DNA of 44,358 nt, from positions 1 to 44,358 of the forward strand of contig JAOPZF010000235.1 of assembly GCA_025964255.1 (NCBI GenBank), written 5' to 3'. Position numbers and translations under genes: made by a program. Source of the stretch: Solirubrobacterales bacterium. GTDB lineage: Bacteria > Actinomycetota > Thermoleophilia > Solirubrobacterales > 70-9. Positions 1 through 44,358 of this stretch are shown here, one piece after another. The stretch's first letter is position 1. Each line of letters opens with the position of its first letter. The notes under the pieces are model-generated. The model was not told the origin of the DNA. It ran no database searches and saw only the letters and a list, made by a program, of their open reading frames with translations.

Positions 1-2
1 CG

Positions 3-953
3 ATGGCGCCCGTCGCTGAGCCGCAGGTCGCTCCGGCGCCCGCTCAGCCTGAGGTTGCGGTCAACGCTTCTCCCGCTCCGGCCAATGACGACGACGAGGC
101 CGGGGACGGGCGGATGAAGGCGATCGACCTGATCGCGCCGACGCGGCTCGACTTCCTCAAGCCCGAGCCGGACGAGCCCGAGGTGCCGGTCGACCAGCCC
201 GACATCATCGCCTTCGCCAATCAGAAGGGCGGCGTCGCGAAGACGACGACCACGCTGAACCTTGCCGTCGCCCTATCCGAGCAGGGCTACCGGGTCCTCT
301 GCATCGACCTCGACCCGCAGGGCAACCTGACGATGTCCCAGGGCATCGACCCGGACAAGGTCGAGCACAGCCTCTACGACGTCCTCGTCAACGACATGCC
401 GATCTCGGAGATCATCGTGCGGCGCGAGATCGACATCGCCGTCGCCTCGATCGACCTGGCCGGTGCCGAGATCGCGATGAGCACCAAGATCGGCCGCGAG
501 CGCACCCTGCAGAAGGCGCTGAAAGAGGTCGCCGCCGACTACGACTACGTCTGCATCGACACGCCGCCGAGCCTCGGCCTGCTGACGATCAACGCGCTGA
601 CCGCGGCAAACAAAGTGATCGTCCCCGTTCAGTGCGAGTATCTGTCGATGCGCGGGCTGGTCCAGCTGCAGAACACCCTTCGGATGATCCAGGAGAACCT
701 CAATCCCGACGTCCGCATCGAGGGCATCCTGCCGACGATGCTGGACACGCGGACGCTCCACGCCAAGGAGGCGGTGGAAATCCTCGAAGAGAACTTCGGC
801 GACCTCGTCTTCCGTTCCCGGATCCGCAAGGCGATCAAATTCGCCGAGGCGCCCGTCAAGGGAGCCAGCGTGCTCAAGTACGATTCTGAGAGCAGCGCGG
901 CAGGCTACTACCGGGAACTGGCCAAGGAGGTCCTGGCGAATGGCTCGGCGTAA
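3..953 (+). CDS. parA: ParA/Soj-family ATPase (5' end possibly incomplete)
   Basis: ParA/MinD-superfamily ATPase, a cytoplasmic protein of the kind that dimerises on ATP and positions DNA or division proteins. Residues 1-65 are a Pro/Ala/Glu-rich disordered leader. The deviant Walker A motif KGGVAKTT is at about 75-82 (Ala where most have Gly), the A' motif DLDPQGN at 102-108, and a Walker B-type region YVCIDTPPS near 183-191. The body has the usual Soj length. An ATG lies at position 3, but the window begins here, so the true start may be upstream; an internal ATG at about residue 38 is another option. Its 3' end overlaps ftsZ by 14 nt and carries the ftsZ ribosome-binding site, so the two are translationally linked. 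This suggests a role in placing FtsZ, in the way MipZ or MinD do elsewhere (inference). It could instead be the chromosomal ParA, but no parB is in view. Confidence 0.88.
   Translation: MAPVAEPQVAPAPAQPEVAVNASPAPANDDDEAGDGRMKAIDLIAPTRLDFLKPEPDEPEVPVDQPDIIAFANQKGGVAKTTTTLNLAVALSEQGYRVLCIDLDPQGNLTMSQGIDPDKVEHSLYDVLVNDMPISEIIVRREIDIAVASIDLAGAEIAMSTKIGRERTLQKALKEVAADYDYVCIDTPPSLGLLTINALTAANKVIVPVQCEYLSMRGLVQLQNTLRMIQENLNPDVRIEGILPTMLDTRTLHAKEAVEILEENFGDLVFRSRIRKAIKFAEAPVKGASVLKYDSESSAAGYYRELAKEVLANGSA
924..930 (+). promoter_or_regulatory. Shine-Dalgarno of ftsZ inside parA
   Basis: AAGGAGG sits nine bases before the ATG at 940 and lies within the last codons of parA. It fixes the ftsZ start and shows that the long N-terminal extension of FtsZ is meant to be translated. 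Confidence 0.75.
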
Positions 954-2589
954 CAAACGAGCATCGATGCGTGAAGGTCCGCTTTCGGACCTGTTCCGCG
1001 AGACCGGGGCCGACGCCCCGGAGGATCCGCCCGAGGCACCGGCGCCGCGCGGCCCCCGCTACGGGCGCGAGGACCCGGCCGAGGCGCGCAAGGCCGAATC
1101 CGACGCCGCGCCCGTCGAACCGTCGGCCCCCGCGCCAACCAATGCGAGCACCTTCTTCGACCAGGAGATGGACGAGCCGCGGCGCGCCCCCGAGGCGCCC
1201 GCCGGGCAGCCGCCGTCGCCCGCTCGCGAAGAGCCCTACGTGCGCCGCGAGGAGCCGGCCGCGAGCGAGCCCCAGGTAGATCCGCGCCGCGAGGAGCCGG
1301 TCGCCCGTGAGCCCGAGCCGCCCGCGCCCGCCCGCAAGCCCGAGCCGCGCCAGGAAGAGCTGCCGCCGGAGTCGAGCGAGCCCGCGCCCGAGCGCCTGAA
1401 ACGGGTGTTCGCCGAGGAGCCGCGCCCCCGCAGTCCGCAGGAAGCGCGCGAAGACTTCGTCCAGACCCCGCGCTACGGCCGTGAGGAGCCCGCCTATGAG
1501 GCTCCCGGCTCGGGCGAACCGCATCAGCCGGTGATCAAGGTCATCGGCGTCGGCGGGGCCGGCGTCAACGCCGTCAACCGGATGGTCGACGCCCGTATCC
1601 CCGGGGTCGAGTTCATGGCCGTCAACACCGATCTTCAGTCGCTGCAGCTCTGCGTCGCCGATGTCACCGTGCACATCGGTGACCAGCAGACGCGCGGTCT
1701 CGGCGCCGGTGCCGACGCTGCCGTCGGCCACCGCTCGGCCTTCGAGGAGCAGGACAAAATCAAGCGCCTGCTGAAGGGCTCCGACATGGTCTTCGTCGCC
1801 GCCGGCGCGGGTGGCGGCACCGGCACCGGCGCCGCCCCGGTGATCGCCCGCCTCGCCCGCGAGGTCGGCGCGCTGACCGTAGGCATCGTCACCAAGCCGT
1901 TCACCTTCGAGGGCAACAAGCGCGGCTCGCAGGCCGCCAAAGGCATCGAGGAGTTGGCCGCCGAGGTCGACACCCTGATCGTCGTTCCCAACGACCGCCT
2001 GCTCGAGGTGCTCGACCAGCAGACCTCGATGGTCGAGGCCTTCCAGGTCGCCGATGACGTGCTGCGCCAAGGCGTCCAGGGGATCTCCGACCTGGTGACG
2101 CTGCCCGCCGTGATCAACCTCGACTTCGCTGACGTGCGGACGATCATGTCCGACGCCGGCCGGGCGCTGCTCGGGATCGGCATGGCGCACGGCGAAGGCC
2201 GCGCGATCCTCGCCGCGGAGAAAGCGATCTCCTCGCCGCTGCTCGAGACCTCGATGGACGGCGCGCGAGCGATCCTCCTGTCGATCACCGGCGGCGCCGA
2301 CCTCTCGCTGGTCGAGGTCTCCGAGGCCGCCAAGGTGGTCGGCGAGGCCGCCCATCCCGACGCCAACATCATCTTCGGCGCCAACGTCGACGAGGAGCTC
2401 GGCGACCAGATCTGGGTCACCGTCGTCGCCACCCGCTTCGACGGCCGCGGGGTTCCGCGCCGTGCGCCCGCCGCCGAGCCGACGATCCGCCGCACCAAAG
2501 ACATGGGCCGCGGCCGCCCGCCCGAGACCGGGCGCGGCAGCGGCGGCGACACTCTCGGCATTGACGTGCCGGAGTTCCTTCCAGGCTGA
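940..2589 (+). CDS. ftsZ: Cell division protein FtsZ with ~195-aa disordered N-terminal extension
   Basis: Tubulin-like GTPase forming the cytokinetic ring. The GTPase core starts near residue 197: nucleotide-binding GVGGAGVN at 203-210, tubulin signature GGGTGTGAAP at 291-300, and the catalytic T7 loop NLDFADVR at 393-400. The C-terminal peptide LGIDVPEFL at 539-547 matches the conserved FtsZ tail that binds SepF, FtsA or ZipA-type partners. At 549 residues it is well above the usual 350-400; the excess is a Pro/Glu/Arg-rich N-terminal region with repeated R-x-x-R-E-(E/D)-P motifs (40-46, 95-99, 102-106, 116-120, 178-184) and a conserved-looking start, REGPLSDLFRET. The ATG at 940 has a strong Shine-Dalgarno at 924-930. 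No in-frame ATG lies close to the core, so the extension is probably real. The gene is not flanked by murC, ftsQ or sepF, so it is detached from the usual division cluster, or it is a second FtsZ. Confidence 0.93.
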   Translation: MARRNKRASMREGPLSDLFRETGADAPEDPPEAPAPRGPRYGREDPAEARKAESDAAPVEPSAPAPTNASTFFDQEMDEPRRAPEAPAGQPPSPAREEPYVRREEPAASEPQVDPRREEPVAREPEPPAPARKPEPRQEELPPESSEPAPERLKRVFAEEPRPRSPQEAREDFVQTPRYGREEPAYEAPGSGEPHQPVIKVIGVGGAGVNAVNRMVDARIPGVEFMAVNTDLQSLQLCVADVTVHIGDQQTRGLGAGADAAVGHRSAFEEQDKIKRLLKGSDMVFVAAGAGGGTGTGAAPVIARLAREVGALTVGIVTKPFTFEGNKRGSQAAKGIEELAAEVDTLIVVPNDRLLEVLDQQTSMVEAFQVADDVLRQGVQGISDLVTLPAVINLDFADVRTIMSDAGRALLGIGMAHGEGRAILAAEKAISSPLLETSMDGARAILLSITGGADLSLVEVSEAAKVVGEAAHPDANIIFGANVDEELGDQIWVTVVATRFDGRGVPRRAPAAEPTIRRTKDMGRGRPPETGRGSGGDTLGIDVPEFLPG

Positions 2590-2606
2590 GCCGCGAGGGC
2601 TGAGCG

Positions 2607-4031
2607 ATGGCCGGCGTCGTCGCGGCGGGCCATCCTGAGAGTGCCGCGGCCGGGGCGACAGCGCTGCGCGAAGGCGGCAACGCGGTCGACGCGGCGGCCG
2701 GGGCGGTGCTCGCCTCGTTCGCGGTCGAGAGCCCGCTGACCGGGCTCGGCGCGGGCGGCTACATGATCGTCCACGACCGCGGCGAGACGACGCTGCTCGA
2801 CTTCTTCGTCGCCGCCCCGGGCCTCGACGGCACGCCGCGCACGGCGGAGCTGGCGCCGGTCACGGTCGTCTTCGACGCGACCACCTCGCAGACGTTCTAC
2901 GTCGGCCCGGTCTCCTGCGCGGTGCCGGGAACGCCCGCCGGGCTGGTCGAGGCGCTGCGGCGCTTCGGCTCGATGCCGCTCGCCGAGTTGGCGGCGCCGG
3001 CGATCCGACTCGCCCGCGAGGGCTCCCCGGTCAACCACCAGCAGGCCTACATCCTCGAGATCCTCGAGCCGATCCACGCCCGCCTGCCGGGGACGCGTGA
3101 GCTCTACGCGCCGGAGGGGAGGACCCTCCGCGCGGGGGAGACCTTCCGCTTCGAGGACCTCGCCGTGGCGCTCGAACGCTTTGCCGCCGAGGGAGTCGTG
3201 CCGTTCTACCGCGGCGAGGTCGCGGCGGCGCTGTCGGACTTCGTGATCGAGGGCGGCGGCACGCTCGGACGCGGCGATCTCGCGGCCTACGCGGCGATCG
3301 AGCGCGAGCCGGTCCACGCGGCCTTCCGCGGCACCGAGGTCCTGACCAACCCGCTGCCCTCGGCGGGCGGGACGCTGATCGCCCACTCGCTCGAGACGCT
3401 CGAGCGGCTCGGCCCGACCAGCGATCCCGAGGTGCTGGTCGCGGCGATGGACGCCGCCAACGAGCACCGTGCCTCGCTGCTCGGCTCGACCACCCACATC
3501 TCGGTTATCGACGCGAACGGGATGTGCGCGGCGGTGACCTGCTCGAACGGCTCCGGGTCCGGCGTCCTCGTCCCCGGGACCGGGGTGATCCTCAACAACA
3601 TGCTCGGCGAGGAGGACCTGAACCCGGGCGGCTTCCACAAGATCGCGGCGGGGCGGCGGGTGCCGTCGATGATGGCGCCGACCGTGGTCCTCCGCGACGG
3701 CGAGGTCGTCCTCGCGGTCGGCAGCGCCGGCTCCAACCGGATCCGCTCGGCGATCCTTCAGACCGTGGTGCGGGTGGTCGAGCAGGGGATGGGCCCGCAG
3801 GAGGCGATCGACGCTCCGCGCCTTCACTCGGAGGCCGGCTCGGTCCAAGCCGAGCCGGGGATCGACGGGGAGGCCCTGGCGCGGATCGAGGCCCGCGACG
3901 TCCCCGTCGTCCGCCTCCCCGATCGCAACCTCTACTTCGGCGGCGTCCAGGCCGTCGCCCGCGACCCGGCGACCGGAACCCTGAGCGGCGGCGGCGACCC
4001 CCGCCGCGGCGGCGCCGTCGCCTACGCCTGA
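2607..4031 (+). CDS. ggt: Gamma-glutamyltransferase family protein (Ntn hydrolase)
   Basis: Self-cleaving N-terminal-nucleophile hydrolase of the gamma-glutamyltranspeptidase family, which transfers or hydrolyses gamma-glutamyl groups, for example of glutathione-like compounds or poly-gamma-glutamate. The N-terminal part has the family block GGNAVDAAAGAVLA (about residues 27-40). The processing site and nucleophile are in TTHISVID, Thr295 being the expected new N-terminus, followed by GSGSGVLVPGTGVILNNM. The predicted subunits (about 294 and 180 residues) fit the family. There is no signal peptide, unlike periplasmic GGT, so it would act in the cytoplasm unless secretion is unusual. GAGGG at 2595-2599 is a fair ribosome-binding site, and the gene lies 17 nt behind ftsZ, probably in the same transcript. 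The substrate is unknown; cephalosporin-acylase-like activity is an alternative within the family. Confidence 0.85.
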   Translation: MAGVVAAGHPESAAAGATALREGGNAVDAAAGAVLASFAVESPLTGLGAGGYMIVHDRGETTLLDFFVAAPGLDGTPRTAELAPVTVVFDATTSQTFYVGPVSCAVPGTPAGLVEALRRFGSMPLAELAAPAIRLAREGSPVNHQQAYILEILEPIHARLPGTRELYAPEGRTLRAGETFRFEDLAVALERFAAEGVVPFYRGEVAAALSDFVIEGGGTLGRGDLAAYAAIEREPVHAAFRGTEVLTNPLPSAGGTLIAHSLETLERLGPTSDPEVLVAAMDAANEHRASLLGSTTHISVIDANGMCAAVTCSNGSGSGVLVPGTGVILNNMLGEEDLNPGGFHKIAAGRRVPSMMAPTVVLRDGEVVLAVGSAGSNRIRSAILQTVVRVVEQGMGPQEAIDAPRLHSEAGSVQAEPGIDGEALARIEARDVPVVRLPDRNLYFGGVQAVARDPATGTLSGGGDPRRGGAVAYA

Positions 4032-4035
4032 ACGC

Positions 4036-4135
4036 GGTCGACCTAACCCGCGGCTCGCGGGCGGCGGTCGATCAAACCCGCGCATACGGTGGGAAAGGTC
4101 GACCGCGCCGGCCGGAGAGGTGGGAAAGGTCGACC
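4036..4135 (+). promoter_or_regulatory. Four-site palindromic operator array before adenylate cyclase
   Basis: The only gap between the GGT-like gene and the cyclase contains GGTCGACC at 4036-4043, GGTCGATC at 4066-4073, GGTCGACC at 4097-4104 and GGTCGACC at 4128-4135. Spacings are 30, 31 and 31 bp, close to three helical turns. Flanks are also repeated in pairs: GCGGTCGA...AACCCGCG at 4034-4052 and 4064-4082, and a 17-bp perfect repeat beginning GGTGGGAAA at 4088-4104 and 4119-4135. Regular phasing of a self-complementary core suggests cooperative binding of a dimeric regulator on one DNA face. The binding protein is unknown. Confidence 0.6.
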
Positions 4136-4159
4136 ACGCTGCGACAGAATGCGGCGGTG

Positions 4160-5311
4160 ATGGCAGGTGGGCCGGACATCGACTATGCGGCGGAGGGGCT
4201 CCTCGACGGCCTCGAGGGCAGGGCGCGCGAGGCGCGGCTCAAGCTGCTCGAACAGCTGAGCGGCGAAGGGGTCTCGCTGGGGGAGCTGAGGGATGCCGTC
4301 GCCGCCGGACATCTGCCCCTCATGCCGGTCGAGCGGGCGATCGCCGGGGACGGTCCGCGCTACTCGGCCCGCGAAGTCGCCGAGATCTCCGGCATCGACC
4401 TCGACCTGTTGCGTCGCTTCCGTGCCGCGCTCGGCGTGCCCTACGGCGACGACGACGAAAAGGTCGGCGGGACGGCCGACCTGGAGGCGGCGGTCCGGAC
4501 CAAAGCGATCATCGACGCCGGCCTGCCGCCCGAGGGCATCCTGCAATCGGCGCGCACGATCGGGATGGGGATGTCACGGATCGCCGAGGCCAACCGCGAA
4601 CTCGTCGTCCGCAACCTGACCGACCCCGGTGACACCGAAGCCGACCTCGCCAACCGCCTTGTTCAGACCGCCGACGCGCTGCTGCCACTGGTCGGTGAGA
4701 CGCTCGTCTACGCCTTCCGCGTCAACCTGCTGGAGCAGGTCAAACGCGACGTGATCGCCGCCGCCGACCTAGCGGCGGGGGAGATCGGCGGGGCGGTCGA
4801 GCGCTCGATCTGCTTCGCCGACCTGGTCGAGTTCACCAGCCTCGGCGAGGAGATCGCGCCGGAGGAGCTGGGCGAGGTCGTCGGCCGCTTCGAGGAACTG
4901 GCGACCAGCGTCGTCACGATGCCGGTGCGGCTGGTGAAGACGATCGGCGACGCGGTGATGCTGGTCTCGATCGAGACCGGGCCGCTGGTCGGCGCGGCGC
5001 TCGACCTGGTCGCCGCGGCAGCCGCCGAAGGCGACGATTTCCCGATCCTGCGCGCCGGGATCGCCACGGGCCCTACGCTGCCCCAGTCGGGTGACTTCTA
5101 CGGCCGCTCGGTCAACCTCGCGAGCCGGGTCACCGGAATCGCCCGCCCCGGCAGTGTCCTCGTCGACACGCCGACCCGTGAGGCGGCGGGCGAGGAGGAC
5201 TTCGAATACTCCTTCGCCGGCGAGCGCCGCCTGAAGGGCATCGACGCCCGCACCAAACTCTTCCGCGTCCGCCGCCCCGGCGAAGTCCGCCGCGCCCCCG
5301 ACGACCGCTAG
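4160..5311 (+). CDS. Class III adenylate cyclase, Rv1264-like, with N-terminal regulatory domain
   Basis: Soluble adenylate cyclase making cAMP from ATP. The N-terminal ~200 residues are helical without membrane segments and resemble the autoinhibitory, pH-responsive half of mycobacterial Rv1264 (remembered similarity). The catalytic domain, about 213-370, has all expected residues: metal-binding Asp221 (CFADLVEFT) and Asp264 (KTIGDAVM), adenine-selecting Lys260 and Asp312 (GDFYG), and transition-state Asn319 and Arg323 (VNLASRV). It should be active as a homodimer. The start is taken as ATG 4160, with GTG 4157 just before it; in-frame sequence further upstream is the repeat array and the preceding gene's other frame. 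Length 383 is close to Rv1264 (397). The stop codon shares bases with the convergent methyltransferase (CTAG at 5308-5311). Regulation probably acts at the four-site array just upstream. Confidence 0.9.
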   Translation: MAGGPDIDYAAEGLLDGLEGRAREARLKLLEQLSGEGVSLGELRDAVAAGHLPLMPVERAIAGDGPRYSAREVAEISGIDLDLLRRFRAALGVPYGDDDEKVGGTADLEAAVRTKAIIDAGLPPEGILQSARTIGMGMSRIAEANRELVVRNLTDPGDTEADLANRLVQTADALLPLVGETLVYAFRVNLLEQVKRDVIAAADLAAGEIGGAVERSICFADLVEFTSLGEEIAPEELGEVVGRFEELATSVVTMPVRLVKTIGDAVMLVSIETGPLVGAALDLVAAAAAEGDDFPILRAGIATGPTLPQSGDFYGRSVNLASRVTGIARPGSVLVDTPTREAAGEEDFEYSFAGERRLKGIDARTKLFRVRRPGEVRRAPDDR

Positions 5312-6228
5312 GCGGGCTTGCGGGCGCTGACCAGCAGGTTGTAGAAGAGCTCGGCGGGGAGGTGGGGCTCGAGGACGCGGGTGTCGACCTTCTGGAGGGC
5401 GATGTAGCTGCGGAAGGCGAAGGTGCGCCAGCGGAAGGGGACCGAGTCGGGCTCGGCGCTCGACTCGACCGTGCGGAGCCCCCAGCCCCAGGCGTTGGCC
5501 AGCAGCTCCTCACCACCGACCCTGCGGTCGTCGAAGCCCGCCCGCTCGAGGAGGCGGCGGAGGTCGGCAGGGGCGAAGGCGTGGACGTCGACCTCGCCCT
5601 CCAGCGAGTGGCCCTCGGACTGGTCGGCTTCGGCGACGAGGCGCTCGTGCGCTCCGACGACTTGCCGCCAGGCCGGCGCGACGAAGACCCCGGTCCGCTT
5701 CGGCAGCGCCGCCAGTCGGTCGCCGTAGCGCGACGGCTCGCCGGCGAAGACGATCGACCCGCCCGGCCGCAGCACGCGTTTGAATTCGGCGAAGGCGCGG
5801 TCGAGGTCGGGGATGTGGTGGAGCACCGCGTGCCCGAGCACGAGGTCGAAGCTTTCGTCGTCGAAGGGCAGCGTCTCGGCCTCGGTGACGACGGTGGTGA
5901 CGTCGTCCAGTCCCAGGCCCGCCGCGGTGCTCGCCAGCTTGGCCAGCATCCCGGGCGAGATGTCGGTCGCGGTCAGCCTCCCGATCAGCCCCTGCTGCAT
6001 CAGGTTGAGCGAGAAGTAGCCGGTCCCGGAGCCGATCTCGAGCGCGTCGTCGAAGCGCCCGACCTCGCCGCCGCCAAGCGCCTTGACCAGCTTCGCGCGT
6101 ACCTGGTCTTGCCCGATCCCGCCGAAATCGATCCCCCACTTGGCGTCGTACTCGTGCGCCGCCGCGTCGTGGTAGCGGGTGTTCACGTCCTTGATGTGCT
6201 CCGGCGTCGCCGTCGGTGAGGCTGGCAT
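5308..6228 (-). CDS. Class I SAM-dependent methyltransferase
   Basis: Rossmann-fold methyltransferase. SAM-binding motif I is ALEIGSGTGYFS (about residues 62-73), motif II TATDISPGML, and post-motif HHIPDLDRAFAEFKRVLRPGG is typical of the UbiE/Methyltransf_11 group. The C-terminal ~100 residues form an extra region without a motif I recognise. It is transcribed divergently from another methyltransferase 43 bp away and near a GH57/GT4 glucan-synthesis pair, so a sugar or polysaccharide substrate is plausible (inference); a lipid quinone or small molecule is equally compatible with the fold. A TAGAGT box (6243-6238, minus strand) lies nine bases before the ATG, which suggests a leaderless transcript. 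Confidence 0.8.
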   Translation of the reverse strand: MPASPTATPEHIKDVNTRYHDAAAHEYDAKWGIDFGGIGQDQVRAKLVKALGGGEVGRFDDALEIGSGTGYFSLNLMQQGLIGRLTATDISPGMLAKLASTAAGLGLDDVTTVVTEAETLPFDDESFDLVLGHAVLHHIPDLDRAFAEFKRVLRPGGSIVFAGEPSRYGDRLAALPKRTGVFVAPAWRQVVGAHERLVAEADQSEGHSLEGEVDVHAFAPADLRRLLERAGFDDRRVGGEELLANAWGWGLRTVESSAEPDSVPFRWRTFAFRSYIALQKVDTRVLEPHLPAELFYNLLVSARKPA

Positions 6229-6271
6229 GCGGGCGGGACTCTATGGGTCCGCTGCAATACGGTGCGGGGCC
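6229..6271. promoter_or_regulatory. Divergent leaderless promoters between two methyltransferase genes
   Basis: The 43-bp gap holds TAGAGT on the minus strand (complement of 6238-6243), nine bases from the minus-strand ATG at 6228, and TACGGT on the plus strand (6258-6263), eight bases before the GTG at 6272. Neither side has room for a Shine-Dalgarno leader, so both mRNAs would start at or near the initiation codon. Confidence 0.5.
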
Positions 6272-7036
6272 GTGGCCGAGGAGATCCTGCAGGCAAATCA
6301 GCCCGACGGCGTGCCGCCGCTGCCGTTGACCGGCGAGCGGACGCTGCCCGACGTGCCCGCCGAGAACTACTGGTTCCGGCGCCACCTGGCGGTCTACGAA
6401 TGGATCGCCGCGCGGACCAAGGGGCTGCGGGTCGTCGACATGGCCTGCGGCGAGGGGTACGGGGCGGACCTGCTGGCGCGCGAGGGTGCGGCGAGCGTCG
6501 TCGGCGTCGACGCCAACCCGGAGGCGCACGAGCACGCGCGGCTGCGCTACGTGCGGCCGAACCTGCGCTTCGAGCGCGACGCGGTCGAACACTTCGCCGA
6601 GCCCTGCGACGCGGTCACCTTCCTGCAGACGATCGAGCACGTGCAGGACCCGGGCGCGGTGCTCGAGCACTTCAAGTCCATGCTGGCGCCCGACGGCGTC
6701 GCCTACGTCACGACCCCGAACCTGCTGACGCTGGCGCCGGAGGGGGCGGAGAAGTCCAACAACCCCTGGCACATCAAGGAGTACCGCGCCGAGGAGTTCC
6801 TGGCGCTCTGCGAGGCGCACTTCGGCCGGGTCGAGCTGCTCGGCCTTCATCACGCGCGCAAGCTGCGCGTGCACGGCTGGGCGCTGAAGGCGGGCTGGGA
6901 CAACGTCCACCAGCGCCTCGGGCTGACCAAGCCCTTCTACGACCGCTTCACGCCGGCGATCGCCGCCTCCGATTTCCGGCTCGGCGACGGGGACCTCGAC
7001 CGCGCGCTCGACTTCCTTGCCGTCTGTCGGCCCTGA
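6272..7036 (+). CDS. SAM-dependent methyltransferase, Rv3030-like
   Basis: Class I methyltransferase of about 254 residues: motif I VVDMACGEGYGADLLA (about residues 48-63), acidic loop GVDANPEAHEHA, and QTIEHVQDPGAVLEHF with a YVTTPNLLT strand. The GTG at 6272 is chosen because a TACGGT -10 box lies eight bases before it; an in-frame ATG at 6179 would run through the promoter and into the divergent gene. Its end overlaps the GH57 gene by 20 nt, so the two are co-translated. The order methyltransferase-GH57-GT4 is that of mycobacterial Rv3030-Rv3031-Rv3032, where the methyltransferase is thought to methylate glucoses of the methylglucose lipopolysaccharide. A similar role here is an inference from order. 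Confidence 0.82.
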   Translation: MAEEILQANQPDGVPPLPLTGERTLPDVPAENYWFRRHLAVYEWIAARTKGLRVVDMACGEGYGADLLAREGAASVVGVDANPEAHEHARLRYVRPNLRFERDAVEHFAEPCDAVTFLQTIEHVQDPGAVLEHFKSMLAPDGVAYVTTPNLLTLAPEGAEKSNNPWHIKEYRAEEFLALCEAHFGRVELLGLHHARKLRVHGWALKAGWDNVHQRLGLTKPFYDRFTPAIAASDFRLGDGDLDRALDFLAVCRP

Positions 7037-8462
7037 GGGCTCGGGCTCGGCGGGGTCCGTCGAGCCGGCCGGCGATCTGGCGATCGTCCTCCACTCGCAC
7101 ATGCCCTACGTCGAGGGCTTCGGCACCTACCCGTTCGGCGAGGAGTGGCTCTTCGACGCGGTCGTCCGCTCCTACCTGCCGGTGCTCGAGGTGGCGCGCG
7201 ACCTGACGATGACCGTGACCCCGGTCCTCGCCGACCAGCTCGAGGACGCGGGTGTGCGGGAGCGGCTGCGGCGCTTCCTGGTCGAGTACCGGATCGGCTC
7301 CGCCGAAGCCGACCTGCGCGACGTCTCCGAGGAGCTGAAGCCGGCCTGCGCGGCGGAGGTCGAGCGCTACTCGCGGGCGCTGGAGCTGCTCGACGCGGCG
7401 GGCGGCGATCCGCTGGCGCCGTTCCAGCGAGCGGCGGCGGAGGGGCGGGTGGCGCTGGCGGCGTCGAGCGCCACGCACGCGCTGCTGCCGCTGCTAGCGA
7501 CGCGGGCGGGCCTGCGGCTACAGCTCGACGCCGGGATCCGCTCGCACCGCCGCCGCTTCGGCTGGGGCGGCGGCTTCTGGCTACCCGAGTGCGCCTACGA
7601 GCCGGGGCTCGAGTGGGCGCTGGCGCACGAGGGCATCGAGTGGTTCTGCGTCGACCAGAGCGCCCACGAGGAGCCGCTCGCGGCGCTCCGCCCGGTGGCG
7701 ACCGAGGCCGGCCCGGTGGCGCTGTCGATCGACTGGGAGGCGATCTCCTGGCTGTGGGCGCTCGACGGCTATCCCTCCGACCCGGCCTACGCCCAGTTCG
7801 ACGGCAAATCGCTGCGCGGGATGCGGCTCTGGCGGGTCGGCGGCGGGGAGTACGACCCGGCCGAGGCCGCCGCCGCGGCGCGGCGACAGGCCGGGGAGTT
7901 CCTCACCGCGATCGCCGAGCGCCTGCGCCGCTACGCCGCCGAGCGCGGCGGACCAGGCCTCATCGTCTTCGCGATCGACACCGAGCTGCTCGGCCACTGG
8001 TGGTCGGAGGGGCCGCAGTGGCTGACCGCGGTACTGGACGGCGCCGCCGCGGCGGGCGTGCGCCTGGTGACCGTCCCAGGGGCGCTCGAAGACCACGAGC
8101 CCGAGGCACGGCCCCTGCGCAGCGCCAGCTGGGGCGAGGACAAGGACTTCTCGACCTGGGACTCGCCGCCGGTCGCCGACCTCGCCTGGGCGGGGCGGCG
8201 GCTCGAGCTGCGCCTCCTCCACGAGGTGCGGCGCAGCCTCCGCGGGCCCCGCGCCGAGCGGGCGGCCCGCGAGCTGCTCGGCGCGCAGGCCAGCGACTGG
8301 GCCTTCCTCGACCGCCGCGGGCAGGCCGGCGACTACGCCTGGCAGCGCGCCACCGATCATGCCGAGGCGCTCTACGAGGCCGTAGGATGCGACGGTGACA
8401 CCGATCCGCGCATGCGTTCGCTCGCCCCGGACATGACGCTCGCGCCCCTCCTGGAGCCCTGA
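7017..8462 (+). CDS. GH57 1,4-alpha-glucan branching enzyme, Rv3031-like
   Basis: Glycoside hydrolase family 57 enzyme that builds alpha-1,6 branches in alpha-1,4-glucans. The N-terminal catalytic barrel opens with VLHSHMPYVEGFG. The nucleophile is Glu191 in WLPECAYEPG and the acid/base is Asp321 in AIDTELLGHWW, both in family context. The C-terminal helical part includes SWGEDKDFSTW. At 481 residues it has the short form typical of actinobacterial DUF1957 branching enzymes. TTG at 7017 overlaps the methyltransferase end by 20 nt; no ATG or GTG lies between it and the conserved domain. It is followed after 12 nt by the GT4 glucosyltransferase. Together they would make a short branched alpha-glucan, either glycogen-like or the precursor of a methylated polysaccharide. 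Confidence 0.9.
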   Translation: MPSVGPEGSGSAGSVEPAGDLAIVLHSHMPYVEGFGTYPFGEEWLFDAVVRSYLPVLEVARDLTMTVTPVLADQLEDAGVRERLRRFLVEYRIGSAEADLRDVSEELKPACAAEVERYSRALELLDAAGGDPLAPFQRAAAEGRVALAASSATHALLPLLATRAGLRLQLDAGIRSHRRRFGWGGGFWLPECAYEPGLEWALAHEGIEWFCVDQSAHEEPLAALRPVATEAGPVALSIDWEAISWLWALDGYPSDPAYAQFDGKSLRGMRLWRVGGGEYDPAEAAAAARRQAGEFLTAIAERLRRYAAERGGPGLIVFAIDTELLGHWWSEGPQWLTAVLDGAAAAGVRLVTVPGALEDHEPEARPLRSASWGEDKDFSTWDSPPVADLAWAGRRLELRLLHEVRRSLRGPRAERAARELLGAQASDWAFLDRRGQAGDYAWQRATDHAEALYEAVGCDGDTDPRMRSLAPDMTLAPLLEP

Positions 8463-8474
8463 GGCCCGCCGCCC

Positions 8475-9671
8475 GTGACCCGCGTCCTGATTGCCTCCTG
8501 GGAGTACCCGCCGCTGATCGAGGGCGGCCTGGCGCGCCACGTGCGCAAGCTCTCGGAGGCGCTGGTCGGGCTCGGCGTCGAGGTCCACGTGCTGACCCGC
8601 GGCGGCGAGGACGCGCTCGCCAACGAAATCGCCGCGGGGGTCGAGGTCCACCGCATCCGCGAGCCCGCCCACCCGACCGACCTCGACGAGTTCGTCAACT
8701 GGGTCGGCCAGATGAACGCCGACATGCTCGAAGCCGGGGTGGAGCTCGGCGAAGCCTTCGACTTCGACCTCGTCCACGGCCACGACTGGCTGGTCGCCGG
8801 CGCCTGCGATCAGCTCGCCCGACGCTTCGAGGCGCCGCTCGTGACGACGATCCACGCCACCGAGTACGGCCGCCACCAGGGCTGGGTCAAAGACCACCCG
8901 CAGGCCTACATCCACGGGGTCGAGCGCTGGATCACCAACCGCTCGCAGCGGGTGATCGCCTGCTCGGCCTATATGCAGGAGCAGATCGCCGACATCTTCG
9001 CGGTCGCGCCGGGGCAGATCACGGTGATCCCGAACGGGATCGACCCGGCCGACCTGCCGCAGCCGGGGGCGGAGGAGCTGGCGCGCCTGCGGGCCGGGTT
9101 CGCGGCGCCGGAGGAGCGGCTCGTGCTGCTGATCGGGCGGCTGGTCTATGAGAAGGGGTTCCAGCTTGCCCTCGAGGCGATGCCGCGGCTGATCGCGGCG
9201 GTGCCGGGGACGCGCTTTCTCGTCGCCGGCTCGGGCACCCACGAGGAGGAGCTGAGAAAGCAGGCGAAGGAGCTGGGCCTGATGGAGCACGGCACCTTCC
9301 TCGGCTGGATCGGCGACGACGTGCTGCGCAGCCTTTACGGCATCGCCGACCTCACCGTGGTGCCCTCGATCTACGAGCCCTTCGGCCTGGTCGCGCTGGA
9401 GGCGATGGCCTCGGGCTGTCCGGTGATCGTCGCCGACACCGGCGGCCTCCGCGAGGTCGTTCCCCACGAGCTCGTCGGCCTCCGCTTCCGCCCCCGCGAC
9501 CCGGCGGCGCTCGCCGAGGTCGCAATCCGCGTCCTCTCCGACCCCGACCTCGAGGCCCGCCTGGTCGCCGAAGCCCACGAGCACGTCCGCCGCTTCGACT
9601 GGACCGACATCGCCGCCCAGACCGCCGAGGTCTACGCCGACCTGGTCGGCGTCAAGGCGGGCCCGGCCTAG
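8475..9671 (+). CDS. GT4 alpha-1,4-glucosyltransferase, Rv3032/glycogen-synthase-like
   Basis: GT-B fold retaining glycosyltransferase of family 4. The N-terminal half has WEYPPLIEGGLARHVRKL and the Rossmann C-terminal half has the donor-site motif PSIYEPFGLVALEAMASG (EX7E). It would extend alpha-1,4-glucan from an NDP-glucose donor in the cytoplasm. The GTG at 8475 lies 12 nt after the GH57 stop. The 398-residue length and MTRVLIASWEYPP start fit the Rv3032/GlgA-type actinobacterial enzymes. Its TAG shares bases with the convergent regulator's stop (CTAG, 9668-9671). Whether the product is glycogen, capsular glucan or a methylglucose lipopolysaccharide cannot be decided from this gene alone, but the flanking methyltransferase and acyltransferase favour the last. 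Confidence 0.88.
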   Translation: MTRVLIASWEYPPLIEGGLARHVRKLSEALVGLGVEVHVLTRGGEDALANEIAAGVEVHRIREPAHPTDLDEFVNWVGQMNADMLEAGVELGEAFDFDLVHGHDWLVAGACDQLARRFEAPLVTTIHATEYGRHQGWVKDHPQAYIHGVERWITNRSQRVIACSAYMQEQIADIFAVAPGQITVIPNGIDPADLPQPGAEELARLRAGFAAPEERLVLLIGRLVYEKGFQLALEAMPRLIAAVPGTRFLVAGSGTHEEELRKQAKELGLMEHGTFLGWIGDDVLRSLYGIADLTVVPSIYEPFGLVALEAMASGCPVIVADTGGLREVVPHELVGLRFRPRDPAALAEVAIRVLSDPDLEARLVAEAHEHVRRFDWTDIAAQTAEVYADLVGVKAGPA

Positions 9672-9955
9672 TCGTCCGCCGTGCGCGGCGGGGTGCCGAA
9701 GGTGAAGGTCCCGTATTTCGCCTGGGCCGGCGTCCAGTGGATGCCCTCGATCAGTTCTTCGGGACGGATGGACATCGCTCCCGCCAGTCGGACGAGCGTG
9801 TCGATCCGGGCCAGCCGCTCACCTTTCTCCAGCTTGCCGATCTCGGTCCGGTGCAGCGAGGCCCGTTCGCCCAGCTCCTCCTGCGAGAGGCCGGCGAGCT
9901 GTCGGCAACGTCGGAGGTTTTGGCCGAAGCGAAGCGCCACGCCCTCCGAAACCAC
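9668..9955 (-). CDS. XRE-family helix-turn-helix regulator
   Basis: Small DNA-binding protein with one Cro/C1-type domain: FGQNLRRCRQLAGLSQEELG then ASLHRTEIGKLEKGER, a complete helix-turn-helix. The start is uncertain. The ATG at 10030 would give 120 residues but leaves only 20 bp to the divergent gene and covers AT-richer DNA; GTG at 9955 (95 residues) or GTG at 9940 begins just before the domain and leaves a normal promoter region. The C-terminal ~30 residues (HWTPAQAKYGTFTFG) are unassigned. It may control itself and the divergent 71-residue protein. The gene ends inside the stop codon of the GT4 gene. Confidence 0.75.
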   Translation of the reverse strand: MVSEGVALRFGQNLRRCRQLAGLSQEELGERASLHRTEIGKLEKGERLARIDTLVRLAGAMSIRPEELIEGIHWTPAQAKYGTFTFGTPPRTADD

Positions 9956-10050
9956 TTTACGATCGTCTTCCCGCGCCACGCGGGAAGATAACGTCAGGAG
10001 AGGTTTTGTCTGGCGAGTTTTAAGCTGCATCGCGGTAGGCTTTATGCAAG

Positions 10051-10266
10051 ATGAATCGGACGTTGCAAGCGACTGACGAGCGGATCAATGCCCTGGTCGA
10101 CGAGCTGGCGAGGATGACCGGTCAGGACTACGTCTCGGCTATGTGTCAAGCGTTGGAAGAGATGCACGAACGGCTTGTGTCGGGACGGGACGGTGGGCCC
10201 CGGGTCATCCGCCTGCGAGTCGAGGCTGACATCCCGGAGGACCTGTTGCACCGCTCAAATCGTTAA
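10051..10266 (+). CDS. Small VapB/Rv0623-type antitoxin-like protein, no toxin partner
   Basis: A 71-residue protein whose central part, TDERINALVDELARMTGQDY followed by VSAMCQALEEMHERL, has the look of the short DNA-binding half of VapB/Rv0623-like antitoxins (D/E-x-x-x-L-A-x-x-T-G then an amphipathic helix). The C-terminal tail has no clear PIN-toxin-binding motif, and no VapC-type gene follows. A TAGGCT box at 10036-10041 ends nine bases before the ATG. It is divergent from an XRE regulator, and could be an orphan antitoxin or a small transcription factor. The assignment is tentative. Confidence 0.55.
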   Translation: MNRTLQATDERINALVDELARMTGQDYVSAMCQALEEMHERLVSGRDGGPRVIRLRVEADIPEDLLHRSNR

Positions 10267-10289
10267 CGGGAACGGAATACCCGGGCCGA

Positions 10290-10295
10290 TAACCT
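10290..10295 (+). promoter_or_regulatory. -10 box of a leaderless transcript
   Basis: TAACCT ends seven bases before the ATG at 10303, the spacing expected when transcription begins at the initiation codon. Confidence 0.45.
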
Positions 10296-10302
10296 CCGGC
10301 TC

Positions 10303-10887
10303 ATGCCCTTCTCGAAGCCGAAGCGCAAATCCCGTCGCGGCCCGTTCCAGCGGCTGAGCGATTCCCGCCGCAGCCTCGTCCTCGGCGGCCTCGCGGTCGG
10401 TGCCGTCTTCAGCGCCGCGGTCCTCCGTCGTAAACGGCGCGGGAGAGAGGTCGAGTTCGAGGCGCCGGTCGGGCCGAGCACGCAGCCCGATTTCGGACCG
10501 CCCGCCGCGGTCGACGTGCCGCCGCCCGCGAGCGATCCTGAGACGACCGACCCGCTGCCCGATCCCGTCGACACTGCGGAGGCCGAGACTCCGATCAACG
10601 CGTCGACCGAGGCCGAGCCCCCTGCTCCCTCCGACCCGGCGACCGGCGAACTGAACGCCGAGGAGGCCTCGATCCTCGCGGTCCTCGCCCAGAACGGCCG
10701 CATCGACGAGGACCGCACCGCGATCGCGGTCGCCACCTCGCTCGAACGCGAAACGACTGACGTTTCCGCCGTGCTGCGCAAACTTGGCTCCGAAGGCGTC
10801 GTCTCCGGTGAGCTCTATACCGCCACCGGCGACAAGATCTGGGCCGTCACCGAGCGCGGCGTCCGCCGCCTCGGCGCCCAGCACTGA
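10303..10887 (+). CDS. Membrane-anchored protein with C-terminal winged-helix-like domain
   Basis: No named family recognised. From the N-terminus it has a very basic stretch (KPKRKSRRG), one hydrophobic segment at about residues 24-41, another basic cluster (RRKRRGR, which by the positive-inside rule leaves topology open), then a ~65-residue acidic Pro-rich linker. The C-terminal ~75 residues read as a winged helix: ASILAVLAQNGRI as helix 1, ERETTDVSAVLRKLGSEGVV as the recognition region, and GELYTATGDKIWAVTERG as the wing. Domains of this shape bind DNA or act as protein adaptors. A membrane-tethered winged helix could sense the envelope or tether DNA to it (inference). The ATG at 10303 is supported by a TAACCT box seven bases upstream. 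Confidence 0.7.
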   Translation: MPFSKPKRKSRRGPFQRLSDSRRSLVLGGLAVGAVFSAAVLRRKRRGREVEFEAPVGPSTQPDFGPPAAVDVPPPASDPETTDPLPDPVDTAEAETPINASTEAEPPAPSDPATGELNAEEASILAVLAQNGRIDEDRTAIAVATSLERETTDVSAVLRKLGSEGVVSGELYTATGDKIWAVTERGVRRLGAQH

Positions 10888-10914
10888 GGGCCATCCCTAC
10901 GCGGCCGGCGACAG

Positions 10915-11601
10915 TTAGGCGAGCGGTTCTTCTTCCGGGGTGACGGGATCGTCGGGCCGCGGCGGCTGCAGCGTCGTCTCCGCCTCTGGGTCCGGTTCGA
11001 CCGGCCGCTCCCAGTGCAGCTCCTCGGGCGCCTGTCGCATCCGCAGCACCCGCGCCGGGATCCCGCCGACGACCGCGTTCGCGGGGACGTCCTTGGTCAC
11101 CACCGAGTTGGTCCCGATCACCGAGTTGTCGCCGACCCTGACCCCACGCAGGACGCATGCCCCGTAGCCGATCCAGACGTTCGAGCCGACCTCGACGTCG
11201 CGCTTGTAGATGCCCTGTTGGCGGATCGGCCGCTCGACCTCGACGACCCCGTGGTCGAAGTCGATGAACATCGCTTTGTCGGCGATCACGCACTGCTCGC
11301 CGATCCGGATGTGCTGGTAGGCGGTGATCGTGCATTCCTGGCCCATCACCGTCTTCGAGCCGATCTCGACCAGGCCCTCGTGGCAGCGGACCTTGGTCCG
11401 GTCGCCGATCCAGACGAAGCGGCCGAACTCGACCCGCCCCTTCGCCGCGATCTCGATTTCCAGGGCGCGACCGAAGAAGACGAAACCGTCGGTCTTCCAG
11501 CGCCGCCCGGAGGCGGTCAGCAGGCGGCGCCAGAGGTAGCGCCAGAGCAGCCTTCCGTAGCGCCAGTTGAGCATCCGGTGACGGGCGAGGAAGCGAAGCA
11601 C
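10915..11601 (-). CDS. Hexapeptide-repeat acyltransferase, Rv3034c-like
   Basis: Left-handed beta-helix acyltransferase of the LacA/WecD-like group, transferring acetyl or longer acyl groups from CoA to a sugar hydroxyl. Repeats run from about residue 45 to 175 (for example VRVGDNSVIGTNSVVTKDVP and the closing NAVVGGIPARVLRM). His in FIDFDHGVVEVE sits in the position expected for the catalytic base (by family). The first 35 residues are rich in Arg/Trp and may lie on the membrane; the last 40 are acidic and disordered. It resembles the acyltransferase encoded next to the methylglucose-lipopolysaccharide genes in mycobacteria (Rv3034c, from memory), which fits the GH57/GT4/methyltransferase set about 1.2 kb away. 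The GTG start at 11601 has a TAGAGT box nine bases upstream. Confidence 0.82.
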   Translation of the reverse strand: MLRFLARHRMLNWRYGRLLWRYLWRRLLTASGRRWKTDGFVFFGRALEIEIAAKGRVEFGRFVWIGDRTKVRCHEGLVEIGSKTVMGQECTITAYQHIRIGEQCVIADKAMFIDFDHGVVEVERPIRQQGIYKRDVEVGSNVWIGYGACVLRGVRVGDNSVIGTNSVVTKDVPANAVVGGIPARVLRMRQAPEELHWERPVEPDPEAETTLQPPRPDDPVTPEEEPLA

Positions 11602-11662
11602 GCGGGGGCAACTCTAGTGCCGTCTTCGTGTCACCGGACGCGTCACTAGACTGACGCCCCCC
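11602..11662. promoter_or_regulatory. Symmetric divergent promoters
   Basis: An inverted repeat TCTAGTG (11613-11619) and CACTAGA (11644-11650) places a TAGAGT -10 box facing left (complement of 11611-11616) and a TAGACT -10 box facing right (11647-11652). They end nine and ten bases from the GTG starts at 11601 and 11663, so both transcripts would be leaderless or nearly so. Confidence 0.5.
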
Positions 11663-12625
11663 GTGCCGGACGTTGCCAAAGACGCACCGCTCGCCGAGCG
11701 GCTGATCGCCGGCGACAAGCGCGCCCTGGCGCGGGCGATCACGCTGATCGAGTCCGATGACCCGGCGGGCTGGGATCTCGTACGCGAGGTCTACCCGCGG
11801 ACCGGCAAGGCCCGCATCATCGGCTTCACCGGCCCGCCCGGGGTCGGCAAGTCGACGCTTATCGGAGCGCTGACCGGGGAGATGCGCAAGGCCGACCGCG
11901 AAGTCGCCGTGCTCTCGATCGACCCCTCGAGCCCGTTCACCCGCGGCGCCCTGCTCGGCGACCGCATCCGACTTTCCGAGCATTTCCTCGATCCCGGCGT
12001 CTTCATCCGCTCGATGGCCTCGCGCGGCGCCCTCGGCGGCCTCTCGGAGGCGGCCCTGCAGGTGGCGCTGGTGATGGACGCGGCGGGCAAAGACGACGTC
12101 CTGATCGAGACCGTCGGCGTCGGCCAGGCGGAGATCGACATCGTCGACCACGCCGACACGATCATCCTCGCGCTGATGCCGGGCTCCGGCGACTCGATCC
12201 AGGCGCTGAAGGCGGGCGTGATGGAGATCCCCGACATCATCGTCGTCAACAAGGCCGACCACCCGATGACCGAAACGATGGTCCGCGAGGTACGCGGCGT
12301 GCTGGGGCTCTCGCACGAACCGGGGGCGTGGCCGGTGCCGGTGCTCCGCACCGAGGCCGAGCGCGGCGAGGGGGTCGAGGAGCTGGCGAAGAAGATCGAC
12401 GAGCATCGCGCCTTCATCGAGGAGAAAGGGACGCTGGCCGAGCGCCGCGCCCGCAACCTGCGCAGCGAGGTGATCGGACTCGCGACCTCGCGGATGCGGC
12501 GGCAGCTGGAGGCCTGGGCGGCCGAGGACCCGGGAACGGCGGAGCTGCTGGAGCGGGTGGTGCGGCGTGAGCTCGACCCGGCGACCGCGGCGAGCCAACT
12601 CCTGGAGCGCCGGGCCGATGTCTGA
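11663..12625 (+). CDS. meaB: Methylmalonyl-CoA mutase-associated GTPase MeaB
   Basis: G3E-family P-loop GTPase that protects and reloads the B12 cofactor of methylmalonyl-CoA or related acyl-CoA mutases (formerly annotated ArgK). Walker A GPPGVGKST is at 57-65, followed by the MeaB block VLSIDPSSPFTRGALLGDR, the Mg-binding ETVGVGQAEIDIVDHADT region and the base-recognition motif NKAD. Its 320 residues are typical. The GTG at 11663 has a TAGACT box ten bases before it. The stop overlaps the PRC-barrel gene by 8 nt. The mutase itself is not in the window, but the B12-binding small subunit lies at 24742-25170, so the pathway is probably propionyl/methylmalonyl-CoA conversion. Confidence 0.93.
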   Translation: MPDVAKDAPLAERLIAGDKRALARAITLIESDDPAGWDLVREVYPRTGKARIIGFTGPPGVGKSTLIGALTGEMRKADREVAVLSIDPSSPFTRGALLGDRIRLSEHFLDPGVFIRSMASRGALGGLSEAALQVALVMDAAGKDDVLIETVGVGQAEIDIVDHADTIILALMPGSGDSIQALKAGVMEIPDIIVVNKADHPMTETMVREVRGVLGLSHEPGAWPVPVLRTEAERGEGVEELAKKIDEHRAFIEEKGTLAERRARNLRSEVIGLATSRMRRQLEAWAAEDPGTAELLERVVRRELDPATAASQLLERRADV

Positions 12626-13028
12626 GCCGCTGCCGCTGCCGCACGCGATCGGCTGGGTCGGGACCTCGCTGGCCGACCTCGAGGCGGAGGCGGTCGGCGA
12701 GGTGCAGAGCGTCTACATCGACTCGACTTCGCACGAGCCCTCCTGGGTGGTGGCGAAACTGCCGGGCGAGGGGCGGCGCGGGCGCGGCGCCCGGATCGTC
12801 GCGGTGCCCGCCGACGTCTGCGCCGGCGCGCCCGGGGTGGGTGTCTGGGCCGCGGTCGACGGCGCCCACATGCGCCGGGCGCCGGTCGTCGACCCGACCC
12901 GCCCGCTGCTGCGCGAGCACGAGCTGGTGATGTGCGAACACTTCGGCATCGGCGAAGAGGTCGGCCGCGCCGCCGTCGTCGCCGAGTCGGCCGAAGGCGC
13001 GATCACCTCGATCCCGCCCCGCAGCTAG
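12618..13028 (+). CDS. PRC-barrel domain protein
   Basis: A 136-residue protein with two related beta-rich halves. GWVGTSLADLEAEAVGEVQS then EPSWVVAKL is the usual PRC-barrel pattern found in RimM and photosynthetic reaction-centre H subunits; the second half ends in REHELVMCEHFGIGEEVGR. Function is unknown; PRC barrels often act as protein or RNA docking modules. The ATG at 12618 overlaps the meaB stop (ATGTCTGA), so expression is coupled to meaB although no functional link is known. A longer in-frame reading from 12567 lies entirely within meaB and is less likely. Confidence 0.7.
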   Translation: MSEPLPLPHAIGWVGTSLADLEAEAVGEVQSVYIDSTSHEPSWVVAKLPGEGRRGRGARIVAVPADVCAGAPGVGVWAAVDGAHMRRAPVVDPTRPLLREHELVMCEHFGIGEEVGRAAVVAESAEGAITSIPPRS

Positions 13029-13094
13029 ATCCGCGGCCCGGTGAACCGGGAGGCGTTATCGATTCGTAAGGAAGTGGTGGAAGGCTTCTAGCGA

Positions 13095-14936
13095 ATGGTC
13101 CTGCTCATCATCTTCGGCTTCGTCGCCGGCGCCGCGACCGCGGTGTCGCCTTGTGTAGTGCCCGTGCTGCCGATCGCGCTCTCGGCCGGGGTGACCGGGG
13201 GACGTCGCCGGCCGCTCGGAGTCGTGACCGGCCTCGTCGTCTCCTTCACCTTCGCCCTCTTCGCGCTCGTCTACGTGATCTCGGCGCTCGGGCTCCCCAA
13301 CGAACTTCTGCGCGACATCGCGATCGTCGTCCTCGCCGTCTTCGGCATCATCCTGCTGATCCCGCCGCTGGCCGCGCGGGTCGAGGCCTACGGCTCCAGT
13401 CTCGGCAGCCGGCTCGGGGTCAAGACCGACGAGAACGGCGACGGTTTCTGGGGCGGCGTCGGCCTCGGCTTCAGCCTCGGTGTTCTCTACGCACCCTGCG
13501 CCGGCCCGATCCTCGCCGGCGTCCTCACCATCTCCGCCTCGCAGTCCTTCAACGCCGGCCGGCTCGCCGTCGTCGTCGCCTACGCGCTCGGCTCGGCGAT
13601 CGTCCTCTACGCGCTGATGATCGGCGGCCGCAAGCTGGCCGCGCCGCTCGCCCGCCGCAGCGGCGCCTTCCAGATGGCGATGGGCCTGGTGATGGTGTTG
13701 GTCGCTTTTGCGATGTGGCAGAACCTCGACACCAAGTTCCAGTCCAACGTCACCGCCGACCTGCCCTCGTGGCTGACCAACCCCGCGGAAGGGATCGAAA
13801 AGAGCAGCTCGGCGCAGCACGCGATCGCGTCGATCAAAAACGAAGGAACCGAAGGCGGCCTCGGCCAGAAAGCGCTCGAATCCGAATCGCGGCGGAAGAT
13901 CGAACAGGAACGCGCGCTCAAAGGCGAAAAGCCGAACGAAGGCTTCGAAGGCGAACCGCGGGAATCGAAGCTGACGGCGAAGGAAGAAGCGACCGTGCCG
14001 CTCGACGACATCGGGACGGCCCCGGAATTCACGAACACCGAGGACTGGTTCAACACCCCCGGCGACAAGCCGCTGACGATGTCGAGCCTGCGCGGCAAGG
14101 TCGTGCTGATCGACTTCTGGACCTACACCTGCATCAACTGCATCCGCACGTTGCCTTACCTGAACGCCTGGTACAAGCGCTACCACAAGGACGGCCTCGA
14201 AATCGTCGGCGTCCACACCCCCGAGTTCCCGTTCGAGCGCGAAGCCGACAACGTCGAAGAAGCGATCAAGACCGACGGGATCGAATACCCGGTCGTCCAG
14301 GACAACGAATACGGGACCTGGACCGCCTACGGGAACGAGTACTGGCCGGCCGAGTACTACGTCGACTCCAAGGGCCAGGTCCGCTACGCCGACTTCGGCG
14401 AGGGCAGCTACGGGAAGAAAGAAGAAGTGATCCGCGAGCTGCTCGACGAAGCCGGCGACGCGCCCGGCAAGGAACGCTCCGGCGCCCACGGCATGGCCGC
14501 CGAACCGGAAGTGACGACGCCCGAGTCCTACCTCGGCTCGGGTCGCGCGGAGAACTTCAACAACGGCCTGATCACCAAAGGCACGCACGAATTCAACCTC
14601 CAGCCGCCGGGCGAAAACGAACTCTCCTACGGCGGCGAATGGAAGATCACCGAACAGCCGGTGACCGCCGGCAAAGGCGCGAAGCTCGACCTCAACTTCG
14701 GCGCCCGCCGCGTCTACCTCGTCCTAGGGTCGCCTGGCAAACCGCGGCGTATGAAGGATCTGCTCGACGGAAAGCCGATCGCCGCCGCCGACGACGGCTC
14801 CGACGTCCACAATGGCTACGTCACCGTGACCAACGAACGCCTCTACAACCTGGTCGAACTGCCGAAAGTGGAACACCACACGCTCGAACTCGTCCCAGAA
14901 GAAGGCGTACAGGGATATGCCTTCACCTTCGGATAA
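13095..14936 (+). CDS. dipZ: DipZ-type thiol-disulfide protein (CcdA + thioredoxin + C-terminal domain)
   Basis: Membrane electron carrier that passes reducing power from cytoplasmic thioredoxin to extracytoplasmic thiols. Residues 1-230 are a CcdA/DsbD-like six-helix membrane domain with Cys20 (AVSPCVVPVLP) and Cys135 (YAPCAGPILAG). A charged Lys/Glu-rich linker follows (about 235-305). The thioredoxin-like domain has the active site Cys346-Ile-Asn-Cys349 in WTYTCINCIRTLPY. The last ~150 residues match the beta-sandwich at the end of mycobacterial DipZ (Rv2874). A small hairpin (CCCGG-tgaa-CCGGG, 13037-13050) lies in the 66-bp gap upstream and GGAAGG before the ATG is a ribosome-binding site. 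The end overlaps the response-regulator gene by 20 nt. Glutamate in the second half is coded almost only by GAA, unlike the GAG-rich neighbours. Confidence 0.92.
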   Translation: MVLLIIFGFVAGAATAVSPCVVPVLPIALSAGVTGGRRRPLGVVTGLVVSFTFALFALVYVISALGLPNELLRDIAIVVLAVFGIILLIPPLAARVEAYGSSLGSRLGVKTDENGDGFWGGVGLGFSLGVLYAPCAGPILAGVLTISASQSFNAGRLAVVVAYALGSAIVLYALMIGGRKLAAPLARRSGAFQMAMGLVMVLVAFAMWQNLDTKFQSNVTADLPSWLTNPAEGIEKSSSAQHAIASIKNEGTEGGLGQKALESESRRKIEQERALKGEKPNEGFEGEPRESKLTAKEEATVPLDDIGTAPEFTNTEDWFNTPGDKPLTMSSLRGKVVLIDFWTYTCINCIRTLPYLNAWYKRYHKDGLEIVGVHTPEFPFEREADNVEEAIKTDGIEYPVVQDNEYGTWTAYGNEYWPAEYYVDSKGQVRYADFGEGSYGKKEEVIRELLDEAGDAPGKERSGAHGMAAEPEVTTPESYLGSGRAENFNNGLITKGTHEFNLQPPGENELSYGGEWKITEQPVTAGKGAKLDLNFGARRVYLVLGSPGKPRRMKDLLDGKPIAAADDGSDVHNGYVTVTNERLYNLVELPKVEHHTLELVPEEGVQGYAFTFG

Positions 14937-15657
14937 GACGTCGCCTCAGGGCGAGGCCCCCGGCGCGAAGACCGCGACGGTGCTCGTCGTCGACGACGAG
15001 CCGACGATCGTCGAGATCGTCGGCCGCTACATGGAACGCGCGGGCTTCGAGACCTACACCGCGGCCGACGGCTACCGGGCGCTCGACGCCGCCACCGAGC
15101 ACCGGCCCGACCTCGTCGTGCTCGACGTGATGCTGCCCGGGATCGACGGGGTCGAAGTGATGGAAAGGCTGCAGGAACGGGAGGGGCCGCCGATCGCGGT
15201 GATCCTGCTGACCGCGCGCGGGGAGGAGTCCGACCGCCTCGTCGGCCTCCGCCACGGCGCCGACGACTATGTGGTGAAGCCTTTCTCGCCTGCCGAGCTG
15301 GTGGCGCGGGTCGAGGCGGTCCTGCGTCGCACCACGCCGCCGCGACCCGAGGACCAGCCGCCGATCGTCCACGGCCCGCTGCGGGTCGAGCCCGCCAGCC
15401 GCCGTGTCTTCCTCGACGGCGAGGAGATCATGCTGACGATGCGCGAGTTCGACCTGCTTGCGTTCTTCGCCGAGAACCCCGGCCGCGTCTTCTCCCGCGA
15501 CCAGCTGATGGAGTCGGTCTGGGGCGAGCCTTGGTTCGACGACACCTCGACCGTCACCGTCCACGTCCGCCGGTTGCGGGCGAAGCTTGACGACGACCCC
15601 GCCGAGCCGCGCTTCATCGAGACCGTGTGGGGCGTCGGCTACAGGTTCCAGCCATGA
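14917..15657 (+). CDS. OmpR/PhoB-family response regulator
   Basis: Two-component regulator. The receiver domain (about residues 20-135) has acidic pair Asp26-Asp27, phosphoacceptor Asp70 in VVLDVMLPG, Thr99 in LLTA and Lys121 in VVKPFSP. The winged-helix DNA-binding domain (about 150-246) ends in [20 protein letters not shown] with [12 protein letters not shown], the classic OmpR/PhoB end. The ATG at 14917 overlaps the dipZ end by 20 nt, so this system is transcribed and translated with the thiol-redox protein. That suggests it senses envelope or redox stress (inference). The first 18 residues are a disordered leader. Confidence 0.93.
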
Positions 15658-15667
15658 GGCGCGACTC

Positions 15668-16525
<858 letters not shown>

Positions 16526-16539
16526 GGCGCGGCCTCAGG

Positions 16540-17976
16540 TCACAGTTGGAGGCTCTTCGTTTGAAGCAACTCTTCGATCCCGAAGCGGCCGTTCTCGCGG
16601 CCGTGGCCGGACTGGCCGTAGCCGCCGAACGGGGCAGCCGGGTTGAAGGCGCCGCCGTTGATCTCGATCTGGCCGGTGCGCAGACGCCGGGCGACCGCGA
16701 TCGCCCGCTCCTGGTCGCCCGCCCAGACGCCGCCGGCGAGGCCGTAGTCGGTTGCGTTGGCGATCCGCACCGCGTCCTCCTCGCCGTCGTAGGGCTGGAT
16801 CACCAGCACCGGGCCGAAGATCTCCTCGCGCCCGATCGTCATCTCCGGCGTCACCTCGGAGAAGACGGTGGGGCGGACGAAGTAGCCGCGGTCGAGGCCC
16901 TCCGGCGCGTCGGTGCCGCCGGTCACCAGCTTGGCGCCCTCGGCCTCGCCTTTGGCGATGTAGTCGCGAACGCGTTCGCGCTGGGTCTCGGAGACGAGCG
17001 GGCCGAGGCGCGTGCCGGGCGCGAACGGGTCGCCGGGGGTGAACGCCTCGGCGGCGACCTTGGCCAGCTCCTCGACCTCGGCAAGCCGCTCGCGCGGCAC
17101 CAGCATCCGGGTCAGCGCGCTGCAGGTCTGGCCCGAGTTGAGGAAGCACTTGGCGACGCCGTCGGGGACCGCGCGGGCGAAGTCGGCGTCCTCGAGAAGG
17201 ACGTTCGGCGACTTTCCGCCGAGCTCCATCGCGACCGGCTTGACCGTCGCCGCGGCGAGCTCGGAGACGCGCCGCCCGGCCCGGGTCGAGCCGGTGAAGG
17301 AGACGAAGTCGACGCCGGGGTGGCCGGCGATCGCCTCGCCGACGACCGGGCCGATGCCGGTGACGAGGTTGAAAACGCCGGGCGGGAGGCCGACCGACTC
17401 GATCACCTCGGCGAGGATGAAGGCGTTCAGCGGCACGATCTCGCTCGGCTTCATCACCACCGTGCAGCCGGCCGCGAGGGCGGGCGCGACCTTGGCGCCG
17501 ATCTGGTTCAGCGGGTAGTTCCAGGGGGTGATCGCGCCGACCACGCCGACCGGCTCGCGCAGCACGCGGGAGTTGCCGACCTCCTCTTCCCAGCGCACTT
17601 CCTCGAGCGCCTTCGGCATCGCCGCGAAGTGGTTGATCCCGAGCCCGACCTGGACCATCTGGGTCAGCTTCAGCGGCATCCCCAGCTCGGCGGTGATCGT
17701 CGCGGTCAGCTCCTCGGAGCGCTCCCCGAGCCCCGCCGCGATCGCGGCCAGCGCTTCGGCCCGCTCCGCCCGCGGCGTCGCCGCCCAGCCCTCGAACGCC
17801 CCCCGCGCCGCCTCGACCGCTTGGTCGACCTCGACCGGCGTGCAGCCCGGAATCGTCGCGATCGTCTCCTCGGTCGCCGAATTCACCACCGGCAGCGGAT
17901 CCGCCCCCGCCGGCACGACCCACTTGCCCCCGATAAAGACCTTGTCCCGCGCCCCGATTCCCGCCGCCGTAGCCAT
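16540..17976 (-). CDS. NAD(P)-dependent aldehyde dehydrogenase
   Basis: Aldehyde dehydrogenase superfamily enzyme of 478 residues, oxidising an aldehyde to its acid. The cofactor-binding [10 protein letters not shown] (151-160) and FTGSTRAGR (227-235) regions, general-base Glu251 in MELGGKSPN and nucleophile Cys285 in [11 protein letters not shown] are all present, and EIFGPVL closes the active site. The ATG at 17976 is preferred to one ten codons upstream because AAGGAGG lies seven bases before it. The substrate is not evident; the broad sequence class includes fatty, aromatic and betaine aldehyde enzymes. It is a single gene, divergent from an XRE regulator. Confidence 0.9.
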
Positions 17977-17983
17977 TCCCGCC

Positions 17984-17990
17984 CCTCCTT
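17984..17990 (-). promoter_or_regulatory. Shine-Dalgarno fixing the aldehyde dehydrogenase start
   Basis: Minus-strand AAGGAGG (complement of CCTCCTT) lies seven bases from the ATG at 17976 and excludes the ATG at 18006 as the main start. Confidence 0.7.
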
Positions 17991-17992
17991 GA

Positions 17993-18451
17993 TTGCAGTT
18001 GCCCAACGCTACCGCGTGGGCTGATATAGCGGATAAGCGATTATCGCGTATTCGCTATATTTGGACTATCAAGTCCAAACCTGATGCCATCGAGCCGCGG
18101 CCGATCGAAGACCGCACTCCGGGCGAGCTACTACGCGAGGCCCGTCTACGCCACCGCCTGAGCCAAACGCAACTGGCAACTCGCGCAGGAACCACCCAGT
18201 CCGCGATCGCGAGGATCGAGCGGGATAGGACCTCACCGTCCATAAAGACTCTGACCGCCCTCTTCCAGGCGATGGAGGAGGACTTCGTCTTCGGGACCCG
18301 CCCCCGTGACTGGGGGGTTGACCTGTCGCTCAATCACAAGAACCTGGAGTTCACCCCGACCCAGCGGCTCGAACGCGGTCTCGGATTTTCCGATGTCATT
18401 CGTGAAGTACAGGGGCAGATTGCGGGTCGTAAGGCCCTTGATAAAGCGTGA
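17993..18451 (+). CDS. XRE-family regulator, antitoxin-like partner of nucleotidyltransferase
   Basis: DNA-binding protein with a single Cro/C1-type domain in residues ~45-100: [19 protein letters not shown], then [18 protein letters not shown]. The remaining C-terminal part, ending [17 protein letters not shown], is the region that would contact the partner. Its stop overlaps the nucleotidyltransferase start (GTGA at 18448-18451), as in two-gene toxin-antitoxin units. The start is poorly defined: only TTG codons at 17993 and 17999 are available in frame before the domain, and the sequence between them and the domain carries two palindromes (18024-18079) that look like an operator. A non-standard ATT or ATC start, or a TTG leader, is possible. 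Confidence 0.72.
18024..18079. promoter_or_regulatory. Paired palindromes at the 5' end of the XRE-nucleotidyltransferase unit
   Basis: ATATAGCG (18024-18031) pairs with CGCTATAT (18053-18060), with GATAA/TTATC (18032-18036, 18041-18045) nested inside. Directly after it TTTGGAC (18060-18066) pairs with GTCCAAA (18073-18079). This is the AT-richest stretch nearby. Placement suggests autoregulation by the XRE protein and would also cover the promoter of the divergent aldehyde dehydrogenase. Confidence 0.55.
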
Positions 18452-18966
18452 TCAATCCAGACCTGGGGCCTTCACTCAAGCTGCGCACCCTGCTCGAAGC
18501 TCTCGAGCGCCACGCCGTCGACTACATCGTCATCGGCGGGGTCGCCGGGATAGTTCACGGCTCCGCGTCTCTGACCTTCGACTTCGATCTTCTCTATGCC
18601 AGGGATGACGGGAACCTGGAGCGGCTTGCGGAAATGCTCGTCGAGCTAAACGTGACCTTGCGCAACGCGCCGCCGGACCTGCCCTTCCAAATCGACGCGC
18701 GGACCCTCGCGGCCGGATCGAACTTCACCTTCGACAGCGACGTCGGGCCCTTCGACATCCTCGGCCACGCCGACGGGATGCGGGACTACGAGACGATGCG
18801 GGCGGCGGCCCTGCGCGAGGAGCTCTGGGACGTGCCCGTCCGCGTTGCGTCGATCGATGACCTGATCGGGATGAAGAGAGCCGCCGGTCGACCCAAGGAC
18901 AAGTCGATGGCGGAAGAGCTCATCGCTCTTGCCGAAGATCAGCGGCGGGCGGACAACCCTGGGTGA
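18448..18966 (+). CDS. MNT-type nucleotidyltransferase, toxin-like
   Basis: Minimal nucleotidyltransferase-fold protein of 172 residues, related to AbiEii/DUF6036-type enzymes. The signature is IGGVAGIVHGSASLTFDFDLLY: Gly30-Gly31 and the metal-binding pair Asp45-x-Asp47. The end has the family block IDDLIGMKRAAGRPKDKSMAEEL, in which Lys/Arg contact the nucleotide. Proteins of this kind add nucleotides to tRNA or proteins and act as toxins in two-gene systems. GTG at 18448 overlaps the XRE stop by four bases. The gene ends tail-to-tail with the HxlR gene, overlapping by 28 nt. A phage-defence or toxin-antitoxin role is inferred from the pairing, not shown. Confidence 0.78.
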   Translation: MINPDLGPSLKLRTLLEALERHAVDYIVIGGVAGIVHGSASLTFDFDLLYARDDGNLERLAEMLVELNVTLRNAPPDLPFQIDARTLAAGSNFTFDSDVGPFDILGHADGMRDYETMRAAALREELWDVPVRVASIDDLIGMKRAAGRPKDKSMAEELIALAEDQRRADNPG

Positions 18967-19460
18967 TCTTGCGGGAGGGCTGCGGCGCCGGGGCCGGGGA
19001 GGCCTCGGGCGTCGCGGGCGTCGAGGGTCGCGCCGCAGGATTCGCAGACGCCGCGATCGGAGACCGGGCCGCCGCAGTCCTTGTGGACGACGAGGACGGG
19101 TGGGCCCTCGGGGCCGGCCGAGTGGCGGTCGCCCCAGTGCATCAGGGCCATGAGGGTGGGCCAGAGGTCGAGGCCCTTCTCGGTGAGGAAGTATTCGTGG
19201 CGGGGCGGGCTTTCCTGGTAGGCGCGGCGCTCGAGGATGTCTTCGTCGATGAGGCGCTGGAGACGGGACGAGAGGACGTTGCGGGCGACGCCGAGGGAGG
19301 CCTGGATCGAGGAGAAGCGCCGGTTGCCGTTCATCACGTCGCGGACGATCAGGAGCGACCAGCGCTCGCCGATCACCTCGAGCGATTTCGCCAGCGAGCA
19401 GGCCTGGCCCGGATAGTCGTGACGGAGCACGAACGTGATCTTCGCACACATCGGTTGCAT
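18939..19460 (-). CDS. HxlR-family winged-helix regulator with C-terminal Cys motif
   Basis: DNA-binding protein of the HxlR group, which respond to reactive electrophiles, thiol stress or small aromatics. CSLAKSLEVIGERWSLLIVRDVMNG at the start is the family hallmark with its conserved Cys, and LSSRLQRLIDEDILERRAYQ is the recognition helix and wing. The last ~55 residues carry HKDCGGPVSDRGVCESCGA, a probable small zinc-binding knuckle. ATG 19460 is used; ATG 19451 is close behind. In-frame sequence further upstream to 19658 overlaps the next transcript and is not domain-like. Two near-identical 16-bp repeats at 19454-19510 may be its operator. Its divergent neighbours are a 49-residue protein and a thioesterase, which it may control. 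Confidence 0.85.
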   Translation of the reverse strand: MQPMCAKITFVLRHDYPGQACSLAKSLEVIGERWSLLIVRDVMNGNRRFSSIQASLGVARNVLSSRLQRLIDEDILERRAYQESPPRHEYFLTEKGLDLWPTLMALMHWGDRHSAGPEGPPVLVVHKDCGGPVSDRGVCESCGATLDARDARGLPGPGAAALPQDHPGLSARR

Positions 19461-19510
19461 CACAAAACCGTCTCGGTTAGGGTCCCGAAAGCAAGTTGCA
19501 TGAGAAAACC
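19454..19510. promoter_or_regulatory. Direct-repeat operator candidate for HxlR
   Basis: GTTGCATCACAAAACC at 19454-19469 and GTTGCATGAGAAAACC at 19495-19510 match at 14 of 16 positions, 41 bp apart. One overlaps the HxlR start codon and the other lies toward the divergent small gene, as expected for an autoregulatory divergent operator. Confidence 0.45.
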
Positions 19511-19572
19511 ATGGCTCCGACAGAAAGCGTCGGGGCCGGCCAAAGACCACGTATCCCTGATCGGAGGGAACG

Positions 19573-19722
19573 ATGAAGTTGAACCCCAGAAAGCAACGAC
19601 GTCGCGACCGCGGCCCGCGGATCGCGATCAGCCAGGACGAGATCACCGCCGACCTCAACTACCGCGGCGGCGAGCCGCGCCGCGCCGGTGCTACCGCCCC
19701 CGCCCGTCAGGGCCGCCGATGA
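19573..19722 (+). CDS. 49-residue basic protein coupled to a thioesterase
   Basis: Short reading frame MKLNPRKQRRRDRGPRIAIS... with Arg/Lys-rich ends and a central ISQDEITADLNYRGGEP segment that is less basic. No family recognised. Support for coding comes from GGAGGG at 19563-19568 just before the ATG, GC-rich third positions, and the ATGA overlap (19719-19722) with the downstream thioesterase, which indicates translational coupling. It could be a true small protein or a leader peptide that governs the thioesterase. It is divergent from an HxlR regulator across a gap with repeated sequence. Confidence 0.55.
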   Translation: MKLNPRKQRRRDRGPRIAISQDEITADLNYRGGEPRRAGATAPARQGRR

Positions 19723-20225
19723 GCGAGACCGCTTCGACCACCCGCACTCGGACGCTGGAGTGGTCGGACCCGGTGGCGACCGCCGCCGCCGGGGCCGAGC
19801 TTGCGGGGATCGACTACATGCGGGCCCTGATCGCGGGCGAACTGCCGCCACCGCCGATCGCGATCACGATGAACATGGGGCCGATCGAGCTCGAGGGGGG
19901 CCGCGTCGTCTTCGCCGGCGTTCCCGGGGAGGAGCACTACAACCCGATCGGGGTCGTCCACGGCGGCTACGCGGCGACGATCCTCGACTCGGTGCTCGGC
20001 TGCGCCGTCCACACGACGCTGCCGCTCGGCGTCGGCTACACCTCGCTCGGCCTCGAGGTCAAGTACGTGCGCCCGATCACCCGCGACACCGGCCGCGTCC
20101 TCTGCGAGGGCGAGGTCCTCTACCGCGGCCGCAAACAGGCGACGGCCGAAGCGCGCCTCACCTCAGAGGACAGCGGCAAGCTGCTGGCGTCCGGCACCTC
20201 AACCCTGATGATCTTCGGCGCCTAG
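19719..20225 (+). CDS. PaaI-type hotdog thioesterase
   Basis: Acyl-CoA thioesterase of the 4HBT/PaaI group, 168 residues. VVHGGYAATILDSVLGCAVHT holds the hotdog central helix with the family's HGG and the Asp expected to act in catalysis; YTSLGLEVKYVRPI and a closing LLASGTSTLMIF complete the fold. It would release free acids from phenylacetyl-, aromatic or medium-chain acyl-CoA in the cytoplasm. ATG 19719 overlaps the preceding 49-residue frame by four bases. A longer in-frame extension far upstream crosses the HxlR gene and is rejected. The gene ends at a long perfect hairpin. Confidence 0.87.
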   Translation: MSETASTTRTRTLEWSDPVATAAAGAELAGIDYMRALIAGELPPPPIAITMNMGPIELEGGRVVFAGVPGEEHYNPIGVVHGGYAATILDSVLGCAVHTTLPLGVGYTSLGLEVKYVRPITRDTGRVLCEGEVLYRGRKQATAEARLTSEDSGKLLASGTSTLMIFGA

Positions 20226-20233
20226 TTAGCTCC

Positions 20234-20272
20234 GTCTGCATTTACCCCTCCTCAGCGGGGGTAAATGCAGAC
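20234..20272. terminator. 15-bp perfect hairpin between convergent genes
   Basis: GTCTGCATTTACCCC (20234-20248) and GGGGTAAATGCAGAC (20258-20272) are exact reverse complements around a nine-base loop. It lies nine bases after the thioesterase stop and two bases before the pepA stop, so it can end transcription from both sides. Neither side has a T tract, so it is not a textbook intrinsic terminator. Confidence 0.6.
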
Positions 20273-20274
20273 GC

Positions 20275-21711
20275 TCAGCCCGCGAGATCGCGGACGAGCT
20301 GCACGAGCAGCCTCACGCCGTAGCCGCTGCCGCCCTTGCCGGTGTAGGCGCGGTTGACGTCCCAGGCGGTCCCGGCGATGTCGATGTGCGCCCACGGGGT
20401 CTCGCCGACGAATTCCTCGAGGAAGGCCGAGGCGGTGATCGTCCCCGCCTCGCGCTTGGAGGCGAGGTTGGAGAGGTCGGCGACCGTCCCCTTCATCATC
20501 GCCTTGTACTCGGGGTGCAGGGGGAGGCGCCAGACCAACTCGCCGCTCTCCTCGCCCGCCGCCGACAGCTCGGCCGCCAGCGCGTCGTCATTGGAGATGA
20601 CCGCCGCGTAGGTCGAGCCGAGCGCGATCAGCACCGCGCCGGTCAGCGTCGCCAGGTCGACGACACGCTCGGCGCCGAGCTCGATCGCGTAGGCGAGCGC
20701 GTCGGCGAGGATCAGCCGTCCCTCGGCGTCGGTGTTGTTCACCTCGACCGTCTTGCCGTTGTACTGGGTGATCACGTCACCGGGCTTGACCGCGGTGCCG
20801 GAAGGCATGTTCTCGGTGGCGGGGACGACGGAGATCAGGTTCACCGGCAGGCCGAGTTCGGCGATCGCCGCCGTCGCCTCGAGCACCGCGGCGCCGGCCG
20901 ACATGTCGTACTTCATCTCGCTCATTCCGGCACCGGGCTTCAGCGAGATCCCACCCGTGTCGAAGGTCACTCCCTTGCCGACGAAGCCGAGCGTCGGCCC
21001 GTCGCCGCCACCCTGGTAGCGCAGCACGATCAGGCGCGGGTCGACCGGGCCGCCCTGGCTGACGGCGGCGAGGCCGCCCATGCCCTTGGCGTGGATCGCG
21101 TCGCCGTCGAGGACCTCGACCGTGACCTCGTCCTGGGCCGCGGCGATCGCCTCGGCCCGCTTGGCGAGATCCTCGGGCCGCATCGAGTTGGCGGGAGTCT
21201 CCTGCAGGTCGCGGGCTCGGTTGGCCGCCTCGGAGTAGACGCGCGCCGTCTCGACCGCCCCGGCGAGCTCCTCGCCCGCGAGCACGGTCAGGGACTCGAG
21301 CGCCGGCTTCTCGTCGTCCTCCTTGGAGTCGCCCTTGAAGTCGGTGAAGCGGTAGGAGCCGAGGATCGTGCCGGTGACGATCGCCTCGGCCGCCGCGGCC
21401 TCGTCCTCGTAGGCGGGCACCGCCCAGGCCAGCGAGGTGGCCTCGAGCTTCGTCGCCTCGCCGACGACCAGCGCCGCGAGGACGCGCAGCTTCTCCACGT
21501 CGAAGGCGTCACGCTCGCCGAGCCCGACCACCAGCAGCCGCTCCGGGCCGCCTGGGTAGAGCCGGGTCATCGCTTTGAACGAGCCTTTGGCGTCGCCGCC
21601 GCCTGGCGCGCCCGACACCTCATCGGGCAGCGAGTCGCCCTCATAAAGGCCTACGACGACGAGTCCCGCGTCGGCGTCCTGCAGTGACTTATGTCTCACA
21701 TCGACGTTCAT
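20275..21711 (-). CDS. pepA: Leucyl aminopeptidase PepA (M17)
   Basis: Cytosolic metallo-aminopeptidase that removes N-terminal residues, usually a hexamer. The signature NTDAEGRL is at 326-333, with catalytic Lys246 (VGKGVTFDTGG) and Arg332, and metal ligands Asp251, Asp269 and the NTDAEGR Asp/Glu. The N-terminal ~165 residues are the macrodomain-like regulatory half. Length 478 is typical. ATG at 21711 has a TAGACT box (complement of 21721-21726) nine bases upstream, suggesting a leaderless transcript. It stands alone between a hairpin and the divergent thiolase gene. Some PepA proteins also bind DNA; nothing here bears on that. Confidence 0.95.
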   Translation of the reverse strand: MNVDVRHKSLQDADAGLVVVGLYEGDSLPDEVSGAPGGGDAKGSFKAMTRLYPGGPERLLVVGLGERDAFDVEKLRVLAALVVGEATKLEATSLAWAVPAYEDEAAAAEAIVTGTILGSYRFTDFKGDSKEDDEKPALESLTVLAGEELAGAVETARVYSEAANRARDLQETPANSMRPEDLAKRAEAIAAAQDEVTVEVLDGDAIHAKGMGGLAAVSQGGPVDPRLIVLRYQGGGDGPTLGFVGKGVTFDTGGISLKPGAGMSEMKYDMSAGAAVLEATAAIAELGLPVNLISVVPATENMPSGTAVKPGDVITQYNGKTVEVNNTDAEGRLILADALAYAIELGAERVVDLATLTGAVLIALGSTYAAVISNDDALAAELSAAGEESGELVWRLPLHPEYKAMMKGTVADLSNLASKREAGTITASAFLEEFVGETPWAHIDIAGTAWDVNRAYTGKGGSGYGVRLLVQLVRDLAG

Positions 21712-21720
21712 GGGACGGCG

Positions 21721-21726
21721 AGTCTA
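21721..21726 (-). promoter_or_regulatory. -10 box of pepA
   Basis: Minus-strand TAGACT ends nine bases before the ATG at 21711, the leaderless spacing seen for several genes in this window. Confidence 0.45.
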
Positions 21727-21819
21727 ATGAGGCGGGGAGTGCGACTCTGGTCGGTATCGTCCCGCGTGGAGGAGGCGCCCGCGCCCGCGGGCCCCGGAAA
21801 TAGGAGAAAGGCCCCGTAG

Positions 21820-23004
21820 ATGTCCAGCTCAGTGATCCTTGGTACCGCGCGCACCCCGGTCGGCAAGATGGGTGGCGCCCTCGCCTCGCTCGAAGCGCCG
21901 GAGCTCGGCGGCATCGCGATCGAGGCCGCGCTGGAGCGCTCCGGCGTCGGCGCCGAGCAGGTCCAGCAGGTCATCTTCGGCCAGGTCCTGCAGGCCGGCC
22001 AGGGCCAGATCCCCTCGCGCCAGGCCCAGATCAAGGGCGGCATCCCGAAGGAGGTCCCCTCGGAGACGGTCAACAAGGTCTGCGCCTCGGGCATGCGCAC
22101 GCTCGGCCTCGCCGACCAGGCGATCCGCGTCGGTGACCTCGACATCGCCGTCACCGGCGGCATGGAGTCGATGAGCAAGGCGCCGTACCTGCTGCCGAAC
22201 GCGCGCTTCGGCTTCCGGATGGGCGACGTGCAGGCGCTCGACGCGATGACCCACGACGGCCTCACCAACGCCTTCACCGGCAAACAGATGATCAACGAGG
22301 CGAGCGAGGTCTCCAACGAGATGGAGATCACCCGCGCCGATATGGACAAATTCGCGGTCCGCTCGCAGACGCTGGCGGGCGAGGCGACCGAGTCGGGACG
22401 GATCGCCGACGAGATCGTCGCGGTGACGATCAAGGGTCGCAAGGGCGACACGACCGTCGAGGTCGACGAGGCGCCGCGGCCGGGGACCACGCTCGAGGCG
22501 TTGGCCGGGCTGAAGGCGATCGGCGGCGATGGCGCGACCCACACCGCCGGAAACGCCCCGGGCGTCAACGACGGCGCCGGCGCGATCGTCGTCGCCTCCG
22601 AGGAGTGGGCTCAGAAGGAAGGCCGCGTGCCGCTCGCCAGGATCGTCTCCTACGCGATGGTCGCCGACGACTTCGCCTACCTGGCGCGGACCCCCGGCAA
22701 CGCGGCGCTGAAGGCGCTGGCCGCGATCGGCAAGACCCCCGATGACGTCGACCTCTGGGAGATCAACGAGGCCTTCGCCTCGGTCGCGATCGGCTCAATG
22801 CGGATCCTCGGCATCGACGAGACCAACGTCAACGTCAACGGCGGCGCGATCGCCTACGGCCACCCGATCGGTGCCTCCGGCGCCCGCATCATCGGCGCGC
22901 TCGTCCACGAGCTCGGCCGTCGTGGCGGTGGCCTCGGCGTCGCCGCGATCTGCTCGGGCGGTGGCCAGGGCGACGCGATCGTCCTCGAGGTAGCCGCGGC
23001 GTAA
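21820..23004 (+). CDS. Acetyl-CoA acetyltransferase (thiolase)
   Basis: Thiolase II-type enzyme, 394 residues, condensing two acetyl-CoA or cleaving 3-ketoacyl-CoA. Nucleophile Cys88 lies in NKVCASGMR; YGHPIGASGARI has the conserved His near residue 347; CSGGGQGDAI near the end has the second Cys that acts as general acid/base. GGMESMSKAPY is the family loop. AGGAG at 21802-21806 precedes the ATG. The HAD and transporter genes follow at short spacing. With ETF, ETF-QO and thioesterase nearby it belongs to fatty-acid or ketone metabolism; direction (biosynthetic or degradative) is not decided by sequence. Confidence 0.94.
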   Translation: MSSSVILGTARTPVGKMGGALASLEAPELGGIAIEAALERSGVGAEQVQQVIFGQVLQAGQGQIPSRQAQIKGGIPKEVPSETVNKVCASGMRTLGLADQAIRVGDLDIAVTGGMESMSKAPYLLPNARFGFRMGDVQALDAMTHDGLTNAFTGKQMINEASEVSNEMEITRADMDKFAVRSQTLAGEATESGRIADEIVAVTIKGRKGDTTVEVDEAPRPGTTLEALAGLKAIGGDGATHTAGNAPGVNDGAGAIVVASEEWAQKEGRVPLARIVSYAMVADDFAYLARTPGNAALKALAAIGKTPDDVDLWEINEAFASVAIGSMRILGIDETNVNVNGGAIAYGHPIGASGARIIGALVHELGRRGGGLGVAAICSGGGQGDAIVLEVAAA

Positions 23005-23036
23005 CGCCGCGCGCCGTACCCCAGGCGCGAAATCCG

Positions 23037-23831
23037 ATGAGCAAAGCCGCCGCGTTTTTCGATCTCGACAAGACCCTGATGGCGGGGTCCAGCGGGATGC
23101 AGTTCGCGAGGGTCGCGGCGCGCGGCGGCGTGGTCAGCAGGCGCCAGCTCTGGGGCTGGGGGGTCGAGCACCTGCGCTACCGCCTGCGCGGCACCACCGA
23201 CGAGAAGACGACCGAGGTTCTGCGGGTCGCCCGCGAGCTGATCACCGGGGTCTCGGCGAAAACGATCGAGCGGATGGGGCCGGAGGTGATGGCGGCGATC
23301 GTGCCGCGCGTCTACCCGCAGATGCTGGAGGAGGTCCACGCCCACCAGGACGCGGGCCGCTCGACCTTCATCGTCAGCGCCGCCGGCAACGATGTGGTCG
23401 AGAGCCTCGCCGCCGTGCTCGGCATGGAGGGCGGGATCGGCACCCGTTACGAGGTCGACGCCGAGGGCCAGTTCACCGGCCGGCTCGACGGCCCCTTCGT
23501 CTACGGCCCCGGCAAGGTCACGGCGATGGAGGAGTTCGCCCGCGCCCACGACATCGACCTCGGCACCTCCTACGCCTACTCCGACTCGCTCTCGGACCTG
23601 CCGATGCTCCGCGCGGTCGGCAACCCGGTCGCGGTCAATCCAGACCCGCCGCTGGCGGCGATCGCCAAGGAGGAGGACTGGCAGGTGCTGCGGTTCGAGC
23701 GGCTCGGTCGCCGCCTGACCGCGGTCGCGGTGACGGTCCTCGCGACCGTCGCGGGCTTCGGCGCCTCGCGGGTCGCCGCCAACCGCCGCCCCGAGCCGCG
23801 CCGCTTCCGTCCCCGCCGGCCGCAGCGATGA
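23037..23831 (+). CDS. HAD-IB phosphatase with C-terminal membrane helix
   Basis: Haloacid-dehalogenase hydrolase of the SerB-like IB subfamily. The nucleophile and acid Asp are in FFDLDKTLM (residues 8-16), motif II Ser in STFIVSAAGN, and motif III/IV in YAYSDSLSDLPML. A hydrophobic segment near the C-terminus (TAVAVTVLATVAGFGA) followed by an Arg/Pro-rich tail suggests membrane tethering, as in actinobacterial HAD-IB proteins linked to phospholipid metabolism. The substrate could be a phosphoserine, phosphoglycerol or lipid phosphate. The stop overlaps the next start (ATGA at 23828). Confidence 0.85.
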   Translation: MSKAAAFFDLDKTLMAGSSGMQFARVAARGGVVSRRQLWGWGVEHLRYRLRGTTDEKTTEVLRVARELITGVSAKTIERMGPEVMAAIVPRVYPQMLEEVHAHQDAGRSTFIVSAAGNDVVESLAAVLGMEGGIGTRYEVDAEGQFTGRLDGPFVYGPGKVTAMEEFARAHDIDLGTSYAYSDSLSDLPMLRAVGNPVAVNPDPPLAAIAKEEDWQVLRFERLGRRLTAVAVTVLATVAGFGASRVAANRRPEPRRFRPRRPQR

Positions 23832-24745
23832 GCCGGCGCGCCTGGAGCGCGTTCGCCGCCGTCTCCGTCCTCTGGGGGATCCCGTACCTCTTCATCAAGA
23901 TCGCCGACGACGGCGGCATGCCGCCGCTCGTGCTCGCCTGGGGGAGGGTGACGCTCGGCGCCGTCGTCCTCCTTCTGGTCGCCGGGCGAGCCGGCACCTT
24001 GCACGGCCTGCGCGAGCGCGGGCGTTGGCTCCTCGCCTTCGCCGTCCTCGAGATCGCGATCCCATTCCCGCTGATCGCGCTGGGTGAGACGAAGGTCGCC
24101 TCCTCGACCGCGGCGATCGTGATCGCCTCGGTGCCGCTGATCATCACTCTCCTCGTGCTGCGCTTCGAACCTTCCGAACGGGTCACCGGACGCCGGCTGG
24201 CGGGCCTGCTCGTCGGCTTCGCCGGGGTAGCGGCGCTGGTCGGCGTCGACGTCTCCGGCAACGGCGGCGAACTGCTCGGCGTCGGCGCCGTCCTGATCGC
24301 CGCCTGCGGCTACGCGAGCGCGCCGCTGGTCCTCAAACGCCACCTGATCGACCTCGACCCGACCGCGGTGATGGCCGCCTGCCTGACGATCGCCGCCGCG
24401 ATCCTCACCCCCTTCGCGATCGTCGACTGGCCGAGCGCGGCGCCGAGCGGCGGCGCCTTCGCCGCGGTCGCCGTCCTCGGCTTCGTCTGTACGGCGCTGG
24501 CGCTGGTGCTGATGGCGATCCTGATCGGCGCCGCCGGCCCCGCACGCGCCTCGGTCATCACCTACATCAACCCGGTGATCGCCCTGGGCCTGGGGATCGC
24601 CTTCCTCGGCGAGAGCCCGGGGGCGGGGTCGCTGATCGGCCTGGTCCTGATCCTGATCGGCTCGTGGATATCGACGAGGGGGTCCTCGCAATCTACGAGG
24701 AGTTCCACGCAAACCGGCCAAGCTCCAATAAGCTCCACGCCGTGA
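23828..24745 (+). CDS. EamA/DMT-family permease
   Basis: Drug/metabolite-transporter-type inner-membrane protein with about ten hydrophobic segments in two EamA halves. It opens with [16 protein letters not shown], and the second half ends with [20 protein letters not shown], a very characteristic EamA stretch. Such permeases export amino acids, purines or other metabolites. The last ~25 residues are Ser/Thr-rich and non-membrane, and the gene ends inside the GTG start of the B12-binding gene. The substrate cannot be told from sequence. Confidence 0.88.
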
Positions 24746-25170
24746 CCACCACCGCCACCGCTCGCAAGATCCGCGTCGTCGTCGCCAAGCCCGGCCTCGA
24801 CGGCCACGATCGCGGCGCCAAGATCATCGCCCGCGCCCTGCGCGACGCCGGCATGGAGGTCATCTACACCGGCCTGCACCAGACCCCCGAGCAGATCGCC
24901 GAGACGGTGATCCAGGAGGACGCCGACGCGGTCGGCCTCTCGATCCTCTCCGGCGCCCACATGACGTTGGTGCCGAAAGTGGTCGCGCTGCTGAAGGAGC
25001 AGGGAGTCGACGACGTGCTGGTCACCGTGGGAGGAACGATCCCCGCCGACGACATCCCCGAGCTGAAGAAGCTGGGTGTCGCCGAAGTGTTCACGCCGGG
25101 ATCGGGTACCGACGACATCGTCGAGTTCATCCGCCTGGGCGCCGCCGAGCGGCACGCTGCCGGCGCCTGA
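24742..25170 (+). CDS. B12-binding subunit of acyl-CoA (methylmalonyl-CoA) mutase
   Basis: Small cobalamin-binding domain protein, 142 residues. The B12 signature is complete: DGHDRG (D-x-H-x-x-G, with the His that ligates cobalt), SILSG (S-x-L) and VGGTIP (GG). [22 protein letters not shown] is characteristic of methylmalonyl/isobutyryl-CoA mutase small subunits. GTG at 24742 is chosen because it overlaps the permease stop (GTGA) and gives the normal domain length; an earlier in-frame GTG at 24664 lies within the permease. The catalytic large subunit is not in the window; MeaB at 11663-12625 is the expected chaperone. Confidence 0.92.
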
Positions 25171-25216
25171 GCTTCGATACGCGGCATTCCACCTACTTTC
25201 TTTCGACACCGATCCG

Positions 25217-25266
25217 TGCACAGGTCCGGTCGAAGCGGATATAGTCCTGATTGACTGGTCAGTCAA
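25217..25266 (+). promoter_or_regulatory. Promoter with palindromic operator ahead of the etf operon
   Basis: TATAGT at 25240-25245 is a good -10 with TGCACA at 25217-25222 seventeen bases upstream. Five bases after the -10 box is TTGACTGGTCAGTCAA (25251-25266), seven-base perfect arms around GT. It would sit on the transcription start, so a bound dimer should block initiation. The shape suits a TetR-type fatty-acid regulator, but none is adjacent. The rest of the 190-bp gap upstream of etfB shows nothing else clear. Confidence 0.55.
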
Positions 25267-25352
25267 CCGGCTGAATCGCTAACATGCCCGGTCGCGACGC
25301 CGCCTCGATTGCGCACTAGAGACCGGGCGCTCGCAGACCGAGAACCGTTCCC

Positions 25353-25360
25353 AAGGAGGG
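25353..25360 (+). promoter_or_regulatory. Ribosome-binding site fixing the etfB start
   Basis: AAGGAGGG lies seven bases before TTG 25368 but only one base before TTG 25362. The spacing selects 25368, giving the typical start MKICVLVKEVPD. Confidence 0.7.
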
Positions 25361-25367
25361 CTTGAAC

Positions 25368-26159
25368 TTGAAGATCTGCGTCCTGGTCAAGGAGGTACCG
25401 GATGCCGCTGTGCAGAAGCGCATCGATCCGAGCACGATGCGCCTCGACCGCAGCGGTGAGAAAAACCTCAACCCCTTCGACACGCACGCCCTCGAGGCTG
25501 CGATGCAGATCAAGGAGGGTGGAGCGATTCCGGTCGAGGAGGTCGTCGCGGTGACCATGGGTCCCGAATCCGCCGTCCGTGCTCTGCACAAGGCCGTCGC
25601 CCTCGGCGCCGACCGTTCGGTCCAGCTGACCGACGACGCCCTGGCGGGCTCCGATGTCTGCGCGACCGGCTACTCGCTGGCGAAAGTGCTCGAGTCCGAG
25701 AGTCCCGACCTGGTCCTGCTCGGCCAGCAGTCCGATGACGGCGAGTGCTACACGATCGGTGCCGTCGTCGCCGACCACCTGCAGATGCCTTCGCTGACGC
25801 AGGTGATCAAGATCGACGTCAACGACGGCAAGCTCCGCTGCGAGCGCCAGGCCGAGTACGGCTACGACACCGTCGAGATCGAGCTCCCGGCCGTGATCAG
25901 CGTCGGTGACGCGATCAACGAGCCGCGCTACCCGTCGCTGAAAGCGATCATGGGCGCGAAAAAGAAACCGCTCGACAAGAAGGGCACCGGCGACGTCGGC
26001 ATCGACGCCTCGCAGGTCGGCGAGGCCGGGTCGAAGACCAAGGTGCTCGCCCTGAACCCGCCGCCCGCGAAGCAGGCCGGCGAGATCATCGAGGACGAGG
26101 ACACGAACGAGACGGTCGAAAAGATCGTCGCCTGGCTGGACGAGAGGAAACTGATCTAG
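25368..26159 (+). CDS. etfB: Electron transfer flavoprotein beta subunit
   Basis: Beta subunit (FixA) of the heterodimeric ETF that collects electrons from acyl-CoA dehydrogenases. MKICVLVKEVPDAAVQKRID is the family start. It binds AMP structurally; the region GADRSVQLTDDAL and LVLLGQQSDDGECYTIG match ETF-beta. TTG 25368 is preferred on ribosome-binding-site spacing. The next gene begins immediately after its stop. About 263 residues is normal. Regulation is probably by a repressor at 25251-25266. In mycobacteria etfBA lies beside the Rv3030-Rv3032 glucan genes, and both groups are also present in this window. Confidence 0.95.
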   Translation: MKICVLVKEVPDAAVQKRIDPSTMRLDRSGEKNLNPFDTHALEAAMQIKEGGAIPVEEVVAVTMGPESAVRALHKAVALGADRSVQLTDDALAGSDVCATGYSLAKVLESESPDLVLLGQQSDDGECYTIGAVVADHLQMPSLTQVIKIDVNDGKLRCERQAEYGYDTVEIELPAVISVGDAINEPRYPSLKAIMGAKKKPLDKKGTGDVGIDASQVGEAGSKTKVLALNPPPAKQAGEIIEDEDTNETVEKIVAWLDERKLI

Positions 26160-27134
26160 ATGGCAGGCATCCTGGTTTACGCCCTCCACGACGACGAGGG
26201 CAACTTCAACAAAAACAGCTTGGGGGCCATCTCCGAGGCCGCCAAGCTCGCCGGTGAAATCGGCGGCGAGGCTTCGGCGCTGATCGTCGGCGACATCGCC
26301 GACGACGCCGCCGCCGGCCTCGGGAAGTACGGCGCCGCCAAGGTCTACCGGGCCAAAAGCGTGCCCGAGGGCCTGGCCCAGCCGATCGTCGACGCGATGG
26401 CCAAGGTCATCACCGACAACGGCATCAGCTACGCGCTGTTCGGCGGCGGCCTGCTCGGCTTCGAGATCGGTGCCGGCCTGACCGCCCGCCTCGGCGCCGG
26501 GGTGACGATGGAGGTCACGGCGGTGAAAGTCGCCGACGGCAAGCTGATCGTCGAGCGGCCGATCCTGCAGGACTCCGAGATCGCCGACGTCGGCTACGTC
26601 TCTGAGCCGGGGATCATCATCAGCCGGCTCAACGCGTTCGAGATCAACGAGACCGGTGGCACCGCCACGGTCGAGGACGTCGAGGTCGAGCTCTCGGCCT
26701 GGTCGACCAAGGCGACGCTGGTCCAGCGTGGCGAGCAGCGCGGCGCCGACGTGAACATCGAGGACGCCGACATCCTGGTGGGTGGCGGTCGTGGCCTCGG
26801 CGCTGCCGACGGGTTCAAGCTCGCCGAGGAACTCGCCGAGTCGATGGGCGGTGCCGTCGCCGCGACCCGTGCGGTCGTCGACGCCGGTTGGTACCCCTAC
26901 GCGGCGCAGATCGGCCAGACCGGTAAGACGGTGGCGCCGAAGCTGTACCTCGCGGCGGGCATCTCCGGCGCGATCCAGCACAAGGTCGGGATGCAGAACT
27001 CGGAGAACATCCTCGCGATCAACAAGGACCCGAACGCGCCGATCTTCGAGTTCTCGGATCTCGGCGTGGTGGGCGATCTGCACAAAATCGTCCCCAAATT
27101 GACCGCGGCGATCAAAGCCAAGAAGGGCGGCTGA
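26160..27134 (+). CDS. etfA: Electron transfer flavoprotein alpha subunit
   Basis: Alpha subunit (FixB) carrying the FAD. The C-terminal FAD-binding part has LYLAAGISGAIQHKVGMQNS and ILAINKDPNAPIFEFSDLGVVGD, the ETF-alpha signature; the N-terminal half ends with GGGRGLGAADGFKLAEELAE. Length 324 is normal. It starts directly after the etfB TAG. Function: passes electrons from EtfAB to the quinone oxidoreductase encoded 43 bp downstream. Confidence 0.96.
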   Translation: MAGILVYALHDDEGNFNKNSLGAISEAAKLAGEIGGEASALIVGDIADDAAAGLGKYGAAKVYRAKSVPEGLAQPIVDAMAKVITDNGISYALFGGGLLGFEIGAGLTARLGAGVTMEVTAVKVADGKLIVERPILQDSEIADVGYVSEPGIIISRLNAFEINETGGTATVEDVEVELSAWSTKATLVQRGEQRGADVNIEDADILVGGGRGLGAADGFKLAEELAESMGGAVAATRAVVDAGWYPYAAQIGQTGKTVAPKLYLAAGISGAIQHKVGMQNSENILAINKDPNAPIFEFSDLGVVGDLHKIVPKLTAAIKAKKGG

Positions 27135-27177
27135 GCTTCGGCTCAGTCGTCTCCTTCCCCCTTCAGGAGGAACCCCC

Positions 27178-28881
27178 ATGCCGGCAGTGCCACCCAGTGA
27201 GTTCCCGCCGCCCTTTGATTCGAGATCCGTCATCGGTCCGCCGACCGACGCACCCGAGGATCGGATCGAGGTCGGCGTGGCGATCGTCGGCGGTGGCCCC
27301 GCCGGCCTCGCCTGCGCCAACAAACTGATGCAGCTGCTCGAGCACGAGCCGGAGTTGACCGAGAAGCTCGGCGAAGTCCCGGTCGCGGTGATCGAGAAGG
27401 GCAAAGTGGCGGGGGCCCACCTCCTGTCGGGGGCGAACATGGTGCCTTCGGCGATGGAAGAGCTCTTCCCCGACCTGCCGAAGGAGGAGTGGCCGGTCTA
27501 CCAGCAGGTCGAGAAGGACGCGGTCTACGTCCTGACCAAGGGCAACCACTTCCCGCTGATGCCGGTCCCGCCGGGGTTCCGTAACCACGGCAACTACGTC
27601 ACCTCGGTGGCGAAACTTGGCCGCTTCCTCGCCGACAAGGCCGAAGAAGCGGGCGTCTACATCCTCAGCGAAACGGCCGCGACCAAGTTGCTGGTCGAGG
27701 ACCGGGTCGTCAAAGGCGTCCGCTCCGGCGACCGCGGCCGCGGCAAAGACGGCGGGGAGCAGGCGAACTTCGAGCCCGGCTCGGACGTGATCGCGAAGGC
27801 GACGGTGCTCGCCGAGGGCACGATCGGCCACCTCACCTACGCCGCCTACGACTACTTCGACATGCACGGCTCCGACCCGATGCGCTGGGAGCTCGGGGTG
27901 AAAGAGGTCTGGGAGGTGCAGAAGCCGCTCGACCGCGTGATCCACACGATGGGTTGGCCGTTGCGCCTCGGCGCCCGTTACAACGAGTTCGGCGGCAGCT
28001 TCATCTACCCGATGGGCGAGGACAAGATCTGCATCGGCATGGTCGCCGGGCTCGACTACACCGACGCCACTTTCAGCGTCCACGACGCGCTGCAGCAGCT
28101 GAAGACGCACCCCTTCATCAAGAAGCTGCTCGAGGGCGGCAAACGCACCGCCTGGGGCGCCAAGACGATCCCGTCGGGCGGTTACTTCGCGATGCCGAAG
28201 CGGCTCGCGGTGCCGGGCATGATGGTCGCCGGCGACGCGGCCAGCATGGTCAACATCCCGACCCTGAAGGGCGTCCACTACGCGATGCACGCGGGCATGA
28301 TGGCGGCGGAAACGATCGTCGAGTCGCTGAAGGCCGACATCGACTCGGTCAACTTCCAGGCCTACGACGACCGGGTCAGCAAGTCGATGATCGAGAAGGA
28401 CATCAAAGAGTCCCGCAACATGCGCCAGCCGTTCTCGAAAGGCTTCTTCGTCGGTGGCGCGATCGCCTCGGCGATGACGATCACCAAAGGCAACTTCCCG
28501 GGCGGCCACTGGAAGCAGGAGCACGATTCCGAGAACGCGATGTTCATCGGCAAGGCGGGCTCGAAGTACCCGAAGCCCGACAACGAGCTGACCTTCGACA
28601 AGCTCGGGTCGGTCTTCCTCTCGGGCAACGCGACCCGCGACGACGCGCCGAACCACGTCCGCATCCAGACCCACGTCCCCCGCGAGGTCGCTCAGACCTG
28701 GGTCTCGATGTGCCCGGCCCAGGTCTACGAGATCCCCGACGATCAGCAGGACAACGGCGAGGCGATGGTCGACGTCCACGTCACCGCCTCCAACTGCGTC
28801 CAGTGCGGAGCGATCACCGCCAAGGGCGGCCGCCTCACCCTCCCCGAGGGCGGCGACGGCCCGCTGTACCAAGAAACCTGA
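27178..28881 (+). CDS. ETF:quinone oxidoreductase lacking one usual cluster cysteine
   Basis: FAD and iron-sulfur protein (FixC-like, 567 residues) that transfers electrons from ETF to the membrane quinone pool. The dinucleotide-binding motif VAIVGGGPAGLACANKL is near residue 35. The central part contains GGSFIYPMGEDKICIGMVAGLDY and the FAD-closing GDAASMVNIPTLKGVHYAMHAG. The C-terminal cluster domain has Cys512 (MCPAQVYE), Cys540 and Cys543 (NCVQCGAI), but position 546, where the CxxCxxC family has the fourth ligand, is Ile. It ends PEGGDGPLYQET. A ribosome-binding site (CAGGAGG) precedes the ATG. It forms an operon with etfBA. A reduced or altered cluster is possible. Confidence 0.9.
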   Translation: MPAVPPSEFPPPFDSRSVIGPPTDAPEDRIEVGVAIVGGGPAGLACANKLMQLLEHEPELTEKLGEVPVAVIEKGKVAGAHLLSGANMVPSAMEELFPDLPKEEWPVYQQVEKDAVYVLTKGNHFPLMPVPPGFRNHGNYVTSVAKLGRFLADKAEEAGVYILSETAATKLLVEDRVVKGVRSGDRGRGKDGGEQANFEPGSDVIAKATVLAEGTIGHLTYAAYDYFDMHGSDPMRWELGVKEVWEVQKPLDRVIHTMGWPLRLGARYNEFGGSFIYPMGEDKICIGMVAGLDYTDATFSVHDALQQLKTHPFIKKLLEGGKRTAWGAKTIPSGGYFAMPKRLAVPGMMVAGDAASMVNIPTLKGVHYAMHAGMMAAETIVESLKADIDSVNFQAYDDRVSKSMIEKDIKESRNMRQPFSKGFFVGGAIASAMTITKGNFPGGHWKQEHDSENAMFIGKAGSKYPKPDNELTFDKLGSVFLSGNATRDDAPNHVRIQTHVPREVAQTWVSMCPAQVYEIPDDQQDNGEAMVDVHVTASNCVQCGAITAKGGRLTLPEGGDGPLYQET

Positions 28882-28900
28882 CGCTTTAGGCACACAAGAT

Positions 28901-29161
28901 TTGCATTGCGCGCGCCATACGCGCGCATCTGGCGGGCAGCATCCGTGCGGTGCTGCCCCTCGCTTTCCTCAGCCCGGACGCCCTCTTCGCCGGGCGGGTG
29001 GAATCGCCGCAGCGATCGCGATCGGTGGGTTCGCAGGTCAATGCTTGGCGATCGCGAAATCGCGGTCGGATGAGGGTCGACGACGTGGGACCGCTGCAGG
29101 CGGCTTTGCCGGTCTGGTCGTCATGATCGGACTCATCCTCTATTCCATCGGCGCGCGCTAA
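28901..29161 (+). CDS. Possible small membrane protein (weak)
   Basis: An 86-codon frame whose second half looks real: two hydrophobic stretches (GGIAAAIAIGGFAGQCLAIA and AAGGFAGLVVMIGLILYSIG) separated by KSRSDEGRRR. The first ~30 codons pass through two strong hairpins and are Arg/Pro-rich, so the TTG start at 28901 is doubtful. No ATG or GTG is available in frame before the first helix. It may be a true two-helix protein with an unusual start, or a remnant. Its stop codon TAA forms part of the TAACTT box of the next gene. Confidence 0.3.
   Translation: MHCARHTRASGGQHPCGAAPRFPQPGRPLRRAGGIAAAIAIGGFAGQCLAIAKSRSDEGRRRGTAAGGFAGLVVMIGLILYSIGAR
28907..28958 (+). terminator. Tandem hairpins after the etf operon
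   Basis: TGCGCGCG (28907-28914) pairs with CGCGCGCA (28920-28927) around five bases; GGGCAGCA (28934-28941) pairs with TGCTGCCC (28951-28958) around nine bases and is followed by the pyrimidine-rich CTCGCTTTCCTC. Both stems are perfect. They begin 26 bases after the ETF-QO stop and are the likely end of that transcript. Confidence 0.6.
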
Positions 29162-29170
29162 CTTCGATTC

Positions 29171-29365
29171 ATGACCGCGCTCCGTGCTTACGCCTTGGCT
29201 CTCGCTGCATGTGTCGTGATCGAGGGGTTCATCTACTACGGACTCGTAGGACTGGGCGCGAGCGAAGATGTCATGGTGGAGCTGGAGATGATCTGGTTGT
29301 GCATCACCGTCTTCCTCACCCTCATCGTCGGCGACCATTTCGATCACGGCGGAGACGAGCGATAG
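29171..29365 (+). CDS. Small two-helix membrane protein
   Basis: Hypothetical protein of 64 residues: MTALRAYALALAACVVIEGF begins helix one (about residues 4-27), an acidic loop (GASEDVMVELE) follows, then helix two, MIWLCITVFLTLIVGDHF (about 40-57), and a short His/Asp tail. No family recognised. A TAACTT box ends six bases before the ATG, the leaderless arrangement common in this window, which supports a real gene. Its 3' end lies 29 bases before the permease gene. Function unknown. Confidence 0.5.
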   Translation: MTALRAYALALAACVVIEGFIYYGLVGLGASEDVMVELEMIWLCITVFLTLIVGDHFDHGGDER

Positions 29366-29382
29366 GCGACCCGACACCCGGC

Positions 29383-29388
29383 TAGGCT
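29383..29388 (+). promoter_or_regulatory. -10 box of a leaderless permease transcript
   Basis: TAGGCT ends six bases before the ATG at 29395. Confidence 0.45.
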
Positions 29389-29394
29389 CGCCGG

Positions 29395-30258
29395 ATGCTG
29401 GCGCTGGGGATCATCTGCGCGATCGGGGCCTCGGCGCTCTACAACACCTCGATCGCTCTGCAGGCGCTCGAGGCGAGGGACGTGGGGGAGGAGCACGCGC
29501 TGCGGGTGTCGCTGATCGGGCGGCTGATCAAGAACCCGCGGTGGCTGTTGGCAACCGGGATCGGGTTGCTCGGGTGGCCGCTGGAGATCGCGGCGCTTCT
29601 GTTGGCACCACTGACCGTCGTCCAGCCGTGCCTCGCCTGTGGGCTCGTGCTGTTGCTCTGGCTCGGGGTGACGCGACTGGGGGAGAAGCCGGGCCGGCGC
29701 GAGTACGGCGCCGTCGCGGCGATCCTGGTGGGGGTCGCGGGGCTCGCCTGGGCGGCGCCCGAACGGACGACCGGCCACGCCGGGGCCGGGCCGATCGCGA
29801 TCGCATTGGTGCTGGTGACGATCCCGGTTGTCGCTCCTTACGTGGTGCGCGGATGGGCTAGCGCAGCCGGGACGCTGGCCGTCATCGCAGCGGGCTTCGG
29901 CTACGCCTGGACGGCGATCGCCTCGAAGCTCCTCACCGACCAGCTCTCGACGGGCTCGATCTTCGTCGCCGCGATCTGGCTCGCCACCGCCGCCGCCTCC
30001 GAGGGCCTCGCCCTGCTCAGCGAGATGAGCGCCCTGGGGAGGAGCCCGGCGACCCGGGTCGCGCCGGTGATGTTCGCGATCCAGGTGACCGTTCCGGTGA
30101 TCCTGGCGCCGCTGATCTTCGAGGAGTCGTGGTCGGACACGCCGGGCGGCGGCGCGGGCATCGTCGCCTCGGTCCTCCTCGTCCTCGCCGGGGTCGTCGC
30201 CCTGGCCGGATCGCCGGTGGTCGGCGCGGTAATCGACAGCGCTCACGCGGAAGAGTGA
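29395..30258 (+). CDS. DMT/NIPA-like membrane transporter
   Basis: Integral membrane protein of 287 residues with about nine hydrophobic segments. The start MLALGIICAIGASALYNTSI (small residues then N-T/S) and GWPLEIAALLLAPLTVVQP resemble DMT-superfamily proteins of the NIPA/DUF-type group, which are proposed cation or metabolite carriers. Charged loops (EARDVGEEHALR, RLGEKPGRRE) are short. It has no signal peptide; the first helix acts as the anchor. It appears to be a single gene with its own -10 box. The substrate is unknown and the family call is moderate. Confidence 0.72.
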   Translation: MLALGIICAIGASALYNTSIALQALEARDVGEEHALRVSLIGRLIKNPRWLLATGIGLLGWPLEIAALLLAPLTVVQPCLACGLVLLLWLGVTRLGEKPGRREYGAVAAILVGVAGLAWAAPERTTGHAGAGPIAIALVLVTIPVVAPYVVRGWASAAGTLAVIAAGFGYAWTAIASKLLTDQLSTGSIFVAAIWLATAAASEGLALLSEMSALGRSPATRVAPVMFAIQVTVPVILAPLIFEESWSDTPGGGAGIVASVLLVLAGVVALAGSPVVGAVIDSAHAEE

Positions 30259-30476
30259 TCCGGTCGATACAAACTCGGAGCGTCCAGGATCGCGGGTACG
30301 CTCGTCCCCTAAATGAGGCTTCTTTAAACGTTCTCCTCCGGTTACGCTGGTAGCCTGACGCCGCTTTCGGCGACGAATCCACTTGTTTCACGCCGAAACT
30401 GTTTCCACAGACTCCGTTTCCCGCACACCCCCAGAAGGAGTTAGCCGTAGGCGCCGCAGAGACATCCCTGCCCGAC
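30259..30476 (+). promoter_or_regulatory. 218-bp AT-richer leader before the glycolipid cluster
   Basis: No gene is seen here. The segment is less GC-rich than its surroundings and contains CGCCG-CTTT-CGGCG (30359-30372), a compact hairpin, a weaker CTGT-ttcc-ACAG, and AGAAGGAG at 30433-30440, which is too far (36 bases) from the GTG at 30477 to serve it. A TTTAAAC stretch near 30323 may be part of a promoter. It probably holds the promoter and a structured 5' leader. Confidence 0.4.
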
Positions 30477-31481
30477 GTGACCAAATTCGCGATCGGCTTC
30501 GATCATCGTGATCGTCCCCGCCTCTTCGAGCTCTGGACCGAGGTGCTCGATTCCGAGCAGTGGTCCGAGGGCAAGAAGCTCGCCGCCTTCGAGGACCGCT
30601 GGGAAGAGTGGAACAAGCTCCCGAGCGTCGGCCTCTCCAGCTGGGCCGGTGGTGCGCTCGCGGCGCTCGAGTTCGCCGGCGTCAAAGGCGAGACGGTCCT
30701 CTGCCCGTCGAACACCTTCATGGCGACGCCGCTCGCCGCGATCGGCGCGGGCGCCAACGTCGAGTTCGTCGACTGCCGCAAAGACGACCTCTGCATGTCC
30801 TTCGAGGACTTCGAGCGCAAGGCGGAGAAGTTCAAGCCGCGGGCGGCGATCCTGGTCCACGTCGGCGGCCACCTCTCATTTGACGCTAAGGAGATCGCCG
30901 CATACTGCCGGGACCATGGGATCTTCCTGCTTGAGGACTGCGCCCACGCCCACGGCGCCGACTGGGACGGCGAGCGCCCCGGCAGCTTCGGCGACGCCGG
31001 CGTCTACTCGCTCTACGCGACCAAGACGATCTCCAGCGGCGAGGGCGGCGTGCTCGTCTCCTCCAACGAGGACCTCATCGAGTACACCCGTAAGTTCCGC
31101 AACTACGGCAAGTTCGATCACCAGGTCGACGGCCTCAACTTCCGGATGAACGAGTTCACCGCGGCGCTGGCGCTGGTCGGGGCCGAGCGGATGGAGGAGA
31201 TCGTCGCCTGGAAGAACGACTTCGCCGGCGAGCACCTCGACCCGCAGTACCCGGCCCGCCTGGCGCTCCCCGAGGGGATGACCTCAGGCCTCTACAAGTA
31301 CATCGTCTTCGACGAGATCGAGAAGAGCACCGGCAAGGTCTACGACCAGCCTTGCCACCGGATCATGGGCCGCTCCGACGAGCTGCCCAACACCGACTGG
31401 GTGGCCGAGAACCATTGGTGCGTGCCGCTCTACTATCGCCCGGAGAGCCGCGCCGCGGCCCTATCCGGGGAGGGGGAGTGA
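30477..31481 (+). CDS. DegT/DnrJ/EryC1-family sugar aminotransferase
   Basis: PLP-dependent aminotransferase of the type that aminates keto-sugars on nucleotide carriers. Lys183 in YATKTISSGEGG is the expected PLP lysine; the preceding EDCAHAHGADWDG and SFGDAGVYSLYATK blocks and NFRMNEFTAALALVGAERM are family hallmarks. At 334 residues it is somewhat shorter than ArnB-type enzymes (~380), with the C-terminal part trimmed. GTG at 30477 is the first start before FAIGFDHRDRP. It ends one base before the epimerase-glycosyltransferase fusion, with AGGGGGAG serving that gene. Substrate is inferred to be an NDP-4-keto or 3-keto sugar formed by the dehydratase half of its neighbour. Confidence 0.88.
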   Translation: MTKFAIGFDHRDRPRLFELWTEVLDSEQWSEGKKLAAFEDRWEEWNKLPSVGLSSWAGGALAALEFAGVKGETVLCPSNTFMATPLAAIGAGANVEFVDCRKDDLCMSFEDFERKAEKFKPRAAILVHVGGHLSFDAKEIAAYCRDHGIFLLEDCAHAHGADWDGERPGSFGDAGVYSLYATKTISSGEGGVLVSSNEDLIEYTRKFRNYGKFDHQVDGLNFRMNEFTAALALVGAERMEEIVAWKNDFAGEHLDPQYPARLALPEGMTSGLYKYIVFDEIEKSTGKVYDQPCHRIMGRSDELPNTDWVAENHWCVPLYYRPESRAAALSGEGE

Positions 31482-31482
31482 G

Positions 31483-33825
31483 ATGAGGGTCCTGGTCACC
31501 GGCGGTGGCGGCTTCATCGGCTCCCACGTCGTCGACAAGCTGATCGCCAAGGGAGTGACGCCACGGATCTTCGATCTGAGCGCCTCGCCCTACCACTCGC
31601 CGCTCGAGGTCGAGACCTTCACCGGTTCGATCACCGACCCCGGCAACCTCGACCTGGCGATGCGCGAATGCGACGCTGTCATCCATCTCGCCGCGGTCGC
31701 CGACGTCGGCCACGTGCTCGCCGACCCGGTGCTCGCCGAGGAGGTCAACACGCGCGGCACCCTGCAGGTGCTGGAGGCGGCCTGCCGGGCGAAAGTCGGC
31801 CGCGTCGTCTACGGCTCGACCACCTGGGTCTACAGCGACTGCCCCGAGCAGGAGGTCGATGAGGAAACCGCGATCCCCGCGCCGCGCCACCTCTACACCT
31901 CGACCAAGCTCGCGGGCGAGACCTACTGCGCGAGCTACTCGGAGCTCTACGACCTCGACTTCACGATCCTGCGCTTCGGCATCCCGTACGGCCCGCGCGC
32001 CCGCGCCGCCGGCGTCGTCGCCAAATTCACCGACCTCTCCTTCGAAGGCAAAGCGCTGACGATCGCCGGCGACGGCAGCACCACCCGCAGCTTCATCTAC
32101 GTCGAGGACCTCGCCGACGGGATCGTCGCCGCGCTCGCCCCGCAGGCGTCAGGCCGCACCTACAACCTCTCCGGCGACGAGATCACGACGATCCTCGAAA
32201 TCGCCGAGCGCGTGCAGGAAAACGTCGACACCTGCGAGATCACCCACACGCCGCCGCGCCCCGGCGACTTCCCGGGCAAGTCGATCTCCAACAAGCGCGC
32301 CCTCGAGGAGCTTGGCTGGAAAGCGGATACGCCCTTCAAGGACGGCGTCCGCCAGTACGTCGAATGGGTCAAGTGCACGACCCGCCCGCCGGACCCGATC
32401 CCCGGCACGAAGCCCTCGATGAACGGCAACGACCGCGCCGCCGGGGCGCTGCTCGCGGGTGCCTCGCGGCCGGGCGAGCCGCGTGAGCCGCGGGTCCTGA
32501 TCCTCTCCGCCGACATCGGCGAGGGGCACGATCTGCCGGCGCGGATGATCAAGGCCGACCTCGAAAAAGAAGTTCCCGGCACCGAAGTGAAAATCGAGAA
32601 CGGTCTCGAGGCGATGGGCAAGCTTTCGGCGACGGTGCTGCGCAACGGTTCGAAAATCGTCTTCCGCTGGGCGCCTTGGATCTTCGACATCCAGTACTGG
32701 CTGATCACGAAGTTCGCCCCGACCCGCTGGCTCTTCCAATACCTCGGTTACCTCTTCGCCGGTCGCGGCGTGCTGCGCGCGGTCGAGTCCTACGACCCGG
32801 ACGTCGTCATCTCGACCTACCCGGGCGTCACCGCGATCCTCGGGATGCTGCGCGAGAGGCGCCGACTCAGCGTTCCGGTGCAGTCGGCGATCACCGACCT
32901 CGCCGGCCTGCGCTACTGGGCGCACCCGGGCGTCGACCTCCATTACGTCACCCACCCCGAGTCGATCGAGGAAGTCGAGCGGCTGGTCGGGCCAGGGACG
33001 GTCGAGTGGGCGCGACCGCCGATATCGCCGGAGTTCCTCGCCCCGCGCACCCGCCGTGACGCCCGCGAGGCGCTCGGCGTCAACGCCCACGCGCGCATGG
33101 TGCTGGTCTCCGGCGGTGGCTGGGGAGTGGGGGACCTGGAGACGGCGATCGAGCTGGCGCTCGACGACGGCGAGACCGAGGTGGTCTGCATCGCGGGCCG
33201 GAATGAGATCGCTCAGCGGAAGCTCGAAGCGCGCTTCGGCGACAACCCGCGGGTCCGCGTGCTCGGCTTCACCGACCAGATGAGCGACTGGATGGCGGCC
33301 GCCGACGCGATGGTCCACGCGACCGGGGGCCTGACCGTGCTCGAGGCTCATATCCGCGGCTGCCCGGTGATCTCCTACGGATTCTCGGCCGGCCACCTGC
33401 GCGCCAACAACGCCGCCTTCGAACGGTTCGGGATCGCCGAGGTGGCGCGCTCCGACCACGAGCTCGAGTCGACCCTCCGCCACGTCACCGCCGAACGGCG
33501 CTCGCCGGACTCCTCCTTTGCCTCGTTGCCATCGATCGCCTCTCGGGCGCTCACGGTGCGGCCGCGGGTGCGCCAAGAGCCGGTCTGGCGGCTACGGACG
33601 GCGCGCGCCGTCGCGGTCACCTGCCTGGCGATCATCGCCATCGTCCTGGTGATCTCGGCGGTCCACCGCGAGAGCCCGCTGAGGCCGCTCCACCCGGTGA
33701 CCAGCCGGATCCATTTCGGCACGGATAGCGACGCGACGCAGGCGGCGCAGAGCCTCGGCCCGACCGAATCCTCGCGCGCCGTCGCTGCCGAAACTGCCGC
33801 GGCCGAAGAAGAATCCGGGCATTGA
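31483..33825 (+). CDS. Fusion: NDP-sugar epimerase/dehydratase + MGDG-synthase-like glycosyltransferase + TM helix
   Basis: A 780-residue multidomain protein. Residues 1-305 are an extended SDR: NAD site TGGGGFIGSH (about 6-15) and catalytic Tyr138 and Lys142 in YTSTK, with GDGSTTRSFIYVEDLADGIV in the sugar-binding half. A linker (about 306-335) is followed by a GT-B enzyme of the MGDG synthase/MurG type (about 336-670): SADIGEGHDLPARMIKADL acceptor region, then VSGGGWGVGDLE and HATGGLTVLEAHIRGCPVIS as the donor site. One hydrophobic helix lies near 706-726 (AVAVTCLAIIAIVLVISAV) and a ~55-residue polar tail follows. There is no stop or frameshift at the joint; an internal ATG at codon 313 could give the glycosyltransferase alone. 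The stop overlaps the deacetylase start. It would make and transfer an unusual sugar onto diacylglycerol or a similar lipid at the membrane. Confidence 0.88.
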   Translation: MRVLVTGGGGFIGSHVVDKLIAKGVTPRIFDLSASPYHSPLEVETFTGSITDPGNLDLAMRECDAVIHLAAVADVGHVLADPVLAEEVNTRGTLQVLEAACRAKVGRVVYGSTTWVYSDCPEQEVDEETAIPAPRHLYTSTKLAGETYCASYSELYDLDFTILRFGIPYGPRARAAGVVAKFTDLSFEGKALTIAGDGSTTRSFIYVEDLADGIVAALAPQASGRTYNLSGDEITTILEIAERVQENVDTCEITHTPPRPGDFPGKSISNKRALEELGWKADTPFKDGVRQYVEWVKCTTRPPDPIPGTKPSMNGNDRAAGALLAGASRPGEPREPRVLILSADIGEGHDLPARMIKADLEKEVPGTEVKIENGLEAMGKLSATVLRNGSKIVFRWAPWIFDIQYWLITKFAPTRWLFQYLGYLFAGRGVLRAVESYDPDVVISTYPGVTAILGMLRERRRLSVPVQSAITDLAGLRYWAHPGVDLHYVTHPESIEEVERLVGPGTVEWARPPISPEFLAPRTRRDAREALGVNAHARMVLVSGGGWGVGDLETAIELALDDGETEVVCIAGRNEIAQRKLEARFGDNPRVRVLGFTDQMSDWMAAADAMVHATGGLTVLEAHIRGCPVISYGFSAGHLRANNAAFERFGIAEVARSDHELESTLRHVTAERRSPDSSFASLPSIASRALTVRPRVRQEPVWRLRTARAVAVTCLAIIAIVLVISAVHRESPLRPLHPVTSRIHFGTDSDATQAAQSLGPTESSRAVAAETAAAEEESGH

Positions 33826-34535
33826 GCGCCGAGCGGCGCCTTGCCGGTGCGGGGGCGCTCGCCCTCGCGGTGGCGGTGCCGCACGCGGGCCCGGCGCTGG
33901 CGCCGATTGTTCCCGCGGTCGGTCGCCGGCTCCCGGTCGTCTTGCGCGAAGAGGAGGTCGAAGGTGTCTTCCTCACCTTCGACGATGGCCCGCACCCGCA
34001 GGGCACCCCGGCGGTCTTGGAGATCCTCCGCGAGGCGGGGCAGACGGCAACGTTCTTCCTCGCCGGCGAGCAGGTCGAGCAGCGCCCCACACTGGCAGCG
34101 GAGATCGTCGCGGCCGGCCATCGGGTGGAGCTCCATTGCCACCGCCACCGCAACCAATTGCGGCTGACCCCGCGGGCGCTGCTCGACGACGCCGAACGCG
34201 GTCGGGCGGCGATCGAGGAGGCGAGCGGCCAGGAGATCGCCGACTATCGGCCGCCCTACGGGATCTTCAGCGGCGTCGGGCTGGCCGCGATCCGCTCACG
34301 CGGCTGGCGGCCGGTGCTCTGGTCGCAGTGGGGGAGAGACTGGACGCGCCGCGCCACCGCGGCGTCGATCACCCGCAAGGCGACCGACCGAGTCCGCCCC
34401 GGGGACATCGTCCTTTTGCACGACGCGGACTTCTACAGCGCGCGGAACTCTTGGGAGCGCACCGTGTCAGCTCTGCCGAGGATTCTCGAGGAGCTCACGA
34501 CGCGAGGGCTGAAGTCGAGCGTGCTTCGCCGTTGA
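33822..34535 (+). CDS. Membrane-anchored polysaccharide deacetylase (NodB domain)
   Basis: CE4 carbohydrate esterase that removes N-acetyl groups from sugars, here probably outside the membrane. A short hydrophobic N-terminus (about residues 7-30, LAGAGALALAVAVPHAGPAL) is a signal anchor. Motif 1 TFDDGPHP has the catalytic base and metal Asp; motif 2 HCHRH gives the two metal histidines in H-x-x-x-H spacing; motif 3 YRPPYG follows; LLHDADFYS near the end is motif 5 with His. TTG 33822 overlaps the fusion gene's stop (TTGA). The neighbouring glycosyltransferase suggests the target is a glycolipid sugar rather than peptidoglycan (inference). Confidence 0.87.
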   Translation: MSAERRLAGAGALALAVAVPHAGPALAPIVPAVGRRLPVVLREEEVEGVFLTFDDGPHPQGTPAVLEILREAGQTATFFLAGEQVEQRPTLAAEIVAAGHRVELHCHRHRNQLRLTPRALLDDAERGRAAIEEASGQEIADYRPPYGIFSGVGLAAIRSRGWRPVLWSQWGRDWTRRATAASITRKATDRVRPGDIVLLHDADFYSARNSWERTVSALPRILEELTTRGLKSSVLRR

Positions 34536-34639
34536 CTCGGCGGCGCGATGGTCCACTCGTCGCAGCCTGCGAAGGCTTCGTCGAGCAGCTTGGCCATCGT
34601 GCTTCGCGGCCGGTCCTGGTCGAAGATTTGCTTGGACAT
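34433..34639 (-). CDS. Putative small SOS-controlled protein
   Basis: A 68-codon frame starting MSKQIFDQDRPRSTMAKLLD and continuing EAFAGCDEWTIAPP, with strong GC third-position bias in the first ~40 codons. The last third runs antisense to the end of the deacetylase gene. GGACGGAGAG lies just before the ATG. Upstream are a GC-rich hairpin (34658-34684) and a LexA-type box (34718-34733), with no other gene for that box to control. No family recognised; no membrane helix. It may be a genuine DNA-damage-induced small protein or a truncated remnant. Confidence 0.4.
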   Translation of the reverse strand: MSKQIFDQDRPRSTMAKLLDEAFAGCDEWTIAPPSQRRSTLDFSPRVVSSSRILGRADTVRSQEFRAL

Positions 34640-34657
34640 GGCTCTCCGTCCTCAGTA

Positions 34658-34684
34658 GGGGGGTTTCATAAAGGTTCACCCCCC
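34658..34684. other. GC-rich hairpin in the leader of the small SOS gene
   Basis: GGGGGGT (34658-34664) pairs with ACCCCCC (34678-34684) around 13 bases. It could end the deacetylase transcript or modulate translation of the minus-strand small gene. Confidence 0.4.
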
Positions 34685-34717
34685 GGTCGGACGAAAAACC
34701 TGCACTTTGCGTATTTT

Positions 34718-34733
34718 GCGAACAGTTGTTCGC
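34718..34733. promoter_or_regulatory. LexA/SOS box
   Basis: GCGAACAGTTGTTCGC is a perfect seven-base inverted repeat around GT. Its core CGAAC-N4-GTTCG matches the LexA operator of Gram-positive and actinobacterial SOS genes. It lies 79-94 bases before the minus-strand ATG at 34639 and just beyond the end of the alpha/beta hydrolase gene, so the small gene is the only plausible target. Confidence 0.6.
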
Positions 34734-34740
34734 GAGGGCG

Positions 34741-35571
34741 CTACGGCGAAGGCGCAAAGTCCGCGATATGACTGGCCACCGCTTGGGGCTGATCGAGCGG
34801 TACGAAGGTCGCCGAGTCGGGTACCTGCACCAGTTTCGCGCCGCCGACATCGGCGGCAAGGCGTTCGGCGCCGGCCATTGGAAAGTACTTGTCGCGGGGC
34901 GCCCAGACGAGCAGGAGGGGGAAGCGGGTGCCGCGCAAGGCGGCCGCGGCGGCGAGCGTGAAGCGCTTGTCGAGGCCGGCGGTGACCTTGGCGAGGTCGC
35001 GCATCAACGCCCGGTCCGACAGAGCGGCGCCGGTCCAGTCGGCGACCAGATCGTCGCGCGCTCCGCTTTTGGTGAAGGCGGAGAATGCGCGCCGCGAGAC
35101 CGCCGGGATCCGGAACGGCTGCGCCATCGCCCACATGCCGCCGGGCAGCTTGGCGACCGGCGGCATCGCCTTGAAGATCCCCGGCGGGAAGTTCTCGTAG
35201 GTGTCGCAGTTGGTGAGGACGAGGCGGGAGACGCGCGTCGGGCGGCGCGAGACGAGCACCTGCGAGACGGCGCCACCGGAGTCGTTGCCGACCAAGGTCA
35301 CGTCCTCGAGTCCGAGCGCGGCGATGAAGTCGTCGATGATCGTCGCCAGTCCGGGAGCGTCGAGCGCCGCGTCGGGCGCCATGGGCACCTTGTGCGCGCC
35401 GAAGGGCAGGTCGGGGACCACGACGTGGAAGCGACCGGCGAGCGCCTCCGCGACCCCGTCCCAGAGCCGGCCGTCGACCAGGTAGCCGTGGACGAAGACG
35501 ACCGCCGGCCCCGTGCCCGCCTCCCGGTAGCGGATAGTTCCGGCCGGAACCTGAATCTCACGTGCGTCCAT
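34741..35571 (-). CDS. Alpha/beta hydrolase with Asp-type nucleophile elbow
   Basis: Alpha/beta-hydrolase fold enzyme of 276 residues. The oxyanion region is VVFVHGYLVDGRLWDGV. The nucleophile elbow reads LVGNDSGGA, placing Asp97 in the nucleophile position (Sm-x-Nu-x-Sm-Sm) as in epoxide hydrolases and haloalkane dehalogenases rather than the Ser of esterases. DKYFPMAGAERL holds a likely acid loop, but the expected C-terminal catalytic His is unclear. ATG 35571 is chosen because GGAGG lies eight bases before it; an earlier in-frame ATG runs into the divergent gene. The 50-bp gap to a tetR gene holds a palindrome, so the regulator probably controls it. Confidence 0.82.
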   Translation of the reverse strand: MDAREIQVPAGTIRYREAGTGPAVVFVHGYLVDGRLWDGVAEALAGRFHVVVPDLPFGAHKVPMAPDAALDAPGLATIIDDFIAALGLEDVTLVGNDSGGAVSQVLVSRRPTRVSRLVLTNCDTYENFPPGIFKAMPPVAKLPGGMWAMAQPFRIPAVSRRAFSAFTKSGARDDLVADWTGAALSDRALMRDLAKVTAGLDKRFTLAAAAALRGTRFPLLLVWAPRDKYFPMAGAERLAADVGGAKLVQVPDSATFVPLDQPQAVASHIADFAPSP

Positions 35572-35609
35572 CGACAAGCCTCCGTTCGTCGTGGGATCTT
35601 CCCAATTAA

Positions 35610-35624
35610 CATACATACCGTATG
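35610..35624. promoter_or_regulatory. TetR operator candidate
   Basis: CATACCGTATG (35614-35624) is a perfect five-base inverted repeat around C, preceded by another CATAC at 35610. It overlaps the ATG of the tetR gene (35622) and lies between it and the divergent hydrolase. Confidence 0.55.
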
Positions 35625-36257
35625 AATGCCAGTCAACCAGAGCCTCGCCCCGAGCGCCGAACGCAGGCCGAACGCGCTGAAGCGACGCGCAATGCGCTGG
35701 TCGCCGCGGGCCGCGAGCTCTTCGCCGCACGCGGCTATGACGGCGTCGGCGCGGAGGAGATCGTCAAGGCCGCCGGGCTGACCCGCGGGGCGCTCTATCA
35801 CCACTTCCCGGGCGGTAAGGCGGGCCTGCTCGAGGCGGTCTACGAAGCGGTCGAGGCGGAGTCGACCGAGCGGGTCGCCCACGTCGTCCTCGACTCCGAG
35901 ATGCACAGCCCGCTGGCGGCGATGAAGGCCGGGATCGCCGCATTCCTCGACGAGTGCGCGGAGCCGGGCTTCCAGCGGATCGTCCTCCACGACGCGCCCG
36001 CCGTCCTTGGCTGGGATCGCTGGCGGGACATCGCCGCCGCCAACGGCCTTGGGCTGATCGAGGCGAGCCTGATCGCGGCGATTGAGGCGGGGGAGATCCG
36101 GCCGCTGCCGGTGCGCCCGACCGCGCACCTGTTGCTGGGCGCGCTCGACGAGGCGGCGATGCTCCTCGTCCGTTCCTCCGACCCCGCCGGCAGGGCCGAG
36201 ATCACGACCGTCCTGCTGGCCCTGATCGACGGCTTCGCGACGCCTGGCCCCGGCTAG
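35622..36257 (+). CDS. TetR/AcrR-family repressor
   Basis: One-component repressor of 211 residues. The N-terminal helix-turn-helix spans about 20-65: ALVAAGRELFAARGYDGVGAEEIVKAAGLTRGALYHHFPGGKAGLL is textbook TetR. The C-terminal ligand domain is all-helical with a Trp-containing pocket (VLGWDRWRD). It is divergent from the alpha/beta hydrolase and an operator-like palindrome covers its own start codon, so autoregulation and control of the hydrolase are likely. The inducer is probably the hydrolase substrate or a related compound (inference). Confidence 0.92.
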   Translation: MNASQPEPRPERRTQAERAEATRNALVAAGRELFAARGYDGVGAEEIVKAAGLTRGALYHHFPGGKAGLLEAVYEAVEAESTERVAHVVLDSEMHSPLAAMKAGIAAFLDECAEPGFQRIVLHDAPAVLGWDRWRDIAAANGLGLIEASLIAAIEAGEIRPLPVRPTAHLLLGALDEAAMLLVRSSDPAGRAEITTVLLALIDGFATPGPG

Positions 36258-36295
36258 TTGGAGCTGCTTTGCGCATGCTCTAAACTCTTAAGAGT
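36258..36295 (+). promoter_or_regulatory. Leaderless rpmE promoter with 12-bp palindrome at +1
   Basis: TTGGAG (36258-36263), a 17-base spacer and TAAACT (36281-36286) form a promoter whose start point falls on or next to the GTG at 36294. ACTCTTAAGAGT (36284-36295) is a perfect palindrome spanning the -10 end and the first bases of the gene, so a regulator could bind there. Confidence 0.6.
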
Positions 36296-36509
36296 GAAAG
36301 CTTCAATCCACCCCGAATACCAACTCGCCAACGTGCACTGCTCGTGCGGCAACCAGTTCTACACGCGGTCGACGAAAGACGATCTGCACGTCGAGCTTTG
36401 CTCTGAGTGCCACCCCTTCTACACCGGTAAACAGAAGCTGGTCGACACCGGAGGCCGCGTCGAGCGGTTCCAGCGTCGCCAGGCGAAGACCCGGGCCGGC
36501 AGGCGGTAA
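36294..36509 (+). CDS. rpmE: 50S ribosomal protein L31, zinc-binding form
   Basis: Ribosomal large-subunit protein, 71 residues. [20 protein letters not shown], then [26 protein letters not shown], is diagnostic. All four zinc ligands of the C+ form are present (CxC and CxxC), so it needs zinc and serves as a zinc reservoir. GTG 36294 matches the family start (MKxxIHPEY) and the leaderless promoter; a TTG at 36258 is the -35 box, not a start. It heads the conserved rpmE-DUF1385-prfA-prmC order. Confidence 0.96.
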
Positions 36510-36599
36510 GCACCCGTGAGCCCGATAACGGGCTCCGCACAACAGGCCTCTCAAACTCCTCCCTCCAGTAACGGCAACGTCGGGGGGAAGGAGCTCCGC

Positions 36600-37544
36600 A
36601 TGCCCGACGGCAGGCTCGTCGCCAAGCGCGACGCGCCGGTCGGTGGGCAGGCTGTGCTCGAGGGAGTGATGATGCGCGGCGTCTCGACCTGGGCCGTCGC
36701 GGTGCGCACACCGGAGGGCTCGATCGAAGTCGAGTCCGAGGCGCTCAGCCCCTGGGCGAAGCGCCACCGCATCTGGCGGGTCCCGGTCCTCCGCGGCGTC
36801 GGCGCCCTCGCCGAATCGATGGCGATCGGCTTCCGCGCCCTGGCGATCTCGGCCAACGCCCAGATCGAGGACGAGGAGGACGGCGAGCCCGAAGAGATCG
36901 GTGGCTGGGTCTGGGGCCTGACGATCGCCTTCTCGCTGGTCCTCGCGATCGGCCTCTTCTTCGTCGTCCCGGTAGGGCTCACCAGCTTGATCAAGGGCCA
37001 GCTCGGCTCTTCGGTCCTCTTCTGGCTGGTCGAGGGCATCCTCCGCACCGGCATCTTCCTCGCCTACATCTTGGCGATCTCGAAAATGCCCGACCTGCGG
37101 CGGACCTTCGAGTACCACGGCGCCGAGCACAAGACGATCTCTTGTTACGAGGCCGAAGACGAACTGACGCCGGAGCGGGCGAAGCTCTATTCGCGCCTCC
37201 ACCCCCGCTGCGGCACCAGCTTCCTGCTGATCGTGATGGTGCTCTCGATCTTCATCTTCGCCCCGCTCGGGCTGCCCGCCTGGTACTGGCTGGTGATCTC
37301 ACGGATCGTCGGCATCCCGGTCGTCGCGGGCGTCTCCTACGAGGTGATCAAGTGGGCGGGCAAGAACCGCCGCAAAGCTTGGGTGCGGGCGGTGATGTGG
37401 CCGGGGCTGATGCTGCAGAACCTGACCACCCGGGAGCCGGACCTGGACCAGCTCGCCGTCGCGATCGCCTCGCTGAACGCGGTCCTCGCCCGCGAGAAAC
37501 CCGAGGACCTGCGCTCCGAACAGACGATCGAGATCGTCGCCTGA
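36600..37544 (+). CDS. DUF1385 (YqhQ-like) membrane protein
   Basis: Conserved membrane protein of unknown function, 314 residues from ATG 36600. The start VGGQAVLEGVMMRGVSTWAVAVR is the family hallmark. Then come two pairs of hydrophobic helices (about residues 105-130, 140-165, 205-255) and the conserved cytoplasmic block FEYHGAEHKTISCYEAE with LHPRCGTSFLL. AAGGAG at 36588-36593, six bases before ATG 36600, decides the start; the longer frame from GTG 36516 adds a Ser/Pro-rich tail with no support. It nearly always sits between rpmE and prfA, as here. A very long hairpin follows it. Confidence 0.92.
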   Translation: MPDGRLVAKRDAPVGGQAVLEGVMMRGVSTWAVAVRTPEGSIEVESEALSPWAKRHRIWRVPVLRGVGALAESMAIGFRALAISANAQIEDEEDGEPEEIGGWVWGLTIAFSLVLAIGLFFVVPVGLTSLIKGQLGSSVLFWLVEGILRTGIFLAYILAISKMPDLRRTFEYHGAEHKTISCYEAEDELTPERAKLYSRLHPRCGTSFLLIVMVLSIFIFAPLGLPAWYWLVISRIVGIPVVAGVSYEVIKWAGKNRRKAWVRAVMWPGLMLQNLTTREPDLDQLAVAIASLNAVLAREKPEDLRSEQTIEIVA

Positions 37545-37552
37545 GAACTCGG

Positions 37553-37629
37553 GCCGGCGCGAGCGCGGCGGCCCCTTCTCTCACGAACTGCGGGGAGGTT
37601 CGTTCAGGGGCCGCCCCGCTCGCGCTGGT
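37553..37629. terminator. Long imperfect hairpin between DUF1385 and prfA
   Basis: Left arm 37559-37575 and right arm 37607-37623 pair at 16 of 17 positions, extend outward with c-g and g-c pairs to 37557/37625 and further with wobble, and enclose a smaller stem ACGAAC/GTTCGT (37583-37588, 37598-37603). No T tract follows. The right arm overlaps the -35 region of prfA, whose TAAACT box is at 37637. Confidence 0.65.
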
Positions 37630-37636
37630 GCGCACC

Positions 37637-37642
37637 TAAACT
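37637..37642 (+). promoter_or_regulatory. -10 box of leaderless prfA
   Basis: TAAACT ends seven bases before the GTG at 37650, identical in sequence and spacing to the rpmE box. Confidence 0.5.
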
Positions 37643-37649
37643 CGGCCCC

Positions 37650-38717
37650 GTGATCGAGCAACTCGTCAAACAGATTCGCGCCCGCTTTGCAGAGCTGGAG
37701 ACGCTGATGTCGGATCCGGATGTGATCGCCGATCGCGAACGCTACGCCGAGGTCGGCCGCGAATACCGGCAGCTCAAAACCGCCCACGACCTGGCGGAGG
37801 AATACGCGACGCTGAAAGACGACCTCGAGGGAGCGCGCGAGCTGCTCGCCGAGGGCGAGGACGAGGAAATGCGCGCGGTGGTCGACGAGGCCCCAGGCCG
37901 GATCCTGGAGCTCGAAGAGGAGATCCGGCTGGCGATGGTCGAACGCGACCCGAGCGACGAGAAGAACGTGATCGTCGAGATCCGCGCCGGCACCGGCGGC
38001 GACGAGGCGGCGCTGTTCGCCGGCGACCTCTACAAGATGCTCACCCGCTACGCCGAACTGCGCGGCTTCTCCACCGACGTCCTCTCGCAGTCCGCCTCCG
38101 AGGCGGGCGGCTTCAAGGAGGTCACCTTCGAAGTCCGCGGCGAGGGTGCCTACTCGGTCTTCAAGTTCGAGGGCGGGACGCACCGCGTCCAGCGGGTGCC
38201 GGAGACCGAGAGCCAGGGGCGGATCCACACCTCGACGGCGACGATCGCGGTGCTGCCGGAGGCCGAGGAGGTCGACGTGCAGGTCGACCAGAACGACCTC
38301 CAGATCGACGTCTACCGGTCGTCCGGGCCGGGCGGGCAGTCGGTCAACACGACCGACTCGGCGGTGCGGATCACCCACAAACCGACCGGCATCGTCGTCT
38401 CGATGCAGGACGAGAAGTCGCAGCTGCAGAACCGCGACAAGGCGATGCGGGTGCTGCGGGCGCGACTGCTCGAGCAGCAGGTCGCCGAACAGCAGGCGCA
38501 GATCGCATCCGAGCGCAAGGCGCAGGTCGGCAGCGGAACCCGGGCCGAGAAGGTCCGCACCTACAACTTTCCCCAGGGCCGGATCACCGACCACCGGATC
38601 AAGCACACCTCGCACAACCTCGACGGCGTCCTGGGCAATGGTGAGCTCGACGAGTTCACCAACGCGCTCTCGGCGGAGGAGAAGCGGCGGCGCCTCGAGA
38701 CCGCCGCGGAAGGGTGA
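37650..38717 (+). CDS. prfA: Peptide chain release factor 1
   Basis: Class I release factor reading UAA and UAG, 355 residues. The stop-codon-recognition tripeptide PxT is Pro184-Glu-Thr186 in RVPETESQGRIH, and the peptidyl-hydrolysis motif GGQ is at 228-230 in SSGPGGQSVNTTDSAVR. Both identify RF1 rather than RF2. The Gln is the substrate of PrmC encoded by the next gene, whose start overlaps its stop (GTGA at 38714). GTG 37650 follows a TAAACT box by seven bases. Confidence 0.97.
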   Translation: MIEQLVKQIRARFAELETLMSDPDVIADRERYAEVGREYRQLKTAHDLAEEYATLKDDLEGARELLAEGEDEEMRAVVDEAPGRILELEEEIRLAMVERDPSDEKNVIVEIRAGTGGDEAALFAGDLYKMLTRYAELRGFSTDVLSQSASEAGGFKEVTFEVRGEGAYSVFKFEGGTHRVQRVPETESQGRIHTSTATIAVLPEAEEVDVQVDQNDLQIDVYRSSGPGGQSVNTTDSAVRITHKPTGIVVSMQDEKSQLQNRDKAMRVLRARLLEQQVAEQQAQIASERKAQVGSGTRAEKVRTYNFPQGRITDHRIKHTSHNLDGVLGNGELDEFTNALSAEEKRRRLETAAEG

Positions 38718-39640
38718 GCGCGGTCGCCGGCAGCGCCTCCGGGGCCGCGGCGAGGGGGACGGGTGCGACCGGAGAAGCGCTGGCTTCGGCGACCGACGCG
38801 TTGGTCGCCGCCGGGGTGCCCGAGGCGCGGCTCGACGCCGAACTGCTCCTCGCCCACGCGAGCGGGCGGGGGAGGGCGAGCCTGATCGCCGACCCCGGCG
38901 CGATGCTGCCGCCGGCGGTGGGCCGCCTCTTCGGCGAACTGGTGCGGCGGCGGCTGCGGCGTGAGCCGCTCGCCTACATCGTCGGGTCGAAAGGCTTCCG
39001 CCGGATCGAGCTGGAGGTCGACCGCCGCGTGTTGGTGCCGCGGCCGGAGACCGAGCTGCTGGTCGAAGTAGCGCTGGAGCGGCGGCCGGGCCGGGTGCTC
39101 GACGTCGGCACCGGGTCGGGGGCGATCGCTCTCGCCGTCGCCGACGAGATGCCCGGGGTGGAGGTCGTCGCCACCGACACCTCGCCCGGAGCCTTGGAAG
39201 TGGCGCGTGCCAACGCGGCCCGCCTTGGCCTCGCTGACCGGGTGCGCTTCGAGGCCGGGACGCTGCCCGAGGGCGAGGGCTTCGACCTCGTCCTCGCCAA
39301 CCTTCCTTACGTCGCCGAAAGCGATTGGGCGGGGCTGGAGCGCGAGGTGACCGAGTGGGAGCCGCGGGAGGCGCTGCTCGCCGGGCCCGACGGGCTCGAC
39401 GACTACCGCGAGCTGCTGGCGCCGATGGCCGAGGGACCGGCGGAGTGCCTGCGGCCGACCTTCAGCGACGCCCCGGGCGCGCTCGACGCCGTTGGCGCGA
39501 TCGCGGTCGAGATCGGCGAGGGCCAGGCGGTCGAGGTGGCCGAACTGATGCGTGACGCGGGCTTCGCCGAGGTCGAGGTGCGCGAGGACCTGGCCGGGAT
39601 CGAGCGCGTTGTGATCGGGGAGCGCGGGGCGTCGTCGTGA
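38714..39640 (+). CDS. prmC: Release factor glutamine methyltransferase PrmC
   Basis: SAM-dependent enzyme that methylates the Gln of the GGQ motif of release factors. The N-terminal helical domain (about 15-85, DALVAAGVPEARLDAELLLAHASG) and VPRPETELLVEVAL are family features; motif I is VLDVGTGSGAIALAVAD. The catalytic NPPY is here NLPY (196-199) in LVLANLPYVAESDW: the second Pro, Tyr and Asn are kept and only the first Pro is changed. It is translationally coupled to prfA and to the tsaC-like gene by GTGA overlaps on both sides. Confidence 0.94.
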   Translation: MSAVAGSASGAAARGTGATGEALASATDALVAAGVPEARLDAELLLAHASGRGRASLIADPGAMLPPAVGRLFGELVRRRLRREPLAYIVGSKGFRRIELEVDRRVLVPRPETELLVEVALERRPGRVLDVGTGSGAIALAVADEMPGVEVVATDTSPGALEVARANAARLGLADRVRFEAGTLPEGEGFDLVLANLPYVAESDWAGLEREVTEWEPREALLAGPDGLDDYRELLAPMAEGPAECLRPTFSDAPGALDAVGAIAVEIGEGQAVEVAELMRDAGFAEVEVREDLAGIERVVIGERGASS

Positions 39641-40287
39641 GCCCGCGGACAGAGGTCATGCCACTGAAGCGCGGCGGCGCGGCGGCGGCTCGGACGGCGC
39701 TCGAACGGACGATCGCCGGCGGCGGCGTCGCCGTGTTTCCGAGCGACGGCGTCTACGGCCTCGCCTGCGACCCGCTCGACGCGGCGGCGATCCACCGGAT
39801 CCACCGGCTGAAGGGCCGCGACGACGGCAAACCGGCGGCAGTTATGTATTTCTCGCCGCTGGCGATGCGCGAGCTGGTCGCCGAGCTCGGCCCGCGGGCC
39901 GCCGCGGCGGTCAGCGCGCTCCTTCCCGGCCCGGTCACCCTGGTCGTCAAGAACCCCGGCCACCGCTACCCGCTCGCCTGCCGCGAGGACGTCGAGCGAC
40001 TCGGCGTCCGCCTCCTCGCCGGCCCCCTGGCCGGGGCGATGTGCCCGCTCTTTCAGACCTCGGCCAACATCAGCGGCAAACCCGCGCCGGGTCGCTTCGA
40101 GGACGTCGCCGGCTCGATCCTCGAGGGCGTCGATCTGGCGATCGACGGCGGCGAGCTGAGCGGCCTGCCCTCGACCGTCGTCGACATCGCCGCGATCGAC
40201 GACGGCGGCGACTGGGAGATCCTCCGAGAAGGCGCGATCTCCGAAGGCGACCTGGCAAGCGCCCTCGCCACCGTCGGCCTCGACTAA
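39637..40287 (+). CDS. tsaC: Threonylcarbamoyl-AMP synthase (TsaC/Sua5 family)
   Basis: YrdC-domain enzyme that makes threonylcarbamoyl-AMP for t6A37 of ANN-decoding tRNAs. FPSDGVYGLACDPLD and IHRLKGRDDGKPAAVMYFS, with the K-x-R...K nucleotide-binding residues, are the signature; FQTSANISGKPAP is the Ser-Asn block near the C-terminus. At 216 residues it has only the YrdC domain without the Sua5 extension. GTG 39637 overlaps the prmC stop. The order prfA-prmC-tsaC is standard in actinobacteria. It ends convergent with the lysyl-oxidase-like gene, sharing CTAA at 40284-40287. Confidence 0.94.
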   Translation: MSPRTEVMPLKRGGAAAARTALERTIAGGGVAVFPSDGVYGLACDPLDAAAIHRIHRLKGRDDGKPAAVMYFSPLAMRELVAELGPRAAAAVSALLPGPVTLVVKNPGHRYPLACREDVERLGVRLLAGPLAGAMCPLFQTSANISGKPAPGRFEDVAGSILEGVDLAIDGGELSGLPSTVVDIAAIDDGGDWEILREGAISEGDLASALATVGLD

Positions 40288-41054
40288 CAGCCCGCCCCGT
40301 CGAACGGCAGCCGCACCCGCCGGTGCGAGGAGTTGTCGTGCTCGTTCGACTCGAAGAGCAGATGCTTTGGGTCGACGGTCATCGTGAAGACGAAGCAGCC
40401 GTGGAGGCCGCTGACATTGATGTATTGCTTGTCGTAGTCGGCGGGATAGATGTCCGACCAGCCGACCGAGGTGCCGAGGACGTCGTGGCGGATGCTCGGG
40501 TCCTGGTTGCAGGCGGGGTATTGGGCGTTGACGGGGGAGCGCTTGCCGGGACTGGTGCGGTCGAGGTCGCGGAGGCAGTAGTTCAGCTTCGGGCTCGTCC
40601 GCAAGATCGGGCCGATGGTGCCGTCGGGGCGCACCTTGCGCAGCTCGAAGCGCGCCAGCTGGTGGACCTTCCAGTAGGAGCCGCCGAAGTACTCGCCGAC
40701 GTCGGTGAAGTGGAGGCTCGCGTCGGTGCGCAGAATGATGTGGCCGCCGCCGGCCTTATAGATCCGCTCCGTCACCCGCATGCTCTTGCGCCCGTTGCGC
40801 GCGCCGCGCACCTCCATCGGCCCGCGCCCGCGGCTCTCGACGTCGGAGGTCGCGTGCAGGAGCGTCTTGCCGTCGTAGGTCGAGACGTACATTTCGCTCG
40901 GCGTCCCGATCTTCAGGTTGGGGCAGAGCAGGTGCCCGGAACCCGGCCCGACGCAGGGGTTCTTCGGCGCGGGCGCGGCGGCGGCCGACGCCGCGATCGG
41001 AGCCGCCAGGGCGACGGCGAGTGCGGCGACGAGGAGCGGACGAGGCGCCTTCAC
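40284..41054 (-). CDS. Secreted lysyl-oxidase-like protein with altered copper motif
   Basis: Secreted protein of 256 residues: signal peptide 1-26 ([21 protein letters not shown]), then a lysyl-oxidase-like beta domain with [32 protein letters not shown] and [14 protein letters not shown], the usual bacterial LOX ending. Cysteines at the ends and centre suggest disulfides. The copper site of bacterial LOX proteins, written roughly HxHWHxxxFARY, appears here as [13 protein letters not shown]: the first two histidine positions are Tyr and Lys. It may not bind copper. GTG 41054 follows a TACGCT box by seven bases. It is alone on its strand in the housekeeping locus. Confidence 0.75.
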
Positions 41055-41061
41055 CCGCGGC

Positions 41062-41067
41062 AGCGTA
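41062..41067 (-). promoter_or_regulatory. -10 box of the lysyl-oxidase-like gene
   Basis: Minus-strand TACGCT ends seven bases from the GTG at 41054. Confidence 0.4.
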
Positions 41068-41115
41068 TCCCGGCCGCGCCGCTATCGGGGCCCATTGCTA
41101 TGGTCGGCACAAGCG

Positions 41116-42396
41116 ATGGCTGACCTGCCCGAGAACTTCCAGACGGCCCCTCTGGCCGAGGTCGATCCCGAGATCGCGACCGTCCTCGAGCGCGAGCTGC
41201 ACCGCCAGCAGCGCACCCTGGAGATGATCGCCTCGGAGAACTTCGTGCCGCAGGCGGTCCTCGACGCGGCGGGCTCGGTGCTGACCAACAAGTACGCCGA
41301 GGGATACCCCGGCCGCCGCTACTACGGCGGCTGCGAGGAGGTCGACGTCGCCGAGCAACTGGCGATCGATCGCGCCAAGGCGCTCTTCGGGGCCGATCAC
41401 GCCAATGTCCAGCCGCACGCCGGGGCCCAGGCCAACAACGCCGTCTACTTCGGCCTGCTGGAGCTGGGCGACACGATCCTCGGCATGGCCCTCGACCACG
41501 GTGGGCATCTCAGCCACGGGATGAAAATCAACGTGTCGGGCAAGTTCTACAACCCGGTCGCCTACCACGTGCGGCGCGAGGACTACTGGGTCGACATGGA
41601 CGAGGTCGCGGCCCTCGCCGCCGAGCACAAGCCGAAGATGATCGTCGCCGGCTGGAGCGCCTACCCACGGCAGCTCGACTTCGCCGCCTTCCGCGAGATC
41701 GCCGACTCGGTCGGCGCCCTCTTAATGGTCGACATGGCCCACTTTGCTGGCCTCGTCGCCGCCAACGAGCACCCCAGCCCGGTGCCCTACGCCGACGTCG
41801 TCACCACCACCGTCCACAAGACGCTCGCCGGCCCGCGCAGCGGCATGATCCTCAGCAAAGCCGAGCACGCCAAAGCGATCGACAAAGCGATCTTCCCCGG
41901 GCAGCAGGGCGGCCCGTTGATGCACGCGATCGCCGCCAAGGCGGTGGCGCTGAAGATCGCCGCCTCGGAGCCCTTCGCCGAGCGCCAGCGGCAGACGATC
42001 GCGAACGCTCGCGCGTTCGCGATCGGCCTTGAAAGGAATGGCATCCCGGTCCTCACCGGCGGCACCGACGTGCACCTGGTGCTGGTCGACCTCACCCCGA
42101 CCGGGCTCGACGGTCAGACCGCCGAGGACCGGCTCGAGGCGGTCGGCATCACCGTCAACCGCAACGCGATCCCCTTCGACGAGCGGCCGCCGATGAACCC
42201 CTCGGGCCTGCGCATCGGCACTCCGGCGCTGACCACGCGGGGAATGAAGGAGGAGGAGATGGAGGAGATCGCCGCGGTGATCGCCGCCGCCCTCGGCTCC
42301 GACTTCGAGTCCGAAAAGGCGTCGCTCGCCGAGCGCACCGGTGCCCTGATGGACCGCCACCCGCTGTACCCGCAGCTCTCGCCGGCTTCCGTCTGA
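41116..42396 (+). CDS. glyA: Serine hydroxymethyltransferase
   Basis: PLP enzyme interconverting serine and glycine with tetrahydrofolate, 426 residues. [39 protein letters not shown] and [13 protein letters not shown] are diagnostic; PLP Lys235 is in [19 protein letters not shown] 41116 gives the standard start; in-frame sequence upstream to 40918 lies antisense to the lysyl-oxidase-like gene. TATGGT at 41099-41104 may be its -10 with a short leader. Cytoplasmic; supplies one-carbon units. Confidence 0.96.
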
Positions 42397-42420
42397 GCGA
42401 CCCCGGCGCACGCGCCTCGT

Positions 42421-42426
42421 TAGGGT
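42421..42426 (+). promoter_or_regulatory. -10 box of leaderless DUF354 gene
   Basis: TAGGGT ends seven bases before the ATG at 42434. It overlaps the right arm of a seven-base inverted repeat (GCGACCC 42397-42403, GGGTCGC 42423-42429) that may terminate glyA. Confidence 0.45.
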
Positions 42427-42433
42427 CGCCGCG

Positions 42434-43453
42434 ATGAAAGTTTGGGTCGACTGCACCGCCGCCGCGCATCCTTTGGTCCTGCGGCCGATCATCGAGCGCC
42501 TCGAGGCGCGTGGGGATGAGGTCTTCATCACCGCCCGCGAGTACGGCCAGACGGTCGGCATCCTCGATCGGCTCGGCATGCACTACGAGGTGGTCGGGGA
42601 GCACGGCGGCGCCTCCAAATGGAGCAAGGGGCGCGCAGTCGAGAAGCGCTCCCGCGCGCTCGCCAAGCTGGTCTGGGCGAAACGCCCCGAACTGGCGCTC
42701 GCCCACGGCTCGGTCGACCTCGCCGTCGTCTCCTGGACCCTGCGCCTGCCCTCGGTGCAGATGCAGGACTACGAGTTCGCCAAGCTGCAGCGCAACATCG
42801 CCTTCCGCGCCGCCCACCGCGTGCTCGCCCCCGACGCGATCCCGGTCGACCGGCTGCGCAAGCTCGGTGCCAAGCCGAAGAAGCTGGTCCGCTACCCGGG
42901 GCTGAAGGAGGAGTACTACCTCGCCGACTTCGTCCCCGACCAGGGGATCATCGGCGACCTCGGCCTCGACCGGAACAAGGTGATCACGGTCGTCCGGCCG
43001 CCGCCCGAGACCTCCGAGTACCACGCTCCCAACGACCTCTACGCCGCCACCGTGCGCCGGCTGGCCGAGGCCGACGGCGAGGTGCAGGCGGTGATCATCC
43101 CGCGAACCGTCGAGCAAGGCGAGGCGGCGCGCGCCCTCGACGCCCCCAACCTGCTGATCCCCGAGCAGGCGATCGACGCCCAGAGCCTGATCGCCTGCGC
43201 CGACCTCGTGGTCAGCGCGGGGGGGACGATGAACCGCGAGGCGGTCGCCCTCGGCACCCCCGTCTACACCACCTTCAGCGGCAAGATGGGCGGGGTCGAC
43301 GAGGTGCTGATCCACGAAGACCGACTGCGCGTTCTGACCGACCCGGCCGAGCTGCCGCTGCGCAAGCGGACCGATCCGGTCGGCGTCCTCAATCCCCGCG
43401 ATCCCGAGTTCCTGGTCGAGGCCGTGCTCGGGGCCGTCGCGCTTTACGCGTAA
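42434..43453 (+). CDS. DUF354 protein, GT-B-like fold
   Basis: A 339-residue protein of the DUF354 group, which looks like a MurG/GT28-type glycosyltransferase fold without known activity. MKVWVDCTAAAHPLVLRPII is the usual start; SVDLAVVSWTLRLPSVQMQDYE and the C-terminal SLIACADLVVSAGGTMNREAVALGTPVYTTFSGKM (Gly-rich, donor-site-like) are the conserved blocks. The family often sits with cell-wall or S-layer sugar genes in archaea and actinobacteria. Here it lies just before a wecA/tagO-like gene, so it may act on a polyprenyl-linked sugar (inference). A TAGGGT box is seven bases before the ATG. Confidence 0.85.
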   Translation: MKVWVDCTAAAHPLVLRPIIERLEARGDEVFITAREYGQTVGILDRLGMHYEVVGEHGGASKWSKGRAVEKRSRALAKLVWAKRPELALAHGSVDLAVVSWTLRLPSVQMQDYEFAKLQRNIAFRAAHRVLAPDAIPVDRLRKLGAKPKKLVRYPGLKEEYYLADFVPDQGIIGDLGLDRNKVITVVRPPPETSEYHAPNDLYAATVRRLAEADGEVQAVIIPRTVEQGEAARALDAPNLLIPEQAIDAQSLIACADLVVSAGGTMNREAVALGTPVYTTFSGKMGGVDEVLIHEDRLRVLTDPAELPLRKRTDPVGVLNPRDPEFLVEAVLGAVALYA

Positions 43454-43513
43454 CCTGACGCGGTCCGGGACGCCGGACGTACCCTCGCACCCGATCTGAC
43501 GCGAGACTCGAAC

Positions 43514-44358
43514 TTGGCCGCGACCACCGATGCAGCACTCTCCTTCGTCGCCGCAGCGGCGATCGCCTGGCTGTTGGTTCCGTACGTAGAGCGCCTGGCC
43601 TTCCGGATCGGGGCGATCGACTACCCGGTGGAGCGCAGCCTCCACGACAAGCCGATGCCGCGCCTCTCCGGCCTGGCGATCCTGGTCGCGGTCGAGGCAT
43701 CGGGTTGGATCTGGCTCCCCGGCGACAGCCAGAGTCGCTGGATCCTGATCGGCGGCGTCGCGATGGCCGGGGTCGGGTTCCTCGACGACCTCTACGACCT
43801 GCCCGCGCTGCCGAAGCTCTGCGGCCAGATCGCCGCGGCGCTGATCCCGGTGTTGGCCGGCGTGCGGGTGGAGAACCTGACCCTGCCCTTCCTCGGCGGC
43901 TTCGAGCTGCACGGCTGGGCCTACCCGCTGACTGTGCTCGGGATCGTCGCCGTCGCCAACGTGATCAACTTCCTCGACGGCGTCGACGGGCTTGCCGCGG
44001 GCGTCTGCGCGATCGCCGCGGTGACCTTGGCGACGATCGCGCTCTCGCTCGAACGCAACTCGGCGGGCGTGCTGGCGGCGCTGACCGCGGGCGCCGCCCT
44101 CGGCTTCCTCCGCCACGGCTTCCCGCCCGCCTCGAGCTTCATGGGGGACACCGGCTCGCTGCTGCTCGGCTACATGCTCGCGACCGCCTCGGTGCAGGGA
44201 GCGCTGAAGACGAACGCCGTGATCGCCCTGGCGTTTCCGCTAATCGTGCTCGCCGTGCCGATCCTCGACACCGGCTTCGTCGTCGCCAAACGGCTCAAAT
44301 ACCGGCAGCCGATCTACCAGGCCGACAGCTGGCATTTCCACCACCGGATGGCCAACAT
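43514..44358 (+). CDS. wecA: Polyprenyl-phosphate HexNAc-1-phosphate transferase (WecA/TagO-like), 3' end beyond window
   Basis: Integral membrane enzyme of the MraY/WecA superfamily that links UDP-HexNAc to undecaprenyl or decaprenyl phosphate, first step of teichoic acid, arabinogalactan or O-antigen-like polymers. HDKPMPRLSG, FLDDLYDLP (Mg-binding Asp pair), NVINFLDGVDGLAAG and FMGDTGSLLLG are all present, and HFHHRMA is the C-terminal His motif. There are about nine membrane helices. TTG 43514 is chosen; a CTG at 43496 after a TACCCT box (43480-43485) is an alternative. No stop occurs before position 44358, so the gene is cut by the window end with little more than the C-terminus missing. 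By synteny atpI/atpB should follow. Confidence 0.92.
   Translation, partial: MAATTDAALSFVAAAAIAWLLVPYVERLAFRIGAIDYPVERSLHDKPMPRLSGLAILVAVEASGWIWLPGDSQSRWILIGGVAMAGVGFLDDLYDLPALPKLCGQIAAALIPVLAGVRVENLTLPFLGGFELHGWAYPLTVLGIVAVANVINFLDGVDGLAAGVCAIAAVTLATIALSLERNSAGVLAALTAGAALGFLRHGFPPASSFMGDTGSLLLGYMLATASVQGALKTNAVIALAFPLIVLAVPILDTGFVVAKRLKYRQPIYQADSWHFHHRMAN

What the first reader, a model, noticed from the sequence alone, without database searches (positions are those of the whole stretch)
30477..34535. Three-gene envelope sugar pathway built around a 780-aa epimerase-glycosyltransferase-TM fusion
Seen: a DegT aminotransferase, one uninterrupted frame joining an extended SDR (Tyr138/Lys142) to a MGDG-synthase-like GT-B enzyme and a membrane helix, and a signal-anchored NodB deacetylase, with 1-nt spacing and a TTGA overlap. 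Known: the families act respectively on keto-sugars, nucleotide sugars, diacylglycerol and N-acetyl sugars. Inferred: a dedicated route in which an NDP-sugar is remodelled, aminated, transferred to a membrane lipid by the same polypeptide that made it, and N-deacetylated outside, giving a cationic amino-sugar glycolipid. I know of no described system with this fusion. A structured AT-richer leader precedes it.
Basis: partly seen in the sequence, partly recalled or inferred. Interest (0 to 1): 0.78.

Follow-up and report, generated by a model that had tools for sequence, protein, structure and literature searches.

The report
Five-gene amino-sugar glycolipid module, Thermoleophilia
A soil-type actinobacterium carries a real gene fusion joining a sugar-modifying enzyme to a lipid-glycosylating enzyme, inside a five-gene set that probably builds a positively charged sugar lipid in the membrane, and relatives that are losing the set show which of its parts work together.

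Summary
In detail: a DegT aminotransferase (AT), a 780-aa SDR–GT28–TM fusion and a NodB deacetylase lie on one strand with the stated spacing. The fusion is no artefact: nine same-genus genomes read through the junction in one frame, and two further genera carry it. The cluster is incomplete as described. The DMT-type transporter just upstream (29395–30258) belongs to it, and in other families AT and SDR form a pair with GT, NodB and DMT nearby in several gene orders.

In one related genus the set is decaying stepwise. AT is deleted and, in the same genomes, the still-fused SDR has lost Tyr/Lys; then SDR is deleted too; GT and NodB stay intact. So AT+SDR are one optional donor-making unit on a GT+NodB core. 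That core resembles HexSDF of C. difficile (MGDG-synthase-like GT, NodB deacetylase, flippase), which makes an amino-sugar glycolipid.

Not supported: a structured leader (z = +1.2). The SDR lacks the acidic residue of dehydratases and decarboxylases, so its reaction is open; its closest solved relative is the UDP-GlcNAc 4-epimerase PelX. Lipid product, sugar and sidedness remain inferred. Verdict: new variant of a known kind.

The parts
29395..30258 (+).
   Evidence: Next to AT in all congeners that can be read, and linked to GT/NodB/AT in several other families at 38-53% identity; NCBIfam DMT_1 only weakly (E=0.0025, below cut-off), no Pfam hit
30477..31481 (+). DegT/DnrJ/EryC1/StrS aminotransferase; Lys183 and the EDCAHAHG motif intact. 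The real start is probably upstream, near GTA 30447, 6 nt after AGAAGGAG
31483..32382 (+). extended SDR half of the fusion (residues 1-300): GGxGFIGSH, Asp31, Ser112-Thr113, Tyr138, Lys142; no dehydratase/decarboxylase acid in STxWVY
32383..32475 (+). linker between the SDR and GT halves (residues about 301-331), in frame
32476..33552 (+). GT28 / MGDG-synthase/UgtP-like GT-B half (residues about 332-690): DIGEGHD, SGGGWGVGD, GGLTVLEA, YGFSAGHLRANN
33607..33822 (+). TM helix (residues 709-727) and short tail; a shortened form of a TM plus about 170-aa domain carried C-terminally by GTs of relatives
33822..34535 (+). NodB-type (CE4) polysaccharide deacetylase: FDDG, HxxxH, RPPYG, WGRDW and LLHD motifs intact; weak N-terminal hydrophobic stretch

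Best explanation
A five-gene envelope module of Thermoleophilia that makes an N-deacetylated amino-sugar membrane glycolipid. AT and the SDR form one unit that remodels and aminates a nucleotide sugar. The SDR most likely oxidises or epimerises a UDP-HexNAc-type sugar and AT aminates the keto-sugar (inferred). The MGDG-synthase-like GT, here on the same polypeptide as the SDR and tied to the membrane by one helix, puts that sugar on a glycerolipid (inferred from family and from HexS). The DMT protein moves the lipid across the membrane (inferred). NodB removes an N-acyl group and leaves a cationic head group (inferred from intact motifs and from HexD). Shown: the fusion, the conserved gene set, AT-SDR interdependence, and that the GT+NodB core is retained without AT/SDR.
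For: AT orthologue (63-71% id outside the genus) in 24 of 249 Thermoleophilia genomes; all 24 also have the GT, against 32 others with GT alone (Fisher p=2.6e-18, not corrected for relatedness). AT and SDR adjacent, with NodB and GT nearby, in different gene orders and strands, so they stay together beyond operon inheritance. Decay series in genus g33: G176 and G242 keep a 929/952-aa open fusion, but AT is reduced to short relics and SDR Tyr138/Lys142 became R/R and R/G with Trp115 lost; G222 lacks both AT and SDR, its GT starting with MKVRATG; NodB and GT motifs are intact in all three. SDR dN/dS between the two decayed copies is 0.36 against 0.13 for the GT half; in three intact pairs SDR dN is 0.27-0.90 of GT dN. 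The three decayed genomes nest inside AT-bearing ones (100/100 and 96/97). Nearest solved structures: GT to UgtP-type diacylglycerol glucosyltransferase and MGD1, SDR to PelX and UDP-glucose 4-epimerases, NodB to PgdA-type deacetylases. HexSDF and GpgSDF precedents.
Against: No product is known; Solirubrobacter deserti was reported with an aminophospholipid but no glycolipid (its genome was not checked for the cluster). No N-acyltransferase sits in the set, so NodB probably acts on a pre-existing N-acetyl group and AT's amine may be separate. The SDR lacks the acidic residue expected of a keto-sugar-releasing dehydratase or decarboxylase. DMT is missing from most g33 and g31 genomes that have AT or a decayed copy. 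NodB export is not convincing. Structure predictions failed (mean pLDDT 38 and 42), so substrate pockets were not examined.
Confidence: 0.6

Rival explanations
1. HexSDF-like glycolipid with an ordinary sugar: the SDR is simply a UDP-GlcNAc 4-epimerase feeding UDP-GalNAc to the fused GT, NodB makes a galactosaminyl lipid, and AT serves another step.
For: [quoted passage not shown] STxWVY lacks the dehydratase/decarboxylase acid; GT+NodB persists without AT.
Against: The AT-less genomes that keep the SDR have lost its catalytic residues and AT is never seen without SDR where both can be read, so the SDR does not work independently of AT.
Confidence: 0.2
2. Arn-like pathway: the amino sugar goes onto undecaprenyl phosphate, is N-deacylated by the ArnD-like NodB, flipped by the DMT protein (as ArnE/F) and then moved to a cell-wall polymer.
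For: Same protein classes as ArnB, the ArnA dehydrogenase domain, ArnD and ArnE/F (pathway; ArnE/F as DMT proteins and ArnD as NodB-like from own knowledge).
Against: The GT is GT28/MGDG-synthase-like, not the GT2 type of ArnC; no formyltransferase domain; no decarboxylase acid in the SDR; no NCBIfam Arn model reaches its cut-off; no ArnT-like gene noticed in the loci read.
Confidence: 0.12
3. NodB acts on peptidoglycan or a wall polysaccharide, and the GT and the sugar genes serve a wall polymer rather than a membrane lipid.
For: NodB's closest solved relatives are peptidoglycan and chitin deacetylases.
Against: GT plus NodB is the conserved core, side by side in many genomes including two-gene sets; the GT's nearest solved relatives use diacylglycerol; no polymerase or ligase noticed in the loci read.
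Confidence: 0.08

Closest known systems
HexSDF of Clostridioides difficile (PMC10128005, PMC11898633)
   Same: MGDG-synthase-annotated GT, polysaccharide (NodB-type) deacetylase and a predicted flippase in one small gene set; HexD needed to N-deacetylate the lipid-linked HexNAc
   Different: HexF is MprF-like, here DMT-like; HexSDF has no aminotransferase or SDR and no fusion; the acceptor there is monohexosyl-diradylglycerol
GpgSDF of Pseudomonas aeruginosa (PMC12713373)
   Same: GT + deacetylase + predicted flippase giving a glucosaminyl lipid
   Different: GT4-type GT, COG3233 deacetylase, YbhN-type flippase, phosphatidylglycerol acceptor, no sugar-nucleotide genes
Arn (L-Ara4N) pathway
   Same: DegT aminotransferase + SDR dehydrogenase, GT, NodB-like deacylase and DMT-like flippases; one protein (ArnA) fuses an SDR with another activity
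   Different: SDR is a decarboxylase fused to a formyltransferase, the GT is of another family, acceptor is undecaprenyl phosphate, final target is lipid A
UgtP / MGD1 diacylglycerol glycosyltransferases
   Same: GT-B fold family; GxGH and GxT..EA motifs align
   Different: donor-loop residues differ (YGFSAGHLRANN against YKPVPGQEKENA in UgtP); fused to an SDR
PelX UDP-GlcNAc C4-epimerase (6wj9/6wjb)
   Same: best profile match of the SDR half; Ser/Tyr/Lys core
   Different: free-standing enzyme; the Trp115 that is invariant here is absent there

Membership tests
HexSDF/GpgSDF-type amino-sugar glycolipid module | MGDG-synthase-like (HexS) GT with intact motifs | tested here: met
HexSDF/GpgSDF-type amino-sugar glycolipid module | carbohydrate deacetylase with intact metal and catalytic motifs next to the GT | tested here: met
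HexSDF/GpgSDF-type amino-sugar glycolipid module | flippase of MprF/YbhN family in the set | tested here: not met
   the linked membrane protein resembles DMT transporters, and only weakly; it is absent in some lineages
HexSDF/GpgSDF-type amino-sugar glycolipid module | amino-sugar glycolipid product | not testable with these tools
   needs lipidomics
Arn L-Ara4N pathway | SDR decarboxylase with catalytic acid plus formyltransferase domain | tested here: not met
   STxWVY motif, no formyltransferase
Arn L-Ara4N pathway | GT2-type undecaprenyl-phosphate transferase (ArnC) | tested here: not met
   GT28/MGDG_synth
NDP-sugar 4,6-dehydratase + aminotransferase routes (PseB/C, PglF/E, RmlB-based) | dehydratase acid pair after Ser/Thr (for example STDEVYG) | tested here: not met
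   invariant ST-x-WVY in 21 orthologues; no NCBIfam equivalog cut-off reached
Extended SDR, NDP-sugar type | GGxGFIG motif, Asp at end of beta-2, Ser/Thr-Tyr-Lys | tested here: met
DegT/DnrJ/EryC1/StrS aminotransferase | family profile, PLP lysine, E-D motif | tested here: met
   Lys183 and E153/D154 invariant
MGDG synthase / UgtP diacylglycerol GT | use of diacylglycerol as acceptor | not testable with these tools
   needs an enzyme assay

The most novel reading that the evidence does not exclude
An SDR of GalE/PelX descent has become a releasing 4-dehydrogenase that hands a keto-NDP-HexNAc to a dedicated DegT aminotransferase, and its fused GT then takes the product, giving a previously unknown di-amino-sugar glycolipid; after loss of the aminotransferase the SDR domain survives for a time as a dead scaffold on the GT.
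Probability: 0.3. Interest if true: 0.7.

Novelty: new variant of a known kind. Interest (0 to 1): 0.52.

Why it matters
[quoted passage not shown] difficile. This set extends the logic to an uncultured-rich actinobacterial class, adds dedicated sugar-nucleotide enzymes, and shows a fusion of donor maker with donor user. The decay series gives a rare natural test of which parts depend on each other and names the pair (AT+SDR) whose biochemistry should be assayed.

Tried and rejected
Structured leader or riboswitch: no Rfam match even at E 1, z=+1.23. Assembly artefact of the fusion: rejected by independent genomes. Dehydratase or decarboxylase role for the SDR: motif absent. AlphaFold of the fusion and of the DMT protein with the only alignments allowed: too poor to use, so no fold search was run. 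The C-terminal domain of relatives as a degenerate NodB: suggestive only (PDB hit E=0.044; hhalign P=0.002 but probability 5%). Literature: no described epimerase-GT fusion found, but only open-access text was searched. Orthologous AT outside Thermoleophilia: none in a 396-genome phylum sample.

Full report
What is there. The three genes are present exactly as described and every domain assignment is significant. The window is part of a 4.0-Mb genome assembly (G000); same-genus relatives in GenBank are labelled Actinomycetota and Solirubrobacterales bacterium 70-9. AT ends at 31481, the SDR-GT fusion occupies 31483-33825, and NodB starts at the TTG at 33822.

The fusion is real. Nine genomes of the same genus carry SDR and GT in one open frame across the junction at 78-91% identity, some cut by contig ends or masked stretches; two same-genus genomes (G002, G004) have no orthologue. 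Fusions with 53-61% identical halves occur in two further genera (G035 and G029; G235, G195, G198). A GT tree puts the fused forms in one supported group (95/91) together with an adjacent but unfused SDR-GT pair (g31), so fusion arose once or twice from neighbouring genes.

The set is larger than three genes. The DMT-like transporter at 29395-30258 sits directly upstream in every congener that can be read and is linked to GT, NodB and AT in several other families. In unfused families AT and SDR are neighbours while GT, NodB and DMT lie beside them, often on the other strand and in changed order; in G054 and G050 the SDR lies on another contig. AT occurs in 24 of 249 Thermoleophilia genomes and all 24 have the GT; 32 have the GT alone. 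These genomes are related, so the Fisher p of 2.6e-18 overstates the case. No AT orthologue was found outside the class in a 396-genome phylum sample.

A natural experiment. In genus g33, G235, G195 and G198 have intact NodB-AT-fusion sets. In G176 (one-contig assembly) AT is reduced to a relic joining its N- and C-terminal ends; in G242 only a C-terminal relic is seen. In both, the fusion is still open (929 and 952 aa) but its SDR half has lost Tyr138 and Lys142 (R/R, R/G) and Trp115. In G222 AT and SDR are both gone and the GT begins MKVRATG, which resembles the first residues of the SDR. GT and NodB motifs remain intact in all three. Between G176 and G242 the SDR half has dN/dS 0.36 against 0.13 for the GT half, while in three intact pairs SDR dN is 0.27-0.90 of GT dN. 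The three decayed genomes form a clade nested inside AT-bearing ones. Hence AT and SDR act as a unit, and the GT-NodB core has a function of its own. SDR dN/dS stays below 1, so the dead domain may still be structurally constrained; this is inference from one pair.

Enzymology. The GT profile matches a UgtP-type diacylglycerol glucosyltransferase (9wde, 2e-32) and MGD1 (4wyi, 4e-30), with GxGH and the GLT.LEA loop aligned. GTs of one AT-less clade differ at GHD (GHA), GLT (GVT) and the YG..GH.RANN loop, which fits a different donor but is confounded with phylogeny. The SDR profile's best solved matches are 6wjb/6wj9, the UDP-GlcNAc epimerase PelX, and UDP-glucose 4-epimerases; its invariant STxWVY has no acid where dehydratases and decarboxylases carry one (the motif comparison is from own knowledge of those families). 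AT retains the PLP lysine and its neighbours, but its C-terminus is shorter than in solved relatives and no named NCBIfam equivalog fits. NodB has all CE4 motifs, but its N-terminal hydrophobic stretch is weak, so exterior action is not established.

Mechanism. HexSDF of C. difficile and GpgSDF of P. aeruginosa show by mutant lipidomics that GT + deacetylase sets with a predicted flippase make N-deacetylated amino-sugar lipids. The core here has the same logic with a DMT protein as candidate flippase. AT+SDR most likely supply a special amino-sugar donor, handed to the GT by fusion in this lineage. Shown: fusion, conservation, AT-SDR dependence, intact motifs. Inferred: donor, acceptor, flipping, sidedness, product.

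Limits. Structure predictions with the permitted shallow alignments were unusable. The comparison with HexS/HexD is by annotation and published function; their sequences were not aligned here.

Noticed in passing
window 30433-30479 and L031, L032, L034, L036, L082: AT has no conserved canonical start: GTG 30477 is GCG in L032, L034, L036 and L082, and no ATG/GTG/TTG precedes the invariant FAIGFD motif there (in L082 a TAA stop lies just upstream). A purine-rich AAGGAG 5-6 nt before a conserved GTA (30447) suggests a non-canonical start, possibly GUA.
   Followed up: partly
L041, L064, L070, L073, L076, L085-L087, L091, L093, L094, L097 (GT C-terminus); L045 (SDR C-terminus): GTs of many relatives, and one unfused SDR, end in a TM helix plus a conserved ~170-aa domain without Pfam match; it aligns collinearly but weakly with NodB and lacks its metal ligands (PDB hit 7ax7 E=0.044). 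The window keeps only the helix and a short tail.
   Followed up: partly
L065, L072, L043, L077, L044, L074: Unfused orthologous SDRs of other genera carry 2-5 predicted TM helices at their own C-terminus, so membrane attachment of the SDR recurs by different means.
   Followed up: no
L085 8131-8330, L086 7785-8080, L087 8811-8980: Relics of a deleted aminotransferase (and in L087 apparently of the SDR start) next to open downstream genes; dead SDR domain kept in frame on an active-looking GT.
   Followed up: yes
G005 contigs C26 and C60: One congener seems to hold two copies of the GT tail (88% and 71% identity), both at contig ends.
   Followed up: no
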